Shown: positions 1 through 64,000 of the stretch, in pieces
How the letters are laid out: each line of letters opens with the position of its first letter
How positions within the stretch are numbered: the stretch's first letter is position 1
Assembly: GCF_023821985.2 (NCBI RefSeq)
Contig: NZ_CP098805.1
Coordinates: forward strand, 3,348,001-3,412,000
Length of the DNA: 64,000 nucleotides
Direction: 5' to 3'
Source: Dyadobacter chenhuakuii
GTDB taxonomy: Bacteria; Bacteroidota; Bacteroidia; Cytophagales; Spirosomataceae
Notes under the pieces: generated by a model
What the model was told of the DNA's origin: nothing
What the model saw: the letters and a program-made list of their open reading frames with translations, nothing else
Databases searched by the model: none
Made by a program: the position numbers and the translations under genes

Positions 1-576
1 CGGCACAATGCCGCGCAGAAACATATTAATTTCTTTAAAATTACCCAGCTCCTGCAAAACCCGGCGATCCATTAACCGGAAATCGGCATGATTGAAAACA
101 ACCGGAACGCCCATTTTTTGCATTAATACATAAAAACTTTCCGCAGTAACACGCTTGAACCAGCTGTCGGAGCTTCTGTCCCCTCTTACCCCGTAAACCA
201 CCATTGCGCCGTCCCGGTGCTTTTCTACCATGGCTGCAATGGCGTTCATATCGTCCTGCAAGTCGGCATCGATGGTGATGAAGCAGTCGAAATTGTCGAT
301 ATTTTTTTCCAAACCGGCCATAATCGCGCTTTGGTGGCCGAAATTCCGGGATAGTCCTACGCCGATAACGTTGGGGTCCTGCTGGCAAAGGGATTCTATA
401 ATGTTCCAGGTTTTATCCCGGCTTCCATCATTCACAAAACAAATGCGGCTGTCTTCTGTAATAAGGCCCTGCTGTTTGAGCGAGTTGTAGTAAACGCTCA
501 GTTTGGAATAGGTCAGATGTAATATCGCCTCTTCGTTGTAGCATGGAATTACCAGAAGTAAACGCGCTGGATTCAT
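1..576 (-). CDS. Glycosyltransferase family 2, DPM1/GtrB-like (partial, C-terminus outside window)
   Basis: The gene reads leftward and runs off the left edge, so only the first 192 codons are visible. The N-terminus carries the GT-A opening LLLVIPCYNEE, then FVNDGSRDKT and the metal/nucleotide-sugar motif IDADLQDD, the arrangement of DPM1/GtrB-like transferases that move a sugar from a nucleotide donor to a polyprenyl phosphate or similar acceptor at the membrane. Family members usually continue for another 100-150 residues, often with C-terminal membrane helices that cannot be seen here. The start ATG at 574-576 sits directly before the LLLVIP strand. It follows the EamA gene on the same strand after about 90 bases and could be read with it. 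The exact donor and acceptor cannot be deduced. Confidence 0.85.
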   Translation of the reverse strand, partial: MNPARLLLVIPCYNEEAILHLTYSKLSVYYNSLKQQGLITEDSRICFVNDGSRDKTWNIIESLCQQDPNVIGVGLSRNFGHQSAIMAGLEKNIDNFDCFITIDADLQDDMNAIAAMVEKHRDGAMVVYGVRGDRSSDSWFKRVTAESFYVLMQKMGVPVVFNHADFRLMDRRVLQELGNFKEINMFLRGIVP

Positions 577-666
577 AGAACACCTTTTAATTAAGTCGAC
601 AAAAATAGCAGTAATAAGTTAATATGCTCTTTTTATCGGTTGAGTCTTCGCATTCGGCTGCCCCGA

Positions 667-1581
667 TTATTTCCTGACTTCCCCGCCTTTTTTACCTAAA
701 ACCGTATTAATCAGCATCGGGTAAAGCAGCACGGCGAGTAATATCAGCAATGTGCCCATGTAAAATTCGGAAGTCATGCGCTCTTTCTCTCCAAAAAAGA
801 AAAAAGCCAGTGCAATGCCATAAACCGGTTCCAGATTAATGGTCAGATTGATGAGATAAGCCGAAAATTGCTTCATCAGCTGCGTGGCCATCGTGCTCGC
901 GTAAACCGTGCATATGAACGCCAGGAACAAGATCCAGATCCAATCTTTCGCAACCGGAATGTAAGGTTCGCCGTTGGACCAGCCCTGCCACTCGAATATC
1001 ATTACAAAAAACAATGAGAAAACCGTTGCTCCGATCATTTCATAAAATGTAATGATGTAAGCATCAATGCGTTGCACAAGCCTGCTGTTGGCAACGGTGA
1101 ACATGGCGGCCAGCAAGGCGGAAGCCAGCGCGAGTGCCAATCCCAGCGCATGGTCGAATTCAAATTTGAAAACCACATATAAACCCGCGAACGCCAGAAT
1201 CCCCAGCCCTACTTCGAGCGGCCGAACGCTTCTTTTATTGACCAAAGGCTCAATTAAGCTCGTCCATAATGATGTGGTGGCCATTCCTGCCAGACAAACC
1301 GAAGCCGTGGAAACACGCGCCGAGGCGAAAAACAGCATCCAATGCGCGGATAAAATGAAACCAACCAACAACATCCGGATCATGTCCCTGCTGTCGGCTT
1401 TGAATTGCTTTTGCTTAAAGAAAATGATAACCCCCAGCCCAACCGCCGCAAACAAGGTCCGGTAGAAAACCAGGGAAACAGGTGAAATGGTAACCATAAG
1501 TCCCACAATGGCCGTGAAACCCCAGATCAGGACCAGAAAATGAAGATGCAGATACGAACGCAGCGCCGTGGGTGAAAACAT
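667..1581 (-). CDS. EamA/DMT-family transporter
   Basis: A 304-residue protein with about ten hydrophobic segments arranged as two EamA repeats, typical in length for the drug/metabolite transporter superfamily. Such proteins export small metabolites or amino acids across the inner membrane; the substrate cannot be told from sequence. The ATG lies two bases after the stop of the LptF/LptG permease upstream, so the two are very probably cotranscribed and translationally coupled. The C-terminus is short and basic (GKKGGEVRK), as often seen on the cytoplasmic face. Confidence 0.85.
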   Translation of the reverse strand: MFSPTALRSYLHLHFLVLIWGFTAIVGLMVTISPVSLVFYRTLFAAVGLGVIIFFKQKQFKADSRDMIRMLLVGFILSAHWMLFFASARVSTASVCLAGMATTSLWTSLIEPLVNKRSVRPLEVGLGILAFAGLYVVFKFEFDHALGLALALASALLAAMFTVANSRLVQRIDAYIITFYEMIGATVFSLFFVMIFEWQGWSNGEPYIPVAKDWIWILFLAFICTVYASTMATQLMKQFSAYLINLTINLEPVYGIALAFFFFGEKERMTSEFYMGTLLILLAVLLYPMLINTVLGKKGGEVRK

Positions 1582-1583
1582 GG

Positions 1584-2666
1584 TTAACGGGGCAATGTTT
1601 TATACAAAATCAGCCCTATGCATGAAAAAACAATGTTGGGCAGCCAAACCGCAAACAATGTGTTGATCGTGCCCGCCTCCGCCACACCTTTTGACAAAAG
1701 AAAAAATAATATGTAAATAAATGCCAGCATAAACCCGAGCGCAATCTGCCAGCCCACGCCTCGCCGGCTTTTCCTGGCGGACACTATGACGCCGATTGCG
1801 GTAAGGATCAGAATGGCGAAAGGTTGGGTAAACCGAATGTATTTTTCAATTAAATAAACTTCCAGACCATCCGCACCGCGACTTTTGAGGAGGTCAATGT
1901 ATGCATTCAGCTCGGGTAAGGTGAATGTTTCAAAAAGGTTATAATCGCTTTCAAAATCTTTGGGGGATAAATTGATCGTAGTGTCAATTTCTGCGCCCGC
2001 ACGCAGCTTTTCACCTAGGCTATCCAATGTCCGGACCTGGTAATTTTGCAAAGTCCATTTGCCTTTTTTGGGCTGCCAAACGATTTTATCCGCGTAGAAT
2101 TTCTGCAAAAGCTTATTGCCCTTTATCGTTTCCATCGTGAATTTATTCCCGGTCTTGGTCATCGTATTATAGCTTTCCAGGTAAGCATACACATCCGGGG
2201 CGATGGTAATGTGCACATTATGGCCGCTGAAATAGAATTCCTGCTTCACATAAGTCTTCTCAAAGCTGTTACGGACCTTATTCGCTTTAGGCAAAATCCA
2301 GCCTACCTGAACGAATGTGAGACATCCTAAAACCGTTGCGCCGATCATGTAAGGCAAAAGCATCCGCCCGAAGCTGATCCCGCTGCTGAGCATGGCTATG
2401 ATCTCCGTGCGGGCCGCAATCCGGGAAGTAAAAAAAACCGTAGCAATAAAAACCATCAGCGGACTGATGTAATTGATCCAGTAAGGAATGAGGTTGAAGT
2501 AATAATCAACGATGATCTCGTTGAGCGGCGCCTTTTTTTCCAGAAAGTCATCCACCTTTTCCGTGTAATCGATCATGCAAATGATAAGCACGATCACGAA
2601 TGCAACGAAAACGTATGTTATCAGGAAATTTTTGATCAGATAACGATCCAGTATTTTCAATCTCAT
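1584..2666 (-). CDS. LptF/LptG (YjgP/YjgQ) family permease
   Basis: A 360-residue inner-membrane protein of the family that forms the transmembrane part of the LptB2FG lipopolysaccharide extractor. It opens with LKILDRYLIKNFLITYVFVAF, the usual first helix of the family, followed by two further N-terminal helices, a periplasmic beta-rich domain at about residues 130-250, and three C-terminal helices. Length and layout match complete members. LptF and LptG cannot be separated by eye. It lies 13 bases downstream of the DtxR-family regulator gene and 2 bases upstream of the EamA gene, so the three probably form one leftward transcript. Confidence 0.88.
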   Translation of the reverse strand: MRLKILDRYLIKNFLITYVFVAFVIVLIICMIDYTEKVDDFLEKKAPLNEIIVDYYFNLIPYWINYISPLMVFIATVFFTSRIAARTEIIAMLSSGISFGRMLLPYMIGATVLGCLTFVQVGWILPKANKVRNSFEKTYVKQEFYFSGHNVHITIAPDVYAYLESYNTMTKTGNKFTMETIKGNKLLQKFYADKIVWQPKKGKWTLQNYQVRTLDSLGEKLRAGAEIDTTINLSPKDFESDYNLFETFTLPELNAYIDLLKSRGADGLEVYLIEKYIRFTQPFAILILTAIGVIVSARKSRRGVGWQIALGFMLAFIYILFFLLSKGVAEAGTINTLFAVWLPNIVFSCIGLILYKTLPR

Positions 2667-2679
2667 GGCTGGGGAAGTC

Positions 2680-3342
2680 TCATCGGCGCTGAACCAGTAA
2701 ATTTTTGGACACCTCGAGACTGATAAACAACGTCTGACCGCCGTTTATTTGTACAGAAGCTGATTTATCATATTCATTAATTTCTTTCACTTCTATAACA
2801 GCGCCCAAAGTAATCCCGGACCGATCCAGATGCTGCAAAAAGGAAGGTGCGTGATCCAGCACTCCCATCATCAACACTTTTTCACCCACCTGAATGTCCG
2901 TCAATATGGTATAATCCGGCTCGGTCAGGTTGCCTTTGGCGTCGGGGATCGGGTCGCCGTGGGGGTCAAATCTGGGGTGACCCAGAAATGTGTCAAGTTT
3001 CTCGACCAGGATCTCAGATGGGATATGTTCCAATTCTTCCGCAATGTCGTGCACCTCATCCCAGCCAAAGCCCAATTTCTCAACCAAAAATACTTCCCAT
3101 AGCCGATGCTTGCGGATCACCTTGATCGCAACCTTCTCGCCGCTGTCCGTAAGCCTTACGCCCTGGTATTTTTTATAATGGATTAATCCTTTTTCCGCCA
3201 GTTTACGTAACATATCTGTCACGGAAGCGGCGCGGGTGGATGTGCTTTCTGCCAGCGCATTCGTACTGACCTCCACGCCCTCCCGGCCGGAAAGTGAGTG
3301 AATGATCTTTAAATAATTTTCTTCTGTGAAGGAGTTTTGCAT
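2680..3342 (-). CDS. DtxR/MntR-family metal-dependent transcriptional regulator
   Basis: The protein has an N-terminal winged helix (SFTEENYLKIIHSL, then a recognition region around residues 30-55), a dimerisation/metal-binding domain with His and Glu residues (HDIAEELEHIPSE), and a C-terminal FeoA/SH3-like domain from about residue 145. This is the DtxR layout, in which Mn(II) or Fe(II) activates binding to palindromic operators. It diverges from mntH, so manganese sensing is the likeliest role. The frame is open to a TTG at 3357 and has an ATG at 3351; I prefer the ATG at 3342 because family members begin right before the SFTEENYLK helix. A TAnnTTTG element on this strand lies at 3378-3385. 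Confidence 0.87.
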   Translation of the reverse strand: MQNSFTEENYLKIIHSLSGREGVEVSTNALAESTSTRAASVTDMLRKLAEKGLIHYKKYQGVRLTDSGEKVAIKVIRKHRLWEVFLVEKLGFGWDEVHDIAEELEHIPSEILVEKLDTFLGHPRFDPHGDPIPDAKGNLTEPDYTILTDIQVGEKVLMMGVLDHAPSFLQHLDRSGITLGAVIEVKEINEYDKSASVQINGGQTLFISLEVSKNLLVQRR

Positions 3343-3377
3343 TGAAGTCATCACCAAGGCATTAATCTTGATATGAA

Positions 3378-3385
3378 CAAAAGTA
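3378..3385 (-). promoter_or_regulatory. Bacteroidota-type -7 element for the DtxR-family gene
   Basis: On the minus strand these bases read TACTTTTG, a full match to TAnnTTTG. The predicted transcript start would be a few bases further left, giving a very short leader to the start at 3342 or 3351. Confidence 0.5.
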
Positions 3386-3411
3386 CGACTTACTAATCGG
3401 AAAATAAAAAA

Positions 3412-3427
3412 TTTAGACTACTCTAAA
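3412..3427. promoter_or_regulatory. Palindromic operator 1 between the DtxR-family gene and mntH
   Basis: TTTAGA-CTAC-TCTAAA is a perfect 6-bp inverted repeat. It covers the place where the mntH -33 element would lie and sits just upstream of the regulator's own -7 element, so one bound repressor could affect both promoters. Confidence 0.5.
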
Positions 3428-3447
3428 AATATATTTGCGAAAACATT

Positions 3448-3455
3448 TATCTTTG
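3448..3455 (+). promoter_or_regulatory. Bacteroidota-type -7 element for mntH
   Basis: TATCTTTG matches TAnnTTTG exactly and lies 41 bases before the mntH start codon. Confidence 0.55.
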
Positions 3456-3457
3456 TT

Positions 3458-3471
3458 TTTAGTAAACTAAA
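3458..3471. promoter_or_regulatory. Palindromic operator 2 over the mntH transcript start
   Basis: TTTAGT-AA-ACTAAA is a perfect inverted repeat whose half-site TTTAG is shared with operator 1. It lies just downstream of the mntH -7 element, where a metal-bound DtxR-family protein would block initiation. Confidence 0.55.
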
Positions 3472-3496
3472 TTGTTTATTACAACTGCTTTAAAAA

Positions 3497-4846
3497 ATGC
3501 TTGATAGTTTGAAAATCAAAGAAACCTCGCGTAATGTAACACCCGGTGAAGGTGGAAGACTTGCTTCTTTATCGGAGGTGCATTCATCCATAACAGTTCC
3601 GGAAGGCGCGGGATTTTGGCGGAAACTAATGGCCTTTACTGGCCCCGGACTCATGGTCGCCGTGGGTTATATCGATCCGGGAAACTGGGCAACGGACATT
3701 GAAGGCGGTTCGCGGTTTGGCTACACATTGTTATCTGTAATCCTGATTTCCAACCTTTTTGCGATGCTTTTGCAGCATCTTTCGCTCAAATTAGGGATTG
3801 CATCTGGACGCGACCTGGCACAAGCCTGCCGCGATTACTATTCCAGGCCGGTTTCATTTGTGCTCTGGATACTTTCTGAAATTGCCATTGCCGCCACTGA
3901 CCTTGCCGAAGTCATCGGTTCAGCCATTGCACTAAACCTGCTTTTTGGGCTTCCATTGCCCGTAGGCGTGGTTTTTACGGCGCTGGATGTGCTGCTGGTT
4001 CTTTATTTTCAACAAAAAGGCTTTCGGATTATTGAGAGTATCGTCGCTGGTTTAATGGGCATTATCCTCCTGAGCTTTATCTATGAAATGATCTTATCCC
4101 AGCCTTCTATCGCCGGAATCGTCGATGGTTTGATCCCAAGAACACAAATCGTGACCGACTCGGGAATGCTGTACATTGCGATCGGGATTTTGGGCGCTAC
4201 TGTGATGCCGCATAACCTTTACTTGCATTCCAGCATTGTCCAGACCAGGGCGTATAACAGGAATGACGAAGGCAAAAAATCAGCCATACGCTTCGCAACC
4301 ATCGATTCCACGGTTTCCCTGGCGCTTGCATTCTTCATTAATGCCTCCATCCTGATCCTCGCCGCAACCGCTTTTCACGCAAACGGACACTTTGAAATTG
4401 CAGACATTACGGACGCCTATCACCTGCTGGATCCGGTTTTGGGCGTAGGCCTGGCTGGTATATTTTTCGCGCTGGCATTACTTGCTTCCGGGCAAAGTTC
4501 TACATTAACAGGCACATTGGCCGGGCAGATCGTGATGGAGGGTTTTTTAAATATCCGTCTTAAACCCTGGCTGCGCAGGCTCATAACCCGGGGCATTGCC
4601 ATCATTCCGGCACTGATCGTTTCATCATTATATGGCGAGAAAGGAACGGCGGACCTGCTCGTTTTCAGTCAGGTGATTTTGTCGTTGCAACTGAGCTTTG
4701 CTGTGGTGCCGCTGGTGTTCTTCACGTCCAACAGCAACATCATGGGACGCTTCGCCAATTCGCGATTTCTGACCGTTCTGGCCTGCGTAATCACCCTGAT
4801 TATTATTAGTTTGAACCTCTTTTTGCTTTGGAAAACCTTCTTTTGA
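3497..4846 (+). CDS. mntH: Nramp-family Mn(II)/metal:H+ symporter MntH
   Basis: A 449-residue inner-membrane protein with about eleven helices. Both Nramp metal-site signatures are present: DPGNW in the first helix and MPHNLYLHS in the sixth, which supply the Asp, Asn and Met ligands that select manganese and iron. Length is slightly above the bacterial average because of a polar N-terminal extension of about 45 residues before the first helix. It imports divalent metal using the proton gradient. It diverges from the DtxR-family regulator, and the 139-base gap carries a TAnnTTTG promoter and two TTTAG palindromes, so metal-dependent repression is the obvious control. A 7-bp inverted repeat follows the stop codon. 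Confidence 0.95.
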   Translation: MLDSLKIKETSRNVTPGEGGRLASLSEVHSSITVPEGAGFWRKLMAFTGPGLMVAVGYIDPGNWATDIEGGSRFGYTLLSVILISNLFAMLLQHLSLKLGIASGRDLAQACRDYYSRPVSFVLWILSEIAIAATDLAEVIGSAIALNLLFGLPLPVGVVFTALDVLLVLYFQQKGFRIIESIVAGLMGIILLSFIYEMILSQPSIAGIVDGLIPRTQIVTDSGMLYIAIGILGATVMPHNLYLHSSIVQTRAYNRNDEGKKSAIRFATIDSTVSLALAFFINASILILAATAFHANGHFEIADITDAYHLLDPVLGVGLAGIFFALALLASGQSSTLTGTLAGQIVMEGFLNIRLKPWLRRLITRGIAIIPALIVSSLYGEKGTADLLVFSQVILSLQLSFAVVPLVFFTSNSNIMGRFANSRFLTVLACVITLIIISLNLFLLWKTFF

Positions 4847-4849
4847 ACC

Positions 4850-4870
4850 TTAAACTTTAACTTAGTTTAA
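4850..4870. repeat. Short inverted repeat after mntH
   Basis: TTAAACT and AGTTTAA form a perfect 7-bp repeat with a 7-base gap, just after the mntH stop. It is AT-rich with no T-run, so it may be a weak terminator or a relative of the TTTAG operators upstream. Confidence 0.3.
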
Positions 4871-5029
4871 CAAAGTCTCCCCTGCGCCCGGCCACAACTT
4901 GCCGCCCAAAACACATTTCTTCCCGCATACGTTCGGAAAGAACTGTCTGATTGAAAATTAATTTTATCCATGTAAGAACCTTTTTGCATGCGGTTTCCTA
5001 ACTTTCGCCGTTTTTTCGACCTAAAGTGA

Positions 5030-6976
5030 ATGGAATCAAAGCATAAATTGAACAAGATTACGGCAGCCGGTGTACTGGTTGCATTCGGGATTATTTATGG
5101 CGATATAGGCACTTCGCCCCTGTACGTAATGCAGGCGATCATCCTGAATGAAGTCATTACCGAAGAAATCATTTATGGCGCCATTTCCTGTATTTTCTGG
5201 ACACTTACTTTACAGACAACCGTCAAATATGTAATCCTTATCCTGCGAGCTGATAATAAGGGAGAAGGCGGGATTTTCGCCCTCTATGCGCTTGTTCGCA
5301 AGCACGCCAAATGGCTCACGGTCCCTGCCGTGATCGGCGGCAGTACACTGCTTGCAGACGGGATCATTACCCCACCCATTTCCGTATCATCTGCCGTTGA
5401 AGGTTTGCAGCTTATTTATCCCAACATTCAGACTATACCCATCGTAATCAGTATCCTAACGCTGATTTTTGTCATTCAGGCATTTGGAACAAAGGTTGTG
5501 GGGCGTGCTTTTGGCCCTATTATGGTCACCTGGTTTGTGATGCTGGGCGTGCTTGGTCTCCACCAGATCATGGAACATCCGGAAATCTTAAAAGCGCTAA
5601 ATCCTGTCTACGGCTACGACCTGATCACCAAACATCCAGGCGGTTTTTGGATCCTGGGAGCTGTTTTTCTTTGTACAACAGGAGCCGAAGCATTGTATTC
5701 GGATCTCGGACATTGCGGCCGGGAGAACATCCGGGTTAGCTGGATTTTTGTAAAAATATGCTTGTTACTCAATTATTTCGGCCAGGGAGCATGGCTTCTT
5801 ACCGAAATGGGCAATCTTTTGGAAGCACGCAAGCCATTCTATGAAATCATGCCCGAATGGTGGTTGCTGCCCGGCGTTGTGATAGCAACATTGGCAGCGA
5901 TTATCGCCAGCCAGGCTGTTATAACCGGCTCATTTACCTTAATCTCTGAAGCAATACGCCTGAATTTCTGGCCAAAAGTGCGCTTAATTTATCCAAGCGA
6001 TCAGAAAGGACAACTCTACGTGCCAAGTATCAACTGGCTGCTTTGGCTGGGCTGCTGCGGTGTAGTTTTATATTTTGGAAAATCATCCAATATGGAGGCT
6101 GCGTATGGTCTGGCCATTACGCTGACGATGATCATGACGACCATTCTCTTCTCTTATTATCTGTATATCAAACGGGTAAATCTCTGGATCGTGATCGCCT
6201 TCATGCTTTTCTATTTATTTATCGAAGGCATGTTCCTGGGCGCTAACCTGCTGAAATTCACGCACGGAGGGTGGTTTACGATTCTCGTCGGAACAGTGGT
6301 TGCTGGTTTGATGACGATCTGGCTTAAAGCCTTCTACATTAAGCTGCGTTTGACGGAATACACGAAACTGGAAAAATATTTACCGGCCCTGCACGAGCTC
6401 AGCCGCGACATCAGTATCCCCAAATACACGACGCACCTGGTGTTCATGACCAATGCTTCCCGGGCTACGGAGATCGAGACAAAAGTGATTTATTCCATAT
6501 TCCAAAAACGGCCGAAACGTGCTGACGTTTACTGGTTTATCCACGTTGACATTACAGATGATCCGTACACAATGGAATACAAGGTGTTGTCCGACGACGA
6601 TAACAATGATAATGTAATCAAGATCAATTTCCGTCTGGGCTTCCGGGTGGATCAGCGGATCAATATGTTCTTCAGGAAAGTGGTGGAAGATATGGTAATG
6701 AACAAGGAAGTGGACATTACCAGCCGATACGAATCCCTTAGCAGACAGAACATTACGGGTGATTTCCGTTTTGTTGTGCTGGAAAGGTTCCTGTCATTTG
6801 AAAACGACCTGCCGCTGTTTGAACAGCTCGTGATGAAGACTTATTTCTTTGTTAAAGACTTCACCACGTCTGAGGACAAGTGGTTTGGACTGGACAGCAG
6901 CTCGGTGAAAATCGAGAAAGTGCCTTTGATCATCAGGCCGGTTGAAAATGTGAAGCTGCGGCGCGTTTTTAACTGA
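5030..6976 (+). CDS. kup: Kup-family potassium uptake permease
   Basis: A 648-residue protein that begins with the family hallmark GIIYGDIGTSPLYV in the first helix, followed by eleven further predicted helices to about residue 440 and a soluble C-terminal domain of roughly 200 residues. Kup/HAK/KUP proteins import potassium, probably with protons. Length and layout are complete. The stop codon ends at 6976, and the stop of the convergent phosphoribosyltransferase gene begins at the very next base, so the two transcripts meet with no spacer and no visible terminator. Confidence 0.95.
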   Translation: MESKHKLNKITAAGVLVAFGIIYGDIGTSPLYVMQAIILNEVITEEIIYGAISCIFWTLTLQTTVKYVILILRADNKGEGGIFALYALVRKHAKWLTVPAVIGGSTLLADGIITPPISVSSAVEGLQLIYPNIQTIPIVISILTLIFVIQAFGTKVVGRAFGPIMVTWFVMLGVLGLHQIMEHPEILKALNPVYGYDLITKHPGGFWILGAVFLCTTGAEALYSDLGHCGRENIRVSWIFVKICLLLNYFGQGAWLLTEMGNLLEARKPFYEIMPEWWLLPGVVIATLAAIIASQAVITGSFTLISEAIRLNFWPKVRLIYPSDQKGQLYVPSINWLLWLGCCGVVLYFGKSSNMEAAYGLAITLTMIMTTILFSYYLYIKRVNLWIVIAFMLFYLFIEGMFLGANLLKFTHGGWFTILVGTVVAGLMTIWLKAFYIKLRLTEYTKLEKYLPALHELSRDISIPKYTTHLVFMTNASRATEIETKVIYSIFQKRPKRADVYWFIHVDITDDPYTMEYKVLSDDDNNDNVIKINFRLGFRVDQRINMFFRKVVEDMVMNKEVDITSRYESLSRQNITGDFRFVVLERFLSFENDLPLFEQLVMKTYFFVKDFTTSEDKWFGLDSSSVKIEKVPLIIRPVENVKLRRVFN

Positions 6977-7495
6977 TCATTTCAGATAAACACCTTCTTC
7001 CTCCGCACGGCTTAAAACCACTTCCACGTGCTCAGTAAGCGTGGTACTCAGCGCATAACCCACGTAGTCTGCGTGGATAGGGAATTTGTGATGGCTCCTG
7101 TCCACGACAACGGCAACCTGCACTTTTTTCATACTCACTTTCAGGAAGGGTTCCAAAGCAAAAGCCAATGTCCGTCCGGTGTTCAGCACGTCGTCGGCAA
7201 TAACAATGACCTGATTTTCGATCTGAACATCCTTGTCAAAAACCACAGGGCTCTGAAAATGAATGTGTTTGTCAAAACGCAGCTCAACGAGCTCGACATG
7301 CAGCGGGGAAATGTCCGTGAGCTCGGCAACGAGCCTTTTTGCAAAAGCATAACCTTCCCCGGCTATTCCGGCGATGATAATGCTCGTTTCTTCAAAATTA
7401 TGCTCATATATTTCAAACGCGATCCTGCGGATCTTCTGGCTCGTTTGAAGCGGACTTAATATCTGGCGTTTCTTTGAAATTGTACTGTTGGTCAT
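6977..7495 (-). CDS. PyrR-like phosphoribosyltransferase family protein
   Basis: A 172-residue type I phosphoribosyltransferase. The PRPP-binding loop is VIVIADDVLNTGRTL at about residues 98-112, and the downstream VVVDRSHHKFPIHADYVG resembles PyrR, the pyrimidine regulator/uracil phosphoribosyltransferase. Whether it has enzymatic, regulatory or another base-specific role cannot be decided here. It is 30 bases downstream of the glutamine amidotransferase gene on the same strand, so it may be the last cistron of that run, although a PRTase has no obvious place in the gamma-glutamyl pathway proposed for its neighbours. Confidence 0.8.
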   Translation of the reverse strand: MTNSTISKKRQILSPLQTSQKIRRIAFEIYEHNFEETSIIIAGIAGEGYAFAKRLVAELTDISPLHVELVELRFDKHIHFQSPVVFDKDVQIENQVIVIADDVLNTGRTLAFALEPFLKVSMKKVQVAVVVDRSHHKFPIHADYVGYALSTTLTEHVEVVLSRAEEEGVYLK

Positions 7496-7525
7496 TGGGT
7501 GAGCTTAATGCTTGTTGGGATAAAA

Positions 7526-8230
7526 TTAAGAAGAGAAGTTCTTTATCCAATGCGCAAACATGATTTCCTGCGTCGGCAATTCCAGACTGGCGATGCCCAG
7601 TTCAACCTTTTTTTCGCCAATGCGCTCTACCCGGAGCTCCATTAATGCCTGGTCATATTTTTTAGAAAACTCGGGATGCGCTTGTATCCCCAACATGCGC
7701 TCACCCACGCGGAACATGGCATGCGGGCAGTCGGGCGTTTCGGCCAGTAATGTAGCATCAGGCGGTAATTGCACCACCTGATCCTGGCACATCATCAGCA
7801 AATTGAATGCATCTGTAAACGGCTGCATCCAGATTTCCCGGGCGATCAGCTGTAAACGATGCACGCCCACACACCAGCCAACCAATGATTTTTCCACTTT
7901 CCCGCCTAATGCCTCTCCCAACATCTGATGCCCGAAACAGACACCAATAAATGTTTTTTGGGACTGATAAATGTCCACCACGAAGTTTTTTAACCGGGTA
8001 ATCCAATCTTCCTGATCATAAACCGAACTTTTGGAACCGGTGCAAATGTAGATGTCACATTCCTCAACGGACACAGGAAAGTGACCATTGCAGACATCAT
8101 AGAAATGAAATTCCCACTCCGGTGCCACATTTGAAAACAGGGCCGGAAACATGTCCCGGTAATCGCGCGCTATGTGCCGCAGCTCTTCCCGCACGTGATC
8201 GCATTCGAGTAAGCCAACTTTCACCGCCAT
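7526..8230 (-). CDS. Class I glutamine amidotransferase-like hydrolase
   Basis: A 234-residue, stand-alone triad-type GATase. The nucleophile elbow is GVCFGHQMLGEALGG, and the His-Glu pair is in IQAHPEFS at about residues 180-190, so the catalytic triad is complete. There is no synthetase domain attached. Stand-alone members can hydrolyse gamma-glutamyl bonds. Its start codon overlaps the aldehyde dehydrogenase stop by one base (TAATG), which implies translational coupling, and the gene set here includes a glutamine-synthetase-like ligase. A role in releasing glutamate from a gamma-glutamyl product, like PuuD in the putrescine pathway, is inferred from context and not from a diagnostic motif; PuuD itself is not especially similar by eye. 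Confidence 0.8.
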   Translation of the reverse strand: MAVKVGLLECDHVREELRHIARDYRDMFPALFSNVAPEWEFHFYDVCNGHFPVSVEECDIYICTGSKSSVYDQEDWITRLKNFVVDIYQSQKTFIGVCFGHQMLGEALGGKVEKSLVGWCVGVHRLQLIAREIWMQPFTDAFNLLMMCQDQVVQLPPDATLLAETPDCPHAMFRVGERMLGIQAHPEFSKKYDQALMELRVERIGEKKVELGIASLELPTQEIMFAHWIKNFSS

Positions 8231-9621
8231 TATGCGTTAATTTTCAAATGAAATGATTTTGGTCGGGTCAATGCTTCATAACCGACCGTGGAAAGCGTGC
8301 AGCCTCTGCCAGAATTCTTTACACCTGTCCATGCCAGGGCAGGATCTAAATAATCGCAGCGGTTCATGAACCAGGTTCCGGTTTCTACTTGCTCGCCTAT
8401 TGCCAGCGCAGCTTCTATATCCGACGTCCAGATGGAAGCAGTAAGCCCGTATTGGCTGTCATTCATCAACCTGATGGCCTCTTCATCACTTTCCACAGGC
8501 ATAATGCCCACCACCGGCGCGAATGTTTCTTCGGTCATCACATTCATGTTATGGTTCACATTAACAAGCACTTGTGGTGCAAAATACGGCGTCCCGGACT
8601 GGTGTGCAGGGAAGAGTTCCGGATCGATCAATGCCGTAGCACCTTGCGAAATGGCTTCATTTATCTGCTTTTGCGCAAATTCAGCTGCCGCCGTGCGGAC
8701 CATCGGGCCGAGCGTTGTTCCGGTGTTTGTAGGATCTCCCAAAGTGTAAGTTCTGGTCAATGCTGCAAAGTCAGTAACAAACTGATCATAAACGTCCTTA
8801 TGCACATAAATCCGTTCGATCCCACAGCACGATTGCCCTGAATTAAAGAACGAACCGTCCACGAGATTTTCAATCGCGTCTGCCAGATCAGCATCCGCGC
8901 GCACATAGGCAGGATCTTTGCCGCCCAATTCCAGTCCGCCAATGATAAAACGTTCATTAATCGCCTTCTGAACTGCATGTCCACCTTCTACCGAGCCTGT
9001 AAATGCCACGTAATCAATGCGCGTATCCACAATCACCCGGGCCACCTGCTCATGATTTAAATGCAGATATTGAAATACACCCTCAGGCAAACCAGCATAT
9101 TCGAAAGCCGCGGCATAGCGCTCGGCACACAATGGTGTTTGCTGCGCATGCTTCAAGACAACCGCATTACCAGCCATAATAGCCGGAATTACGGAATTCA
9201 CGGAAGTAAGATAAGGATAATTCCACGGCGCAACCACGAAGACAACGCCCAACGGATCCCTCCGGATAAACCTTTTAAACCCTGCAATTTCCTCCACTTC
9301 CACATCGGCCAGCGCTTTCGGTGCGATGGAAATCATATAATTGGCGCGTTCCTGAAATCCTTTTCTGATCTCATTGGCCGTATACCGGATCGGCCGGCCC
9401 ATTTGCCAGGTCAGTTCCAGTCCAATTTCATCTGCATTATTCAGGAAATATTCCACCGCTTTCCGGCAGATCGCTTCCCGTTCATCCAGCGAAGTTTTTC
9501 GCCATTCTTTTTGTGCAGCAACGGCCTTAGCCAATGCTGTTTCAACTTCCTGCGGCTCTGCTAAGGTGCGTTCCACATATACGGAGCCGTCAATCGGGCT
9601 TATCGTTTTTTGAGTTGCCAT
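8230..9621 (-). CDS. NAD(P)-dependent aldehyde dehydrogenase
   Basis: A 463-residue ALDH superfamily enzyme. The catalytic cysteine is in FFNSGQSCCGIERIYVH, the general-base glutamate in GLELGGKDPAYV, and the cofactor-contact motif in VVAPWNYPY. It oxidises an aldehyde to the acid. It is shorter than many ALDHs (about 480-500), mainly at the N-terminus. The gene starts two bases after the SDR stop and ends inside the start codon of the amidotransferase gene, so the three enzymes are translated as a block. With the SDR upstream it forms an alcohol-to-aldehyde-to-acid pair. Confidence 0.9.
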   Translation of the reverse strand: MATQKTISPIDGSVYVERTLAEPQEVETALAKAVAAQKEWRKTSLDEREAICRKAVEYFLNNADEIGLELTWQMGRPIRYTANEIRKGFQERANYMISIAPKALADVEVEEIAGFKRFIRRDPLGVVFVVAPWNYPYLTSVNSVIPAIMAGNAVVLKHAQQTPLCAERYAAAFEYAGLPEGVFQYLHLNHEQVARVIVDTRIDYVAFTGSVEGGHAVQKAINERFIIGGLELGGKDPAYVRADADLADAIENLVDGSFFNSGQSCCGIERIYVHKDVYDQFVTDFAALTRTYTLGDPTNTGTTLGPMVRTAAAEFAQKQINEAISQGATALIDPELFPAHQSGTPYFAPQVLVNVNHNMNVMTEETFAPVVGIMPVESDEEAIRLMNDSQYGLTASIWTSDIEAALAIGEQVETGTWFMNRCDYLDPALAWTGVKNSGRGCTLSTVGYEALTRPKSFHLKINA

Positions 9622-9623
9622 GA

Positions 9624-10397
9624 TCAGAGGGGCGTTACATAGGCAGAAGTGATCCCGCCGTCTACCAGAAAATCCGTTCCTGTTACAAATGAGGATTCAT
9701 CGGAAGCGAGGAACAATGCGGCATAAGCCATTTCTTTCGCCTCGCCGAAGCGGCCCATGGGAATGTGGACAAGCCTGCGTTGTTTTTTCTCTTCGGTATT
9801 TAAAAATTTCATCAGCAACTCCGTGCGCAGCGGACCGGGACACAATGCATTGACGCGGATATTTTCACGCGCATGAATAATGGCCAGCTCGCGCGTCAAC
9901 GCCAAAACAGCTCCTTTACTAGCTGTATAAGCAATCTGCGGAGTAGCAGCACCTAATATTGCGACGAAAGAGGCAGTGTTGATTATCGAACCGCCGCCTG
10001 CGCGCTGCAATGCAGGAATGCCGTATTTACAGCCTAAAAACACCCCTTTTGCATTGATATTCATCGTCAGGTCCCAGATGGACTCGTCGGTTGTCATCGC
10101 ATTGTCATCGTCGCTGTGCATAATGCCTGCGTTGTTGAAAATGATGTTGAGCTTGCCGAATTTTTCTTCCGCGAATGCAACAGCCGCCTCATTATCAGCG
10201 GCTTTGGAAACGTCCGAATGCAGGAAAAACGCCTCGCCTCCGTTAGCAACGATCTCATCCGCAGTTTCCTGTCCGGCCGCATCATTGACGTCGGTAACAA
10301 CAACTTTTGCTCCTTCTTTGGCAAACAAAAGTGCAGTTTCACGCCCGATTCCGCCACTTCCGCCGGTTATCAGCGCAACTTTATTTTCTAAACGCAT
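9624..10397 (-). CDS. Short-chain dehydrogenase/reductase (SDR)
   Basis: A classical SDR of 257 residues. It shows the glycine-rich cofactor motif TGGSGGIGRE, the NNAG motif, and the active site Ser with Y-T-A-S-K (AYTASKGA). An acidic residue at the end of the second strand (VVVTDVND) favours NAD(H). The open frame extends to an ATG at 10445, which would overlap the ligase gene upstream, but I choose the ATG at 10397 because SDRs begin just before the KVALITGG strand. It lies 34 bases downstream of the glutamine-synthetase-like gene and 2 bases upstream of the ALDH gene. An alcohol dehydrogenase step in the proposed pathway fits; the substrate is unknown. Confidence 0.88.
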   Translation of the reverse strand: MRLENKVALITGGSGGIGRETALLFAKEGAKVVVTDVNDAAGQETADEIVANGGEAFFLHSDVSKAADNEAAVAFAEEKFGKLNIIFNNAGIMHSDDDNAMTTDESIWDLTMNINAKGVFLGCKYGIPALQRAGGGSIINTASFVAILGAATPQIAYTASKGAVLALTRELAIIHARENIRVNALCPGPLRTELLMKFLNTEEKKQRRLVHIPMGRFGEAKEMAYAALFLASDESSFVTGTDFLVDGGITSAYVTPL

Positions 10398-10431
10398 GGA
10401 TTTTATGGGGTTAATATGGATAGTAATTGAG

Positions 10432-11808
10432 TTATATCTGTTCAAAATACCGCTTTCTTTCCCAGTCCGTCACGGACGTGTCGTACGCCCTTTGCTCGGA
10501 TCTGAAAAAATGGCTGTAATGCTCGACGACTTCTTTGCCAAATGTATTTTTAGCAAATTCACTGTTTTCAAATAATGTTGTGGCTTCTGCGAGCGTATAA
10601 GGAACGCGTGGCAAATGCGCCGCGGCATAAATGTCCCCGATGAAACATTCCGGCGGCTCTATTTTGTTTTTGATCCCATCCAGACCCGAAGCTAATGATG
10701 CTGCAAAAGCGAGATACGGATTGCAGTCCGCTCCCGGGATGCGGCATTCAATGCGCAAGCTGGCGCCGCTTCCTACTACACGGAAGCCTGCCGTCCGGTT
10801 GTCGTAACTCCATGCAAGGCGCGTGGGTGCCCAGGAACCATCTACAAAACGCTTGTATGAATTGATCGTAGGCGCATAAAACGGCATCACATCCGGCACA
10901 TGCTGGATCCAGCCCCCCAAAAACCAGCGAAAAATATCAGAACCTTTCACCGGCCCGAATTCCTGATCGCCTGCAAATGCATTCTGGCCATCTTTCCACA
11001 AACTCATGTGAATATGGCTGCTGGAACCGGCCTGGTCGGATTGAAACTTGGCCATGAAGGTCACAGACAGGCCCATGGCGTCCGCCACTTCTTTCAAACA
11101 TTGCTTGTAAACCACATGGTTATCGGCCATAGGAAGCACTTCTGCATACTTTACATTCAATTCATGCTGCCCCAGTCCCCATTCACCTTTTGAAGTTTCA
11201 ATTTCGATGCCCGAATTTTTCAAATGCCGCCTTACTGCGGAAGTATATTTTTCATTACGCGTTCCTTGCATAATGTGGTAGTCTTCAAGATAATAGCCTG
11301 CCGGTGTCAGGTTTTGATAATTTTGCTGGAATGCTTGTTTATAGCTGTTTTCCAACAGATAATATTCAAGTTCAGAGGCCGCAAAGCATTGTAAACCATC
11401 TCCTTGCAATATTTCCAGCTGTTTTTTCAAAATCGATCTTGGACCGATTGACTCCAATGCATGCAATTTCTCATTATGCAGGTCACAAATTACCAATGCC
11501 GTCTTGTCCAGCCAATCCGCGATCCGCATTGTTGCGAGATCGGGCACGAGGTGAAAATCACCATAACCAAGCTCCCAATTGGCATATTTATAGCCCGGAA
11601 CCGGGTCCATAGCCATGTCTGTTGTGAGCAGATAATTACATCCGTGCGTGCCTGATTTAATCACCGAATCGAGGAAATAATCGGCATCCACACGCTTGCC
11701 CATCAGGCGGCCATAATGGTCTGTGAAAGCAACAACGATGGTTTCTATCAACCCTTCCCCGATCTTAGCTGTAAGTTCTTCTTGCGTAAGGAATCCTCTT
11801 TTACTCAT
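10432..11808 (-). CDS. Glutamine-synthetase-family gamma-glutamyl ligase (PuuA-like)
   Basis: A 458-residue member of the glutamine synthetase superfamily. The N-terminal beta-grasp part has VVAFTDHYGRLMGKRV, the catalytic part has SSSHIHMSLW (ATP/metal region), NSYKRF, and GADCNPYLAFA near the end. No adenylylation-site region of the classical GlnA type is apparent, and SSSHIHMSL departs from the usual GSGMH-type sequence of biosynthetic GlnA. These points favour the PuuA-like group, which joins glutamate to an amine to give a gamma-glutamylamide. The following genes encode an SDR, an ALDH and a GATase, the enzyme classes expected to process such an amide. The amine cannot be named from sequence. 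Confidence 0.85.
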   Translation of the reverse strand: MSKRGFLTQEELTAKIGEGLIETIVVAFTDHYGRLMGKRVDADYFLDSVIKSGTHGCNYLLTTDMAMDPVPGYKYANWELGYGDFHLVPDLATMRIADWLDKTALVICDLHNEKLHALESIGPRSILKKQLEILQGDGLQCFAASELEYYLLENSYKQAFQQNYQNLTPAGYYLEDYHIMQGTRNEKYTSAVRRHLKNSGIEIETSKGEWGLGQHELNVKYAEVLPMADNHVVYKQCLKEVADAMGLSVTFMAKFQSDQAGSSSHIHMSLWKDGQNAFAGDQEFGPVKGSDIFRWFLGGWIQHVPDVMPFYAPTINSYKRFVDGSWAPTRLAWSYDNRTAGFRVVGSGASLRIECRIPGADCNPYLAFAASLASGLDGIKNKIEPPECFIGDIYAAAHLPRVPYTLAEATTLFENSEFAKNTFGKEVVEHYSHFFRSEQRAYDTSVTDWERKRYFEQI

Positions 11809-11836
11809 TGGAAAGGGTTAATTTTTGAAATTGGTA

Positions 11837-12451
11837 TCAACGCAACTTGTCTATTTTGGTATTTAGCGGAAACTTCAAAACCACTTTTTTCCCCGATGCT
11901 TTTTCCAAAACCGGGGTCAGTATTTTGCGGGCATTGATCTGGGTCTGTTCCAAAATTCCCATATCAAGAGCTGATCGCTGGATTTGCTTTTCCGCCTGTT
12001 TATATGCTTCCTGGACAAGCTTGGCTTCTTCATTGAAAGCATATTCTGTATTGTAAACCCTTGATTTACTATGGTCTATCTTAAAAACACAAAGTTCCGG
12101 CTCAGGCATATTCACAACCAGTGTTTCGGCTTCGGATGTAATGTCGGCAATTTCAACTTTGGTCAGATCAATACAGCCGATCGCCTCGCCCTGGACGATT
12201 AGTATAGCCTTCGCATTGGGCAGCCACATTTTTGTAATCTGCTGTTCAACAACGTCTTTAAAATTATATTTTACCAATTCCAACTTACCCATTGTCGTTA
12301 TTTCCTCCAAAACCAGCGCGTGCGTCGTCTCGGATTTTTCCTGGCTGCCCAGCCAATCCGGCACCCAGTTACCCGCCCTGAAATTACTCCATATCGATTG
12401 AAGCCCGGCCAGCAAAAGGATCAACACAAGCAAACGCACTATCCAACGCAT
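11837..12451 (-). CDS. DUF4230 family protein, membrane-anchored
   Basis: A 204-residue protein with one N-terminal hydrophobic segment (WIVRLLVLILLLAGLQSIW) and a soluble domain outside the inner membrane. The run VLEEITTMGKLELVKYNFKDVVE and the later helical stretch rich in Glu, Lys and Gln match the DUF4230 family common in Bacteroidota, whose function is unknown. It lies 11 bases after the transporter gene and 28 bases before the ligase gene, on the same strand, so it probably belongs to the same transcript, but nothing in it suggests a catalytic role. Confidence 0.75.
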   Translation of the reverse strand: MRWIVRLLVLILLLAGLQSIWSNFRAGNWVPDWLGSQEKSETTHALVLEEITTMGKLELVKYNFKDVVEQQITKMWLPNAKAILIVQGEAIGCIDLTKVEIADITSEAETLVVNMPEPELCVFKIDHSKSRVYNTEYAFNEEAKLVQEAYKQAEKQIQRSALDMGILEQTQINARKILTPVLEKASGKKVVLKFPLNTKIDKLR

Positions 12452-12462
12452 ATCATTCTGTT

Positions 12463-13482
12463 TTAATTAATAATCCGCTCCTCCTCGTTCAAACGCGCCA
12501 TCCGCTGCGCAATGATACTCGCCGCAATTAGTTGCAAAGCATGATAAATCATGATCGGAAGCAACATTAACCCTGCCTGAGCGCCTGGAAAAAGCACTTT
12601 GGACATTACTGCGCCCTGCACCAGGGATTTTTTGGAACCGCAGAATACGGCCGTGATCCTGTCCTCATGGTTGAAATGTAACAGGTTGCTGATGAATGTG
12701 AGCAGGAAATAAATCCCGAAAAACAGCGACAGCATTCCTATCCCTAAAAATACAATTTCTTTTAGTCCCAGCGAACTAAACAAATGCTCCCCGAACGATT
12801 CGCAAAAAGAGGTGTAAACGATAAGCAAAATCGAAAACTGATCGAAATAGCGGATGTATTTTTTATATCGCTCCGCAAAATGGCCCCATCTTTTATTCAA
12901 TGCAATGCCTGCACAAACTGGTAATAATACTTGTAAAGACAACTTTCCGACTACTGAAAGCAGATCAAAATGCCCGGGACCGGCGTGCCCAGTGCCCGCA
13001 TCCATCACCAGCCCCATCCATAATGGTGTAAGAAAAACGCCGATCAGGCTCGAAATGCTTGCGTTGAAGATGGCCGCCGGAATATTGCCTTTCGCGATGG
13101 AAACCATAACAACGGACGACGACACCGTGGAAGGAAGCGCCGTCAGAAAGAATATCGCCAGCCATAATGTCTGGCTGTCACCCGATTTGAAAAGGGGCCG
13201 GAAAGCCAGGGCAAGCAATGGAAAAAGGACAAATGTGGATAAATGCACCATTACATGCAACTTCCAGTTAACCAGGCCCGCGCGCAGTTTTTCAGGACTT
13301 AACCTTAACCCGTAAAAGAAGAAAATGATGGAAACGGCAATGGTAGAGATTTCTGAAAGCGGCAATGGACTGTCATTCATGCCTGGGTATGGCCAGAGCC
13401 AGGCCAGCAGGATCATGCTTAGCAAAGCAAGCATAAAGCCGTCCAAACCTGCTTTTTTGGCTGTATCAAATATTTTACTCAT
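12463..13482 (-). CDS. Bile acid:sodium symporter-like (SBF-like) transporter
   Basis: A 339-residue inner-membrane protein with about ten helices. GLRLSPEKLRAGLVNWKLH and the helix break TALPSTVSSSVVMVSIAKGN match the SBF-like group related to SLC10A7 and E. coli YfeH. Most such proteins are transporters of organic anions or unknown compounds. It is the first gene of the seven-gene leftward run, so a role in importing the substrate of the downstream enzymes is possible but untested. A perfect 6-bp inverted repeat lies 11 bases before its start codon. Confidence 0.82.
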   Translation of the reverse strand: MSKIFDTAKKAGLDGFMLALLSMILLAWLWPYPGMNDSPLPLSEISTIAVSIIFFFYGLRLSPEKLRAGLVNWKLHVMVHLSTFVLFPLLALAFRPLFKSGDSQTLWLAIFFLTALPSTVSSSVVMVSIAKGNIPAAIFNASISSLIGVFLTPLWMGLVMDAGTGHAGPGHFDLLSVVGKLSLQVLLPVCAGIALNKRWGHFAERYKKYIRYFDQFSILLIVYTSFCESFGEHLFSSLGLKEIVFLGIGMLSLFFGIYFLLTFISNLLHFNHEDRITAVFCGSKKSLVQGAVMSKVLFPGAQAGLMLLPIMIYHALQLIAASIIAQRMARLNEEERIIN

Positions 13483-13492
13483 CGGTTCCCAA

Positions 13493-13510
13493 TATAGGTT
13501 GTTTCCTATA
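13493..13510. promoter_or_regulatory. Inverted repeat before the SBF-like/ligase gene run
   Basis: TATAGG-N6-CCTATA is a perfect inverted repeat directly upstream of the first gene of the run. It could be an operator or a leader hairpin; no regulator gene lies next to it. Confidence 0.3.
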
Positions 13511-13600
13511 GAAGGCGAAAAGTTTAATCTAAAATTCCTTTCAGACCGAAATATTTTACCTTAAAAGCAGATCGGCGGCAACCAGATTAAACGAAGCAAG

Positions 13601-14767
13601 TTATCTGGCGACGAGGTCCGGCTGTAATGCGCGCAGGTTTTTCTTAGGTTTCCTGGACTGCTTTTTCCTTCTGCCCCACCAGATAATCGTTCCGGTTACG
13701 GGCAGGCTGGCACAAATTAGGCTGGCCAGAAAAACAATGATCTTGCCCGGAAGCCCTAAAATAGCCCCTACGTGAATGTCATAATTCATTCTCCGCAATG
13801 TATTTGCAAAGTCGGCATCCTTAAAACGGCCGGAATAAGGGCCGGTCATTTTTATTTTTTTAAGGGAATACTGGTCAAAATAATTGTAATCAACATTGTA
13901 GTAAGTCCCAGCCCTGAAATTCACGAAAGAGAAGATCGATTCAGATTTGGTATGCGGAATCGAAACATTGATCCCCTCATTAACCGGATATTCCTTTTTC
14001 AATGCAAGCCATGCCTTGTCGACAGCGGTAATAGGCGTAAACGCACCGGCTAGCAATGTTGAATCCGAAGCTGGAAGGTAATATTCGTCCGAGCCCTTAC
14101 CGCCCGTTGCCGTATAAAGTCCCTGGGAAAACCATTTGAAACCCCAAACCAGCCCTGTAAAGCCTAATAGGAAGCCGATTGACAAAACATAAAAACCGAA
14201 AACGTTGTGCAGATCGTAATTTTTCCGCCTCCACGCCGCATTCCATTTGATTGAGAAGCGCTGTTTTGCTGCCGATTTATTTTTGGGCCACCAAAGCACA
14301 AGTCCGCTGATCAACATCACAAGGAAAACCAATGTCGCCGACGCCACAATGGGCTGGCCGATGGTCGGCGGCAACCATAAATAATAATGTCCGTGTAAGA
14401 TAAAGTGGAAAAAATCGCCTTTTTCGTTCCAGACGTGCTGCACTTCGGCCGTGTAAGGATTCACATAGACGACATAATAATATTCAGGATTCGCATTGTA
14501 AAAGCCCACTTCTGCATTGCGCGTCGGGACGCCATATAGCACGCCGTTTGCCTTTTTGCCGGGAAGCATTTTTTCAGCGCTTGCCTGTAAAACCGATGGA
14601 GGCAGCACTTTGGCATTTACCGGCGGCTCTACAAACATGTAAGGTTGTGTAAAGCTTTTTATTTCGTGCTCAAAAGCCAGGATACAACCCGTTATGGCTA
14701 CTACAAACACGATAATCCCGGATGTCAGGCCAAGGTAAAGATGTAATTTCCCGATCAGTTTCTTCAT
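13601..14767 (-). CDS. PepSY-associated transmembrane protein (PiuB-like)
   Basis: A protein of about 388 residues with four transmembrane helices and a large extracytoplasmic part. It opens with KLIGKLHLYLGLTSGIIVFVVAITGCILAFEHEI and contains the later conserved HNVFGFYVLSIGFLLGFTGLVWGFKW, the hallmark of PepSY_TM proteins. Members are often near siderophore receptors and have been linked to ferric-siderophore reduction. No iron receptor is beside it here. The open frame begins at 14800, but the ATG at 14767 gives the usual MKKLIGKLHLYLG start. The C-terminus is strongly basic. Confidence 0.85.
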   Translation of the reverse strand: MKKLIGKLHLYLGLTSGIIVFVVAITGCILAFEHEIKSFTQPYMFVEPPVNAKVLPPSVLQASAEKMLPGKKANGVLYGVPTRNAEVGFYNANPEYYYVVYVNPYTAEVQHVWNEKGDFFHFILHGHYYLWLPPTIGQPIVASATLVFLVMLISGLVLWWPKNKSAAKQRFSIKWNAAWRRKNYDLHNVFGFYVLSIGFLLGFTGLVWGFKWFSQGLYTATGGKGSDEYYLPASDSTLLAGAFTPITAVDKAWLALKKEYPVNEGINVSIPHTKSESIFSFVNFRAGTYYNVDYNYFDQYSLKKIKMTGPYSGRFKDADFANTLRRMNYDIHVGAILGLPGKIIVFLASLICASLPVTGTIIWWGRRKKQSRKPKKNLRALQPDLVAR

Positions 14768-14830
14768 TGACGCAATGTTCCTATCACTATTTAGACTCAA
14801 TCAAATTACTAATGTAGTGCGAACATTTTA

Positions 14831-14876
14831 AAAAACAAGAAATCCCGGTCGATCAGGACCAGGATTTCTTGTTTTT
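14831..14876 (-). terminator. Rho-independent terminator of the carbonic anhydrase gene
   Basis: CAAGAAATCC (14836-14845) and GGATTTCTTG (14862-14871) pair perfectly over a 16-base loop. The A-run on the left is the T-run of a minus-strand terminator; a T-run on the right lets it work both ways. The stop codon of the gene overlaps its right edge. Confidence 0.75.
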
Positions 14877-15508
14877 CAGTCAAATTGATACTTGTAAATG
14901 CCGGTAACCTCAGTGCCTGGCGGCATGTCGATGATTGGCTTTAAGATGCCGTCGTGCATTCCATAAACCCAACCATGTAAATGCAAAGACTGGTTTTTCT
15001 TCCACGCCCGTTGTACAATGTCGGTTTTGGCAAGATTTTTCACCTGCTGGATCACATTCAGCTCAACGAGCCTGTCAAAACGCTTGCCTTGATCGTCGAT
15101 GGCTTCCAGTTCAGTTTCATGCTTGTCGTACACATCTTTAATGTTGCACAACCATTTGTTGATCAAACCAAAATCATTGTTTGTCATAGCAGCTCTCACG
15201 CCGCCACATTGGTAATGTCCAACGACCAGAATGTGCTTGACATGCAGCACTTCAACCGCATATTGCAGCACGCTCAGCATGTTCATATCCGTATGCACGA
15301 CCAGGTTGGCCACATTGCGGTGCACAAACATTTCACCGGGCCGCGAGCCCGTAAGGTCTTCCGCCGGAACGCGGCTGTCGGCACACCCGATCCATAAAAA
15401 ATCGGGCTTTTGATCTTTGGCAAGAATCTCGAAATAAGATTCATCCACGCCTAACTGCTCGGCAGCCCAGGTCTTATTGAAGTCCAGCAGCCTTTGATAT
15501 TGTTCCAT
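14876..15508 (-). CDS. Beta-class carbonic anhydrase
   Basis: A 210-residue zinc enzyme that interconverts CO2 and bicarbonate. The zinc ligands and catalytic Asp-Arg pair are in GCADSRVPAEDL, and the second ligand set is in VVGHYQCGGVRAA. The layout matches the Can/CynT group. The frame is open to an ATG at 15574, but the ATG at 15508 yields EQYQRLLDFNKTWAAEQ, the typical N-terminus. It diverges from ileS and is followed by a clear terminator. It probably supplies bicarbonate for carboxylation reactions and pH balance. Confidence 0.93.
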   Translation of the reverse strand: MEQYQRLLDFNKTWAAEQLGVDESYFEILAKDQKPDFLWIGCADSRVPAEDLTGSRPGEMFVHRNVANLVVHTDMNMLSVLQYAVEVLHVKHILVVGHYQCGGVRAAMTNNDFGLINKWLCNIKDVYDKHETELEAIDDQGKRFDRLVELNVIQQVKNLAKTDIVQRAWKKNQSLHLHGWVYGMHDGILKPIIDMPPGTEVTGIYKYQFD

Positions 15509-15610
15509 ATATATTTTGAGTAGTGTTACAGCTTGTGAAAGCGCTGCAAAATAAGAATATGCTTTCACATTCATTGAAATCCAAGCATCCTTTTAGCAGA
15601 AAAAAAATCG

Positions 15611-15618
15611 TAATTTTG
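15611..15618 (+). promoter_or_regulatory. Bacteroidota-type -7 element for ileS
   Basis: TAATTTTG matches TAnnTTTG. It leaves a leader of about 80 bases before the ileS start. I see no T-box in the leader. Confidence 0.45.
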
Positions 15619-15704
15619 CGCTCTTAAAATCCCGTTTGGTGTTATTAATACATTGTTTTTACATTAGAAAGCTAATAGTCTAGCGCTAACAGCTAACAGC
15701 ACAT

Positions 15705-18700
15705 ATGAAATACAACGAGTATAAAAACCTGAGTTATCCGCAGATTGGAGACGAAGTCCTGAAATTCTGGAAAGACAAAAAGATATTTGAAGCGTCGGTT
15801 GAAACACGCGAAGGTGCACCTTCATTTACATTCTTCGAAGGCCCGCCTTCCGCGAATGGAACACCTGGTATTCACCACGTTATGGCGCGCTCGATCAAGG
15901 ATATCTTTTGCCGTTACAAGACATTGCAGGGTTTTCAGGTTAAAAGAAAAGGAGGCTGGGATACGCACGGACTGCCTGTGGAATTGCAGGTTGAGAAAGA
16001 GCTGGGCATTATCAAAGATGATATTGGAAAGACGATTTCCGTTGAAGATTACAACGAAAAATGCCGCCAGACCGTCATGAAATTTACAGATCAATGGAAT
16101 GACCTGACCGAAAAAATGGGTTACTGGGTTGATCTGGAAGATCCTTATATTACTTACAAAAGCGAATACATCGAGAGCCTTTGGAACCTGCTTAAAAAGC
16201 TCTACGACAAAGGTTTGCTATACAAAGGTTACACGATCCAACCTTATTCACCAGCCGCAGGAACCGGGCTTTCGTCTCACGAGCTGAACATGCCCGGGAC
16301 CTACAAAGATGTGAAGGACACGACCATTGTGGCCATGTTTAAGACAAAGGGCGCAAAAGCCGCGGAAGTTTTCGCAGACTTTTCTGAGTCCGATATCCGC
16401 ATCCTGGCCTGGACAACCACGCCCTGGACGCTTCCTGCAAACGCGGCATTGACAGTTGGCGGCAACATTACTTATGTTCTGGTAAAAACCTTTAACCCTT
16501 ACACACATGCGCCCGTCGCAGTGGTTTTGGCAAAGGACCTCATCTCAAAATATTTCTCTGATAAGGGCCGTGACGGCGACTTTGCAGGTTATGAAGCCAG
16601 TGACAAAAAGATTCTGCCCTGGACTATCCTGACAGAATTGAAAGGAAAAGATCTGGAAGGCATTGAATACGAGCAACTAATGCCCTATGTGCAGCCTAAG
16701 GTTGAGGCGTCTGCGAAACCCGCATTCCGCGTCATTCTGGGCGACTTCGTTACGACAGAGGACGGAACGGGCGTTGTGCATACATCTCCGACATTCGGTG
16801 CGGATGACTTCCGGGTGTCGCAAGCCAATGGCATTCCGGCCATTATGGTGAAAGACGAGACCGGCAAAGATGTGCCCATTGTGGACCGCCAGGGGCGTTT
16901 TGTAAAAGAGATCACAGATTACGCAGGCCGTTTCGTCAAGCCTGAATATTATTCCGAAGAAGAACAAAATGATCCGGAATTCAGGGCAACGGATGTCCTG
17001 ATAGCGATCAAGCTGAAAGAAGAAGGCAAGGCATTTAAAGTAGAAAAATACGAACACCCCTACCCACATTGCTGGCGTACGGATAAGCCGGTTTTATATT
17101 ATCCGCTGGACAGCTGGTTTATCAAAACCACAGCGATGAAAGACCGCCTGGTGGAGCTAAACAAAACCATCAACTGGAAGCCGGAAAGCACCGGAACGGG
17201 CCGTTTTGGCAACTGGCTGGAAAACCTGGTCGACTGGAACCTGTCCCGCTCCCGTTACTGGGGAACGCCCCTGCCGATCTGGCGCAACGAGCATGGTGAA
17301 GAAGTCTGCATCGGCTCGATTGAAGAACTGAAAGATCAGCTGGAAGAAGCATTGCTTTCGGAAAACCTGACAAGAGAACAGGCTGCTAAAAATTCGGAAT
17401 ATTTATTAAAGCTGGAAAACGGCGATTATGACCTGCACAGGCCATATGTAGATAACATTGTTTTGGTTTCGAAGAAGGGCCACATCATGCACCGCGAGCC
17501 GGATTTGATCGACGTTTGGTTTGATTCGGGCGCTATGCCTTACGCGCAATGGCATTATCCGTTTGAAAATAAAGAGATTTTCGAGCAAAGTTATCCGGCA
17601 GATTTCATCTCCGAAGGCGTGGATCAAACGCGCGGCTGGTTCTTTACCCTGCACGCCATCGCCGGGATGTTGTTTGATTCTGTTGCATTCAAGAATGTCG
17701 TTTCTACCGGTTTGGTTTTAGATAAAAATGGCAACAAAATGTCCAAGCGTCTTGGCAATGCGGTTGACCCATTTGCTACCCTGTCCAAATTCGGTCCTGA
17801 TGCTACGCGCTGGTATATGATCACCAATGCGGAACCCTGGGATAACCTTAAATTCAACATTGAAGGCATTGGTGAAGTGCAGCGTAAGTTTTTCGGAACA
17901 CTTGTAAACACTTACAATTTCTTCGCATTATATGCCAATCTGGACGGTTATGAATTCCATGAGACCGTTTCTGTGCCCATTGAAAAACGCACGGAACTGG
18001 ATCGCTGGATCTTATCAAAGCTGAATACATTGGTGAAGGAAGTTGGTGAGCAATTTGATGATTACAATCCTACCAAGGCCGGAAGACTTGTTCAGGATTT
18101 TGTAACCGATCAGCTTTCCAACTGGTATATCCGTCTCAACCGCCGCCGTTTCTGGAACCCGTCGCAGGATTCCGGTGAAGGTCTTACGGAAGACAAACAA
18201 GCCGCCTACGAAACTTTGCAGCATTGCCTGGTTACCGTTTCGCAGCTCATGTCGCCGATTGCTCCGTTTTTTGGAGAATGGTTATATAAAAACCTGACCG
18301 ACGGCGACCGCGCCGCTTCGATTGCCAATAATACGGGCCATCAATACGAATCTGTGCATCTGACTTACTGGCCTAAGATCGAAGCAGAATATGTTGATCT
18401 GGACCTGGAAGCCGCCATGGAACAAGCGCAAACGATCAGTTCACTGGTCCACTCCATCCGTAAGGGGCATAAGATCAAAGTACGCCAGCCGCTCTCTAAG
18501 ATTTTGATCCCTGTGCTGAATGATACTACAAAACGTCAGATTGAGCAGGTTAAGGCCATTATTTTGTCGGAGGTTAATGTCAAGAACATTGAATTCGTGC
18601 ATGATGACAGCGGCATATTGATCAAGAAGATCAAACCAAACTTCAAGACATTAGGACCGAAATTCGGCCCGAAAATGAAGGAAGTGGCAGCAGCAATCTC

Positions 18701-19151
18701 CGCAATGGACGAAGCAGCCATCAAGGAAATCGAGAAAAATGGTTCGATAACCCTAAACGGCGCATCATCACCCATCGAAATCGCCCTTACCGACGTGGAA
18801 ATCCACGCTGAGGACGTTCCAGGCTGGTTAGTAGCGAGCGAAGGCGGTCTGACAGTAGCGCTGGACGTTACGATCACAGACGAACTGCGTCTCGAAGGCA
18901 TAGCACGTGACTTCGTCAACCGCGTTCAAAACCTGCGGAAAGACAGTGGTTTCGATGTAACAGATAAAATAAAAATCACATTACAGGACAACGACCGCCT
19001 GCTGGCCAGCGCCGTAACCGCCAACAAAGATTACATCTGCCAGGAAGTGCAAGCCCTGGAACTGAACATCATCAACGACCTCAACGGCGAAGCCAACGAG
19101 ATTGAAATGGATGAGTTTTTGTTGAAAGTGAAGATTGAGGTTGTGTCCTGA
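15705..19151 (+). CDS. ileS: Isoleucyl-tRNA synthetase, type 2, with altered HIGH motif (GIHH)
   Basis: A 1148-residue class I synthetase that charges tRNA-Ile. The KMSKR loop is present as NKMSKRLGN. The CP1 editing domain (TTPWTLPAN) lies between the two halves of the Rossmann fold, followed by the anticodon-binding domain and a long C-terminal part, as in type 2 (eukaryote-like) IleRS. The first signature motif, normally HxGH after NGTP, reads G55-I-H-H here, with the first His and the Gly exchanged. This swap is known in some type 2 IleRSs and is associated with very high mupirocin resistance. The stop overlaps the next gene's start by one base (TGATG). Confidence 0.96.
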   Translation: MKYNEYKNLSYPQIGDEVLKFWKDKKIFEASVETREGAPSFTFFEGPPSANGTPGIHHVMARSIKDIFCRYKTLQGFQVKRKGGWDTHGLPVELQVEKELGIIKDDIGKTISVEDYNEKCRQTVMKFTDQWNDLTEKMGYWVDLEDPYITYKSEYIESLWNLLKKLYDKGLLYKGYTIQPYSPAAGTGLSSHELNMPGTYKDVKDTTIVAMFKTKGAKAAEVFADFSESDIRILAWTTTPWTLPANAALTVGGNITYVLVKTFNPYTHAPVAVVLAKDLISKYFSDKGRDGDFAGYEASDKKILPWTILTELKGKDLEGIEYEQLMPYVQPKVEASAKPAFRVILGDFVTTEDGTGVVHTSPTFGADDFRVSQANGIPAIMVKDETGKDVPIVDRQGRFVKEITDYAGRFVKPEYYSEEEQNDPEFRATDVLIAIKLKEEGKAFKVEKYEHPYPHCWRTDKPVLYYPLDSWFIKTTAMKDRLVELNKTINWKPESTGTGRFGNWLENLVDWNLSRSRYWGTPLPIWRNEHGEEVCIGSIEELKDQLEEALLSENLTREQAAKNSEYLLKLENGDYDLHRPYVDNIVLVSKKGHIMHREPDLIDVWFDSGAMPYAQWHYPFENKEIFEQSYPADFISEGVDQTRGWFFTLHAIAGMLFDSVAFKNVVSTGLVLDKNGNKMSKRLGNAVDPFATLSKFGPDATRWYMITNAEPWDNLKFNIEGIGEVQRKFFGTLVNTYNFFALYANLDGYEFHETVSVPIEKRTELDRWILSKLNTLVKEVGEQFDDYNPTKAGRLVQDFVTDQLSNWYIRLNRRRFWNPSQDSGEGLTEDKQAAYETLQHCLVTVSQLMSPIAPFFGEWLYKNLTDGDRAASIANNTGHQYESVHLTYWPKIEAEYVDLDLEAAMEQAQTISSLVHSIRKGHKIKVRQPLSKILIPVLNDTTKRQIEQVKAIILSEVNVKNIEFVHDDSGILIKKIKPNFKTLGPKFGPKMKEVAAAISAMDEAAIKEIEKNGSITLNGASSPIEIALTDVEIHAEDVPGWLVASEGGLTVALDVTITDELRLEGIARDFVNRVQNLRKDSGFDVTDKIKITLQDNDRLLASAVTANKDYICQEVQALELNIINDLNGEANEIEMDEFLLKVKIEVVS

Positions 19152-19600
19152 TGCAGTATCAGGCATATCCGTTCGTCCTGAACGAAGCGGAAACACACTA
19201 TAAATTTGAAAGCATCGGCAAGCGTGGAGTTATCGAAAAAGCGATTTCTTTCTCCAAACTAAGCATAGATATTTATAATCTTGCGTTATTGGATTTTGAT
19301 CCCGTGACGCAGAATTATATCGATGACTCTGTAACCGACAACGGCGATATGCCGGAAATAATGGCGACCGTTATAGCTGTCATTTTAAACTATTTGAATG
19401 AACACCCAGCGCGGCGCATCGTGCTGACTGGAAATTCCAAGTCAAGAAATCGGTTATATCAAATCGCAATCGGGAAAGTGTGGGAAGTTGTCCAGGAAGA
19501 TCTGCAAATTTTAGGTTTTAATGGCGTCGAATGGTTAACCTTTGAACCTAATGGATCTTTCGAAAGTTTTTTAATAGCACGGAAATTCTTAATTTCATGA
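19151..19600 (+). CDS. DUF6934 family protein
   Basis: A 149-residue soluble protein. The order of its motifs (Y-x-F-x-S-x-G-K-x-G near residue 20, L-x-D-F-D-P around 50, DNGDMPEIMATV, TGNSKSRNRLYQI, and a C-terminal FESFLIARK) matches DUF6934, a Bacteroidota family of unknown function. It begins inside the ileS stop codon (TGATG), but nothing suggests a role in charging tRNA. It is followed after 19 bases by a 56-residue ORF that looks like a regular partner, an arrangement reminiscent of toxin-antitoxin pairs; that reading is inference. Confidence 0.72.
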   Translation: MQYQAYPFVLNEAETHYKFESIGKRGVIEKAISFSKLSIDIYNLALLDFDPVTQNYIDDSVTDNGDMPEIMATVIAVILNYLNEHPARRIVLTGNSKSRNRLYQIAIGKVWEVVQEDLQILGFNGVEWLTFEPNGSFESFLIARKFLIS

Positions 19601-19619
19601 TAAACACTGGTTTGTGGCT

Positions 19620-19790
19620 ATGAAAGTTTTAGAGAAAAAGTATTTGGTTCCTTCCAATTTATCTCCAAAGATAACTGTTGATAATACCTTGCCGGACCTT
19701 TCGAATCACCCGGTTGTGTTGAAGAAAGCGGAAGGTGCCCGCAAACTTTTGCAAGAGCATCCTGTTCCGGAACATTTGTTGAAAAGATAA
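19620..19790 (+). CDS. Small protein partner of the DUF6934 gene (56 aa)
   Basis: A short frame from the ATG at 19620 to a TAA at 19788-19790. The product is charged and helical towards the C-terminus, with [24 protein letters not shown] at the end of the chain. It has no signal peptide or membrane segment. It sits between the DUF6934 gene (19-base gap) and the SDR gene (4-base gap), and the close packing on both sides supports it being translated. I do not recognise a domain. Its function is unknown; an antitoxin-like or accessory role beside DUF6934 is a guess. Confidence 0.6.
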
Positions 19791-19794
19791 ATCA

Positions 19795-20574
19795 ATGCAG
19801 CTAGCCAACGCAACAGCTCTAATAACAGGCGGCGCTTCCGGGCTTGGGGAAGCAACGGCGCGTTTGTTTGCTGCATCGGGTGCTAATGTTGTTATTCTTG
19901 ATCTGAATGTTGCTGCCGGGGAAAAGCTTCAAGCTGAATTTTCTGATAAAATGAGATTTATAAAAGCTGATGTTTCCAGTGAAAGCGATGTGCAAAAAGC
20001 CGTTGATCTCACGCTGGAAACATTTGGTTTTATAAGCATTGTTGTCAACTGCGCTGGCATTGCTCCTGCCCGAAAAATCGTTGGCAAAGCAGATGGGATA
20101 TATGGCCCGCATTCCTTCCATCTTTTTGAAAAAACAATTAAAACAAACCTGATCGGCACATTCAATGTAATGCGACTGGCAGCGTTTGCGATGGAAAAGA
20201 ATGTGCCTAATGAAGAAGGTGAGCGCGGCGTGATCATTAATACGGCATCTGTTGCTGCCTATGACGGCCAGATGGGGCAAGTCGCCTACGCTGCCAGTAA
20301 AGGCGGCATTGTGAGTATGACTTTGCCTGTTGCCCGCGATCTTGCAAAGTCAGGCATCCGGGTTATGGCCATCGCGCCGGGGCTTTTTGAAACGCCATTA
20401 ATGCTAGGGCTGCCCGAAGAGGCGCGCGTTTCACTAGGGCAACAAATTCCATTTCCTTCCCGCTTAGGACGACCTTCTGAATACGCATTGCTTGCAAAAT
20501 CGATTGTGGAAAACCCCATGCTGAACGGAGAAGTAATCCGCTTGGATGGGGCGATTAGGATGAGCCCGAAATGA
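19795..20574 (+). CDS. SDR family, 3-hydroxyacyl-CoA dehydrogenase type 2-like
   Basis: A 259-residue SDR. The cofactor motif is [11 protein letters not shown], with LDLN after the second strand pointing to NAD, then NCAG, and the catalytic tyrosine in AYAASKGG. The insertion [28 protein letters not shown] and the end pattern [28 protein letters not shown] match the HSD17B10/type-2 3-hydroxyacyl-CoA dehydrogenase group, which oxidises 3-hydroxyacyl-CoA in beta-oxidation of fatty or branched acyl chains. No other beta-oxidation gene is in the window. It is closely packed with the small ORF upstream. Confidence 0.88.
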
Positions 20575-20606
20575 GAGAGAAGCTGACATTCCTTGAAGGA
20601 AAATCT

Positions 20607-20966
20607 ATGTGGCGCTGGTTGCTTTTGGCACTGCTGCTGACCAGCATTGTCTCACATCATTTCGCTGAGCCGAAATCCATTTACAGGATCGAGGAAGTCA
20701 TTTCCAATGGATCCAGAGAAAGCCATCTTCGCAGAACCGGAACATTCTCGTATGCTTATAAAAGTACTGATAAGCAAAAGTGTTCTCCCAAAAGCCATTT
20801 ATTACAATTCAGACGCCTTTGCTTTCTTTCCAAATCACTGCAAATACATACAGCATTAGCAGTTTCCAATGCGCCCGACTTGCAACCGATCATAATGAAC
20901 TCGACCGGGCAGCATCTTAACGGCAGATCACAATCTTCCGAAGAACCATTCCCTTTCCATTCCTGA
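20607..20966 (+). CDS. Doubtful small exported protein
   Basis: An open frame whose frame reaches an ATG at 20571 overlapping the SDR stop. The ATG at 20607 has an AAGGAAA-type ribosome binding site nearby and gives WRWLLLALLLTSIVSHHFA, which resembles a signal peptide. The remaining 100 residues are rich in Ser, His and Arg and show no family resemblance or clear coding character. It may be a real small exported protein, a decayed gene or chance. No alternative frame in 20575-21040 looks better. Confidence 0.3.
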   Translation: MWRWLLLALLLTSIVSHHFAEPKSIYRIEEVISNGSRESHLRRTGTFSYAYKSTDKQKCSPKSHLLQFRRLCFLSKSLQIHTALAVSNAPDLQPIIMNSTGQHLNGRSQSSEEPFPFHS

Positions 20967-21048
20967 AACACAGCTGATTTTCATCAGTAGTAAATGCGCT
21001 CTTTCCTCAAAGGAATGAGCTGCTTTTCATTTATAATCAGACAATGGA

Positions 21049-21201
21049 ATGGAAAATGTATTACCAGCCATCAAAAAGTGGCTCAAAAGGCTTGCTATGG
21101 CCTATATGCTTGGCTTTGCCAACGCAATAAATCAAGAAGTCAAAACTGTGGACGACACTTTCTTCAATACCGAAGAAGTTGAGAAGGACAATAAGGGATA
21201 A
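21049..21201 (+). CDS. Small hypothetical protein (50 aa)
   Basis: A short frame from the ATG at 21049 to the TAA at 21199-21201. The first half is an amphipathic, basic helix (VLPAIKKWLKRLAMAYMLGF) and the second half is acidic and ends NTEEVEKDNKG. This looks more like a protein than the surrounding frames do, but there is no clear ribosome binding site and I know no family. It converges on the DeoR-family gene with an 8-base gap. Confidence 0.42.
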   Translation: MENVLPAIKKWLKRLAMAYMLGFANAINQEVKTVDDTFFNTEEVEKDNKG

Positions 21202-21209
21202 GCCTTAAC

Positions 21210-21959
21210 TTAAACCATCCGAATCCCGATATCAGTGTAAATTTTAAATTCCTCTTTGTCTGCCGGCTGATCGGTTACGATCATGGATAATTGTTCAGCC
21301 GGACAGACATAATGTGCTTCCGCAGTTGCGAGTTTCTCCACGGATGCGAGCGCAATTACTTCTTTTGAACATTCAATCATTGCCCTTTTTACTTCGCTTT
21401 CCTCATAATCCGGCCCGGTAACGCCCAGATGGGAGTGAATGCTGCATATCCCCAGCAGGCAAATGTCCGCGCGAAACTTTTTTATAAACTGAATGGTGTC
21501 GCTGCCAATGGTCACAAAGGAATTTTTCAACAGCCGTCCACCGGCAAACAGCACTTCAACATGCTCGTGTTCTTCGAGAATGGAAGCAATCGGGAAGCTG
21601 TTGGTAACAACCGTTAAACGAAGGTCTTTGGGAAACGACTTGGCGATCAGCAGCGCCGACGTCCCGCCATCGAAAATGACAAGCTGACCATCTTTCAGAA
21701 AATTCAAAGCCTTTTTTGCGATGATCTGTTTTTGCTCGTTATCATACAAAACCCTGTCTTTAAAATGATGAGGCCCGGGTGAATGCGGCACAGCCCCGCC
21801 TCTGACCGATTTCAGAAGCCCTTGATCTGCAAGTTCTTTGATATCTCTCCGAACCGTATCTTCCGAAACATTCAGCAGCGCACTCAGCCCCGGCAGATAC
21901 ACTTTCTGCTCACTGTTCAGCTGATTTAATATCACATGAAACCGTTCCTCTTTTAACAT
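21210..21959 (-). CDS. DeoR-family transcriptional regulator
   Basis: A 249-residue regulator. The N-terminal helix-turn-helix is typical (VYLPGLSALLNVSEDTVRRDIKELADQGLLKSVRGGAV), and the C-terminal DeoRC ligand domain contains FDGGTSALLIAK and the conserved VTNSFPIA and LFAGGRLLKNS. Such proteins usually sense a phosphorylated sugar. The ATG at 21959 is preferred over one at 21980 because it places LKEERFHVILNQL at the N-terminus. It diverges from a HAD-type nucleotidase gene across 113 bases that contain two TTGCA-type palindromes, so autoregulation and control of that gene are likely. Confidence 0.9.
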   Translation of the reverse strand: MLKEERFHVILNQLNSEQKVYLPGLSALLNVSEDTVRRDIKELADQGLLKSVRGGAVPHSPGPHHFKDRVLYDNEQKQIIAKKALNFLKDGQLVIFDGGTSALLIAKSFPKDLRLTVVTNSFPIASILEEHEHVEVLFAGGRLLKNSFVTIGSDTIQFIKKFRADICLLGICSIHSHLGVTGPDYEESEVKRAMIECSKEVIALASVEKLATAEAHYVCPAEQLSMIVTDQPADKEEFKIYTDIGIRMV

Positions 21960-21977
21960 TTTCGTTTCTGTTTTATG

Positions 21978-21985
21978 CAAAAATA
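21978..21985 (-). promoter_or_regulatory. Possible -7 element for the DeoR-family gene
   Basis: The minus strand reads TATTTTTG, matching TAnnTTTG, 19 bases before the chosen start codon. Confidence 0.4.
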
Positions 21986-22006
21986 TAAAATTTATAGAAA
22001 TAAAAT

Positions 22007-22020
22007 TGCAAAATATTGCA
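22007..22020. promoter_or_regulatory. TTGCA palindrome 1 between the DeoR-family and HAD genes
   Basis: TGCAA-AATA-TTGCA is a perfect 5-bp inverted repeat, in the middle of the divergent region. Confidence 0.45.
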
Positions 22021-22029
22021 GATAAAATT

Positions 22030-22037
22030 TACATTTG
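22030..22037 (+). promoter_or_regulatory. Bacteroidota-type -7 element for the HAD gene
   Basis: TACATTTG matches TAnnTTTG and lies 36 bases before the start codon; its last base is the first base of palindrome 2. Confidence 0.5.
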
Positions 22038-22054
22038 TTGCATAAAATTGCAAC
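22037..22054. promoter_or_regulatory. TTGCA palindrome 2 at the HAD gene transcript start
   Basis: GTTGCA-TAAAAT-TGCAAC is a perfect 6-bp inverted repeat placed over the expected transcript start. It shares its half-site with palindrome 1, so the DeoR-family protein is the obvious candidate to bind both. Confidence 0.5.
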
Positions 22055-22072
22055 TAAAAAGCACTGTTTATT

Positions 22073-22600
22073 ATGAGAAAGTCGATAGCCATTGACATGG
22101 ATAATGTCATCGTTGATATTGAAACAAACTGGATCAATTGGTATGAAAAGGAATTTGGTGTGAAAATCGAAAGGGAGGAATTGCTTGGAAAGCCCGAAGA
22201 CGAAGCTTTCCCGGACCCTGCTGCTGCGCTAAGCCTGATCTATAAAACCGGCTTTTTTCGACATGCACCGATTATCGAGGGAGCACAGGAAGCGCTTCTA
22301 AAATTGCAGGAACATTACGACATTTTCATCGTATCAGCCGCCATGGAATTCCCGAATTCCCTCCCCGAAAAATATGATTGGCTCAACGAACACTTCCCTT
22401 TCATCTCCTGGAAAAACATTGTTTTCTGCGGCGACAAAAGAATCATTGACACCGATTATCTCATCGACGACCATCTGAAAAACCTTGATTTTTGCAAAGG
22501 CACCCCAATCCTCTTCACCGCAAGCCATAATGTAAACGTCACCAAACACAAGCGTGTCAACAACTGGAACGAAGCGTTGGCGTTGCTGGGATTACATTGA
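22073..22600 (+). CDS. 5'(3')-deoxyribonucleotidase-like HAD phosphatase
   Basis: A 175-residue HAD-superfamily protein of the NT5C/YorS type. The catalytic Asp pair is in IAIDMDNVIVD at the N-terminus, the cap region is short (GKPEDEAFPD), and the late motif IDTDYLIDDHLKNL supplies the metal-binding acidic residues. Family members remove phosphate from (deoxy)nucleoside monophosphates. It diverges from the DeoR-family regulator and has a promoter with an overlapping palindrome, suggesting induction by a sugar phosphate, which would fit nucleoside turnover; the last point is inference. Confidence 0.85.
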   Translation: MRKSIAIDMDNVIVDIETNWINWYEKEFGVKIEREELLGKPEDEAFPDPAAALSLIYKTGFFRHAPIIEGAQEALLKLQEHYDIFIVSAAMEFPNSLPEKYDWLNEHFPFISWKNIVFCGDKRIIDTDYLIDDHLKNLDFCKGTPILFTASHNVNVTKHKRVNNWNEALALLGLH

Positions 22601-22612
22601 TACAAAACAAAC

Positions 22613-22942
22613 TCACTTGATAATATCTATAATGCTTTGGGTGAGCCTATTGATAAGGACGGAATTTATCATTCCGGCTTTGCGCACAATGATGTTTTTG
22701 TCAGCGGTGAAAATGCGGGCTGGCCTGATGTAGCTGTCAATCGGCAGCGAGCCGTTTGTAAAATCCTTCAAATTCAGTGGGATAGCATGATTATCTCTTG
22801 AATGTTGGGATGTTATCTGGCATAGTATAATGTCGTCACCGTCCAAATCAGCAATCACAACTGCTGGTCTCCGCTTGGAGCCAGACAGGTCTGAGAAAGG
22901 AAATGGGATAACTACAACCTCTCCTTTCAAATATTTTTCCAT
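22613..22942 (-). CDS. MazF/PemK-family toxin (type II toxin-antitoxin)
   Basis: A 109-residue protein with the PemK/MazF fold signature: YLKGEVVVIPFPFSDLSGSKRRPAVVIAD, then ILCQITSQ and a C-terminal helix. The family comprises sequence-specific endoribonucleases that cut mRNA and arrest growth. The FPFSDLSGSKRRPA loop holds the usual basic catalytic residue. The start overlaps the end of the upstream small gene by 16 bases, the typical order of antitoxin first, toxin second. The pair stands alone between the HAD gene and uvrB. Confidence 0.85.
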   Translation of the reverse strand: MEKYLKGEVVVIPFPFSDLSGSKRRPAVVIADLDGDDIILCQITSQHSRDNHAIPLNLKDFTNGSLPIDSYIRPARIFTADKNIIVRKAGMINSVLINRLTQSIIDIIK

Positions 22943-23145
22943 GCCTCATCTTCATCAGAAGTAAGCCAGTCCTTTGCCAACACATTTTGGCTGGCATAAT
23001 GTGTTAACGGCTTATCCTGAGCCAGAGAACCGTCGATCGCTTCATTAATGGTAAATGCAATCACTTCCACCTGCTTGCCAACGAAAGATTTAGGCAGCTG
23101 AATTGAAACGTCTTGATTATCCGGAACTAACAATGTTCTGACCAT
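22927..23145 (-). CDS. Putative antitoxin partner of the MazF-family toxin
   Basis: A 72-residue protein. The N-terminal half (RTLLVPDNQDVSIQLPKSFVGKQVEVIAF) looks like a short beta-stranded, AbrB-like swapped-hairpin domain, and the C-terminal half is acidic and probably unstructured, ending DWLTSDEDEAWKNI, as in antitoxins whose tails wrap the toxin. The gene overlaps the toxin start by 16 bases, so the two are cotranslated. I do not know an exact family name for it, and assignment rests on size, position and layout. Confidence 0.72.
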   Translation of the reverse strand: MVRTLLVPDNQDVSIQLPKSFVGKQVEVIAFTINEAIDGSLAQDKPLTHYASQNVLAKDWLTSDEDEAWKNI

Positions 23146-23188
23146 AGCATGTATATTTAAAACGCATTAAATATAGAAAATTATTAGA

Positions 23189-25207
23189 TCAAGCCGCCTG
23201 CTTCGCTCGTTCTTTCAATTGCAACAATTCATCCCGTAACCTTGCAGCTTCCAAAAAGTCGAGATCCTTGGCGGCTGTTTCCATTTTGCGCTGGGTTTCG
23301 GAAATTAGCTTTTGCAGGTCGTTTTTGCCCATGTACTGAACAATCGGATCGGCAGCGACGCGGACTTCGGTTGGCTCCACATAAACTTTGCGGACTTTCG
23401 AATCGGCCACGGATGTTTGTTCCATGATCGCTTCTTTCGATTTGAGAATGGTTTTTGGCGTGATCCCATTTTCAGCATTGTATTCCAGCTGAATGCTCCT
23501 TCTCCTATTGGTTTCATCAATAGCGAGTTGCATGGATCCGGTCATGACATCCGCATACATGATTACTTTTCCACGGTCATTACGCGCGGCGCGGCCGATA
23601 GTCTGGATCATGGAGCGTGTATCCCGAAGAAATCCTTCCTTATCCGCATCCATAATCGCCACGAGTGAGACTTCCGGTAAATCCAATCCTTCGCGCAGCA
23701 GGTTAACGCCTACCAGTACATCAAAAATACCTAACCTTAATTCCCGCAGAATCTCCACACGGTCCAGCGTCTTCACTTCCGAGTGGATATAGCGACACTT
23801 TACTCCTACCCTTTCCAGATATTTGCTCAGCTCTTCTGCCATTCTTTTTGTCAGGGTCGTGATCAGCACGCGGTCGCCCATATTAATGCGCTTATGGACT
23901 TCTTCCAGCAGATCGTCAATCTGGTTCAGGCTTGGCCTTACTTCAATTTCAGGGTCCAGCAAGCCGGTTGGGCGGATAATTTGCTCTACCACAACACCTT
24001 CTGACTTACGCAGCTCGTAATCCGCAGGCGTTGCGCTTACGAAGATGGTTTGCGGTGTCATATCTTCGAATTCCTGGAATGTCAACGGCCTGTTGTCCAT
24101 AGCAGATGGCAGCCGGAAACCATATTCCACGAGCTGCTCCTTACGCGAACGGTCACCTCCCCACATGGCGCGGATCTGCGGCATGGTAACGTGACTTTCG
24201 TCCACCACCATTAAGAAATCATCCGGGAAGTAATCGAGCAAACAGAATGGCCGTTGACCTGGTAAGCGGCGGTCAAAATAGCGGGAATAGTTCTCAATCC
24301 CAGAGCAGTAACCCAACTCCCGCATCATTTCCATATCAAATTCGGTGCGCTCCTTAACGCGCTCGGCTTCTGCCAATCTTCCTTCTTTGGTAAAGAAGTT
24401 AATTTGCTGAACAAGATCGTCCTGAATTTCCTTGATCGATTGCACCAGAACATCTCTTCCCGTCACAAAAAGGTTGGCGGGGAAGATTGCAATGGCACGT
24501 TCCGAAGATATTTTCTTACCTGTCTCAGGCTCGATACGCTGAATTTCTTCTATTTCGTCACCAAAGAAAATGATCCTGTAAGCAAAATCCGCATAACCCG
24601 GGAAAACGTCGACCGTGTCGCCTTTCACGCGGAATGTGCCGCGGTTGAATTCAAGCTCTGTACGGCTGTAAAGGATTTCAACCAAACGGAACAGGAACTG
24701 GTTGCGACTCACAATGTCGCCTAGTTTGGCGCTGACAATGCTTTTCTTGTATTCATTGGGATTACCTGCACCGTAAATGCAGGATACGGAAGCCACAACG
24801 ATGACATCCCGACGGCCGCTCATAAGCGATGATACAGTATGAAGCCGCAACTTTTCAATCTCCTGATTGATTTGCAGGTCTTTTTCAATGTAAGTATTGG
24901 TGCTGGAAATGAACGCTTCCGGCTGGTAATAGTCGTAGTAGCTGATAAAATACTCCACTGCATTATTCGGGAAGAATTGTTTGAATTCCCCGTAAAGCTG
25001 TGCAGCAAGTGTTTTGTTATGACTTAAAACGAGAGTAGGCTTATTGACCTGCTTCACCACGTTGGCTATGGTAAATGTCTTACCTGAACCCGTTACACCC
25101 AAAAGCGTCTGGGCAGGTTCGCCGGCCTGAATGCCTTGCACGAGTTGTTCAATAGCCGCCGGCTGGTCACCCGTTGGCTGATATTCTGAGGTTATTTCAA
25201 AGTCCAT
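23189..25207 (-). CDS. uvrB: Excinuclease ABC subunit B (UvrB)
   Basis: A 672-residue nucleotide-excision-repair helicase. Walker A is GVTGSGKTFTI at about residues 37-47, the damage-inserting beta-hairpin is YYDYYQPEAFI, the helicase motif II region reads VVDESHVTMPQ, motif VI is QTIGRAARN, and the C-terminal UvrC-binding UVR motif is near residues 630-665. It verifies damage handed over by UvrA and loads UvrC. Length is standard. A TAnnTTTG promoter on this strand is embedded in a perfect 14-bp inverted repeat about 30-65 bases upstream. Confidence 0.98.
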   Translation of the reverse strand: MDFEITSEYQPTGDQPAAIEQLVQGIQAGEPAQTLLGVTGSGKTFTIANVVKQVNKPTLVLSHNKTLAAQLYGEFKQFFPNNAVEYFISYYDYYQPEAFISSTNTYIEKDLQINQEIEKLRLHTVSSLMSGRRDVIVVASVSCIYGAGNPNEYKKSIVSAKLGDIVSRNQFLFRLVEILYSRTELEFNRGTFRVKGDTVDVFPGYADFAYRIIFFGDEIEEIQRIEPETGKKISSERAIAIFPANLFVTGRDVLVQSIKEIQDDLVQQINFFTKEGRLAEAERVKERTEFDMEMMRELGYCSGIENYSRYFDRRLPGQRPFCLLDYFPDDFLMVVDESHVTMPQIRAMWGGDRSRKEQLVEYGFRLPSAMDNRPLTFQEFEDMTPQTIFVSATPADYELRKSEGVVVEQIIRPTGLLDPEIEVRPSLNQIDDLLEEVHKRINMGDRVLITTLTKRMAEELSKYLERVGVKCRYIHSEVKTLDRVEILRELRLGIFDVLVGVNLLREGLDLPEVSLVAIMDADKEGFLRDTRSMIQTIGRAARNDRGKVIMYADVMTGSMQLAIDETNRRRSIQLEYNAENGITPKTILKSKEAIMEQTSVADSKVRKVYVEPTEVRVAADPIVQYMGKNDLQKLISETQRKMETAAKDLDFLEAARLRDELLQLKERAKQAA

Positions 25208-25233
25208 AGCGTATTGTAAGCATTCCAGAGATA

Positions 25234-25271
25234 ACGCATTTCAAAGATAGATTAGTTTCTTTGAAATGCGT
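25234..25271. promoter_or_regulatory. uvrB promoter inside a 14-bp perfect inverted repeat
   Basis: The arms at 25234-25247 and 25258-25271 pair perfectly over a 10-base loop. On the minus strand TATCTTTG (25242-25249) matches TAnnTTTG and lies mostly within the left arm. The repeat could be an operator, or a terminator-like hairpin for the cupin gene; the absence of a T-run argues against the second. Confidence 0.45.
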
Positions 25272-25282
25272 CCCGGATACTT

Positions 25283-26137
25283 CTACGCGTGTTCTGTCAG
25301 CACTTCCTGTGCATTTTCGACCGCTTTTTTCTCTTTCCAATGCTGCCAGCCCAGGCCAAGCAACTTGGTCATGCTTTTATCGACGAATGTATGTCTTACA
25401 AGGTTCATACCGCCGCGTACTGCCGTGAAAATAGAGTTATTAGCCCTGAGTGCTAAGCTGAAACCGCCATCCACATAGCGGATGTAATGCCACCAAAGTG
25501 AAGGGATAAAGATCGTTTCACCATGCAGCAATGTTGTTTCATGGCCCACAGCGCCCTTTAATGCAGGGAATCTTTCATAATCCGGGTTGATCGGGTCCAC
25601 TTTGCTCATTACTGTAAATGGGTGGTGATACAACCTTCTGCTTTCTTCCGGCGAGAACAAAATGACTTGCTTGCGCGTCTGGAACTGCGTTAAAAACACA
25701 TTGGAGCAGTCCATATCATAATGCAGGCTGGTAATAGAGCCCTCTCCACCGAAAAATACAAATTTGTATGACTTCAAAAACCCGTCCATAATGGTCGGAA
25801 AACGGATGTCATTGGCCAGTTCGGGCGCTTTCTTAAAGATATCAAAAAGGAAAATCCGGAGATCAGTTGGGCCGGCTTCAATAAGTTTCAGGTAATCGCC
25901 GAATTTCATTGTCTTCGCGATCTGAAAATATTTGTCTGCGTCGTGCATGTGGTTGTCAACCAGGGGGACGTCTATATTTCCGTGCGTTTCACGAAGCCAC
26001 TCAAACGTCCACTTTTGCACTGCCGGCCAATCTTTTGCCAGATCTGTGAACACGACCGGGCGACTTGGTTTCAAATAATTTTCAATGAATTCTTCGCGGG
26101 TAAGTCCGCTGCGTTTCTCTATGGGCACTAATTTCAT
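25283..26137 (-). CDS. JmjC-type cupin-like domain protein (Fe(II)/2-oxoglutarate oxygenase fold)
   Basis: A 284-residue protein of the cupin_8/JmjC group. The metal-binding pair is in TSLHYDMDCSNVF (HxD) and the third ligand in FIPSLWWHYIRYV, so the iron triad is complete. N-terminal text SRPVVFTDLAKDWPAVQKW is the standard opening of these proteins. Many relatives hydroxylate protein side chains or tRNA bases, but the substrate cannot be guessed. It precedes uvrB on the same strand, with a 75-base gap holding the uvrB promoter. Confidence 0.85.
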   Translation of the reverse strand: MKLVPIEKRSGLTREEFIENYLKPSRPVVFTDLAKDWPAVQKWTFEWLRETHGNIDVPLVDNHMHDADKYFQIAKTMKFGDYLKLIEAGPTDLRIFLFDIFKKAPELANDIRFPTIMDGFLKSYKFVFFGGEGSITSLHYDMDCSNVFLTQFQTRKQVILFSPEESRRLYHHPFTVMSKVDPINPDYERFPALKGAVGHETTLLHGETIFIPSLWWHYIRYVDGGFSLALRANNSIFTAVRGGMNLVRHTFVDKSMTKLLGLGWQHWKEKKAVENAQEVLTEHA

Positions 26138-26350
26138 GACAGAAACTGAGTAAATGGTAAGCGACTATTGAAAAAACTAATGACAGAATTATTTTCTAAC
26201 AACCTTTGAAAGTGAATAATTCTAAATTTATTCGAATCTTAGTTAGATCAAATGTATTAAAGAGATTTCAAAAATATAAATTTCTGAATTATTCCTTGAA
26301 TGTGTGATCCGCTGTAAACCATTAGTAGAATGTTCATTTAACCCGTTGTA

Positions 26351-27160
26351 ATGAAATATTTTACCATTCCGCCCTCTCCTGCGCTAGCAAAATATGTGCG
26401 GTTTTTTTGGGTCCTCGAACATGAGATCGGATCAGGACAGCCTTACATTCACCGGACTATGGCCGATGGGTGCGCGGAAATGATATTTCATTATAAAGGG
26501 CGTTTTGATGAATTTGTGACTGCTGACAAAACGGAGCCTTCTTTTTATTCAGGAATTCACGGGCAGTCGCAGACATTTCGGCGATTTGTGATTCATGAAG
26601 ATTTCGGAATTTTCGGGGTTTACCTTTATCCTTTTGCCATTCCGGTTTTGTTTGGAATGCCTTCTACTGAACTGACTGGGCAAATGCCTGATTTACATAC
26701 ATTTTTAGGTCAAAAAGCAAATGGCCTGGAAGAGCGTATGATGCTGGCAGCTGATCATAACGAGCCGGTCGCGATTATATCGACCTTTCTGGAATCGCTT
26801 CTTTCCAAAACAAAAAAATACGAGCCGGCCGTCTTTTCAGTCATAAACCAGATTATCAGACATAACGGACTGACCAATGTGCAGGACCTTGCAGCCCAAA
26901 GCTTCCTTTCGACCCGCCAGTTTGAAAGGAAATTCAAGGAATTCTCAGGTTTCAGTCCCAAATTATATTTACGGATTGCCCGCTTCCATGCTGCATTAGA
27001 TGCCTATGGGGACAAAGATAAGTCGCTGACGGAGATTGCTTATGAATGCGGCTATTACGATCAGTCGCATTTTATTCATGACTTTAAAACATTCTCTGGC
27101 CAGCATCCACGCTTTTATTTTTCCGGCAGGTCCGAAGGGCAAGCCTACCGGGATGTATAA
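26351..27160 (+). CDS. AraC-family transcriptional regulator
   Basis: A 269-residue regulator with an N-terminal sensor part (DUF6597-like opening YFTIPPSPALAKYVRFFWVLEHE) and a C-terminal AraC DNA-binding domain: TNVQDLAAQSFLSTRQFERKFKEFSGFSPKLYLR followed by SLTEIAYECGYYDQSHFIHDFKTFSG. Both helix-turn-helices are complete. The 213 bases upstream (26138-26350) are AT-rich and show no clear operator. Possible targets are the VOC and other small genes downstream, but this is only positional. Confidence 0.92.
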   Translation: MKYFTIPPSPALAKYVRFFWVLEHEIGSGQPYIHRTMADGCAEMIFHYKGRFDEFVTADKTEPSFYSGIHGQSQTFRRFVIHEDFGIFGVYLYPFAIPVLFGMPSTELTGQMPDLHTFLGQKANGLEERMMLAADHNEPVAIISTFLESLLSKTKKYEPAVFSVINQIIRHNGLTNVQDLAAQSFLSTRQFERKFKEFSGFSPKLYLRIARFHAALDAYGDKDKSLTEIAYECGYYDQSHFIHDFKTFSGQHPRFYFSGRSEGQAYRDV

Positions 27161-27198
27161 TGTCGTGTTTTTCCAATTTTTAGCGATGGCGCTGCGGC

Positions 27199-27206
27199 TA
27201 CATTTG
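27199..27206 (+). promoter_or_regulatory. Possible -7 element for the VOC gene
   Basis: TACATTTG matches TAnnTTTG and lies 22 bases before the start codon, so the transcript would have a very short leader. Confidence 0.42.
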
Positions 27207-27228
27207 CGTAAACAAAAAAACAAATACT

Positions 27229-27615
27229 ATGAGCACTGTGAAAATTCCAAATGGCCACCAGGCAATTATGCCTTATTTAATGTTAGATGGCGCGTCGAAA
27301 TTCCTAGATTTTACGACCAAAGTCTTCAACGGCGTTGTCACGCAAACGCATTTTCAGGAAGACGAACCTAACCTGATCAAGCACAGCGAAGTAAGCATTA
27401 ACGAGAGCACGATCATGTTTTGCGATAGCCGGGCGGAGTGGCCCGCGAAGCCTGCGAGTATGTTTATATATGTTGAAAATGCCGACGACACTTATCAAAA
27501 AGCATTGGCAGAAGGCGGCAACTCCATTATGGAGCCTGCAGACCAGGATTATGGGCGCAGTTGCGGTGTTGAAGACCCTTGCGGTAATGTTTGGTGGATC
27601 ACTTCTGTTCTTTAA
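27229..27615 (+). CDS. VOC-family (glyoxalase/PhnB-like) protein
   Basis: A 128-residue protein with the two-fold beta-alpha-beta-beta-beta layout of the vicinal oxygen chelate superfamily, PhnB-like: PYLMLDGASKFLDFTTKVFNG at the N-terminus and EDPCGNVWWITSVL at the end. Members bind a metal or a small aromatic or antibiotic ligand; the substrate is not evident. A conserved metal-ligand pattern is incomplete by eye. The stop is followed after two bases by the next gene, so the two may be translated together. Confidence 0.83.
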   Translation: MSTVKIPNGHQAIMPYLMLDGASKFLDFTTKVFNGVVTQTHFQEDEPNLIKHSEVSINESTIMFCDSRAEWPAKPASMFIYVENADDTYQKALAEGGNSIMEPADQDYGRSCGVEDPCGNVWWITSVL

Positions 27616-27617
27616 AA

Positions 27618-27956
27618 ATGATTAATTACAACAACAAGATCTTTGTCCCGCTTTCAAATTCTGAAAATGGTGAGGTTGACCTTTCGATGCAATTTGTTTA
27701 TCATCAAAATGGCAACATTGTAACTTCCACGTATTCCGGCGGCCGCATTCAGCTGGGGCATCTGATTGCGCTGGTGGACGAAAATGGGAATCTGGATATG
27801 CGTTACCACCAGGTGAATGACAAGGGCGAGATCACGACAGGCATTTGTAGATCGACACCTGAGCAACTCCCGAACGGAAAAATCCGTATGCATGAGCAAT
27901 GGCAATGGACTTCCGGGGATCAGTCCCGGGGTGAGTCGCTGCTGGAAGAAATATAG
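27618..27956 (+). CDS. Small conserved hypothetical protein (annotated n-acetylglutamate synthase-like in related genomes)
   Basis: A soluble 112-residue, beta-rich protein. It begins NYNNKIFVPLSNSENGEVDLSMQFVYHQ and has repeated short strands ending GRIQLGHLIALVDENGNLDMRYHQVNDKGE. Relatives in Bacteroidota carry the label n-acetylglutamate synthase, but the protein lacks any GNAT or kinase motif, so I would not trust that name. The start at 27618 lies two bases after the VOC stop. Confidence 0.62.
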   Translation: MINYNNKIFVPLSNSENGEVDLSMQFVYHQNGNIVTSTYSGGRIQLGHLIALVDENGNLDMRYHQVNDKGEITTGICRSTPEQLPNGKIRMHEQWQWTSGDQSRGESLLEEI

Positions 27957-27980
27957 ATTTTATCACGTCACCCTGTTTAT

Positions 27981-28517
27981 ATGCGTAACCGCTTTCAAGT
28001 TATCGGCTTTTTTCTTGCATTTTTAGGATCAAACATTGCTTTTGGGCAAACCTCAAAAATCGTTTCCGGTTCTATTGATTTTAAAGTAAAATATATCTTA
28101 GGAACCTGTGAAGGGACTTTTGCAGCTCCGAAAGGGGAAGCTATTTTCAATGAAAAATCGCCGGAGAATGCTTCTTTCGATATTAAGATTGCTGCCAGCA
28201 CTTTTGAAACCGGGAACGATTCACGGGATAAGGATATGAAAAGCGACAAATATTTTGCTGTTGAAAAATACCCGAACATTCACTTCAAATCGTCAAAAGT
28301 GGAGAAAAAGAATGGCCAATATGAGGCAACAGGCAAACTTACCATACGCGACGTAACCAAGAGCGTAACGCTTCCTTTTGAGGCAAAAAAGAATGCGGAT
28401 GGCACTTACGCCCTTGCCAGCAAATTTGAAATTAACCGGCTGGACTACAAGGTCGGAACAAAAGATTGGAAGCTCAAAGATGTCGTTACCGTTGATTTGA
28501 AGGCCATTATCAAGTAA
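27981..28517 (+). CDS. YceI-family exported lipid-binding-like protein
   Basis: A 178-residue protein with a signal peptide (NRFQVIGFFLAFLGSNIAFGQ) and the YceI lipocalin-like fold: SGSIDFKVKYILGTCEGTF, STFETGNDSRDKDMKSDKYFAVEKYPNIHFKS and TGKLTIRDVTKSVTLPF. YceI proteins bind isoprenoid-like or other amphiphilic molecules in the periplasm. It has a paralogue in this window (49526-50053) that lacks a signal peptide. The gene follows the previous one closely on the same strand. Confidence 0.88.
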   Translation: MRNRFQVIGFFLAFLGSNIAFGQTSKIVSGSIDFKVKYILGTCEGTFAAPKGEAIFNEKSPENASFDIKIAASTFETGNDSRDKDMKSDKYFAVEKYPNIHFKSSKVEKKNGQYEATGKLTIRDVTKSVTLPFEAKKNADGTYALASKFEINRLDYKVGTKDWKLKDVVTVDLKAIIK

Positions 28518-28573
28518 AAGTCAAGCCGACTTACCTATTTTTCAACACTAACAACCATAAGGAACCTGATAAC

Positions 28574-29062
28574 ATGAAATCTGAAATAATTGTCATCAAA
28601 GATCTGGACGCAAATGCCAAGCCATACGCCTATTTCAGCCTGGCAACTGGCAAAGCCGTTTCCGCAGGTGAAGCGCAAACCGCAAACTGGGACATTGCAT
28701 TCAGCAAAACGACTATTGCCGTAAACAGCGGCAGCAGCGGGCCGGGCCAGGCAGGTGCATTGGTGGTGGAACAGCCATTCGAAGCAATAACGGAAGCGCC
28801 GACAGACGGATATAAGTCGGATCACGACGATACGTTCGCGTTTCCTGGCGGAAGCGGAAATTCCTGGTACAAATATGATATGAGCGTGCACGCGATCAGG
28901 ACCATTCCGGGAAGAACGCTTCTGGTAAAAACTGCTGACGGCAAATATGCGAAGGTGCAGATCATTAGTTATTACAAAGGTGCGCCGGAAGAATTGCCAA
29001 CGGAAGAATCCAGTTATTTCACTTTCCGCTACGCATTAGCAGATGAAAACGGGAAGTTTTAA
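28574..29062 (+). CDS. HmuY-family-like protein without signal peptide
   Basis: A 162-residue protein. The pattern YAYFSLATGKAVSAGEAQTANWDIAFSKTTIAVNSGSSGPGQAGA matches HmuY, a Bacteroidota heme-binding lipoprotein family, and the later FPGGSGNSWYKYD and KYAKVQIISYYKG segments agree. HmuY is normally an exported lipoprotein; this one begins MKSEIIVIKDL, with no lipobox or signal, so it may be cytosolic or a diverged paralogue. No hmuR-type receptor lies beside it. Heme binding is therefore unproven. Confidence 0.68.
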   Translation: MKSEIIVIKDLDANAKPYAYFSLATGKAVSAGEAQTANWDIAFSKTTIAVNSGSSGPGQAGALVVEQPFEAITEAPTDGYKSDHDDTFAFPGGSGNSWYKYDMSVHAIRTIPGRTLLVKTADGKYAKVQIISYYKGAPEELPTEESSYFTFRYALADENGKF

Positions 29063-29079
29063 TTGATCATTCATACATG

Positions 29080-29116
29080 AAAAGCCTGGAAAGCTTTAAA
29101 AACTTTCCAGGCTTTT
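29080..29116. terminator. Bidirectional terminator after the HmuY-like gene
   Basis: GCCTGGAAAG and CTTTCCAGGC (29084-29093, 29103-29112) form a perfect 10-bp stem flanked by AAAA and TTTT. It lies between convergent genes and serves both. Confidence 0.85.
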
Positions 29117-29733
29117 CATTTTGCTGCATATTTCCAAAGCCGGACCTTCCCTTCTTCCAGCCACTCAACGGACGTGGCTATTCGTCTTTCGCGCGTCGCC
29201 TCTGTTTTTGCCTCCGTCACCCACATGACGTATTCCTTTTTTTGGGAATAGCTGAAATTGTCAAATGTCTGCCTTGCTCTGGGTGTCATTGCTTCCAGAA
29301 AATAAGAAGGAACATCCAGCTCCTTATTCACAGCAGGTTTCGTTTCCCTGACTATTTTCACTCCTTTGTCGATCAACTGCATGGATTGGATTACAAAATC
29401 AGCCAGAACAGATTCGTCGGGCAGATCTTCGATTTTCTGGATCCTTCCCAGATGTCCCATGGAAGCCTTCTCTCCCAAAGCCAGAATACGCTGCGGATCC
29501 GAGAGTTGCGAACCATGCCAGAAGCCGAGCGAACAATGCTGCTTGAATGATGCCATATTGCAAAGAATGCTGCCCTTGTACTCGAAATGCGGAAAACTCC
29601 ATTTCATTGTTTCAGTAGCATCCGGACAATAAGCGTGAACAAGGTCCCGAAAGTAAGTCAGTACAGGAATAGCGAAATTGGCCGACTTCAAGATATACGT
29701 GTCAATTCTGGGGTCCGTTTTTGATGTTTGCAT
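29116..29733 (-). CDS. DUF1801/YdeI-family protein
   Basis: A 205-residue soluble protein. The N-terminal part carries DATETMKWSFPHFEYKGSILCNMASFKQHCSLGFW, the core of the DUF1801 (YdhG-like) fold, and the C-terminal part (ALEAMTPRARQTFDNFSYSQKKEYVMWVTEAKTEATRERRI-like text) matches the YdeI/OmdA helical tail. Function is unknown; YdeI relatives are implicated in stress tolerance. It ends in the shared terminator and is one base after the GNAT gene, probably cotranscribed with it. Confidence 0.78.
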   Translation of the reverse strand: MQTSKTDPRIDTYILKSANFAIPVLTYFRDLVHAYCPDATETMKWSFPHFEYKGSILCNMASFKQHCSLGFWHGSQLSDPQRILALGEKASMGHLGRIQKIEDLPDESVLADFVIQSMQLIDKGVKIVRETKPAVNKELDVPSYFLEAMTPRARQTFDNFSYSQKKEYVMWVTEAKTEATRERRIATSVEWLEEGKVRLWKYAAK

Positions 29734-29734
29734 G

Positions 29735-30289
29735 TTATTTTCCGATTAAAGCAAGGATCTGGTAAAACACTTTCCTAAGAGGGGCATTGATTTGAGGTGA
29801 GTAAACAAATTTATACTTGACTTCATCCGGATCTTCAATCCGCTCCATGTTCACCATGCCGGCTTTTTCAAGCACCCGGATCGATGCCGCATTACTTACG
29901 TTAACATAAGCGATAACCTGCCTGGCGTTCAGTTCGCGTTTTGCGAAGCGGATTAAGCCCGTTGCGATCTCTGTTGCAATCCCTTTTCCCCAATATTCTT
30001 CCATGATCCGGTAACCGATTTCCACATCACTTCCATCCATATCGAGTTTGGCAACGCCTATCAAATCGCCGGCAACGCCCTCGATCAAATATCGCCCCAA
30101 AAATGTGTCAGTTCCATATTCCGCCAGAAAAGTAGCCAGCATTTTGTCCGACTCCTGACGGTCCAGCGCGTGCCCGGTCACATATTTCATCACATTGTCA
30201 TTATTACTCAGCCTGAAATATTTGTCCCCATCCGCCGCGCTCATCTTGGTCAGCACAAAGTGTTCCGTCTTTATCGATTTAACCTGCAT
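29735..30289 (-). CDS. GNAT-family N-acetyltransferase (RimJ/RimL-like)
   Basis: A 184-residue acetyltransferase of the RimJ/RimL type. Motif A for acetyl-CoA is EEYWGKGIATEIATGLIRFA, followed by VIAYVNVSNAASIRVLEKAGMV, the usual motif B. The acceptor cannot be inferred; relatives acetylate ribosomal or other protein N-termini and small molecules. The last 20 residues are hydrophobic (APLRKVFYQILALIGK). It lies one base upstream of the DUF1801 gene on the same strand. Confidence 0.85.
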   Translation of the reverse strand: MQVKSIKTEHFVLTKMSAADGDKYFRLSNNDNVMKYVTGHALDRQESDKMLATFLAEYGTDTFLGRYLIEGVAGDLIGVAKLDMDGSDVEIGYRIMEEYWGKGIATEIATGLIRFAKRELNARQVIAYVNVSNAASIRVLEKAGMVNMERIEDPDEVKYKFVYSPQINAPLRKVFYQILALIGK

Positions 30290-30441
30290 CGAGCATATGT
30301 GTTACTCTTAAATATACGCTGTTTCTCAAATAAGTCACATTATAGCCTAAGTGAATTTTAAACAGGTAGGATTAAAACACGTCAATTTGAATGAGATTCT
30401 TGATTTTATTCCTAATTAACAGTCATTAACAACCCTTAAAA

Positions 30442-30472
30442 TTTGTTGTATACATTTGAATTATTATATTTG
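30442..30472 (+). promoter_or_regulatory. Complete Bacteroidota-type promoter before a hypothetical gene and the RND operon
   Basis: A TTTG -33 element (30442-30445) and TATATTTG -7 element (30465-30472) are 19 bases apart, the consensus arrangement. A second -7-like match, TACATTTG, is at 30451-30458. The rest of the AT-rich gap 30290-30575 shows no gene. Confidence 0.6.
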
Positions 30473-30575
30473 AACAATTGCATGTTTTTATTGAGATTCC
30501 TTTCTAATATTCCCAATCATTCTTGAATTCATTATAAAAGTATGGATTTTTTAATGTACTGATCAGATCAGCATC

Positions 30576-30992
30576 ATGACAAAAAGAACTTTTGTATTGT
30601 TTTTCTGCCTTGTTCACTTCCTGGCTTTATCGCTGTCAGCAAAGCAGCCGGGACAGTTATGCAAGCTTGATTACGGAACGGGGTTCTCCCCTTTTTCAAT
30701 TGAGACAAGCGTTGAGTCGAAGGATGTGGTTATTGTGGATGATACAATTGATCCCAATCGCACCATTGTAAAAGCAGACGGCTGTAAATGGCGTGAGAAT
30801 TTATCCAAGCTGCTTCGCCACCGCCACTCTACTTACCGGTTCGTATCCTTCGAAACCGTTGTTTTTTCAAATTATTACTTCCTGCGCACGCCCAAATTAA
30901 TCCGTGAGAAACTGCTTACGGTTAATGTCAGCCAACAAAATATTGCGCTTCCCGGCTATTACGGCTTCCTGCACCGACTTTGTCCATTCTGA
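30576..30992 (+). CDS. Hypothetical exported protein
   Basis: A 138-residue protein with a clear signal peptide (KRTFVLFFCLVHFLALSLSA) and no recognised domain. The mature part has two cysteine-containing ends (LCKLDYG and HRLCPF) and a central KLLRHRHSTYRF segment. It follows a consensus promoter and precedes the efflux genes by 172 bases on the same strand, so it may be the first cistron of that transcript or an independent gene. It could also be a partly decayed gene. I would not assign a function. Confidence 0.5.
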   Translation: MTKRTFVLFFCLVHFLALSLSAKQPGQLCKLDYGTGFSPFSIETSVESKDVVIVDDTIDPNRTIVKADGCKWRENLSKLLRHRHSTYRFVSFETVVFSNYYFLRTPKLIREKLLTVNVSQQNIALPGYYGFLHRLCPF

Positions 30993-31164
30993 GTTTTTAA
31001 ATTTAAATGCCCCGTTATGCTCACTGACGGACAGATTGCTGTGCTTTAAAAAGCGCCGTTCATCTGCCCCGGATCAGTACATATGTTTTGCTGGCTAAAT
31101 CAGTCAACATTGCGGCTATTCCTATTTCCGAAAAACTCATTATTACATTAACAATCAACTTATT

Positions 31165-32313
31165 ATGAAGAATTTCAAATGGCTTTTACTTGCCATTCCA
31201 AGTCTGTTTGCATACGGCTGCACAAGTGAAGGCGCAAGCGAATCCAAAAAAGAAACCACCATTCCTACCATTCCGGTGACGGAATTAGTCCCTCAAAAAA
31301 CCGAAGTGCACCGCGAATATGTGGGCGACATTCATGCAGTCCGCAATGTTGAAATATATGCCCGCGTAAAAGGTTACCTGGAAGAAGTTTACGTGGATGA
31401 AGGTAAAGAAGTAAGAAAAGGACAAACATTGTTCCGGATCAACAACGAAGAATATGAGGCGCAGCTGGCGTCGGCGAAAGCCAATTTGCAAAGTGCCATT
31501 GCAGAAGCGAAGGGAGCCGAACTTGAACTGAAAAGAGTAAAGCTGCTGGTGGAGAAAAATGTGATTTCTAAAACGGAAGTCGAGGTTGCGGAAGCGAAAC
31601 TGGCTGCTGTAAATGCGCAGATCGAAGAAGCGCGTTCGCAAAAATCGAAGGCGTCCATCCATCTGGCCCAAACCGAAATTAAAGCACCTTTTGACGGCAT
31701 TATAGACCGGATCCCGCATAAAATGGGAAGCCTTATTGACGAAGGAACATTGCTTACAACGCTTTCAGACACAAAAAGTGTTTTTGCTTATTTCAATGTT
31801 TCCGAAAATGAATATCTGGAATACGTGAAAGCGCGCGGCCAGGGCCAAAGTGCGACAGTCGTAGAGCTTGAACTTGCCGATGGTTCTTATTTCAAACAAA
31901 AAGGAACTGTGGAAACAATGGAAGGCGCATTTGACGAAGGAACCGGCTCCATTGCATTCAGAGCGCGTTTTCAGAATCCCGAGAAACTATTGAAACACGG
32001 CTCCACAGGAACTATCAGACTTACTAACACCGTCGAAAATGCCATTCTGGTCCCGCAAAAGGCTGCTTTTGAAATACAGGATAAGAATTTTGTATATGTG
32101 CTTGGGAAAGACAACAAGATCAAGACCCGCAGCTTCGTACCAAAATCGAGATTAGCAGGATACTACGTTGTAAAATCAGGTTTAAAATCAGGAGAAACCA
32201 TTGTGTACGAAGGACTTCAGGGATTGAAGGACGGCGCAACTATTACGCCTAAAAATATCCCGCTGGACAGTCTGAATGTAAAAGCCACCAAAATAGAACT
32301 GACCGCACGGTAA
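31165..32313 (+). CDS. RND efflux periplasmic adaptor (MFP) lipoprotein
   Basis: A 382-residue AcrA/MexA-type adaptor. The lipobox is FAYGC at about residues 15-19, followed by the barrel-sandwich strand (VEIYARVKGYLEEVYVDEGKEVRKGQTLFRI), a helical hairpin of about 60 residues rich in Ala, Lys and Glu, the second lipoyl half (APFDGIIDRIPHKMGSLIDEGTLLTTLSD) and a beta-barrel. It links the pump to the outer-membrane channel. It is followed after 25 bases by the pump gene and then the channel gene, so the three form one operon. No dedicated TetR- or MarR-type regulator gene is adjacent. Confidence 0.93.
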   Translation: MKNFKWLLLAIPSLFAYGCTSEGASESKKETTIPTIPVTELVPQKTEVHREYVGDIHAVRNVEIYARVKGYLEEVYVDEGKEVRKGQTLFRINNEEYEAQLASAKANLQSAIAEAKGAELELKRVKLLVEKNVISKTEVEVAEAKLAAVNAQIEEARSQKSKASIHLAQTEIKAPFDGIIDRIPHKMGSLIDEGTLLTTLSDTKSVFAYFNVSENEYLEYVKARGQGQSATVVELELADGSYFKQKGTVETMEGAFDEGTGSIAFRARFQNPEKLLKHGSTGTIRLTNTVENAILVPQKAAFEIQDKNFVYVLGKDNKIKTRSFVPKSRLAGYYVVKSGLKSGETIVYEGLQGLKDGATITPKNIPLDSLNVKATKIELTAR

Positions 32314-32338
32314 GATCCTTTCACCTGAATTTTAAATC

Positions 32339-35300
32339 ATGTTTCAAAAATTTATAGAGAGGCCAGTGCTATCACTGGTCATCTCAATCTTCATAACCTT
32401 ACTTGGGCTTTTCGCCCTCTCAGACCTACCAGTTTCGCAGTTTCCGGACATTGTGCCGCCTTCTGTTGTCGTAACGGCAACCTATACAGGAGCTAATTCC
32501 GAGGTTGGCGTGGACGCCGTTGCCGTTCCCCTCGAACGCGCCATTAATGGTGTTCCCGGAATGACTTACATGACCAGCGTATCGGGTAATGATGGCGTAA
32601 CGACCATTACAATTTCCTTCAACGTAGGAATTGACCCCGACCTGGCGGCTGTGAACGTGCAGAACCGCGTTCAAACTGTCATTGATGAACTCCCGGAAGA
32701 AGTAATCAAAGCCGGTGTAACCACCGAAAAAGAGGTAAACAGTATGCTTATGTATCTGGACATCATGAGTTCGGATACGTCTGTTGCTGAGGACTTTGTA
32801 TACAATTTTGCCGACATTAACCTGCTTAAGGAGCTCAAAAGAATTGACGGCGTAGGCCGCGCCGTGATCATGGGAAGCCGTGACTATTCGATGCGTGTCT
32901 GGCTAAAACCCGACCGGATGAATGGTTACAACATTTCCGCAGATGACGTGGTAAAAGCGATCCGCGAACAGAACGTCGTGGCTGCGCCGGGTAAAACCGG
33001 GGTTAGCTCAGGACGCGAAGTGCAAGCCCTGCAATACGTGCTGAAATACACGGGAAAATTGTTTGAGCCGGCTCAATATGAAAATATCGTCCTGCGCTCA
33101 AACCCCGACGGCTCCATGTTGAAATTAAAGGATGTGGCTGATATTGAGTTTGGTACGCTGGAATATGATATGGCTTCCAAATCCAATGGCAAGCCATCGG
33201 CATCGATCATGCTGAAACAGCGCCCCGGCTCCAATGCGCAGGAGGTAATTGCCAATGTGAAAAAGAAAGTGGCCGAATTGAAGGAGACTACATTCCCTCC
33301 CGGCATGGATTACATGGTTTCGTATGACGTTTCCCGCTTCCTGGATGCGTCCATACACGAGGTTGTACGCACATTGATTGAAGCATTTATATTGGTAATC
33401 ATTATTGTTTACCTGTTTTTGCAAGATTTCCGTTCGACGCTTATCCCTGCCCTGGCCGTTCCCGTTGCCTTGATCGGAACATTCGCTTTCATGCAGTTAT
33501 TCGGTTTCTCAATCAACCTTTTAACATTGTTTGCATTGGTTCTGGCCATCGGGATTGTGGTGGATAATGCCATTGTCGTCGTCGAGGCCGTTCACGCAAA
33601 GATGGCCGAAAAACTTTTGGATGCGCGCGAAGCGACCATTGAGTCGATGAAGGAAATGAGCGGCGCTATCATCGCGATTACGCTGGTCATGTCTGCGGTT
33701 TTCGTTCCTGTGGCCTTTATGTCTGGTCCAGTCGGGATTTTCTATCGCCAGTTCTCCATCACGCTTGCTATTTCAATCGTTATTTCCGGGATTAATGCAT
33801 TGACATTAACACCAGCGCTCTGTGCTTTAATGTTGAAAAACACCCACGGTCAGCCATCGAAAAATACGCTTCTGGATAGATTTTTTGCAGGTTTCAACAA
33901 AGGTTATGATGGCATTTCGGCAAAATACAGAAAGTTGCTAGGCTTGATCATTAACCGGAGGGTAATCACAATCGGACTTCTCATTGCATTCTGCGTAGCG
34001 ACTTATGGAGTCAACACGGTTCTGCCTACGGGTTTCATTCCCACAGAAGATCAGGGTGTTATTAATGTAAATGTGACAACTCCCGTAGCAGCCACCGTGG
34101 AAAGAACCGAGGCTGTTTTGGATGAAATTCAAAAAGTGGCAAAAGGACTGGAAGCAGTAGAATCCGTTTCGTCGCTGTCGGGTTACAGCTTGATCACGGA
34201 ATCCGCGGGATCTTCCTATGGTATGGCTATGATCAACCTGAAACCCTGGGATGAACGGACGGCTTCCGTGCAGGACATCATTTCTGAAATGGAAGCCAAA
34301 ACCAAGCACATTACGGATGCTGAAATTCAGTTTTTCCCACCTCCTACTGTTCCGGGATTTGGTAACTCGAGTGGCTTTGAGCTCCGTGTGCAAGACCGCA
34401 CGGGAAGCGACGATTTGCAAAAAACTGCTGAGATCACCAACAAATTTGTAAAAGACCTGATGGATTCGCCGGAAATCGCCAGCGCATTCAGCAGCTTCGA
34501 TGCAAGTTTCCCGCAATATATGATTCACGTCGATGCCGATATCGCTGCAAAAAAAGGCGTTTCGGTGGACGTAGCAATGAGCACATTACAGACATTGGTA
34601 GGGAGTTTTTATGCTTCCAATTTCATTCGTTTTGGCCAGATGTATAAGGTAATGGTCCAGGCTGATCCGGATTTCCGGAAAAATCCTGAGGACATTTTAA
34701 AACTATATGTAAAAAACAACCGCGGTGAAATGGTCCCGTTCTCCACATTCATCCGTCTGGAACGGGTTTACGGACCTGAATTGCTGACGCGGTATAACAT
34801 GTACACCTCGGCGATGATCAATGGGGATGCAGCGCCGGGTTACAGTAGCGGCGATGCTATCAAGGCCGTAGAACGTGTTGCTGCCACCAGCCTGCCGCGT
34901 GGTTTCACCTATGAATGGTCCGGAATGACGCGGGAGGAAATCCTGTCGGGCGATCAGGCCATTTACATTTTTGGCGTCTGTCTGATCTTCGTTTATCTGC
35001 TCCTAGCCGCTCAATATGAGAGTTTCCTGCTTCCATTACCTGTTATACTTTCCTTACCGACCGGTATTTTCGGCGCATTCGTCGCATTGAAATTAATGGG
35101 GCTCGAAAATAACATTTACGCGCAAGTTTCGCTCGTCATGCTCATAGGCTTATTAGGTAAAAATGCCATTCTGATTGTAGAATACGCGATTATCAGGCAA
35201 AAAGAAGGACGATCCGTCATTGAGGCAGCACTGGAAGGCGCCACAGAACGGCTTCGCCCCATCCTGATGACCTCGCTGGCATTTATAGCCGGACTTATCC

Positions 35301-35491
35301 CGTTGGTGATGGCCTCAGGTGCAGGTGCGATCGGAAACCGGTCTATCGGGACCGCGGCTGCTGGCGGGATGCTGATCGGAACCATTTTCGGGGTGATTAT
35401 TATTCCGGGATTATACGTGCTATTCGCCAGCATGGTAAGGCCCAAAACATCTAAAATTGTAAACCAGAAAGAAGAGCTCATTCTCGAATGA
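32339..35491 (+). CDS. RND multidrug efflux permease (AcrB/HAE1 type)
   Basis: A 1050-residue inner-membrane proton/drug antiporter with two copies of the pattern of one helix, a large periplasmic loop and five helices. The opening FQKFIERPVLSLVISIFITLLG and the TTEKEVNSML region match HAE1 pumps. In the proton-relay helix the motif that reads VDDA in AcrB is VDNA here (Asp409, Asn410), while the partner lysine in the later helix (LLGKNAILIVEYA) and the TERLRP arginine are kept. It exports hydrophobic drugs or natural products through the adaptor and the channel encoded on either side. Confidence 0.95.
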   Translation: MFQKFIERPVLSLVISIFITLLGLFALSDLPVSQFPDIVPPSVVVTATYTGANSEVGVDAVAVPLERAINGVPGMTYMTSVSGNDGVTTITISFNVGIDPDLAAVNVQNRVQTVIDELPEEVIKAGVTTEKEVNSMLMYLDIMSSDTSVAEDFVYNFADINLLKELKRIDGVGRAVIMGSRDYSMRVWLKPDRMNGYNISADDVVKAIREQNVVAAPGKTGVSSGREVQALQYVLKYTGKLFEPAQYENIVLRSNPDGSMLKLKDVADIEFGTLEYDMASKSNGKPSASIMLKQRPGSNAQEVIANVKKKVAELKETTFPPGMDYMVSYDVSRFLDASIHEVVRTLIEAFILVIIIVYLFLQDFRSTLIPALAVPVALIGTFAFMQLFGFSINLLTLFALVLAIGIVVDNAIVVVEAVHAKMAEKLLDAREATIESMKEMSGAIIAITLVMSAVFVPVAFMSGPVGIFYRQFSITLAISIVISGINALTLTPALCALMLKNTHGQPSKNTLLDRFFAGFNKGYDGISAKYRKLLGLIINRRVITIGLLIAFCVATYGVNTVLPTGFIPTEDQGVINVNVTTPVAATVERTEAVLDEIQKVAKGLEAVESVSSLSGYSLITESAGSSYGMAMINLKPWDERTASVQDIISEMEAKTKHITDAEIQFFPPPTVPGFGNSSGFELRVQDRTGSDDLQKTAEITNKFVKDLMDSPEIASAFSSFDASFPQYMIHVDADIAAKKGVSVDVAMSTLQTLVGSFYASNFIRFGQMYKVMVQADPDFRKNPEDILKLYVKNNRGEMVPFSTFIRLERVYGPELLTRYNMYTSAMINGDAAPGYSSGDAIKAVERVAATSLPRGFTYEWSGMTREEILSGDQAIYIFGVCLIFVYLLLAAQYESFLLPLPVILSLPTGIFGAFVALKLMGLENNIYAQVSLVMLIGLLGKNAILIVEYAIIRQKEGRSVIEAALEGATERLRPILMTSLAFIAGLIPLVMASGAGAIGNRSIGTAAAGGMLIGTIFGVIIIPGLYVLFASMVRPKTSKIVNQKEELILE

Positions 35492-35544
35492 CACTTTCGG
35501 CAGCCGGGCGTCCGTCCGGCTGCTTCCTCTAAGATCCTGCATTC

Positions 35545-36987
35545 ATGAAAACATATAAAAATTTATATAGCATACTGCTGATGAGCACATTAGTAACCCT
35601 GGCAGGTTGCAAGCTCACCCAGCCCATTGCGCAGAAGTCGCGCATCAGCACGCCACAAACATTCGCCGGCCAAACCGATTCAACAGGAATTGCGGCTATG
35701 GAGTGGAAAACGTTTTTCAAAGACGCCTATTTAACGGCATTGATCGATACAGCGCTTCAGAACAACCTGGACCTGAAAATCGCGGCGCAAAGAATAGAAA
35801 TGGTGCGATCCAACATTCTGGCTGCACAGGGAGCATTGCTTCCATCCGTTTCGGCCGAAGTGACTGGTGGCGGCCGGAAATTCGGGGATTACACCATGGA
35901 TGGCGTAGGAAATTATGACACCAATTTTTCCGAAAACATCGACGCAGACCGTCGGCTACCTGCCCCTTTCATGCCGGATTATTTTGTTGGATTAAGAAGT
36001 GCCTGGGAAATTGATATTTGGGGGAAATTAAAAACGCAGAAAAAAGCAGCATATAACCGTCTTCTGGCCACCGAAAAAGCTCGTCACGCCATCATTACCG
36101 GCCTGATCGCTGAAATTGCAAGTGCTTACTACGAGCTTATCGCGCTGGATACAGAAATGGCAATCATTCAAAAGAACATTGCCTTGCAGCAATCTGCCGT
36201 GGAGACCATTAAAATCCAGAAAGAAGGCGGCCGTGCAAATGAATTGGGCGTACAGCAATTCAGCGCACAATTGTTTAATACACAAAGCCTTGAAGTTGAA
36301 AAACAACAGGAAATTATCGAAGCTGAAAACAAACTTAATCTGCTACTGGGCCGCTTTCCCCAGCCTATTACGCGTAGCGCCCGGCTGGAACAGACATTGC
36401 CTCAGACTGCCGCAACCGGAATTCCTGCCAACATGCTGAGAAGAAGACCGGATATCCAGCAAGCGCAATTTGACCTGTTAGCCAATTATTCGGAACAGCA
36501 AGCCGCGCAGCTTGCATTTTTGCCATCGCTGAACATTACTGCTTTTCTGGGCTTTAATTCATTTAAAAGCAATTTACTCTTCAATCCGGGTTCCATGGCT
36601 TATAATGCAATCGGTGGTTTGGCCGGGCCGCTTATCAACAGAAAAGCGCTGAAAGCAGGACAAAAAAGAGCCGAAGCCGCAAGCCTTGAAGCATTGTTTA
36701 CTTACAACAAGGCGGTCTTAACCGGTTTCCAGGAAGTAAGCACAAGCCTGAAAAAACTTGAAAACAACCGAAAAATAAACGAATTCAAAACCCAGGAAGT
36801 GGATGTGCTGCAACAAGCCGTTGTCACGTCAAAAGACCTTTTCCTGACAGGCTATGCTTCCTACCTGGAAGTGATCACCGCGCAAAGAACCGTTCTGGAA
36901 GCTGAATTGTCATTAACCGACGTTCAAAAGAATCAGTATCTAGCATTGATTGAATTGTATCGCTCGCTGGGGGGTGGTTGGGAGTAA
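35545..36987 (+). CDS. RND efflux outer-membrane channel (OprM/NodT family) lipoprotein
   Basis: A 480-residue TolC-like channel. The lipobox is LAGC at about residue 22. The two repeated alpha-hairpin halves are visible: TALIDTALQNNLDLKIAAQRIEMVR in the first and TGIPANMLRRRPDIQQAQFDLLANYSEQQAAQLAFLPSLN in the second, the latter being the diagnostic segment for NodT-type channels. It completes the tripartite pump. The gene ends just before a terminator. Confidence 0.93.
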   Translation: MKTYKNLYSILLMSTLVTLAGCKLTQPIAQKSRISTPQTFAGQTDSTGIAAMEWKTFFKDAYLTALIDTALQNNLDLKIAAQRIEMVRSNILAAQGALLPSVSAEVTGGGRKFGDYTMDGVGNYDTNFSENIDADRRLPAPFMPDYFVGLRSAWEIDIWGKLKTQKKAAYNRLLATEKARHAIITGLIAEIASAYYELIALDTEMAIIQKNIALQQSAVETIKIQKEGGRANELGVQQFSAQLFNTQSLEVEKQQEIIEAENKLNLLLGRFPQPITRSARLEQTLPQTAATGIPANMLRRRPDIQQAQFDLLANYSEQQAAQLAFLPSLNITAFLGFNSFKSNLLFNPGSMAYNAIGGLAGPLINRKALKAGQKRAEAASLEALFTYNKAVLTGFQEVSTSLKKLENNRKINEFKTQEVDVLQQAVVTSKDLFLTGYASYLEVITAQRTVLEAELSLTDVQKNQYLALIELYRSLGGGWE

Positions 36988-37019
36988 AAAGTTCACAAGC
37001 AAATCCTTCCTTTTTTTGT

Positions 37020-37060
37020 CAAAACGGGTTATCTATATCGGGGTGGCCCGTTTTGTTTTT
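37020..37060 (+). terminator. Terminator of the RND operon
   Basis: CAAAACGGG (37020-37028) and CCCGTTTTG (37047-37055) form a perfect 9-bp stem followed by TTTTT. Confidence 0.75.
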
Positions 37061-37098
37061 CATTCTCCACCTACCGTTAGGAAAAGCCTGATATGGGA

Positions 37099-39456
37099 TC
37101 AGATTTTGAATCCGTAGCTAAAAAACGGCATAACGCCATATAAAGAAATGGCTGATATACGTGATAGCTCATAAGGCTGGCTGAATGTATCGGGCTCAAC
37201 TTGCACAGAAAAAAGGTTACGCTGATCATACACATTGAAAATGCCCACAACAAATTGCCTTTCCCATTTTTTTCGCTTCCTGGTGAACATAGCCTGCACG
37301 TCGAGCCGGTGATAGGCGGGTAACCTGTATCCGTTTCGGCTGGTGTAATAATTAAAAGACGCTCCCAGGTATTCATATGCACCCACAGGAAATGACGCCG
37401 CCCCACCCGAGTTAAATTGAAAATCCATTGACAGCGCCGTTCTTTTTGTCGCATGGAAAGTCGTAACGAACGAAATGCTGTGCCGGCGGTCATATCGGGT
37501 TGGATAAGCAAGATCATTGTTAACACCCGGAATGGTCCGATCTGTCTTCGATAATGTGTAGGTGATCCATCCGGTTAATCTGCCTGTTTTCTTTTCCAGC
37601 ATTGTTTCAAGTCCCCAAGCATTTCCTTTTCCAGAGCGAACCTGGGAATCAGAATATTGATTTACAAACAGTTGTGCATTGTCGACAAGATCAATAACTC
37701 CTTTCATCCACTTCTGATAAGCTTCAACCGAAATCGTAACATTTTTAATAATCCGCTTGTAGCCGAGAGAGATCAGGGTTGCAGATTGCGGCGCGACATT
37801 GCGGTTGGAAGGAAGCCATACATCCGTGGGCAAACCAACCGCTGAGGAATTAAGCAAATGGGAATATTGCATTGAACGATTCGCTGCGATTGAAAGCACG
37901 GAAATGCTGTCTGGCATGTAATTTAAAGACCATCTCGGCTCAATTCCCGCTCTCAAATTCATGAGTCCTCCCGCTTTGTAACGCGTTGAATCCTGCACAG
38001 GGTCGCGCTTTTGCGAATATTCATATGTCATACCAGGCCCTACCATCGAATAAATGGATACACGGAGCCCTGCATACATAGAAAAGCCCTTGGACAACTG
38101 TTTTGTATAACCAGCAAAAACGACGTTTTGCAAAGTATTTTGTGCCCTTAATGTAAAAGGAATCGTTATCGAACTATCAGATTTTGGCTTGATTGCTCCT
38201 GGACTATAATGCGTATACGTTAGCATTGCACCCGCTTTGAGTGATGCAGTGGGATCGATGAAATAGTCCCACTCGTTTTTTAGTCCAACTTCCTGCAAAC
38301 CGGCTTTCCACTCAAAATCACGCCGATCCATCAGTAGGCTGTAATTATAGCCATAGTTGCTGAAATAAGCCGTGGTGTTGAAAAACAGGTTGCTACGCTG
38401 AACGCGGTTCCATCTGAACGACAACGTATTGTTTTGCCATTTCATGAAAGTGCCTTGTTGAAAAAGGTAATACTTAAACCAATCCTTTCCTGCATAAGCG
38501 GAGATGAAAAACTGATCCTTGCTATCCGTTGATTTCCAGTTGATCTTCGCATTAAGGTCATAAAAGCGAATGTCATTTCCGCCCGTGAAATTCCGAAACG
38601 GATAAACATTCATTTGCTGGGCCAACTTTCCGATCAGATTTGCCGTGCTGCCTGCATAACTATATCTTCCGGAGACAATAAACGACGATCGTTCCTTCTT
38701 GATCGGCCCCTCCACGGTCAACCGACTTGCGATCGCACCTAACCCGCCCGAGACATTCAAGTGGTTAACATTGCCTTCTTTCATTTTCAAGTCGACCACA
38801 GAGGAAAGTCTTCCGCCAAACTGGGCTGGAACGGTTCCCTTATAAATGTCCACTGACTTGATGGCATCGCTGTTAAACGCAGAAAAAAAGCCAAGTGCAT
38901 GTGAAGGATTATATACAGGCGCATCATCCAGCAGAATCAATGTTTGATCAAATGATCCTCCGCGAACAGAGAGACCCGTATTTCCCTCAACTGCCGCCTT
39001 AATGCCGGGAAGATATTGCAACGCCTGAAATATATCCGCTTCACCTGCCATTGTGCCCATGCTTTTAACCTGACTCATCTGAATGCTGGACTTGCCCGGA
39101 ATAGTGTTACCTAAATCCACCTGATCTCGCTCCTTAACCTGCACTTCTTTCAGCTGTTGATTGGCAGGTGTCAGCTGAATGTCCAGTTTCAAATTCCGCT
39201 GCAAATCAACGCGAACTGATTTTTTCAGATAACCCAGATAGGAAATTTCTATCAGACAAATCCCCTTTTTAAGGCTCAGAGAATAATAACCGTATGCATT
39301 ACTCTGTATTCCCGCATCCATTCCGGCAACCTTAACACTCGCATTGGGCAAGCTTTCTCCGGAAACAGCATCCGTCACTATACCGCTTAGGTTATGCCTT
39401 TGAGCGTAAGTGTTAATTGAGATGAAAAACGCCGCTATTATGAGCAATTTAGTCAT
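37099..39456 (-). CDS. TonB-dependent outer-membrane receptor
   Basis: A 785-residue receptor with a signal peptide (KLLIIAAFFISINTYA), a carboxypeptidase-D-like regulatory domain at about residues 22-105 (LSGIVTDAVSGESLPNASVKV), a plug domain from about 115 to 230 (AEDIFQALQYLPGI-like text, LSVRGGSFDQTLILLDDAPVYNP) and a 22-strand barrel ending in MPFFSYGFKI. It imports a ligand using TonB energy. It is the last gene of a four-gene leftward cassette, 18 bases after the DUF4249 gene, a common pairing in this phylum. No SusD-type lipoprotein is present, so it is not a polysaccharide-utilisation locus. Confidence 0.92.
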   Translation of the reverse strand: MTKLLIIAAFFISINTYAQRHNLSGIVTDAVSGESLPNASVKVAGMDAGIQSNAYGYYSLSLKKGICLIEISYLGYLKKSVRVDLQRNLKLDIQLTPANQQLKEVQVKERDQVDLGNTIPGKSSIQMSQVKSMGTMAGEADIFQALQYLPGIKAAVEGNTGLSVRGGSFDQTLILLDDAPVYNPSHALGFFSAFNSDAIKSVDIYKGTVPAQFGGRLSSVVDLKMKEGNVNHLNVSGGLGAIASRLTVEGPIKKERSSFIVSGRYSYAGSTANLIGKLAQQMNVYPFRNFTGGNDIRFYDLNAKINWKSTDSKDQFFISAYAGKDWFKYYLFQQGTFMKWQNNTLSFRWNRVQRSNLFFNTTAYFSNYGYNYSLLMDRRDFEWKAGLQEVGLKNEWDYFIDPTASLKAGAMLTYTHYSPGAIKPKSDSSITIPFTLRAQNTLQNVVFAGYTKQLSKGFSMYAGLRVSIYSMVGPGMTYEYSQKRDPVQDSTRYKAGGLMNLRAGIEPRWSLNYMPDSISVLSIAANRSMQYSHLLNSSAVGLPTDVWLPSNRNVAPQSATLISLGYKRIIKNVTISVEAYQKWMKGVIDLVDNAQLFVNQYSDSQVRSGKGNAWGLETMLEKKTGRLTGWITYTLSKTDRTIPGVNNDLAYPTRYDRRHSISFVTTFHATKRTALSMDFQFNSGGAASFPVGAYEYLGASFNYYTSRNGYRLPAYHRLDVQAMFTRKRKKWERQFVVGIFNVYDQRNLFSVQVEPDTFSQPYELSRISAISLYGVMPFFSYGFKI

Positions 39457-39474
39457 GAATTCAAATGCGTTTAA

Positions 39475-40356
39475 TCAGCGAAGCGGTGCAAAAAATGGGA
39501 ATGAATCAAGACTTGCTACATGAAAAAATCCGACTACTTTATGCTTGCTTTTAATATTGGTTGGATGATTTGCTGGTGATGGCGAATACACTCCTCCATC
39601 GCTCTTAAGGGCTTCCATTAATGATTGAAAATATTCATAGCTCTCTGGGGTTATCGAATAGAGAATGGCAAGGTAGTCTCCGAAAAGGCTTGGAATGTAC
39701 TTTCTCTTAGGGTCATCGGGTAAATTGATGTTAATACCATTGACATATCCAGCTAGATATTTATCGTCCAAAAGCAGTACCGCCCGGTTGGCATACCAAG
39801 TCATCACTGGACAAGGATTTCGACGGGAAAAGTACCCATCCGGGCACAACTTTCCCATGTAGTAATTTTTTTCTACTGATGGCTCTCTAAAATAAATAAA
39901 GGGCATAACCCCATCAGATTTCCCAATTTCATACTTGACAAAACCCAGGCGTAAAGAATCAATTTTAGGAGGACGGGGCATTGTCGCGGTTGCCTCGTAC
40001 ATTCTCCCATCAACGTCAATTTTCAGGGTGTACGTTCTGTTTGGCTCACATTTTAATCTATCTGAAAAATAATATCCATCAAAATTATTATTATCATCGT
40101 TTTCTTTCTTCAAAGTATCAGTTTCACCGCTGTCAGAACTGACTACAATCAAAGCATGATCAACTGGCAGCACTTCCTTTTCCTGAACATTGCGCGTCCA
40201 AGTCAACCTTACGAAGTTCCCAGTGTTTAGGTTATTAAATTCACTCTCGACCACCAAAACTTTCTCATTGCCCTTGATTAAGTCCAACTCGACATTCTGT
40301 ACGCATGAAAGAGGGATCAGCATCAGGAGGAATGAACTAATGAATGCTAACCACAA
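39475..40356 (-). CDS. DUF4249 family lipoprotein
   Basis: A 293-residue exported protein of the DUF4249 family, usually paired with TonB-dependent receptors. The frame is open to 40413, but upstream residues would put a long tail before the signal. I propose the TTG at 40354-40356, one base after the stop of the thioredoxin-like gene, because it makes a clean lipoprotein signal, WLAFISSFLLMLIPLSC, with the lipobox Cys near residue 18. The family opening follows (VQNVELDLIKGNEKVLVVESEF). Further cysteines occur at LKCEPN, KLCPDG and RNPCPVM. The start remains uncertain. Confidence 0.83.
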   Translation of the reverse strand: MWLAFISSFLLMLIPLSCVQNVELDLIKGNEKVLVVESEFNNLNTGNFVRLTWTRNVQEKEVLPVDHALIVVSSDSGETDTLKKENDDNNNFDGYYFSDRLKCEPNRTYTLKIDVDGRMYEATATMPRPPKIDSLRLGFVKYEIGKSDGVMPFIYFREPSVEKNYYMGKLCPDGYFSRRNPCPVMTWYANRAVLLLDDKYLAGYVNGININLPDDPKRKYIPSLFGDYLAILYSITPESYEYFQSLMEALKSDGGVYSPSPANHPTNIKSKHKVVGFFHVASLDSFPFFAPLR

Positions 40357-40357
40357 A

Positions 40358-41374
40358 TCATTTAAGGGACTTCTCGATAAACTGACCCATAACTTCTTCG
40401 GAAATCTCACCATAATAAATTCTGTTATTAATGATTATGGTAGGCGTAACCTTAATGCCTAACGCCCTCAACTGCTCCATACTTGCATTAATTTCATCAG
40501 CAACTTTGTCAGATTCCATACAGGTTTTACAAGCCTTGGGGTCCAGATTTAAGCTCGTCATTAAACTTTCTATTTCCTGAGATCCATTCTGACCCATTCG
40601 AAACAGCAAATCATGTGCTTCCCAAAATTTACCCTGTTTCGCGGCACACGCAGAAAATAAGATTGACTTACTAATCGACGGGGAAAGATGAACATATTCA
40701 AAGCGAACCCTATCGCTATATTTCTTGAACAACTGCTTAAAAACAGGCACTTTACTCTGACAAACCGGGCAATCAAAGTCAGAGACGATGGTGACAACGT
40801 TCAATGATTGCATGTTTCTGCGGGCGTAAGTAATGGTCCCCCGTAAGTCCAGTTTAGGCGTTTCCGGCGGTTCAAGTGAAATCTTGACTTTGTATTTAGC
40901 ACTCAGTTCTTTGTTGAGCATCTGATTCAAAAATTTAACATAGCTCTTTTCCAGTATTCTTTGCCCTTCGTCAGTATGAAGTGGGATCAATTTAAATGGA
41001 TTCTCTTCATCCACGACCCCATGCTGCAAAGCATTATCCGAGACATATTGATCCTTTGTCAATTTTTGCTTCATTTCCGCAATTCTCAGAGAGGTGACTG
41101 AATCAACACTAACATGCAGTGCCTTTGCCTCTTTGGAAATCATCCTGCTATTAATTAGCTCATTCAGTGCAATTCTCCGAACATCATAAATGGCGAAAAG
41201 ATACTCATAGAGCGAGTTTTTAATCAGGTTATCCACTTCCTCCAAGCTTATTGCCTCACCCTCCACTACTGCTACTATCCTTTTTTCAGCCTGTTTCTCG
41301 CACGAACAGATGGCTACTAAACCAATGCAGAACATGCCAAGCATCTTCAGCAAGCTTGTCGTCTGCATGATCAC
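40358..41374 (-). CDS. Lipoprotein with SurA-like N-terminus and thioredoxin/DsbA-type CPVC domain
   Basis: A 338-residue lipoprotein (hydrophobic N-terminus ending AICSC, about residues 21-25). Residues 33-165 (VVEGEAISLEEVDNLI and INSRMISKEAK) look like the helical chaperone part of SurA/PrsA-type proteins. Residues 190-330 form a thioredoxin_4/DsbA-like fold with the redox site DFDCPVCQSKVP (C202-P-V-C205), a second Cys pair near CKTCMESDK and TPTIIINNRIYYG, which carries the cis-Pro. It likely oxidises or isomerises disulfides of exported proteins. The start overlaps the stop of the upstream lipoprotein gene (ATGA). Confidence 0.85.
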   Translation of the reverse strand: MIMQTTSLLKMLGMFCIGLVAICSCEKQAEKRIVAVVEGEAISLEEVDNLIKNSLYEYLFAIYDVRRIALNELINSRMISKEAKALHVSVDSVTSLRIAEMKQKLTKDQYVSDNALQHGVVDEENPFKLIPLHTDEGQRILEKSYVKFLNQMLNKELSAKYKVKISLEPPETPKLDLRGTITYARRNMQSLNVVTIVSDFDCPVCQSKVPVFKQLFKKYSDRVRFEYVHLSPSISKSILFSACAAKQGKFWEAHDLLFRMGQNGSQEIESLMTSLNLDPKACKTCMESDKVADEINASMEQLRALGIKVTPTIIINNRIYYGEISEEVMGQFIEKSLK

Positions 41375-42357
41375 CTTACTCGACGAATATTAAACAAAGT
41401 ATTTCCAGGATCGTTGGTGCGGTCTACGCCATACCCATGCACATATGAACCGTGGGTAATGACATTGGTGACCCAATCAACTGAATAAAGCTGGTTAGCA
41501 TTGTTCTTATTCTCATCGTCTGTTTTGAATGTTCCCATACCCGCGGCTCCTCCTACAACCGGGGAAGTAAATGTGCCGAATACTCCATAAGAAAAACCCA
41601 GATCAGGGAATTCTGCAGATTGATTTACACCAGGCGTATCTTTTCCTGCAATGGCCCAGAATTGTAGGTTAATTCCCTGACTATTTATCGTGCCAGGCCC
41701 CAGGTTACCATCGTACAGTGTGTTTGCATTATTATTGTCCTCATTGTCAAAATACACATTCCAAACTCGAGGTTCCATAAACATCGTCTTGCTATTGCCT
41801 AATCGTACCAGCAAATACTGTGTTGACTTATTTAAAGTCATGAAGGTGAAAGCACCACCCCAAACGGAACATAAAGTATGTATGCCGTTGCCATTCCCAT
41901 TCACATACCAGGATCCGGTCCAGCCAGACTTTGCTGAATTGCCGTTGTCTTGATTGTCCATCAAGAACTTGATTTTCGTTGTACCTGCAGGGCATGCTTC
42001 ATTCATTGGTATCACTCCCACGGGGTAGGCTTCTGAAAAATCACTAGACTCGTTGTACCTGGATTCAAACTGTTTTTGATAAGCCAGAAGTCTTGATTTA
42101 ACAGATGCCATAATTAATGGCGAAGCCTGAGTTTCTAGTTCTTTCGGCCCGCCAGTTTCTATTTTTAGCTCTCCCTCAGTATAAGCTGTTTCTATCTTTT
42201 CTATGACCCTCGTGATGGAGGCTTCATCCGTTCCTGAGGCATTTGTGGCTTCAAGGTTGGAGTTAGGAGTAATTTCGTCTTGACATGCTTGCAAGAGCAA
42301 AAGGGTGAACAGAAAGGAAAATAGAAATACCCAATTTCTGAAAATGTGTGATAGCAT
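41371..42357 (-). CDS. Unrecognised lipoprotein with a threefold Asp/Asn-rich repeat
   Basis: A 328-residue protein with a lipoprotein signal (lipobox LQAC at C25). I recognise no family. From about residue 125 it contains three copies of a segment, around residues 128-142 (KFLMDNQDNGNSA), 198-212 (VYFDNEDNNNAN) and 274-288 (TFKTDDENKNNAN), 70 and 76 residues apart, each followed by aromatic-rich strands. Such spacing suggests a pseudo-threefold beta fold, perhaps metal or sugar binding. It has two further cysteines, C122 and C163. It is the first gene of the cassette, its stop overlaps the start of the thioredoxin-like gene by four bases, and it faces the XRE gene. Confidence 0.75.
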   Translation of the reverse strand: MLSHIFRNWVFLFSFLFTLLLLQACQDEITPNSNLEATNASGTDEASITRVIEKIETAYTEGELKIETGGPKELETQASPLIMASVKSRLLAYQKQFESRYNESSDFSEAYPVGVIPMNEACPAGTTKIKFLMDNQDNGNSAKSGWTGSWYVNGNGNGIHTLCSVWGGAFTFMTLNKSTQYLLVRLGNSKTMFMEPRVWNVYFDNEDNNNANTLYDGNLGPGTINSQGINLQFWAIAGKDTPGVNQSAEFPDLGFSYGVFGTFTSPVVGGAAGMGTFKTDDENKNNANQLYSVDWVTNVITHGSYVHGYGVDRTNDPGNTLFNIRRVR

Positions 42358-42416
42358 GGGCCACGATGTTTAGTTTTAAATAACTCTACAAAGAGAGACA
42401 TCTAATTCCCATCGAG

Positions 42417-42424
42417 CAAAAATA
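42417..42424 (-). promoter_or_regulatory. Possible -7 element of the lipoprotein/TonB cassette
   Basis: The minus strand reads TATTTTTG, matching TAnnTTTG, 60 bases before the lipoprotein start and right beside the operator-like repeats. Confidence 0.42.
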
Positions 42425-42426
42425 TC

Positions 42427-42465
42427 TGGTTGTATAGTACGCCTCAGTTGGTTGTATTTTACAAC
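42427..42465. promoter_or_regulatory. Paired operator-like repeats between the cassette and the XRE gene
   Basis: Two copies of TGGTTGTAT start at 42427 and 42449, 22 bases (about two helical turns) apart. The second extends into a perfect inverted repeat GTTGTA-TTT-TACAAC at 42451-42465; the first keeps GTTGTA-N3-TAC. They lie where a -33 region of the leftward promoter would be. Confidence 0.5.
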
Positions 42466-42526
42466 TTGGCAGTCGGGAGAATTAATCATATTTTGCGCTC
42501 ACCTTAACACACTAAAATTTAATAAT

Positions 42527-42787
42527 ATGCCCGCCTTCAGTGAGAAAATTCGTGCTGTCAGAATGATGAAAGGGATTAAACAATCGGAGCTTGCTTCTTT
42601 TTTGAATGTCAGACAGCAATCTATCAGCAAATTGGAAAACGATAAAACCAACATCAGTGGCGAACTAGCTGAAAAGGTTGCGAACTATTTAGGCTTTCGC
42701 AGTAAGGAAGAAATGGAGCTCTTCTACGAAAAGCACATTCTCAAACACCGTCAGAAGAATGCAGAGGCAAATCATGGGTATATATGA
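42527..42787 (+). CDS. XRE-family helix-turn-helix regulator
   Basis: An 86-residue protein made of little more than one HTH_3 domain: FSEKIRAVRMMKGIKQSELASFLNVRQQSISKLENDKTNISGELAEKVANYLGF. The recognition helix is QQSISKLE. The open frame extends to 42452, but the ATG at 42527 gives the normal start. It diverges from the lipoprotein/CPVC/DUF4249/TonB cassette and the gap holds paired operator-like repeats, so it probably controls that cassette and itself. The C-terminal tail of about 25 residues is basic and has no sensor domain. Confidence 0.88.
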   Translation: MPAFSEKIRAVRMMKGIKQSELASFLNVRQQSISKLENDKTNISGELAEKVANYLGFRSKEEMELFYEKHILKHRQKNAEANHGYI

Positions 42788-42832
42788 ATGACATCAAATG
42801 TTAGATTCAAAATTGGTCGAACTTGATAAACT

Positions 42833-42865
42833 AAAAGAGCCCGAACCATTACTGGTTCAGGCTCT
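42833..42865 (-). terminator. Terminator of the C-terminal processing protease gene
   Basis: An 11-bp stem with one wobble-type position (AGAGCCCGAACC with GGTTCAGGCTCT) followed on the minus strand by TTTT. It lies just beyond the protease stop. Confidence 0.65.
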
Positions 42866-42883
42866 CACATTCTATTAAAACAA

Positions 42884-45007
42884 TTACTTCTTCTTAGTCC
42901 CTGCCAAACTCGGCTCTTTCGATATTACGATCAAGTCGGCTAGCATCCGGCTGGTTTCGGTTAGATAAATGTCTTTCTTTTTCTTAACCTCTTTCGGAGC
43001 TTCAACGGCTTTGCCATCTTCTTCCTCCTCTTCGCCATCAGCATTGTCCTCGCCAAGTTGCTTCATAGCAAGCCTTTTTTTCTCCGCTTCGGCACGTTCA
43101 ACTTTACGTTTTGATTCTTGCAAGGAAACGATCTTGTTTTCTCGCGCTTCTTTAAAATCGTTAAGTGTTTTAACCAAAGTTTTCAACTCTTCGTCCGTTT
43201 TCAAACGCTGGTTGTATTTGCCTTTGAGCTGGTCAACCACTTTTGCATTAATGTTGTTGGTTGGCTCGTAGCGCGAAGATGCGATTTGATCCCAAGGCAA
43301 TGCGCTTGGCTGAGAACCTTCGCCGAATTCGTTTACTTTAAATGCAGTTGGCAATTCCAGATCAGGCATTACACCTTTAAGCTGCGTGCTGCTTCCGTTG
43401 ATTCTGTAAAATTTAGCAACTGTAAGCTTCACTTGTCCCAACTGGTCTGTTTCTTTCGGAACCCACTGGTTCAGGTCGATCAATGTTTGAACGGTTCCTT
43501 TACCGTAAGTTTGCTCTCCAACAATAATTCCACGTTTGTAATCCTGAATGGCTGCTGCAAAAATTTCTGATGCAGAAGCACTGAAACGGTTCACCATCAC
43601 AGCCATAGGGCCGTCATAAGCAATGGTTGGATCATTATCAGACTGAACTTCAACTTCTCCCTGTCCTTCCTTAACCTGAACCACCGGTCCTCTGTTGATG
43701 AACAAACCTGTCAATGAAACCGCCTCTGTCAATGAACCACCACCGTTGTTTCTCAGGTCAATTACAATACCGTCGACATTAGAAGTCTGCAGCTCAGTAA
43801 TCAGCTTTTGAACATCGCGTGTTGTGCTTGAAAACTCCTTCTCCTTATGTTGCGCGCCTTCAAAGTCGCGGTAGAATAGCGGAATGTCGATTACACCAAT
43901 TTTGTATTCTTTGTTGGCGTTATTAACTGAAACGATCTCACTTTTCGCGCGTTGCTCTTCCAATTTGATCTTCTCACGCACCAACCTGTATTCTTTTGGA
44001 GGTGTTCCTGAAATCGCATCTGCGGAGATAACTTGAAGCCTTACCACAGTCGATTTTGGCCCTTTGATCAGTTTCACTGCGTCATCCACAAACCAGCCTA
44101 CGATATCCACCATTTTACCTTCATCTCCCTGGGCAACGGCAATAATCTTATCTTCCTTTTTAAGCTGTTTTCCTTTAAATGCAGGACCGCCGGGGATTAC
44201 TTCTACGATTTTGATATAATTATCTTCCTCACGAAGCAATGCGCCGATTCCTTCCAGCGACTGGCTCATTTCCTGCTTGAAACGGTCCGCAGAAGTTGGT
44301 GCCATGTAACTTGTATGCGGGTCCATAGACTCAGCATAAGCATTCATGAACATTTGGAAAACCTGCTCGGTACGAATGCGGCCCAATGCACGGTCACGGT
44401 TTTTATAACGGTCCTTCAATGTTGAAATAACGGCCGTATCCGCTTTGCCCGACAACTTCAAATCCAGCGCTTCGCTTTTCAGATACTTGCGCCATGTGTC
44501 GTTCAGTTCGTCCGTACTCTTAGCCCATGCCGCTTTTTCACGGTCGGTGTTCATAGACTCGTCTGCCGTGAAATCAAATGGTTTCTCCTCTTTCAGAAGT
44601 CCCTGAATGTAATCGCTTCTTTCCTTATAACGTTTTCTGAAAACATTATACATGGCAAAAGGCACATCCAATTCTCTCTTTTGAAGATAGTCATCAAACG
44701 AATTTTTGTATTTATCAAAATCGGCTAAATCGCTGGCCAGATAATACAACTTGCCATGATCAATGCCGTCAATGTACTTATCAAAAATCGCTTGTGAAAG
44801 CGAATCGCTGAGCCTGGTCTTTCTGTAATGATAACTAGAGAGAATCCTGGTTGTCAGCTCCTCAGCTTTAAACTGAGCAGGAATAGGCTTGATATCCTCG
44901 TCCATTGACACCTCTGCGGCTGGTATAATTGCCGCTTTTTCCTGAACAGGCCCCTTCTGCCAGCCCAGTAATACTACCGGAATAAGCGTGATTAAGTACT
45001 TTTTCAT
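42884..45007 (-). CDS. C-terminal processing (tail-specific, Prc-type) periplasmic protease
   Basis: A 707-residue S41A protease. A signal-like N-terminus (KKYLITLIPVVLLGW) is followed by an N-terminal helical domain, a PDZ domain near residues 250-330 (SLEGIGALLREEDNYIKIVEVIPGGPAFKGKQLKKEDKIIAV), and the catalytic core with NRFSASASEIFAAA (Ser) and GEQTYGKGTVQT (Lys). An acidic low-complexity stretch (DNADGEEEEEDGKA) lies before the C-terminus. Prc-type enzymes trim envelope proteins such as murein hydrolases. ATG 45007 is chosen over 45031 because it places the signal peptide at the start. It is 13 bases downstream of the FKBP gene. Confidence 0.92.
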   Translation of the reverse strand: MKKYLITLIPVVLLGWQKGPVQEKAAIIPAAEVSMDEDIKPIPAQFKAEELTTRILSSYHYRKTRLSDSLSQAIFDKYIDGIDHGKLYYLASDLADFDKYKNSFDDYLQKRELDVPFAMYNVFRKRYKERSDYIQGLLKEEKPFDFTADESMNTDREKAAWAKSTDELNDTWRKYLKSEALDLKLSGKADTAVISTLKDRYKNRDRALGRIRTEQVFQMFMNAYAESMDPHTSYMAPTSADRFKQEMSQSLEGIGALLREEDNYIKIVEVIPGGPAFKGKQLKKEDKIIAVAQGDEGKMVDIVGWFVDDAVKLIKGPKSTVVRLQVISADAISGTPPKEYRLVREKIKLEEQRAKSEIVSVNNANKEYKIGVIDIPLFYRDFEGAQHKEKEFSSTTRDVQKLITELQTSNVDGIVIDLRNNGGGSLTEAVSLTGLFINRGPVVQVKEGQGEVEVQSDNDPTIAYDGPMAVMVNRFSASASEIFAAAIQDYKRGIIVGEQTYGKGTVQTLIDLNQWVPKETDQLGQVKLTVAKFYRINGSSTQLKGVMPDLELPTAFKVNEFGEGSQPSALPWDQIASSRYEPTNNINAKVVDQLKGKYNQRLKTDEELKTLVKTLNDFKEARENKIVSLQESKRKVERAEAEKKRLAMKQLGEDNADGEEEEEDGKAVEAPKEVKKKKDIYLTETSRMLADLIVISKEPSLAGTKKK

Positions 45008-45020
45008 TGTTGAACGTTTG

Positions 45021-45779
45021 CTATTTAACAATCTCTAATAATTCAACCTCAAACACCAGCGCTGAATAAGCCGGGATCTGAGGGCCTGCTGCACGTTCAC
45101 CATAAGCAAGTTGATAAGGAATAAATAACTTCCATTTTGAACCAACCGGCATAAGCTGTAACGCTTCTGTCCACCCTTTGATCACACCATTAACCGGAAA
45201 CTCCACGGGCTCGCCTCTTTCTACCGAACTGTCAAAAACCGTTCCATTGGTTAAAGTGCCGTGATAATGGGTTTTCACTTTATCGGTTGCCGCAGGCTTA
45301 GGGCCTTCGCCCGCCTTAATGATCTGATATTGAAGACCACTTTCTGTTGTAACAACCCCTTCTTTCTTCTTATTTTCTTCCAGGAATTTCTCTCCTTCTA
45401 CTCTGAACACAGCTCCTTTTTCTTCAGTTAATTTTTGAAAATATTCACCGATAAATTTATTGGCATCTTCCGGCGTAAATGCTGTTTTACCGCCTTTGAG
45501 CGAAGCATTGATGGTTTTTGTTAAAACCTCCGTATTAATGTCCGAAATTCCCTGAGAATTTAATGAATTTGAAAAGCTTACGCCAATGGCAGCCGACAAA
45601 GAATCCATCTTATTTTTGAGTACGGCAGGCGTTGCTGCTGCTTTTACTGGTGTGCTCGGAGCCTTCTTCACTGTCGCTGCCGGTTTTGTTGTCTTTTTGA
45701 TAGTCTGTGCTTCGCTTCCTGTTGTTACCAAAACTCCTGCAACTAAGGCCGCTAAAATGGTTTTTTCTAATTTGTACAT
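45021..45779 (-). CDS. FKBP-type peptidyl-prolyl isomerase, exported
   Basis: A 252-residue protein with a signal peptide (KTILAALVAGVLVTTGSEA), an Ala/Pro/Lys-rich linker, an FkpA/Mip-type N-terminal helical dimerisation region (SLSAAIGVSFSNSLNSQG) and a C-terminal FKBP domain from about residue 150 (DKVKTHYHGTLTNGTVFDSS, GVIKGWTEALQLMPVGSKWKLFIPYQLAYG). It speeds proline isomerisation of envelope proteins. The protease gene follows after 13 bases, so folding and proteolysis functions are probably coexpressed. Confidence 0.93.
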   Translation of the reverse strand: MYKLEKTILAALVAGVLVTTGSEAQTIKKTTKPAATVKKAPSTPVKAAATPAVLKNKMDSLSAAIGVSFSNSLNSQGISDINTEVLTKTINASLKGGKTAFTPEDANKFIGEYFQKLTEEKGAVFRVEGEKFLEENKKKEGVVTTESGLQYQIIKAGEGPKPAATDKVKTHYHGTLTNGTVFDSSVERGEPVEFPVNGVIKGWTEALQLMPVGSKWKLFIPYQLAYGERAAGPQIPAYSALVFEVELLEIVK

Positions 45780-46011
45780 TACGCTGTAAGGATGGTCGAT
45801 TAGTTATATAAATGGATTTGTAAGTGCTATTAACGAACTCAATTACAACAAAAACACAAATAGTACCTAAAAAAGTTTTAAAAATGTTCATTATGAAGGA
45901 TAAACGGCGAAATCAGGATCGGCTGGGCGGTTGCGTCGCGAGCCTTGGAAAAATCTAATTTTTAGTGATAGGTTTTACCCGAAACATTCTTTTTATACTA
46001 AAATAAAACGC

Positions 46012-46019
46012 TACCTTTG
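46012..46019 (+). promoter_or_regulatory. Bacteroidota-type -7 element for atpA
   Basis: TACCTTTG matches TAnnTTTG and lies 51 bases before the atpA start. This supports atpA having its own promoter. Confidence 0.55.
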
Positions 46020-46069
46020 CGGCAGTTTTCAAAAACTTACTACTATACTTTTAATAAGTCAATTATACT

Positions 46070-47647
46070 ATGGTATCTGTTAGACCGGATGAAGTTTCGG
46101 CCATCCTGCGCGAACAACTTGCAGGAGCTAAATCAGAAGCAGAACTCGAAGAAGTAGGAACAGTCCTTCAGGTTGGCGACGGTGTTGCCCGCATTTATGG
46201 CCTTTCCCAGGTGCAGGCAGGTGAGCTGCTTGTTTTCGAGAACGGCCTTAAAGCCCTCGCGCTTAACCTCGAGGAAGACAACGTCGGAGCCGTGTTGCTG
46301 GGTGATTTTAGCGACATCAAGGAAGGAGCCACCGTGAAGCGAACCAAAGAAATCGCTTCTGTAAAGGTTGGAGACGGAATTATAGGCCGCGTTGTAAATA
46401 CACTCGCTGAACCAATCGACGGGAATGGTCCGTTGACAGGTGACCTTTACGAAATGCCACTTGAGCGTAAAGCTCCCGGGGTTATTTTCCGTCAACCTGT
46501 AACTGAACCTCTTCAGACTGGTATCAAGGCAATCGACGCAATGATCCCCATCGGCCGCGGCCAGCGGGAATTGATCATCGGTGACCGCCAGACTGGTAAG
46601 ACGGCAGTTGCTATTGATACAATTATCAATCAAAAAGAATATTTCGACAAAGGCGAACCTGTATTCTGTATCTACGTTGCCTGCGGACAAAAAGCTTCAA
46701 CCATCAAAGGAATTGAAGCAACACTTCGCCGCTACGGAGCCATGGACTACACGGTAATCGTTGCTGCCGGTGCATCAGATCCTTCTCCAATGCAATTCTA
46801 CGCGCCATTTACAGGTGCAGCGATTGGAGAATTCTTCCGGGACACAGGCCGTCCTGCTTTGGTTATCTATGATGACCTTTCGAAGCAAGCGGTTTCTTAT
46901 CGTGAAGTTTCCCTGCTTCTTCGCCGCCCTCCGGGACGTGAAGCTTATCCAGGTGACGTATTTTATCTGCACAGCCGCCTTTTGGAGCGTGCAGCGAAAA
47001 TCATCGCGGATGATACAATCGCAAGAAACATGAACGACCTTCCTCCTTCATTGAAAGGAATCGTTAAAGGTGGTGGTTCATTAACAGCGCTTCCGATTAT
47101 CGAAACACAAGCGGGAGACGTTTCTGCATATATTCCAACGAACGTAATTTCGATTACGGACGGACAGATCTTCCTTGAATCCAACTTGTTTAACTCTGGT
47201 ATCCGTCCTGCAATCAATGTGGGTATTTCGGTATCCCGTGTAGGTGGTAATGCGCAGATCAAGTCGATGAAGAAGGTTTCAGGAACATTGAAGCTGGATC
47301 AGGCGCAATTCCGTGAATTGGAAGCGTTTGCGAAATTCGGTTCGGATCTTGATGCGGCTACAAAACTGGCCATTGACAGAGGCCGCCGTAACCAGGAGGT
47401 TTTGAAACAACCTCAATATTCTCCGGTTCCTGTTGAACAGCAAGTAGCAACAGTTTACGCTTCTACAAAAGGTCTGCTTGACTTGGTTGACGTGAACCGT
47501 GTGAAGGAGTTTGAAAAAGATTTCCTTACCGTTCTGACTACTCAGCATAAAGACACTTTATCGGCATTGCGTGCTGGTAAACTGGACAACAGCGTAACCG
47601 ACGTAGTTGAAAAAGTTGCGCGTGAAGTTGCTGTAAAATATCGTTAA
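46070..47647 (+). CDS. atpA: F1Fo ATP synthase subunit alpha
   Basis: A 525-residue non-catalytic F1 subunit. The P-loop is [15 protein letters not shown], the signature [14 protein letters not shown] is present, and the N-terminal [14 protein letters not shown] contacts the delta subunit. Together with beta it forms the hexamer that makes ATP from the proton gradient. The gene starts a transcript with its own TAnnTTTG element and is followed by atpG seven bases after its stop. The a, c, b and delta genes that usually precede atpA are not here; the upstream gene is an unrelated FKBP on the other strand. Confidence 0.98.
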
Positions 47648-47653
47648 TAAAAT

Positions 47654-48538
47654 ATGGCGAGCTTAAAAGAAGTCCGTAACCGGATCGTATCCGTTAATTC
47701 AACGCAGCAAATCACCAAGGCCATGAAAATGGTTGCAGCTGCAAAGTTGCGCAGGGCTCAGGATAACATCATGCAGATGCGTCCTTATGCTCAGAAGCTG
47801 GGTGATATGCTTACAACAGTTTCTTCCGGTGCAGAAAGTGCGGTGGATAGTCCTTTGAAAACGGTTCGTCCGGTTGAAAAGGTGCTTATCGTGGTTGTTA
47901 CTTCTGACCGTGGATTGTGTGGTGCTTTCAATACGAATATTGTGAAAGCAACATTGCTGTTGATCGAGACAAAATATGCTGCGCAGGCGGCAAGAGGAAA
48001 TGTAGAAATCTTTGCCATTGGTAAAAAAGGCGCCGAATCCCTTGCTAAAAGAGGTTTTGTAGTGAATAAAACTTACATGGACCTTTTCGGCAGATTGAAC
48101 TTTGTGGCTGTTAAACAGGCCGCAGAAGAAATCATGAAAGCGTTTTCAGACGGTCAATACGATGCGGTGGATCTGGTTTATAACGAATTTAAAAACGTTG
48201 CAACCCAAATCATTCACACAGACCGTTATCTGCCGATTGCAACAGAAGATAAAACAACAAGAACAAAAACAGCTGAGGTTAACTACATTTTCGAACCAAC
48301 TGAGGAGGAGATTCTTGCCGAATTGATCCCAAAGTCATTGAAAATTCAGCTTTACCGTTCCGTTTTAGAATCAAATGCTTCGGAACAAGGCGCTCGTATG
48401 ACAGCAATGGATAAGGCGACAGAGAATGCTCAGGAGCTTTTGAAAGAACTGAAATTGGTTTACAACCGTACGCGTCAGGCGGCGATTACAACTGAGATCC
48501 TTGAAATTGTCGGCGGAGCAGAAGCTTTGAAGAACTAA
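47654..48538 (+). CDS. atpG: F1Fo ATP synthase subunit gamma
   Basis: A 294-residue central-stalk subunit. The opening SLKEVRNRIVSVNSTQQITKAMKMVAAAKLRRAQD and the C-terminal ASEQGARMTAMDKATENAQELLKELKLVYNRTRQAAITTEILEIVGGAEAL are the paired coiled-coil helices that rotate inside the hexamer. It is translated right after atpA and ends in a strong terminator, so the operon has only these two genes. The beta and epsilon genes are not seen in this window. Confidence 0.97.
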   Translation: MASLKEVRNRIVSVNSTQQITKAMKMVAAAKLRRAQDNIMQMRPYAQKLGDMLTTVSSGAESAVDSPLKTVRPVEKVLIVVVTSDRGLCGAFNTNIVKATLLLIETKYAAQAARGNVEIFAIGKKGAESLAKRGFVVNKTYMDLFGRLNFVAVKQAAEEIMKAFSDGQYDAVDLVYNEFKNVATQIIHTDRYLPIATEDKTTRTKTAEVNYIFEPTEEEILAELIPKSLKIQLYRSVLESNASEQGARMTAMDKATENAQELLKELKLVYNRTRQAAITTEILEIVGGAEALKN

Positions 48539-48565
48539 GAGGACTTAGAAATATATTTTATACAA

Positions 48566-48599
48566 ACGGGCGGATTTGATAATCCGTCCGTTTTTTTTT
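48566..48599 (+). terminator. Terminator of atpA-atpG
   Basis: An 11-bp stem with one G-T pair (48566-48576 and 48581-48591), a TGAT loop and a run of nine Ts. Confidence 0.85.
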
Positions 48600-48666
48600 C
48601 TGAATCTTGCCAAACTCACAATATAGAGGCACGTTAAGAGTTCCAATTAAAACAAACGAACATTTC

Positions 48667-49401
48667 ATGTTAAGATCAACTTTTTCCAAATCGCTGATTG
48701 CCATCCTAATGCTGGGAGCAACGCATATAACCTTTGCCCAGACCGTTGATGAGGTCATCGACAAGCACATAAAAGCAATGGGCGGCGCAGACAAACTTGC
48801 CAAACTGCAAAGTGTGAAAATTGCAGCAGAGATGGAGGTCATGAACATGAAAGTGCCGATCAGCACGATCATTGTGCAGGACAAAGGCTTCCGAAGCGAA
48901 ACAACTGTGCAGGGAATGACCGTTGTACAGGCAATCAATGGCAATACGGGCTGGACAATCAATCCGATGGCCGGACAAACCACGGCAACCGCATTGCCGG
49001 AAGAATCGGTGAAGGCCATGTCAACCGAAACTGACCTAACGGGTCTATACAACTATAAGCAGAAAGGTTACACACTTACGCTCGATGGTGAGGAAGATCT
49101 TGCAGGAGCAAAAGTTTACAAAGTGTCGATGGCGCTGAAAAACGGAACGAAGCGTACGAACTACATTTCCAAAGACACGTTCTACATTCTTAAAATGATC
49201 GTTGCTACAACGATCAACGGACAGGAAGTCACTTCGGAGAATACACAGTCGGACTTCCGTCAGGTGGACGGCGTAACCTACCCTTTCACTTCCGAAGTTA
49301 CAACATCGGCCATGCCGGGCGCGGCAATGGTGTTAAAAATCAGTTCACTTGAAGTGAATCCGAAAATAGATCCCACGATTTTCGAAATGCCGAAACAATA
49401 G
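48667..49401 (+). CDS. Exported LolA/outer membrane lipoprotein-sorting-like protein
   Basis: A 244-residue periplasmic protein with a signal peptide (KSLIAILMLGATHITFA) and the start of a LolA-like beta fold: VDEVIDKHIKAMGGADKLAKLQSVKIAAEMEV, with later TYIL-like and TYPFTSEV strands. In Bacteroidota such proteins are often labelled outer membrane lipoprotein-sorting protein, but they form a distinct group from E. coli LolA and a carrier role is not proven. ATG 48667 is preferred over 48607. A terminator follows. It lies alone after atpG. Confidence 0.75.
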   Translation: MLRSTFSKSLIAILMLGATHITFAQTVDEVIDKHIKAMGGADKLAKLQSVKIAAEMEVMNMKVPISTIIVQDKGFRSETTVQGMTVVQAINGNTGWTINPMAGQTTATALPEESVKAMSTETDLTGLYNYKQKGYTLTLDGEEDLAGAKVYKVSMALKNGTKRTNYISKDTFYILKMIVATTINGQEVTSENTQSDFRQVDGVTYPFTSEVTTSAMPGAAMVLKISSLEVNPKIDPTIFEMPKQ

Positions 49402-49421
49402 AAAAGCTTGTACATCATTTG

Positions 49422-49454
49422 AATCCCGGATAAAAAATATCCGGGATTTTTTTT
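49422..49454 (+). terminator. Terminator after the LolA-like gene
   Basis: AATCCCGGATA and TATCCGGGATT form a perfect 11-bp stem over AAAAA and end in a T-run. Confidence 0.85.
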
Positions 49455-49477
49455 ACACTTCTGAACTAATACTTAAA

Positions 49478-49504
49478 TTTACATGTATATACATTAAATG
49501 TAAA
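49478..49504. promoter_or_regulatory. Inverted repeat upstream of the second YceI gene
   Basis: TTTACAT (49478-49484) and ATGTAAA (49498-49504) are inverted, with further ACAT/ATGT elements inside (ACATGTATATACAT). It may be an operator; the regulator is unknown. Confidence 0.35.
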
Positions 49505-49525
49505 AACATTAAATACGATATAGAT

Positions 49526-50053
49526 ATGGCTACTACAACATGGGTAATTGATCCAACGCATTCAGAAGTTCAGTTTAAAGTTAAACACTTGGTTATCTCA
49601 ACTGTAACCGGCGCATTTAAAACATTCGAAGGTTCGGTAGAAACTGAAACAGAAGATTTTGAAGGTGCAACCGTTCTGTTTTCGGCAGACATTAACAGCA
49701 TCGACACTAACCAGGCACAACGCGACGAGCATTTGAAATCAGCAGATTTCTTCGATGCAGCGAACCACCCTAAACTGACTATCAAAGGAACATTAGCCAA
49801 AAAAGGCGATGAAAGCTATACTTTGAAAGGCGATCTTACTGTGAAAGACGTAACCAAGCCGGTTGAATTTGCTGTTGAATACGGTGGTAACATGACCGAT
49901 TTTTACGGAAACAATAAATCAGGATTTGAAATAACTGGTAAAATCAACCGTAAAGAATTCGGCCTTGAATGGAGCGCTGTAACGGAAGCAGGCGGCGTGG
50001 TTGTAGGTGACGATGTGAAACTGATCGCTAACATCCAGGTTGTAAAGCAATAA
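49526..50053 (+). CDS. YceI-family protein without signal peptide
   Basis: A 175-residue YceI-fold protein: TTTWVIDPTHSEVQFKVKHLVISTVTGAFKTFEGSVET, SIDTNQAQRDEHLKSADFFDAANHPKLTIKGTLAKKGD and LTVKDVTKPVEFAVEYGG are all standard. Unlike the paralogue at 27981-28517 it starts directly with the first strand and has no export signal, so it should act in the cytoplasm. YceI proteins bind isoprenoid-like lipids. The region upstream has an inverted repeat that may be an operator, and a terminator follows. Confidence 0.9.
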   Translation: MATTTWVIDPTHSEVQFKVKHLVISTVTGAFKTFEGSVETETEDFEGATVLFSADINSIDTNQAQRDEHLKSADFFDAANHPKLTIKGTLAKKGDESYTLKGDLTVKDVTKPVEFAVEYGGNMTDFYGNNKSGFEITGKINRKEFGLEWSAVTEAGGVVVGDDVKLIANIQVVKQ

Positions 50054-50080
50054 GATATTATAGTAAACCATTCCTGTTGA

Positions 50081-50111
50081 AGCGTGGGCGAGCAATCGTC
50101 CCGCTTTTTTT
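50081..50111 (+). terminator. Terminator after the second YceI gene
   Basis: A GC-rich imperfect stem (AGCGTGGGCGA with TCGTCCCGCT, one bulge) followed by a seven-T run. Confidence 0.65.
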
Positions 50112-50179
50112 ATGCCCTCCCATTCTGAATAATTGCAGGCATATCAGGGCAAAATCGCATTGTATCGTCATTAAGTTAT

Positions 50180-50187
50180 TACTTTTG
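50180..50187 (+). promoter_or_regulatory. Bacteroidota-type -7 element for the glucuronokinase-like gene
   Basis: TACTTTTG matches TAnnTTTG. It lies 20 bases before the TTG chosen as start, so the leader is very short and the start cannot lie much further upstream. Confidence 0.5.
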
Positions 50188-50206
50188 GCTAAAAAAGAAT
50201 TCTACC

Positions 50207-51202
50207 TTGATAATTGAAACTCGTGCATATGCCCGCGCCGGGCTGCTAGGCAATCCTTCTGATGGTTTTTTTGGGAAAACGATATCCATTTCTGTCAGAA
50301 ATTTTGGCGCTTCCATTTCACTGTATGAATCCCCTGAACTCCATATTGAATCGGAGCCGCAGGATGAGAGCACATTTCGCAGCATTTTTCACTTGCGCGA
50401 CACGGTTAGCATGCTGGGTTACAATGGTGGGATTCCGCTGATTAAAGCGGGGATCAAGAAATTCGGGGATTACTGCGAAGACAACGGCATCCGGCTTCCT
50501 AACCGGAATTTCACTGTTCGTTACCGGTCTTCCATTCCGCGTCAGGTTGGCATGTCAGGTTCAAGCGCAATCGTGGTTGCATTGTTCCGCGCGCTGATGC
50601 AGTTTTACAAGGTTGAAATTCCGAAGGAAATCCTTCCGCAGCTCGTCATGGTGACCGAAACCGAAGAACTCGGCATTACAGCCGGGTTACAGGACCGCGT
50701 GATCCAATGTTATGAAGGCTGTGTTTATATGGATTTTGACAAAGAACTCATCGACCGTCAAGGTTATGGACTTTACGAACGGATAGATCCAGCTTTGCTT
50801 CCCAAATTATATGTAGCTTATAACACCAACCTCAGCAAAGTTTCCGGCAAGGTGCACAGCGATGTCAGGACACGTTTTGACCGCGGAGAGACCGACGTAA
50901 TTGATGTCCTGGGACAGATTGCGAAAAAAGCAGCGGATGGTCGCGAAGCCCTCATCGAGGGTCGTGCGCACGATCTCCATCAGTTAATGAATGAGAATTT
51001 TGATTTGCGCTGCAAAATTTACAATGTGCCCGAGTCCAACAAAAGGCTGATCAATGCAGCCCGTTCCTGCGGCGCATCTGCGAAATTCGCGGGATCCGGC
51101 GGAACGATCATCGGCATTTATCATGATGACGATATGCTGAACCAGCTTTTTGTAGAGCTTAAAAAGCATAATGCGCGGGTGATTAAGCCGTTCGTGGTTT
51201 AG
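50207..51202 (+). CDS. GHMP-family sugar kinase, glucuronokinase-like
   Basis: A 331-residue GHMP kinase. The first strand IIETRAYARAGLLGNPSDG holds the substrate motif, SIPRQVGMSGSSAIVVALFRAL is the ATP-binding loop, and KFAGSGGTIIGI is motif 3. The segments LGITAGLQDRVIQCYEG and VHSDVRTRFDRGE resemble plant glucuronokinase, which makes glucuronic acid 1-phosphate. The first codon is TTG, chosen because it directly precedes the conserved strand and follows a promoter at 50180-50187. galU comes next, 112 bases downstream, so sugar-1-phosphate made here could feed a UDP-sugar. The sugar itself is uncertain. Confidence 0.8.
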   Translation: MIIETRAYARAGLLGNPSDGFFGKTISISVRNFGASISLYESPELHIESEPQDESTFRSIFHLRDTVSMLGYNGGIPLIKAGIKKFGDYCEDNGIRLPNRNFTVRYRSSIPRQVGMSGSSAIVVALFRALMQFYKVEIPKEILPQLVMVTETEELGITAGLQDRVIQCYEGCVYMDFDKELIDRQGYGLYERIDPALLPKLYVAYNTNLSKVSGKVHSDVRTRFDRGETDVIDVLGQIAKKAADGREALIEGRAHDLHQLMNENFDLRCKIYNVPESNKRLINAARSCGASAKFAGSGGTIIGIYHDDDMLNQLFVELKKHNARVIKPFVV

Positions 51203-51314
51203 GCCACCGGTGATCCGCCGTTACCTTCAAAAGACTTCATTAAAAAAGATATATTTACCAATTAACACCAAAGATGCCGAAGGCTGAATGCTAACGGCCG
51301 AAAGCCAACATCAT

Positions 51315-52178
51315 ATGATTCGTAAAGCTGTAATTCCTGCTGCCGGACTTGGAACCCGTTTTCTACCTGCAACCAAATCGATGCCTAAAGAAATGCTTCC
51401 TATTATCGACATTCCTACGATCCAGTATGTGGTTCAGGAGGCGGTTGATTCCGGCATTGAGGACATTCTGATTATTTCAGGAAAAGGAAAACGAGCCATC
51501 GAAGACCATTTCGACCGGAATGTTGAACTTGAAAGCCGTTTGGAAGAGAAGGAAGACTTGATGTGGTTCAATGAAATGCGCCGCCTGGCCGACATGGCCA
51601 ATGTGCATTTTGTAAGACAAAAAGAAGCCAACGGATTAGGGGACGCAATTTACTATGCACGTCACCACGTTGGTAATGAGCCGTTTGCTGTACTTCTGGG
51701 CGATACAATCATGGATTCTGTAATCCCGGTTACCCAACAGTTAATGGACACTTACGAGCAGTTTGGCGGCTCAGTCATCGCGGTGGAAGAAGTTGATCCC
51801 AAGAAAGTAAACCGCTACGGAATTGTAGGCGGAACATCATTAAGCGACACCATCATGGAATTGAGCGCGCTGGTCGAAAAGCCAGCCATCGAAGTCGCAC
51901 CATCCAACCTCGCCATTGCAGGCCGCTACATTCTGACTCCGGAAATTTTCAATACAATCGAGCAAACACCAAAGGGCAAAAACAACGAAATCCAGCTAAC
52001 TGATTCATTGTTACTCCTTCTCAAACGCGAAAACATCTACGCGCACCGCATAGAAGGCAAACGCCACGACATAGGAGATAAACTGGATTACCTGAAAACA
52101 ACGGTTGAGTTTGCATTGAAAAGGAAAGAATTCGCCGAACCGTTCAGGCAGTTTTTGATTGATATCTTGAATAAGTAG
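51315..52178 (+). CDS. galU: UTP-glucose-1-phosphate uridylyltransferase
   Basis: A 287-residue nucleotidyltransferase. The UTP-binding motif is AVIPAAGLGTRFLPATKSMPKEMLPI, followed by VQEAVDSGIEDILIISGKGKRAIEDHFD and the product region VLLGDTIMD with IAGRYILTPEIF. It makes UDP-glucose; some relatives accept other sugar 1-phosphates. The ATG at 51315 gives IRKAVIPAAG directly, so it is preferred over 51288. It follows the glucuronokinase-like gene and is followed by a long GC-rich inverted repeat, which may serve as its terminator. Confidence 0.95.
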   Translation: MIRKAVIPAAGLGTRFLPATKSMPKEMLPIIDIPTIQYVVQEAVDSGIEDILIISGKGKRAIEDHFDRNVELESRLEEKEDLMWFNEMRRLADMANVHFVRQKEANGLGDAIYYARHHVGNEPFAVLLGDTIMDSVIPVTQQLMDTYEQFGGSVIAVEEVDPKKVNRYGIVGGTSLSDTIMELSALVEKPAIEVAPSNLAIAGRYILTPEIFNTIEQTPKGKNNEIQLTDSLLLLLKRENIYAHRIEGKRHDIGDKLDYLKTTVEFALKRKEFAEPFRQFLIDILNK

Positions 52179-52195
52179 GGAGTTGCTTTTTTCTA

Positions 52196-52273
52196 GCCCT
52201 GTCAGCCTGAGCGGAGCCGAAGGCGCGTTACCCAGGAGTAGCGCGCCTTCGGCTCCGCTCAGGCTGACAGGGC
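52196..52273. repeat. Long perfect inverted repeat after galU
   Basis: Arms at 52196-52227 and 52242-52273 are perfect reverse complements of 32 bases over a 14-base loop. The arms contain CTGAGCGGAGCCGAAGG. The element resembles repeats common in Bacteroidota intergenic regions and could form a very stable hairpin. Confidence 0.85.
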
Positions 52274-52335
52274 CTTCGACCGCCCGCGGCCCGGTCCGCT
52301 TAGGCTGACAGGGCCTTTCGACCGCCCGGCGACCT
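52274..52335. repeat. Degraded copy of the same GC-rich repeat
   Basis: Starting with CCTTCGACCGCCCG, the segment repeats pieces of the arm (CCGCTTAGGCTGACAGGGCC) and a second CTTTCGACCGCCCGG, in the orientation of the right arm. Confidence 0.6.
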
Positions 52336-52348
52336 GACAAGCCAGTGA

Positions 52349-52762
52349 CTACTTCACCTCATAATCAATCCGAACCACTCTTCTCCCCTTTGCATCCACT
52401 GCGCCGATTGAAATATCGGTAATGTTCCTGCTGTTTGTCCTGATCTCCGTCTCTGCTCGTTTTGCGTTCTTTTCCCTTCTGCCATTTAAAATATAAGTAA
52501 CACTGTCTTTGGGATAGCCGAAAACGTCAAACCCGTGGTCGGTGAGAATGCTGCGCTTAATGGAATTGTATTTACCGGTTTCGGGAATTGCGGAAGTTGG
52601 GCTAACCTGAATGCTTTGGGGCGCTACGAAGTCGTAAATTTCAGATTTGTTGCCTCTGATCTGTTCATAAGTAGGGAAAGAATCCTTCTTTTTTGTTTGA
52701 GCGAAAGCAGGACCAGACGCTGTAAGAAATAATACAATCAAACATATACCGGCCTGTTTCAT
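52349..52762 (-). CDS. Hypothetical exported protein
   Basis: A 137-residue protein with a signal peptide (KQAGICLIVLFLTASGPAFA). The mature part is basic and contains YNSIKRSILTDHGFDVFGYPKD and ends in a strand-like RVVRIDYEVK. No family is recognised. It is the only gene between the galU repeats and the CNNM/CorC gene, on the minus strand, separated from that gene by 44 bases. Confidence 0.65.
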   Translation of the reverse strand: MKQAGICLIVLFLTASGPAFAQTKKKDSFPTYEQIRGNKSEIYDFVAPQSIQVSPTSAIPETGKYNSIKRSILTDHGFDVFGYPKDSVTYILNGRREKNAKRAETEIRTNSRNITDISIGAVDAKGRRVVRIDYEVK

Positions 52763-52806
52763 AACATTGTCAGATTGGAGAGTTATTGAATCTCAACAAA
52801 TAATAA

Positions 52807-54099
52807 TCAGTCATCAAACACAGTGATTTTTACCTGCGATATGGTTGCCCGCTGCTTTTTTAGAATGGTGAATTCGAAATGTTTGGTTTTAAGTTTTTCA
52901 CCAATAGCCGGAATTCTGCCGAATTTGTAGATCAGATAACCGGCCAGCGTTTCGTAATCACTTTCCTTTGAAATATCGTGTGGCAGTTTGTCATTAATAT
53001 CCGTGATCGATGCTGAACCTAATACTGTATATGTATTGTCGCTTTCGTTCTTCACTATGGGAATCTCATTGTCGTACTCATCCTGAATTTCCCCAACCAG
53101 CTCTTCCAGGATATCTTCCATCGTCACAATGCCATCAACACCGCCATACTCATCAATAATCACCGCCATTTGCTGCCTGCTGAGCTGAAAATCCCGCAAT
53201 AATGCACCGATCGGTTTGGACTCGTGAACCGTAGAAATGGGCCTGATAAGCTCAGTAAGCACGATTTCTTTTCCCTGCCTCATTCTTAAAAGCAGATCTT
53301 TCAAGTGCAGCACGCCCACAATCTGGTCCAGTGTATCTTCGTAAACCGGGATTCTGGAATAGCCTTCCTCAATGACTTTTTCAAGCTTTGCCTCATCAAA
53401 GTCGTTGATATCAATGCCAAAAACCTGCGGCCGTGGAATCATGATCTGTTTGGCGATCCGTTCGGAAAAATTGAATGCGTTTTTAATCAGATCATAGTCT
53501 GCCGCTTCGATCATGCCGCTATCCTTCTGCTGCTGAACCAGATAACGCAACTCATCGCTGCTATGCACTTCGCTCCCGTGCGAAGGTGTGATGCCCACTC
53601 CTTTAAGAATAAAGTTAGCAATGCCATTCAGCATCCATACAACCGGCCTGAAAACAAGATAGAATCCATGCAACGGATACGAAAGGAATAAAGTAGTTGC
53701 CTCGGGGCGTTGTATCGCAATGGATTTAGGCGCCAGCTCACCAAAAACAATGTGCAGCACCGTGATAATGGCGAAAGCGGCCGGCAAAGCGATCTGATGC
53801 GCCAGCTCAGGTTCCAGTGAAATCCCCACCAGTTCCATTCCCCCGATCAGTATCTTAGAGACAACCGGCTCCCCTATCCAACCCAAACCAAGACTTGCCA
53901 GTGTTATTCCAAATTGCGTAGCAGCCAGATATCCATCCAGATTAGCAACGATTTTTTTTGATAAAACGGCCATTGGATTCCCCTCCTGCGCTTTTTGCTC
54001 CAATTGCGAGGCTCGGATTTTCACAATCGCAAATTCCGCAGCCACAAAAAAGCCATTTAACAAGACGAGTACTAATGTTATTAAAACCTGGATAGCCAT
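52807..54099 (-). CDS. CNNM/CorC (HlyC) family membrane protein, DUF21 with CBS pair
   Basis: A 430-residue protein with an N-terminal DUF21 domain of four helices (VLVLLNGFFVAAEFAIVKIRASQLEQKAQEG), a pair of CBS domains at about residues 205-340 (QIMIPRPQVFGID and VDGIVTMEDILEELVGEIQDEYD), and a C-terminal CorC_HlyC domain (DTYTVLGSASITDIND-like text). It is usually thought to handle magnesium or other divalent cations, but family function varies; the hemolysin name is historic. Layout is complete. It diverges from the cytochrome gene. Confidence 0.92.
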   Translation of the reverse strand: MAIQVLITLVLVLLNGFFVAAEFAIVKIRASQLEQKAQEGNPMAVLSKKIVANLDGYLAATQFGITLASLGLGWIGEPVVSKILIGGMELVGISLEPELAHQIALPAAFAIITVLHIVFGELAPKSIAIQRPEATTLFLSYPLHGFYLVFRPVVWMLNGIANFILKGVGITPSHGSEVHSSDELRYLVQQQKDSGMIEAADYDLIKNAFNFSERIAKQIMIPRPQVFGIDINDFDEAKLEKVIEEGYSRIPVYEDTLDQIVGVLHLKDLLLRMRQGKEIVLTELIRPISTVHESKPIGALLRDFQLSRQQMAVIIDEYGGVDGIVTMEDILEELVGEIQDEYDNEIPIVKNESDNTYTVLGSASITDINDKLPHDISKESDYETLAGYLIYKFGRIPAIGEKLKTKHFEFTILKKQRATISQVKITVFDD

Positions 54100-54315
54100 T
54101 CAAGATGAGTTTTTGAAAAAAGGGTAATGAACTGCATGTTATGAAAAAATTATTCCAAATAATACAGCAGGGCACATAAGCGTGCAACCTGAATTGTTTT
54201 AATATTGTATTGAATGCGTTTTTGACAGTATAATGACTGGTGTAGCGCCTCTTTAATTTTCATTTATTCTGACTAAACAAGATTATAACTAAATCCTGAA
54301 TAAGGAACTGCCTCA

Positions 54316-57300
54316 ATGATTTCCAAGAAACATTTACGAAAACCATTATTTCTTCTTGCTGCCACGGGCGTTGTCGTGGTCTCTTGCATGAAAATGTCGC
54401 CGACTGGCTCCAAAACGGGTGTTACGTCGAAGACAAACAGCACAGCTGTTATCATTAAAGAGGATGCAGCGACAGGTAAAGCACGCGCCAAAGAAATCCG
54501 TGACAAAACGGTCGTTAAGCTTGCTGACGGCCTCAAACTCGATCTTTGGGCATCAGATTCCCTTGCACCGGACCCGGTTGCAATATCTGTTGACGATCAG
54601 GGAAGGGTTTATTTGAACAGAACGAACCGTCAGAAAAATTCAGAGTTTGACATTCGGGGTCACCGGAACTGGATGACCGCTTCTATTGCCTTGCAGACCG
54701 TGGAAGAGCGCCGCGCTTTTCTTCGCAGCACCTTTGCGCCTGAGAAAAGCAAGGAAAACAGCTGGCTGAAAGACCTGAATGGCGACGGAAGCCATGACTG
54801 GAAAGATCTAGCCGTAGAAAAAGATGAAGTTTGGCGCATAGAAGACACTGATAATGATGGCATTGCCGATGTTTCCATGCGGATTCTGGACGATTTCTTT
54901 GAGGAAGTTTCCGACGTTGCCGGTGGTGTCCTGATTCGCGCGAAGGATGCATTCGTTGCAATTGCTCCGGATCTATGGAGACTGACAGATACAAACGGTG
55001 ACGGCGTTTTGGACCAAAAAACCTCCATTAGCCACGGTTATGGCGTCCACATTGGCTTTGGGGGTCACGGAATGTCTAACCCGATTGAAGGACCGGACGG
55101 TAAAATTTACTGGAACATCGGAGACATTGGCGCCAACATTACCACAGCCGAAGGCGTGAAACACGAGCATCCAAACTCGGGAATCATTGCCCGTTCCAAC
55201 CCTGATGGAAGTGATTTTGAGGTTTTTGCGCATGGTTTGAGAAACACGCATGAATTTGTCTTCGACGAATACGGAAACCTGATCAGCTCGGATAACGATG
55301 GTGACCATCCCGGCGAAAGTGAGCGTTTGGTCCATGTTGTGGAAGGCTCTGACGCAGGTTGGAGGTCGAACTGGCAATACGGAAAATATACGGATCCTAA
55401 GAACAACAGTTATAAAGTTTGGATGGATGAACAATTGTATAAACCGCGTTGGGATGGCCAGGCGGCATACATTATCCCGCCCATTCAAAATTTCCATAAC
55501 GGTCCGACGGGTATGCAATACAACCCGGGGACAGCATTGGGATCAGCTTGGAAAAATAAATTCTTCCTGGTTGAGTTCGTGGGTAACCCTGCTCGTTCAC
55601 CGATTTGGGCATTTGGCTTGAAGCCGAAAGGTGCGTCATTCGTATTGGATGGAGAGAAAAATATTCTGAACGGAATCCTGCCCACGGGCATTCGCTTCGG
55701 GCCGGATGGTGCTTTGTACGTGGCTGACTGGATCAATGGTTGGGATACAAAAAATTACGGAAGGGTTTGGAAACTGGATGTTTCTGATGACAAAAATGAC
55801 CTGAAAGAGCTGCGCACGGTGACAAAACGCCTTATGCAACTGGACTACACCAAGCAAACGGATGATATGCTGTTGACCTTATTGGGCAACCAGGATATGC
55901 GTATCCGCCAGAAAGCGCAGTTTGAACTGGCAACGCACGGCGCAAAAGGTGCAGCCGTTCTGAGCAAAGCCATTGCGCAAACAGGCAATCAGCTGGAAAG
56001 AATTCACGGTATTTGGGGAATGGGCCAATTGGCGCGTCAGGACAAAGCCTATGCGAATGTGCTGATGACATTGCTGAAAGATTCGGATGAAGAAATTTCG
56101 GTTCAAGCTGCGAAAGTGCTCGGCGACGCGAAAATCGCCGAAGCTGGCCCCATGCTTATCCCTATGCTTGCATCAAAGAACCCAAGAATGCAGTTCTTCG
56201 GAGCGCAGGCGCTCGGACGCATTGCTGACAAACAAGCCGTTGCGCCACTTTTGGCAATGATAAAAACCAATAATGATCAGGATGTTTATTTAAGACATGC
56301 CGCCGTGCTTGCATTGTCCCGGATTGGTGAGGTTGAACCGATCGTAGCCTTGTCATCCAGCCCTGAAAAATCGCTCAGGACTGCCGCCGTGCTTGTTTTA
56401 AGACGACTGCGTAATGAAAAAGTTAGCGTGTTTTTGCAGGATAAAGATGAATACATTGTAACCGAGGCAGCTCGTGCGATCAATGACGACTTGTCTATTC
56501 CTGCTTCCCTGCCTGCATTAGCAGCGCTTTTGCAACAGAAAAGATTCACTTCCGAGCCATTACTGAGAAGAGCGATAAATGCTTCCCTGCGCGTTGGAAC
56601 AAATGACCAGCTCGATAATCTCATTGCTTTTGCACAACGGAAAGATGTAGACAAAGACGTCCGCACTGAGGCTTTGGCAGCATTGGGAACCTGGGCCAGC
56701 CCATCCGTTATGGATCGCGTGGATGGTCGTTACAGAGGGATTGTGGAACGTGATCCAGCGCTTGTGAAGTCGAAAGTTCAGCCGGTTGTTGCAGGCCTGC
56801 TGAATGACAACGACGCAGGCACATTGATCGCAGCTGCGCAAATGGTAACAAACCTGGGAATGTCTGAAAACAATGCTGCTTTGGCAAAGATCCTGAGCAC
56901 GCATAAGGACGCGAAAGTAAGAACCGCCATGCTTGTCGCGCTGAACGAACTGAAATATTCGGATATGGAAACGGCGATGAAGCTCGGTATGACCGATACA
57001 GATGCGGATGTGCGCACAGCGGCATTGGGAATGGCAGGAAGCGTAAATATGTCAAAAGAAGCATTGACCGACATTTCGAAAAGCATTTTTGAAAAAGGAA
57101 GTGTAAAGGAACAACAGCAAATGTTACGTGTTTTGGGCACGATCCCTGTGGCTAAAACACAAGGTATTTTTGAAGATCTGATCGGTAAGATGTCAGACAA
57201 GAAATTGCCACAGAGCCTTGCATTGGATCTTTCGGAGGCAGTTGACTCTACCAAGTCCGAAGCGCTGATCGCGAAACTGGCTCCGCTGCGCACGACTGGA

Positions 57301-57759
57301 ATGACCGTTGCTGACTACCAGGATGCGCTTTTTGGTGGAAATGCGCAGTTGGGCAGAAGATATTTTATGACCAATTCGGCTGCGGAATGCGTGCGGTGCC
57401 ATTCTATCGGCGGCCAGGGCGGCGAAGTTGGTCCTAACCTTTCCAACATTGGCAATGTGCTTTCAAGAGATCAAATATTACAAGCGCTGATCGAGCCAAG
57501 CGCACGGCTTTCGCCCGGATTCGGAATGGTTATGCTTACATTGAAAGACGGCACATCCGCCGCGGGAATCCTGACCCAGGAAAGCGACCACGAACTGGTC
57601 CTGAAAACGTCAGAAGCCGAACCATTAAAAATCGCAACCGCAAGGATCGCCAAACGCGACAACGTCCCATCCAGCATGCCCCCCATGGGCACAATCATGT
57701 CCAAAAGAGAAATCAGGGATATGGTCGAGTTTTTGTCGGGATTGAAAAGCGGGAGATAA
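54316..57759 (+). CDS. Large lipoprotein cytochrome: propeller, HEAT repeats and CxxCH domain (PVC-type)
   Basis: A 1147-residue exported protein. The lipobox is VVSC near residue 24. Residues 60-490 form a seven-blade-like domain typical of membrane-bound dehydrogenase sequences (VAISVDDQGRVYLNRTNRQ, DNDGDHPGESERLVHV, PTGIRFGPDGALYVADW), followed by about 500 residues of HEAT/PBS repeats (MRIRQKAQFELA, VQAAKVLGDAKI, MQFFGAQALGRIAD). The end has a single c-type heme site, C1025-V-R-C1028-H, with a C-terminal GP-N-LSNIG motif. Proteins like this are known from Planctomycetes/Verrucomicrobia and Bacteroidota; they probably oxidise a sugar or alcohol in the periplasm. Confidence 0.88.
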   Translation: MISKKHLRKPLFLLAATGVVVVSCMKMSPTGSKTGVTSKTNSTAVIIKEDAATGKARAKEIRDKTVVKLADGLKLDLWASDSLAPDPVAISVDDQGRVYLNRTNRQKNSEFDIRGHRNWMTASIALQTVEERRAFLRSTFAPEKSKENSWLKDLNGDGSHDWKDLAVEKDEVWRIEDTDNDGIADVSMRILDDFFEEVSDVAGGVLIRAKDAFVAIAPDLWRLTDTNGDGVLDQKTSISHGYGVHIGFGGHGMSNPIEGPDGKIYWNIGDIGANITTAEGVKHEHPNSGIIARSNPDGSDFEVFAHGLRNTHEFVFDEYGNLISSDNDGDHPGESERLVHVVEGSDAGWRSNWQYGKYTDPKNNSYKVWMDEQLYKPRWDGQAAYIIPPIQNFHNGPTGMQYNPGTALGSAWKNKFFLVEFVGNPARSPIWAFGLKPKGASFVLDGEKNILNGILPTGIRFGPDGALYVADWINGWDTKNYGRVWKLDVSDDKNDLKELRTVTKRLMQLDYTKQTDDMLLTLLGNQDMRIRQKAQFELATHGAKGAAVLSKAIAQTGNQLERIHGIWGMGQLARQDKAYANVLMTLLKDSDEEISVQAAKVLGDAKIAEAGPMLIPMLASKNPRMQFFGAQALGRIADKQAVAPLLAMIKTNNDQDVYLRHAAVLALSRIGEVEPIVALSSSPEKSLRTAAVLVLRRLRNEKVSVFLQDKDEYIVTEAARAINDDLSIPASLPALAALLQQKRFTSEPLLRRAINASLRVGTNDQLDNLIAFAQRKDVDKDVRTEALAALGTWASPSVMDRVDGRYRGIVERDPALVKSKVQPVVAGLLNDNDAGTLIAAAQMVTNLGMSENNAALAKILSTHKDAKVRTAMLVALNELKYSDMETAMKLGMTDTDADVRTAALGMAGSVNMSKEALTDISKSIFEKGSVKEQQQMLRVLGTIPVAKTQGIFEDLIGKMSDKKLPQSLALDLSEAVDSTKSEALIAKLAPLRTTGMTVADYQDALFGGNAQLGRRYFMTNSAAECVRCHSIGGQGGEVGPNLSNIGNVLSRDQILQALIEPSARLSPGFGMVMLTLKDGTSAAGILTQESDHELVLKTSEAEPLKIATARIAKRDNVPSSMPPMGTIMSKREIRDMVEFLSGLKSGR

Positions 57760-57766
57760 GAGTAAG

Positions 57767-57800
57767 AAAGTCCGGGTTATGAAATTGGCCCGGACTTTTT
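57767..57800 (+). terminator. Terminator of the cytochrome gene
   Basis: AAAGTCCGGG (57767-57776) and CCCGGACTTT (57789-57798) form a perfect 10-bp stem followed by TT. Confidence 0.75.
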
Positions 57801-57845
57801 ATCAAAAATCCATTGCACAATTTCAGTTCATCAACGTTCGCATTA

Positions 57846-58892
57846 ATGGAATTAGATAAGAAGGAGGCGGAGGCGGTTAGTAAGGCTATTCAGCATTGGC
57901 AGGAGAGCAATAAGATTTCCGGGGAATTGGCGGAGGAATTGCGGAACAGTTATCAGTTGCGTAATGCCAATGTGGATGCGATCGCTATTTACGCGCTGAT
58001 TTCGGCTGTTTCGTGTGGATTGCTGGCATTTGGTGCTTTGGTGCTTGATGAAAAGTGGCTGGAACAACTGCGTAACAAATGGGGCTTTTCGGAAACCATT
58101 TTTGGGATTGGCTTTACTGCACTGGCGGCCTTATTTATTTATCTGGCCAAAAGAAGACAAACCAAATATCCCGCTTCAAAAGCAAGCAATGAAACCTACA
58201 ACATTACCATCATCCTCACCATTGGCGTCGCAATCACTTATTGGACGCGCAGTTTTACCAATTTTGACGGAAATTATGCCATTCCACTGCTCATAGCAAC
58301 CGTTGTTTACGGTGGCGTGGCGGTTTTCCTCCGTTCTACATTGCTATGGACGGTGATGATCATTTCACTGGCAGGCTGGTGGGGCGCTCAGACACATTTT
58401 TGGTCCGGTGGCAGTTACCGGTTTCTGGGAATGAATTATCCGTTGCGGATGACCGTTTTCGGACTGGCTATCTGGTTATTTTCTATTGGTTTCCAAAGGC
58501 TTAAACTCCTGCCATTCTTTCAGGAAACAACTTACTCCATTGGCCTTTTCCTTTTTCTGCTGGCTGCATGGACACTATCCATTTTTGGAAATTACGATGA
58601 CCTGAGCGGTTGGACGGCGATTAAGCAGAGTTATTTCTGGTATTGGGCGCTGGGTTTCAGTATCATGCTTGCCCTATTGCTTGTTTACGCGTTTCAGAAC
58701 AAATTGGAAACATTGCGGGACCTGGGACTGGTGTTTTTCCTGGTTAATATTTATACAAGATATTTTGAATATTTCTGGGACAGGACCAACAAAGGGATTT
58801 TCTTTGCCGTTCTCGCGCTGTCATTCTGGTTTGTAGGAAAAAAAGCCGAGCAGTTGAGAAATAAAAACAGCATATCAAAAGCGGATTCATGA
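57846..58892 (+). CDS. DUF2157-like multi-spanning membrane protein
   Basis: A 348-residue protein with about nine to ten transmembrane helices after a soluble N-terminal part of about 50 residues (KKEAEAVSKAIQHWQESNKISGELAEELRNSYQL). This helical start followed by many helices is seen in DUF2157 proteins, whose function is unknown. The frame is open upstream to 57813; ATG 57846 fits the N-terminal helix. The stop overlaps the next start by four bases (ATGA), so it is cotranslated with the DUF6984 gene. Confidence 0.7.
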   Translation: MELDKKEAEAVSKAIQHWQESNKISGELAEELRNSYQLRNANVDAIAIYALISAVSCGLLAFGALVLDEKWLEQLRNKWGFSETIFGIGFTALAALFIYLAKRRQTKYPASKASNETYNITIILTIGVAITYWTRSFTNFDGNYAIPLLIATVVYGGVAVFLRSTLLWTVMIISLAGWWGAQTHFWSGGSYRFLGMNYPLRMTVFGLAIWLFSIGFQRLKLLPFFQETTYSIGLFLFLLAAWTLSIFGNYDDLSGWTAIKQSYFWYWALGFSIMLALLLVYAFQNKLETLRDLGLVFFLVNIYTRYFEYFWDRTNKGIFFAVLALSFWFVGKKAEQLRNKNSISKADS

Positions 58893-59230
58893 GCAGCATC
58901 AGGCCCATCAGACAAAACGAAATTGACCTCATACATTTTCTGCTCCAAACATTAAACCTCGACCCAAAGGATTTCCCTATCAACAATGATGTGGACGAAT
59001 ATGAGGGTGGAAAAATGGGCAGCATTAGTTTGGGTGGCAATGTGGATGCTTATGAAGGCGATTTGATCCAGGCGGAGTATGTCGACAGCGACGGCACACC
59101 GGTTGTTATTACACTTACGAAAGACACTCAAAATCACCTCCTCGACCTCGACTTCTGGAAAGTAGATTTTTCAAAACTAATCGACTACCCGCGGCCAGAT
59201 CAGCTGATATTTTCACAAAAAGCAGAGTAA
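58889..59230 (+). CDS. DUF6984 family small protein
   Basis: A 113-residue soluble protein. RPIRQNEIDLIHFLLQTLNL at the start, GKMGSISLGG in the middle and LLDLDFWKVDFSKLIDYP near the end match the DUF6984 pattern, a family of unknown function frequent in Bacteroidota. It is acidic. Start overlaps the preceding membrane-protein stop (ATGA), so they are coexpressed, but no functional link is known. Confidence 0.65.
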   Translation: MSSIRPIRQNEIDLIHFLLQTLNLDPKDFPINNDVDEYEGGKMGSISLGGNVDAYEGDLIQAEYVDSDGTPVVITLTKDTQNHLLDLDFWKVDFSKLIDYPRPDQLIFSQKAE

Positions 59231-59242
59231 AAACGTTCGCTT

Positions 59243-60484
59243 TCAGACCTCTTCGTAATCCAGTTCCTTTCCGTAAGTTTCTTCCATTTGCCAGAGCGAA
59301 AGCAGCGCAAGCCCGAAGCAAACGGCACCAACGATTGCACCCGAACTCAAAACGCCCCAGCCCGGCTTTAAAAGCTGGAAAACAGGCAATGTAATCAGGA
59401 CCGTTGCCCTTACATTATTAGCAACAGAGGTTGTTACGGTCGCCCGCAGGTTGGTCCCGAATTGTTCTGCAGTTGTGGTCAGGAACATGGCAATGTAGCC
59501 GATTGAGAATCCGAGCCATACATAACAAGCATAAAGCATTGTAGTCGATTCGATCCCGCCATACAGCAGCCACACCACCCCGGCTAGCGTCATTGACATC
59601 ATTAGAAGAATTGCCTTTCTCCTGGATTGCAGCCATTGACTTAAAATCCCACTAAAAAAATCACCGGTTACCACGCCAATGTAGGTGTAAAGCACGCACG
59701 ATGCTGCTTGTACGTCGGCGGTAATGCCCAGCGCTTTCGCAAATTCGTTTCCAAAAGTGGAATAAATTCCAATGACCATATAAGTAGGCAGCCCGATTCC
59801 CATGCAGCGGATATAGCGCACAAACCGCGACCAGCTCGTAAAAATCGTCCACCACGGAACGGACTTGCTTCCTCGGTTTTCTATGCTTTTATTGAAAATA
59901 ACGGATTCCAGCACATTAATCCGTAAACCCAGGAGTATAAGCCCCATTCCTCCTCCTATGAAATAGGCGATGCGCCAATCCGTCAGTTTTACTGCAAAAA
60001 ATGCCGCGATAGCACCGGCCAGTCCTACGCTGGCAACTACGGATGCGCCATAGCCACGCAGCTCTTTTGGTAAGATTTCGGCAATGAGCGTAATGCCTGC
60101 GCCAAGCTCTCCGGCCAGTCCTAACCCTGCAATAAATCTCAAAAATGAGTACAACTCAACATTATTGGCAAAACCACATGCAATGTTCGCCAGCGAATAA
60201 GTAAAAATAGATCCAAATAAAACTGACCTCCGGCCCAGCTTATCGCCCAATATGCCCCACATAAAGCCGCCAATGAGCAAGCCTGCCTGCTGCCAGTTGT
60301 AAATGTTGGCGCCTATGCGGGAAATCTCCTCTTCCGACAACCCAAGATCTTTCAGGCTGGGCACACGGACAATGTTAAACAACAGCAGGTCATACACATC
60401 CACAAAGTAACCCAGCGAGGCAACGATAACGGGAATGGTCAGAACGGCACTTAATTTAGGCTGAGCAGGATTGATGGCATTCAT
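59243..60484 (-). CDS. Major facilitator superfamily transporter
   Basis: A 413-residue transporter with twelve predicted helices. The loop motif GDKLGRRSVLFGS after the second helix and the sixth-helix region are MFS-like, and the sugar-porter-like GLAGELGAGITLIAEILPKELRGYGA agrees. The substrate is not evident; relatives include metabolite:H+ symporters. The frame is open to 60619, overlapping arfB, but ATG 60484 gives NAINPAQPKLSAVLTIPVIVASLGYF, a sensible first helix. It lies 34 bases after arfB on the same strand and may be read with it. Confidence 0.88.
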   Translation of the reverse strand: MNAINPAQPKLSAVLTIPVIVASLGYFVDVYDLLLFNIVRVPSLKDLGLSEEEISRIGANIYNWQQAGLLIGGFMWGILGDKLGRRSVLFGSIFTYSLANIACGFANNVELYSFLRFIAGLGLAGELGAGITLIAEILPKELRGYGASVVASVGLAGAIAAFFAVKLTDWRIAYFIGGGMGLILLGLRINVLESVIFNKSIENRGSKSVPWWTIFTSWSRFVRYIRCMGIGLPTYMVIGIYSTFGNEFAKALGITADVQAASCVLYTYIGVVTGDFFSGILSQWLQSRRKAILLMMSMTLAGVVWLLYGGIESTTMLYACYVWLGFSIGYIAMFLTTTAEQFGTNLRATVTTSVANNVRATVLITLPVFQLLKPGWGVLSSGAIVGAVCFGLALLSLWQMEETYGKELDYEEV

Positions 60485-60518
60485 TTGGATAAAATGAGGA
60501 ATTGGCGACGCCGGGAAT

Positions 60519-60926
60519 CTATTCTTCGAATGACTTTTTACGTAATGATTTAATGCTGGAATTCCGCTGCTTCGTTTGCAGCCTGTCCAGTTTCGAAGCA
60601 AGCGTAGGCCGCGTAGCACGTCGGCTTTTTTGTACGGTGAATGCTTTTTTGATCAGATCGTTAAACTTGGCTATAATTTTATCCTTATTGGCCAGCTGCG
60701 AACGCTCGGTCTGATGATACAGGATGAGAACCTGCTCGTTGGTAAGCTTATTGGCGAGCTTTTCGATCAATGTATGTTTTTGCTCGTCGGTAAGTTGTTG
60801 TGAATTTTTAATATCAAATCTCAGCTCCACTTTTGTTTCGACTTTATTCACATTCTGCCCTCCTTTTCCTCCGCTGCGCGCAGTTTGAAAGACCAGTTCG
60901 TTGTGTAAAATTTCAGGGTTGACCAT
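60519..60926 (-). CDS. arfB: Alternative ribosome-rescue factor ArfB (YaeJ-like)
   Basis: A 135-residue peptidyl-tRNA hydrolase of the release-factor type. The catalytic GGQ is in RSGGKGGQNVNKVETKVELRFD, and the last 25 residues form a basic tail (KSRRATRPTLASKLDRLQTKQRN and so on) that enters the empty mRNA channel, as in ArfB. It frees stalled ribosomes without a stop codon. Domain order and length are standard; no full-length release-factor domain is present. It is upstream of the MFS gene. Confidence 0.92.
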   Translation of the reverse strand: MVNPEILHNELVFQTARSGGKGGQNVNKVETKVELRFDIKNSQQLTDEQKHTLIEKLANKLTNEQVLILYHQTERSQLANKDKIIAKFNDLIKKAFTVQKSRRATRPTLASKLDRLQTKQRNSSIKSLRKKSFEE

Positions 60927-61229
60927 TGGCTGACTGAAAATATTGTTAATGTGTTGTTAATGTTGACGATGGCGGATAGGGCTAAATTAGTTTACAATTG
61001 TCTTACAGTCAGCAAACGGCAATTGAAATCTTTTATAATAGACAAATAAAGCATTAATAATCAATTACTTAATTTCCTTATTTAACAACAAAGCTGGAAT
61101 CCGAATGTTACTCTGTTGAAACGTGGATTGTTTATACCGATTGCGGCGTTTTACAGCGTTTAAACCAAAACCAAAATAGTGTGTCTTACCTACGATTTAA
61201 ATAAAGAAAAACAACTAATCCATATAGCC
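60927..61229. other. Intergenic stretch without a gene
   Basis: An AT-rich gap of 303 bases between arfB and the DUF6600 gene. I see no coding frame of credible composition, no strong hairpin and no full TAnnTTTG match. It presumably holds the two divergent promoters. Confidence 0.5.
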
Positions 61230-62585
61230 ATGAAAATCATGCGAAAACTTCGGATAATGGGCCTGATCTTGCTTTTGCTCGGCGGTGTTTCCATATCTAG
61301 CAAGACACAGGCCCAGCCCGGAGTTAACATTTCTTTTCAAACATTCTATGAGGAGCTATCTCCTTACGGACGATGGGTCCGGACGCCGCAATATGGCTCC
61401 GTTTGGGTACCAGATGCACCATCCGGCTTCCAGCCCTACTCCACTGCGGGATACTGGGAAGTGACCGAATATGGCAATACCTGGGTTTCGGAATACGACT
61501 GGGGCTGGGCGCCATTTCACTACGGCCGCTGGTCTTTTGATGATTATAATGGCTGGTTCTGGATTCCGGGTTATGAATGGGGCCCGGCATGGGTTAACTG
61601 GCGTTCCGGTGGCGGATACTATGGCTGGGCACCGTTGGGTCCTGGTATGCAAGTGAACATTTCGGTGAATCTGCCTTCTTTCTGGTGGGTTTTCGTCCCG
61701 CAACGTTACATTACGAGCCCGCGCTGGCATTCGTACTGCGCTCCGCGCAACCGCGTTTCGCATTATTATGGCAGAACGACCATTATCAACAACTACTATT
61801 ATAATAACAACAGAACCTACGCTTACGGCCCGAGACGTGATGAAATTGAGCGTGTAACCAGAAGAAGTGTTTCCGTTCGTGAAATTGATATGCGGAACAG
61901 GGGACGTGTGGTTGTTGCGGGCAATAGCCGTGGCAATGACAGATACGACAACAGCCGCGGTTATAACGACCGCAGCAGCAGATATAACGATGCGAATCGC
62001 CGCGGATCAACCATCGACGCAGGTTCATCGGACCGGAGCAGCAGAGGCAATGGCAGAAACCCCGGATATGAGGCCAACCGCAGTGATAATAACAGCCGCA
62101 GCAATCGCGAGTACGAAGCGCCAACCCGTGCGGAGCGAGTTCCCAACCGTGACGTGCCTGACAATGGCCCGGAAAGAAGCAGCCGGTCGGAACGTGGTAA
62201 TGAGCCGGTAAATCCCGGCGGAAACAGAGAATCTTACGAAGTGCCTGCAACAAGACCAAGCCGTTCGGAAAGAGGATCGTATGAAGCTCCGGCTCAACGC
62301 GAAAGTCGTCAGCAAAGCGGTTCCTATGAAGCGCCTGTTCAACGTGAAAGCCGTTCCAACAGAGGTTCCTATGAAGCGCCTGTCCAACGCGAAAGCCGTT
62401 CCAACAGAGGTTCCTATGAAGCGCCTGTCCAACGCGAAAGCCGCTCAGACCGTGGTTCATCCGAAAGAGGTTCTTATGAATCCAGAGGCAGCGCGCCTGA
62501 TGCGCGTTCTTCACAGGGAAGTTCCGAAAGAGGCTCACGGGGCGGCGGCGGTGCTTCGGATAGAAGCAGCAGAGGGCCAAGATAA
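61230..62585 (+). CDS. DUF6600-like exported protein with a repetitive C-terminal tail
   Basis: A 451-residue protein with a signal peptide (RIMGLILLLLGGVSISSKTQA). Residues 25-160 are rich in Trp, Tyr and Gly in the DUF6600 pattern (ELSPYGRWVRTPQYGSVWVPD, WGWAPFHYGRWSFDDYNGWFWIPGYEWGPAWV), probably a beta fold at the cell surface or periplasm. The rest is low-complexity Ser/Arg/Asn/Gly text ending in five tandem 15-residue units. Start 61230 is chosen over 61179 because it begins the signal peptide. A clear terminator follows. Function is unknown. Confidence 0.8.
   Translation: MKIMRKLRIMGLILLLLGGVSISSKTQAQPGVNISFQTFYEELSPYGRWVRTPQYGSVWVPDAPSGFQPYSTAGYWEVTEYGNTWVSEYDWGWAPFHYGRWSFDDYNGWFWIPGYEWGPAWVNWRSGGGYYGWAPLGPGMQVNISVNLPSFWWVFVPQRYITSPRWHSYCAPRNRVSHYYGRTTIINNYYYNNNRTYAYGPRRDEIERVTRRSVSVREIDMRNRGRVVVAGNSRGNDRYDNSRGYNDRSSRYNDANRRGSTIDAGSSDRSSRGNGRNPGYEANRSDNNSRSNREYEAPTRAERVPNRDVPDNGPERSSRSERGNEPVNPGGNRESYEVPATRPSRSERGSYEAPAQRESRQQSGSYEAPVQRESRSNRGSYEAPVQRESRSNRGSYEAPVQRESRSDRGSSERGSYESRGSAPDARSSQGSSERGSRGGGGASDRSSRGPR
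62232..62456 (+). repeat. Five tandem 45-bp repeats coding 15-residue units
   Basis: In-frame units of the form SYE(A/V)P(V/A)QRESRSNRG. Units 3 and 4 are nearly identical in DNA, which suggests recent expansion. The units encode alternating Arg- and Glu-containing segments. Confidence 0.85.
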
Positions 62586-62604
62586 ATTTTAAAAGCCTAA
62601 TAAA

Positions 62605-62645
62605 ACAGCCGGGTAAGAAAGTAGTTTTCTTGCCCGGCTGTTTTT
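62605..62645 (+). terminator. Terminator of the DUF6600 gene
   Basis: A 16-bp stem with one G-T pair (62605-62620 with 62626-62641), a GTAGT loop and a five-T run. Confidence 0.85.
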
Positions 62646-62680
62646 AATTTATAGTTACCCTGCATTTAAATACCGTTTTA

Positions 62681-63700
62681 ATGGAAATACAGTTTGATAT
62701 CGAGTTTAAGGAAAGTGCGCCAAAATACATGCAGATCATTAAGTCGCTGTTGCAGGCGATTAGTAAGGGGAAACTAAAACGTGGCGATAAAATTCCTTCG
62801 ATCAATCAGTTAAGTGAAGAGTATCTGCTTTCCCGGGACACTGTTGAAAAGGCATACAAACATTTGATCAAAGACGGTGTACTCATTTCCGTTCGGGGCA
62901 AAGGTTATTTTATCAACCGAGTCGACATTGAGACATCGGTGCGTATTCTGCTGGTTTTTAACAAAATAAGCAACTATAAGAAGCAGATTTACAATGCTTT
63001 TGTGGAGAATGTCGGCCGCAACGTGAATGTTGACCTGCATATCCATCACTCTAATGCCAACATTTTCAAAAATCTGATAAAAAACAGCCTGGGTGAATAC
63101 GATTACTATGTGATCATGCCGCATTTCTACGAAAAAGCGGAAGAGGCCATTGAAGCTTTAAAAATGATCCCGCCTGAGAAGCTGATTTTGTTGGATAAAG
63201 ACATTGAACTGAACAGTAAAAAGCATTCTTCTGTCTTCCAAAACTTCGAAAAAGATATCGTTTATGCGTTAAATGAGGCCGTTGACTTATTGAAAGTTTA
63301 CAAAAAACTGATCCTCATTTTTCCAACCATCATTCGCTATCCCAAAGAAATCATCAAAGGTTTCCGGATCTTCTGCATCCAACACGAGTTCGAACACGAA
63401 ATTATGTACGATTTTCATGAGAACAGCACGGCAGTAAAAGATACGGCCTACGTGGTCATTGAAGAAAATGACCTGGTTAATCTGATCAAAAAATGCCGCG
63501 AACAGCAGCTGACGATTGGGAAGGACATCGGCATTATTTCCTATAATGAAACGCCGTTGAAGGAAATTCTGCTGGACGGGATTACGACCATTTCAACCGA
63601 TCATGAGCAGATGGGGAAGACTGCTGCCGAGCTGATTACGGAAAATAGAAGGGCAGTTGTAAAGAACCCGTTTACCTTGATTCGGAGGAAGTCGCTTTGA
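62681..63700 (+). CDS. GntR-family regulator with a sugar-binding-like C-terminal domain
   Basis: A 339-residue regulator. The N-terminal winged helix (KYMQIIKSLLQAISKGKLKRGDKIPSINQLSEEYLLSRDTVEKAYKHLIKDGVLISVRGKGYF) is of GntR type, and the C-terminal two-thirds looks like a periplasmic-binding-protein fold (RILLVFNKISNYKK, GFRIFCIQHEFEHEIM, IGIISYNETPLKEIL) as in LacI-like sensors. Bacteroidota use such proteins to control sugar use, but no sugar genes are in view. It is the last gene of the window and is followed by repeats. Confidence 0.87.
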   Translation: MEIQFDIEFKESAPKYMQIIKSLLQAISKGKLKRGDKIPSINQLSEEYLLSRDTVEKAYKHLIKDGVLISVRGKGYFINRVDIETSVRILLVFNKISNYKKQIYNAFVENVGRNVNVDLHIHHSNANIFKNLIKNSLGEYDYYVIMPHFYEKAEEAIEALKMIPPEKLILLDKDIELNSKKHSSVFQNFEKDIVYALNEAVDLLKVYKKLILIFPTIIRYPKEIIKGFRIFCIQHEFEHEIMYDFHENSTAVKDTAYVVIEENDLVNLIKKCREQQLTIGKDIGIISYNETPLKEILLDGITTISTDHEQMGKTAAELITENRRAVVKNPFTLIRRKSL

Positions 63701-63721
63701 GGTGTTTGCTTGTTGGGAGCA

Positions 63722-63904
63722 TTGGGGACGCACTTCGGCTCCGCTCAGTGTGACAGGGCGTTGGGGACGTGCCTTCGACCGTCCGGTGGCCCGGGCCGCT
63801 CAGGTCGACAGGGCGTATTTGCCAGCTAACTGCTTGTTATTGTCAACGTCCAACTTGGACTGCAATGCCCTGTCACACTGAGCGGAGCCGAAGTGCGTCC
63901 CCAA
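63722..63904. repeat. Inverted repeat with 38-base arms near the right edge
   Basis: Arms at 63722-63759 and 63867-63904 are perfect reverse complements; the 107-base loop contains another degraded copy (GTGCCTTCGACCGTCCGG and GCTCAGGTCGACAGGGC). The core CTGAGCGGAGCCGAAG is shared with the repeat after galU. Confidence 0.85.
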
Positions 63905-64000
63905 CGCTCCCCCCAACCCGAAGTGAAGCCCAGCCCTATCACACTGAGCGTACCGGGCCGCCCGGCGGCCGAAGTGCAAGCACGACGGCTCCGCTAACCA
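63905..64000. repeat. Degraded repeat copy running off the right edge
   Basis: Contains CACACTGAGCG, CGGCCGAAGTGC and ACGGCTCCGCT, pieces of the same element in mixed order. No gene is seen; the true extent is cut by the window end. Confidence 0.55.

Follow-up and report, generated by a model that had tools for sequence, protein, structure and literature searches.

The window, a 64,000-nucleotide stretch of a Dyadobacter genome (6.08 Mb in two contigs), carries two neighbouring genes on its plus strand: a glucuronokinase-like GHMP kinase (50207-51202, 331 aa, TTG start), seen in the ORF list and in comparisons with Pfam, NCBIfam, relatives and an AlphaFold model, and a GalU-family uridylyltransferase (51315-52178). 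The original prediction of such a kinase adjoining galU holds, in that both ORFs are present, each with its expected Pfam domains, and the second passes its NCBIfam cut-off. A TTG start for the kinase fits the alignment, in which relatives begin at the same place. The mechanical ORF of galU runs from 51288 to 52178 (296 aa); by comparison with most relatives, the more likely start is 51315 (MIRKAV) rather than 51288. A possible promoter, given low weight, lies at 50160-50187 (+), one of three plus-strand matches in the window to TTG-N17-TAnnTTTG, taken here to be the Bacteroidota promoter consensus. Just 3' of galU, at 52195-52345, inspection by eye finds repetitive sequence with inverted copies (cctgtcagcctgagcggagccgaaggcgcg...), perhaps an intergenic repeat element or a terminator. 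Among the ORFs examined by eye around the pair, which span about 42.9-58.9 kb, ATP synthase subunits and a YceI-like gene lie upstream and unrelated genes downstream, and none is a uronate gene.

The kinase contains the Pfam domains GHMP_kinases_N (45.1 bits) and GHMP_kinases_C (33.4 bits), both over cut-off, and reaches the cut-off of none of the 12 NCBIfam models among the matches listed. Mevalonate kinase scores 51.9 bits (cut-off 163), the HddA heptose kinase model NF049969 51.1 (equivalog cut-off 600), galactokinase 21.7 with NF003006 (443) and 13.9 with TIGR00131 (226.65), and fucokinase 20.1 (721); being so far under these cut-offs, the heptose kinase, galactokinase, fucokinase and mevalonate kinase labels were dropped, and on its sequence the kinase is best regarded as a distinct bacterial family. 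Among solved structures the best sequence match is a Bacteroides heptose kinase (HddA, 3k85, E 2e-11), and none of the matches up to E 1 is named glucuronokinase. The predicted AlphaFold model (pLDDT 88.9) places the protein among the GHMP kinases. Its top five structural matches (Z 30.9-31.1, rmsd 2.4-2.7 over 297-307 residues) are a tie between the heptokinase WcbL (4usm), galactokinases and a Listeria protein, so the fold gives no substrate. HddA and WcbL, the nearest solved relatives by sequence and by fold respectively, have the GHMP fold in common with the window kinase but are 18-20% identical to it in structural alignment.

Arabidopsis glucuronokinase (GLCAK, EC 2.7.1.43), an enzyme of the plant myo-inositol oxygenase (MIOX) pathway, is probably a closer match: the window kinase is 44% identical to it over 306 aa (E 3e-81) and other bacterial family members up to 48%, against E 0.05 at best for the other GHMP kinases of the host, with the qualification that the plant sequence compared is a provisional copy that may not be independent of the bacterial alignment, which makes the similarity a lead, not proof. 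This provisional sequence keeps 41 of the 46 residues that are invariant across 43 bacterial rows; GNPSD (residues 15-19) and GLQDRV (160-165) are invariant in the 43 aligned bacterial kinases and are kept in the plant letters. GLQDRV and VHSxVRxR had both been put forward as motifs shared with the plant enzyme. GLQDRV is indeed family-wide, whereas VHSxVRxR, which occurs in the window kinase as VHSDVRTR, does not serve as a family marker because many relatives carry, for example, VLNDIR instead. The plant enzyme takes no firm place in the kinase tree, where its end branch is 2.58.

Relatives of the kinase were collected in one GTDB genome scan, which gave 88 stretches, from which 80 loci were kept (37 from Dyadobacter and 43 others). 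Dyadobacter alkalitolerans has a kinase that matches the one in the window at 99% identity. The 43 other loci are mostly from Bacteroidota, the rest being single or few MAGs each from KSB1, Neomarinimicrobiota, Calditrichota, Fibrobacterota, Spirochaetota, Deferribacterota, Ignavibacteriota, Verrucomicrobiota, Planctomycetota, Hydrogenedentota and a Thalassovita; since all non-Bacteroidota records are MAGs, binning errors are possible in some phylum labels. Within Bacteroidota the kinase is rare, with 11 positives among 198 genomes (class draw) and 11 among 395 (phylum draw), the host genome being the sole positive common to the two draws.

The GalU ORF matches Pfam NTP_transferase and TIGR01099 galU, an equivalog model, at 371.9 bits (cut-off 326.8). 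If a galU counts as adjacent when it shares the strand of the kinase and lies no more than 400 bases away, galU is adjacent in 37/37 Dyadobacter loci (gaps of 85-222 bases), in 26 of the 43 other loci of the GTDB scan and in 18 of 20 kinase loci from genome searches, a recurrence beyond chance. Three of the 17 misses among the 43 have only 402 bases or fewer of downstream sequence; the other 14 comprise seven Runella loci, one Cytophagaceae MAG, one Prevotellaceae MAG, one Verrucomicrobiota, one Planctomycetota and three Hydrogenedentota, one of these last having 23 bases upstream. The two misses of the 20 are a locus at a contig end (G003) and a genome with its GalU on another contig (G364). 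In one family, f79, galU precedes the kinase, touching or overlapping it.

The two genes also keep company at the level of whole genomes, which is the sharper comparison. In the 395-genome phylum draw, GalU (E 1e-30) occurs in 11/11 kinase-bearing genomes against 1/384 others (Fisher 1.5e-20, kinship between genomes ignored), and in a hand-picked set of 34 genomes that overlaps this draw it occurs in 16/16 against 0/18. The GalU query detects PDB chains 2e3d (1.8e-63) and 2pa4 (1.1e-50), so distant GalUs should not escape the search. The sole kinase-free genome with GalU, G170, encodes a 650-aa fusion of a GHMP kinase and a GalU domain (L175:2497-4446, minus strand), of which the kinase part is galactokinase-type (GEHTD) and the GalU part has Thr at the position of YngB Asp134, giving a single-chain sugar kinase/uridylyltransferase. 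A UDPGP-type enzyme (PF01704) is found in one of the 34 hand-picked genomes. GalU itself is nearly absent from those Bacteroidota of the phylum draw that do not carry the kinase.

The GalU UDP-glucose pyrophosphorylases YngB, PaUGP and KpUGP belong to the same family as the enzymes found here, which keep their named substrate and metal residues, with the exceptions given below. In PMC7961091, Asp134, Val204, Gly172 and Glu191 of YngB are predicted glucose contacts and Asp133 a predicted metal contact; PMC11796359 describes the equivalent Asp131 of PaUGP as helping to hold glucose, its Ala mutant being almost inactive, and KpUGP as having Val at this position and being tolerant of change at it. 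Of 73 distinct GalUs from kinase-bearing genomes (32 labelled Dyadobacter), 60 have Thr and 13 have Ser at the YngB Asp134 position; the residue in the Dyadobacter enzyme is Thr140 (codon at 51705). The control for this position is small, with Asp in YngB, three Burkholderia chains and PaUGP, and Val in KpUGP. Apart from one truncated row and the Val204 position, where Ile, Val or Phe occurs, the 73 keep the other named residues. A further departure from YngB is at His113, replaced by Asp in 64/73 and kept as His in 9/73. A sugar site that has lost this negative charge would be suited to a substrate with a C6 carboxylate. The predicted GalU model (pLDDT 76.2, below 50 in residues 11-31) is too poor for a reading of the pocket. 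In PMC12203929, six recombinant UGPases are reported to be specific for Glc-1-P, with less than 10% activity on GlcA-1-P for the two quoted.

Uronate enzymes flank the kinase in 7/43 non-Dyadobacter loci, and TRAP genes alone in two more, the flanks compared being of unequal length. The seven are two Mucilaginibacter MAGs (UxaE), a KSB1 MAG (Eda, KdgK-like, KduI, TRAP), a Neomarinimicrobiota MAG (KduI, UxaC), a Calditrichia MAG of Calditrichota (UxaC, UxaE-like, TRAP), a Chitinispirillaceae MAG of Fibrobacterota (UxaC, TRAP) and a Saprospiraceae MAG of Bacteroidota (UxaB, UxaA-like, TRAP). Among representatives, NCBIfam cut-offs are exceeded by UxaC of L085 (541 bits against 387), KduI of L071 (398 against 250), tagaturonate reductase of L093 (639 against 359), TRAP DctM (439 against 268) and the flank Eda, the KdgK-like and UxaA-like proteins falling under theirs; Pfam backs UxaE, UxaC, KduI, DctP and DctM. 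No uronate gene is present in the flanks of the 37 Dyadobacter loci.

In one Bacteroidota genus the kinase and galU also cluster with the gene for MIOX, which puts the plant route from inositol to UDP-GlcA into a bacterial gene cluster. In G120 the three genes are consecutive: galU starts directly behind the stop codon of the kinase, and 33 bases separate its own stop from MIOX. In G087 an opposite-strand MFS transporter, labelled hexuronate by eye and of the D-galactonate type (under cut-off) by NCBIfam, separates galU from MIOX. In G046 MIOX is on the opposite strand, some 2.4 kb away from galU, and in G181 two contigs break off inside galU, one after the kinase and the other beside MIOX. 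MIOX exceeds its cut-off in 9/11 kinase-bearing genomes of the class draw against 8/187 others (one of the eight marginal), and in 3/11 against 25/384 in the phylum draw (p 0.036). As the positives belong to few families, the p-values are too favourable; families f6 and f48 show a clear linkage and the others a weak one. Two regions with MIOX genes and no adjacent kinase, L187 (G421) 3670-8131 and L124 (G152) 3-1238, have them beside sodium/solute symporters, which suggests inositol uptake. For Dyadobacter, MIOX was rejected as a supplier of glucuronate, since the host genome has no PF05153 match; of the 10 other kinase-bearing genomes in the class draw, 9 have MIOX.

Bacterial UDP-GlcA is commonly attributed to UDP-glucose dehydrogenase, and the salvage of glucuronic acid by a kinase had been proposed as an alternative to that route. 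An alternative it may well be, although probably not the sole route, because the host also has a Ugd-like gene (TuaD of NCBIfam, 518 bits, under its cut-off of 700, with the cut-off of the nucleotide sugar dehydrogenase subfamily passed). With this gene present, UDP-GlcA can probably be made de novo as well, and the kinase/GalU route would supplement the customary one rather than replace it. The Ugd-like gene is followed by a short-chain dehydrogenase that reaches no model cut-off and is taken for UDP-xylose synthase; a TviB-like dehydrogenase is also encoded. Away from the pair, a uronate-catabolic cluster contains tagaturonate reductase, Eda, UxaC and UxuA, all over cut-off, and a KdgK-like protein under it, from which free glucuronate is expected in the cell. 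PF00483 finds four host proteins, including GalU and a 299-aa NTP transferase; the other two are presumably RmlA and ManC. The 299-aa enzyme (L211:5429-6325 (+), C1 about 5210429-5211325) adjoins a homoserine-kinase-like gene, and has no NCBIfam match at 1e-15. Two kinase-free relatives have counterparts at 66% and 50% identity; it is a possible general sugar nucleotidyltransferase of Bacteroidota.

A glucuronokinase might stand beside a GalU that is nothing but the UDP-glucose pyrophosphorylase of the cell, with GlcA-1-P used by another enzyme. The TIGR01099 score fits this, as do the host genome, in which no other GalU and no UDPGP-type enzyme is found, and the Ugd-like gene, which needs UDP-glucose; moreover, activity of KpUGP with Val (PMC11796359) implies that the Asp position varies in true UDP-glucose enzymes. 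A housekeeping role, however, predicts GalU in kinase-free relatives, where it is confined to the one kinase/GalU fusion, and leaves aside the Thr/Ser found at the glucose-contacting Asp in all 73 GalUs; the 299-aa nucleotidyltransferase common to two kinase-free relatives could itself serve UDP-glucose. An exclusively UDP-glucose-forming GalU is accordingly judged unlikely, though the Dyadobacter enzyme may make UDP-glucose as well.

The kinase, for its part, could act on another sugar. UxaC, UxaE, UxaB and TRAP neighbours would fit galacturonate and glucuronate alike, and the pair would then be a galacturonokinase and a UDP-GalA pyrophosphorylase; but glucuronate is the product of MIOX, whose gene joins that of the kinase in a cluster in one genus, and the plant galacturonate kinase is described in PMC3938481 as very diverse in sequence from plant glucuronokinase, which leaves this reading very unlikely. 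A non-uronic substrate (heptose 7-phosphate, galactose, fucose or arabinose) has in its favour the sequence match to 3k85 and the tie of WcbL and galactokinases in fold, at Z about 31, yet HddA, galactokinase and fucokinase scores fall far short of their cut-offs and the uronate and MIOX neighbourhoods are left without explanation. It is most improbable.

It is probable that the kinase is a bacterial glucuronokinase and GalU its partner uridylyltransferase, the two together converting free glucuronate to UDP-GlcA. The kinase would form alpha-D-glucuronate 1-phosphate from ATP and D-glucuronate, and GalU would use UTP and GlcA-1-P to give UDP-GlcA and PPi, so that the pair may recharge free glucuronate for whatever use the cell makes of the product. 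The glucuronate would come from myo-inositol via MIOX in some relatives and from imported uronates in others; in Dyadobacter it would be drawn from a pool also used by the uronate-catabolic pathway. Uronate neighbours, the MIOX cluster and the co-occurrence with GalU all point to a uronic acid substrate, and with the 44% identity to the provisional plant sequence they support the salvage originally proposed. Counting against it are the kinases of Runella and of some Verrucomicrobiota, Planctomycetota and Hydrogenedentota without an adjacent galU, a GalU over the cut-off of a glucose-specific equivalog, the low share of MIOX in the phylum draw (3/11), the Dyadobacter flanks devoid of uronate genes, and a host that has a Ugd-like gene and lacks MIOX.

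Salvage of glucuronic acid to UDP-GlcA by a kinase has to date been described mainly in plants and some animals. The Dyadobacter arrangement differs from the plant route, which has MIOX and, according to PMC3938481, a broad UDP-sugar pyrophosphorylase as partner in place of a GalU-family enzyme. From its description in the same paper, zebrafish DrGKUP resembles the pair in the two activities proposed, a glucuronokinase and a bacterial-type nucleotidyltransferase, but is a single fusion with the transferase first, and its pyrophosphorylase activity is reported as extremely low; family f79 has the order of DrGKUP in separate genes. The GalUs described here are also tied to a kinase by genome content, unlike YngB, PaUGP and KpUGP. 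Among the matches listed in a literature search of titles and abstract openings, outside which most subscription journals lie, there is no characterised bacterial glucuronokinase and no bacterial MIOX-kinase-GalU cluster. PMC8571626 gives glucuronokinase among the predicted functions of algal bacteria, so that annotation of bacterial glucuronokinases already exists, which limits novelty.

More tentatively, and with some doubt, several phyla may have a complete glucuronate salvage route made up of a glucuronokinase and a dedicated, GalU-derived UDP-GlcA pyrophosphorylase marked by the change from Asp to Thr/Ser, in some cases with a MIOX cluster that would be the bacterial counterpart, and perhaps the origin, of the plant and animal inositol route. 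The MIOX cluster puts this bacterial inositol route within direct experimental reach. If the salvage reading is true, the tie between GalU and the kinase in Bacteroidota would be accounted for, the labels of a set of GalUs would be corrected, compact enzymes would be on offer for the production of UDP-GlcA, and bacteria could re-use the uronic acids freed from plant and algal polymers.
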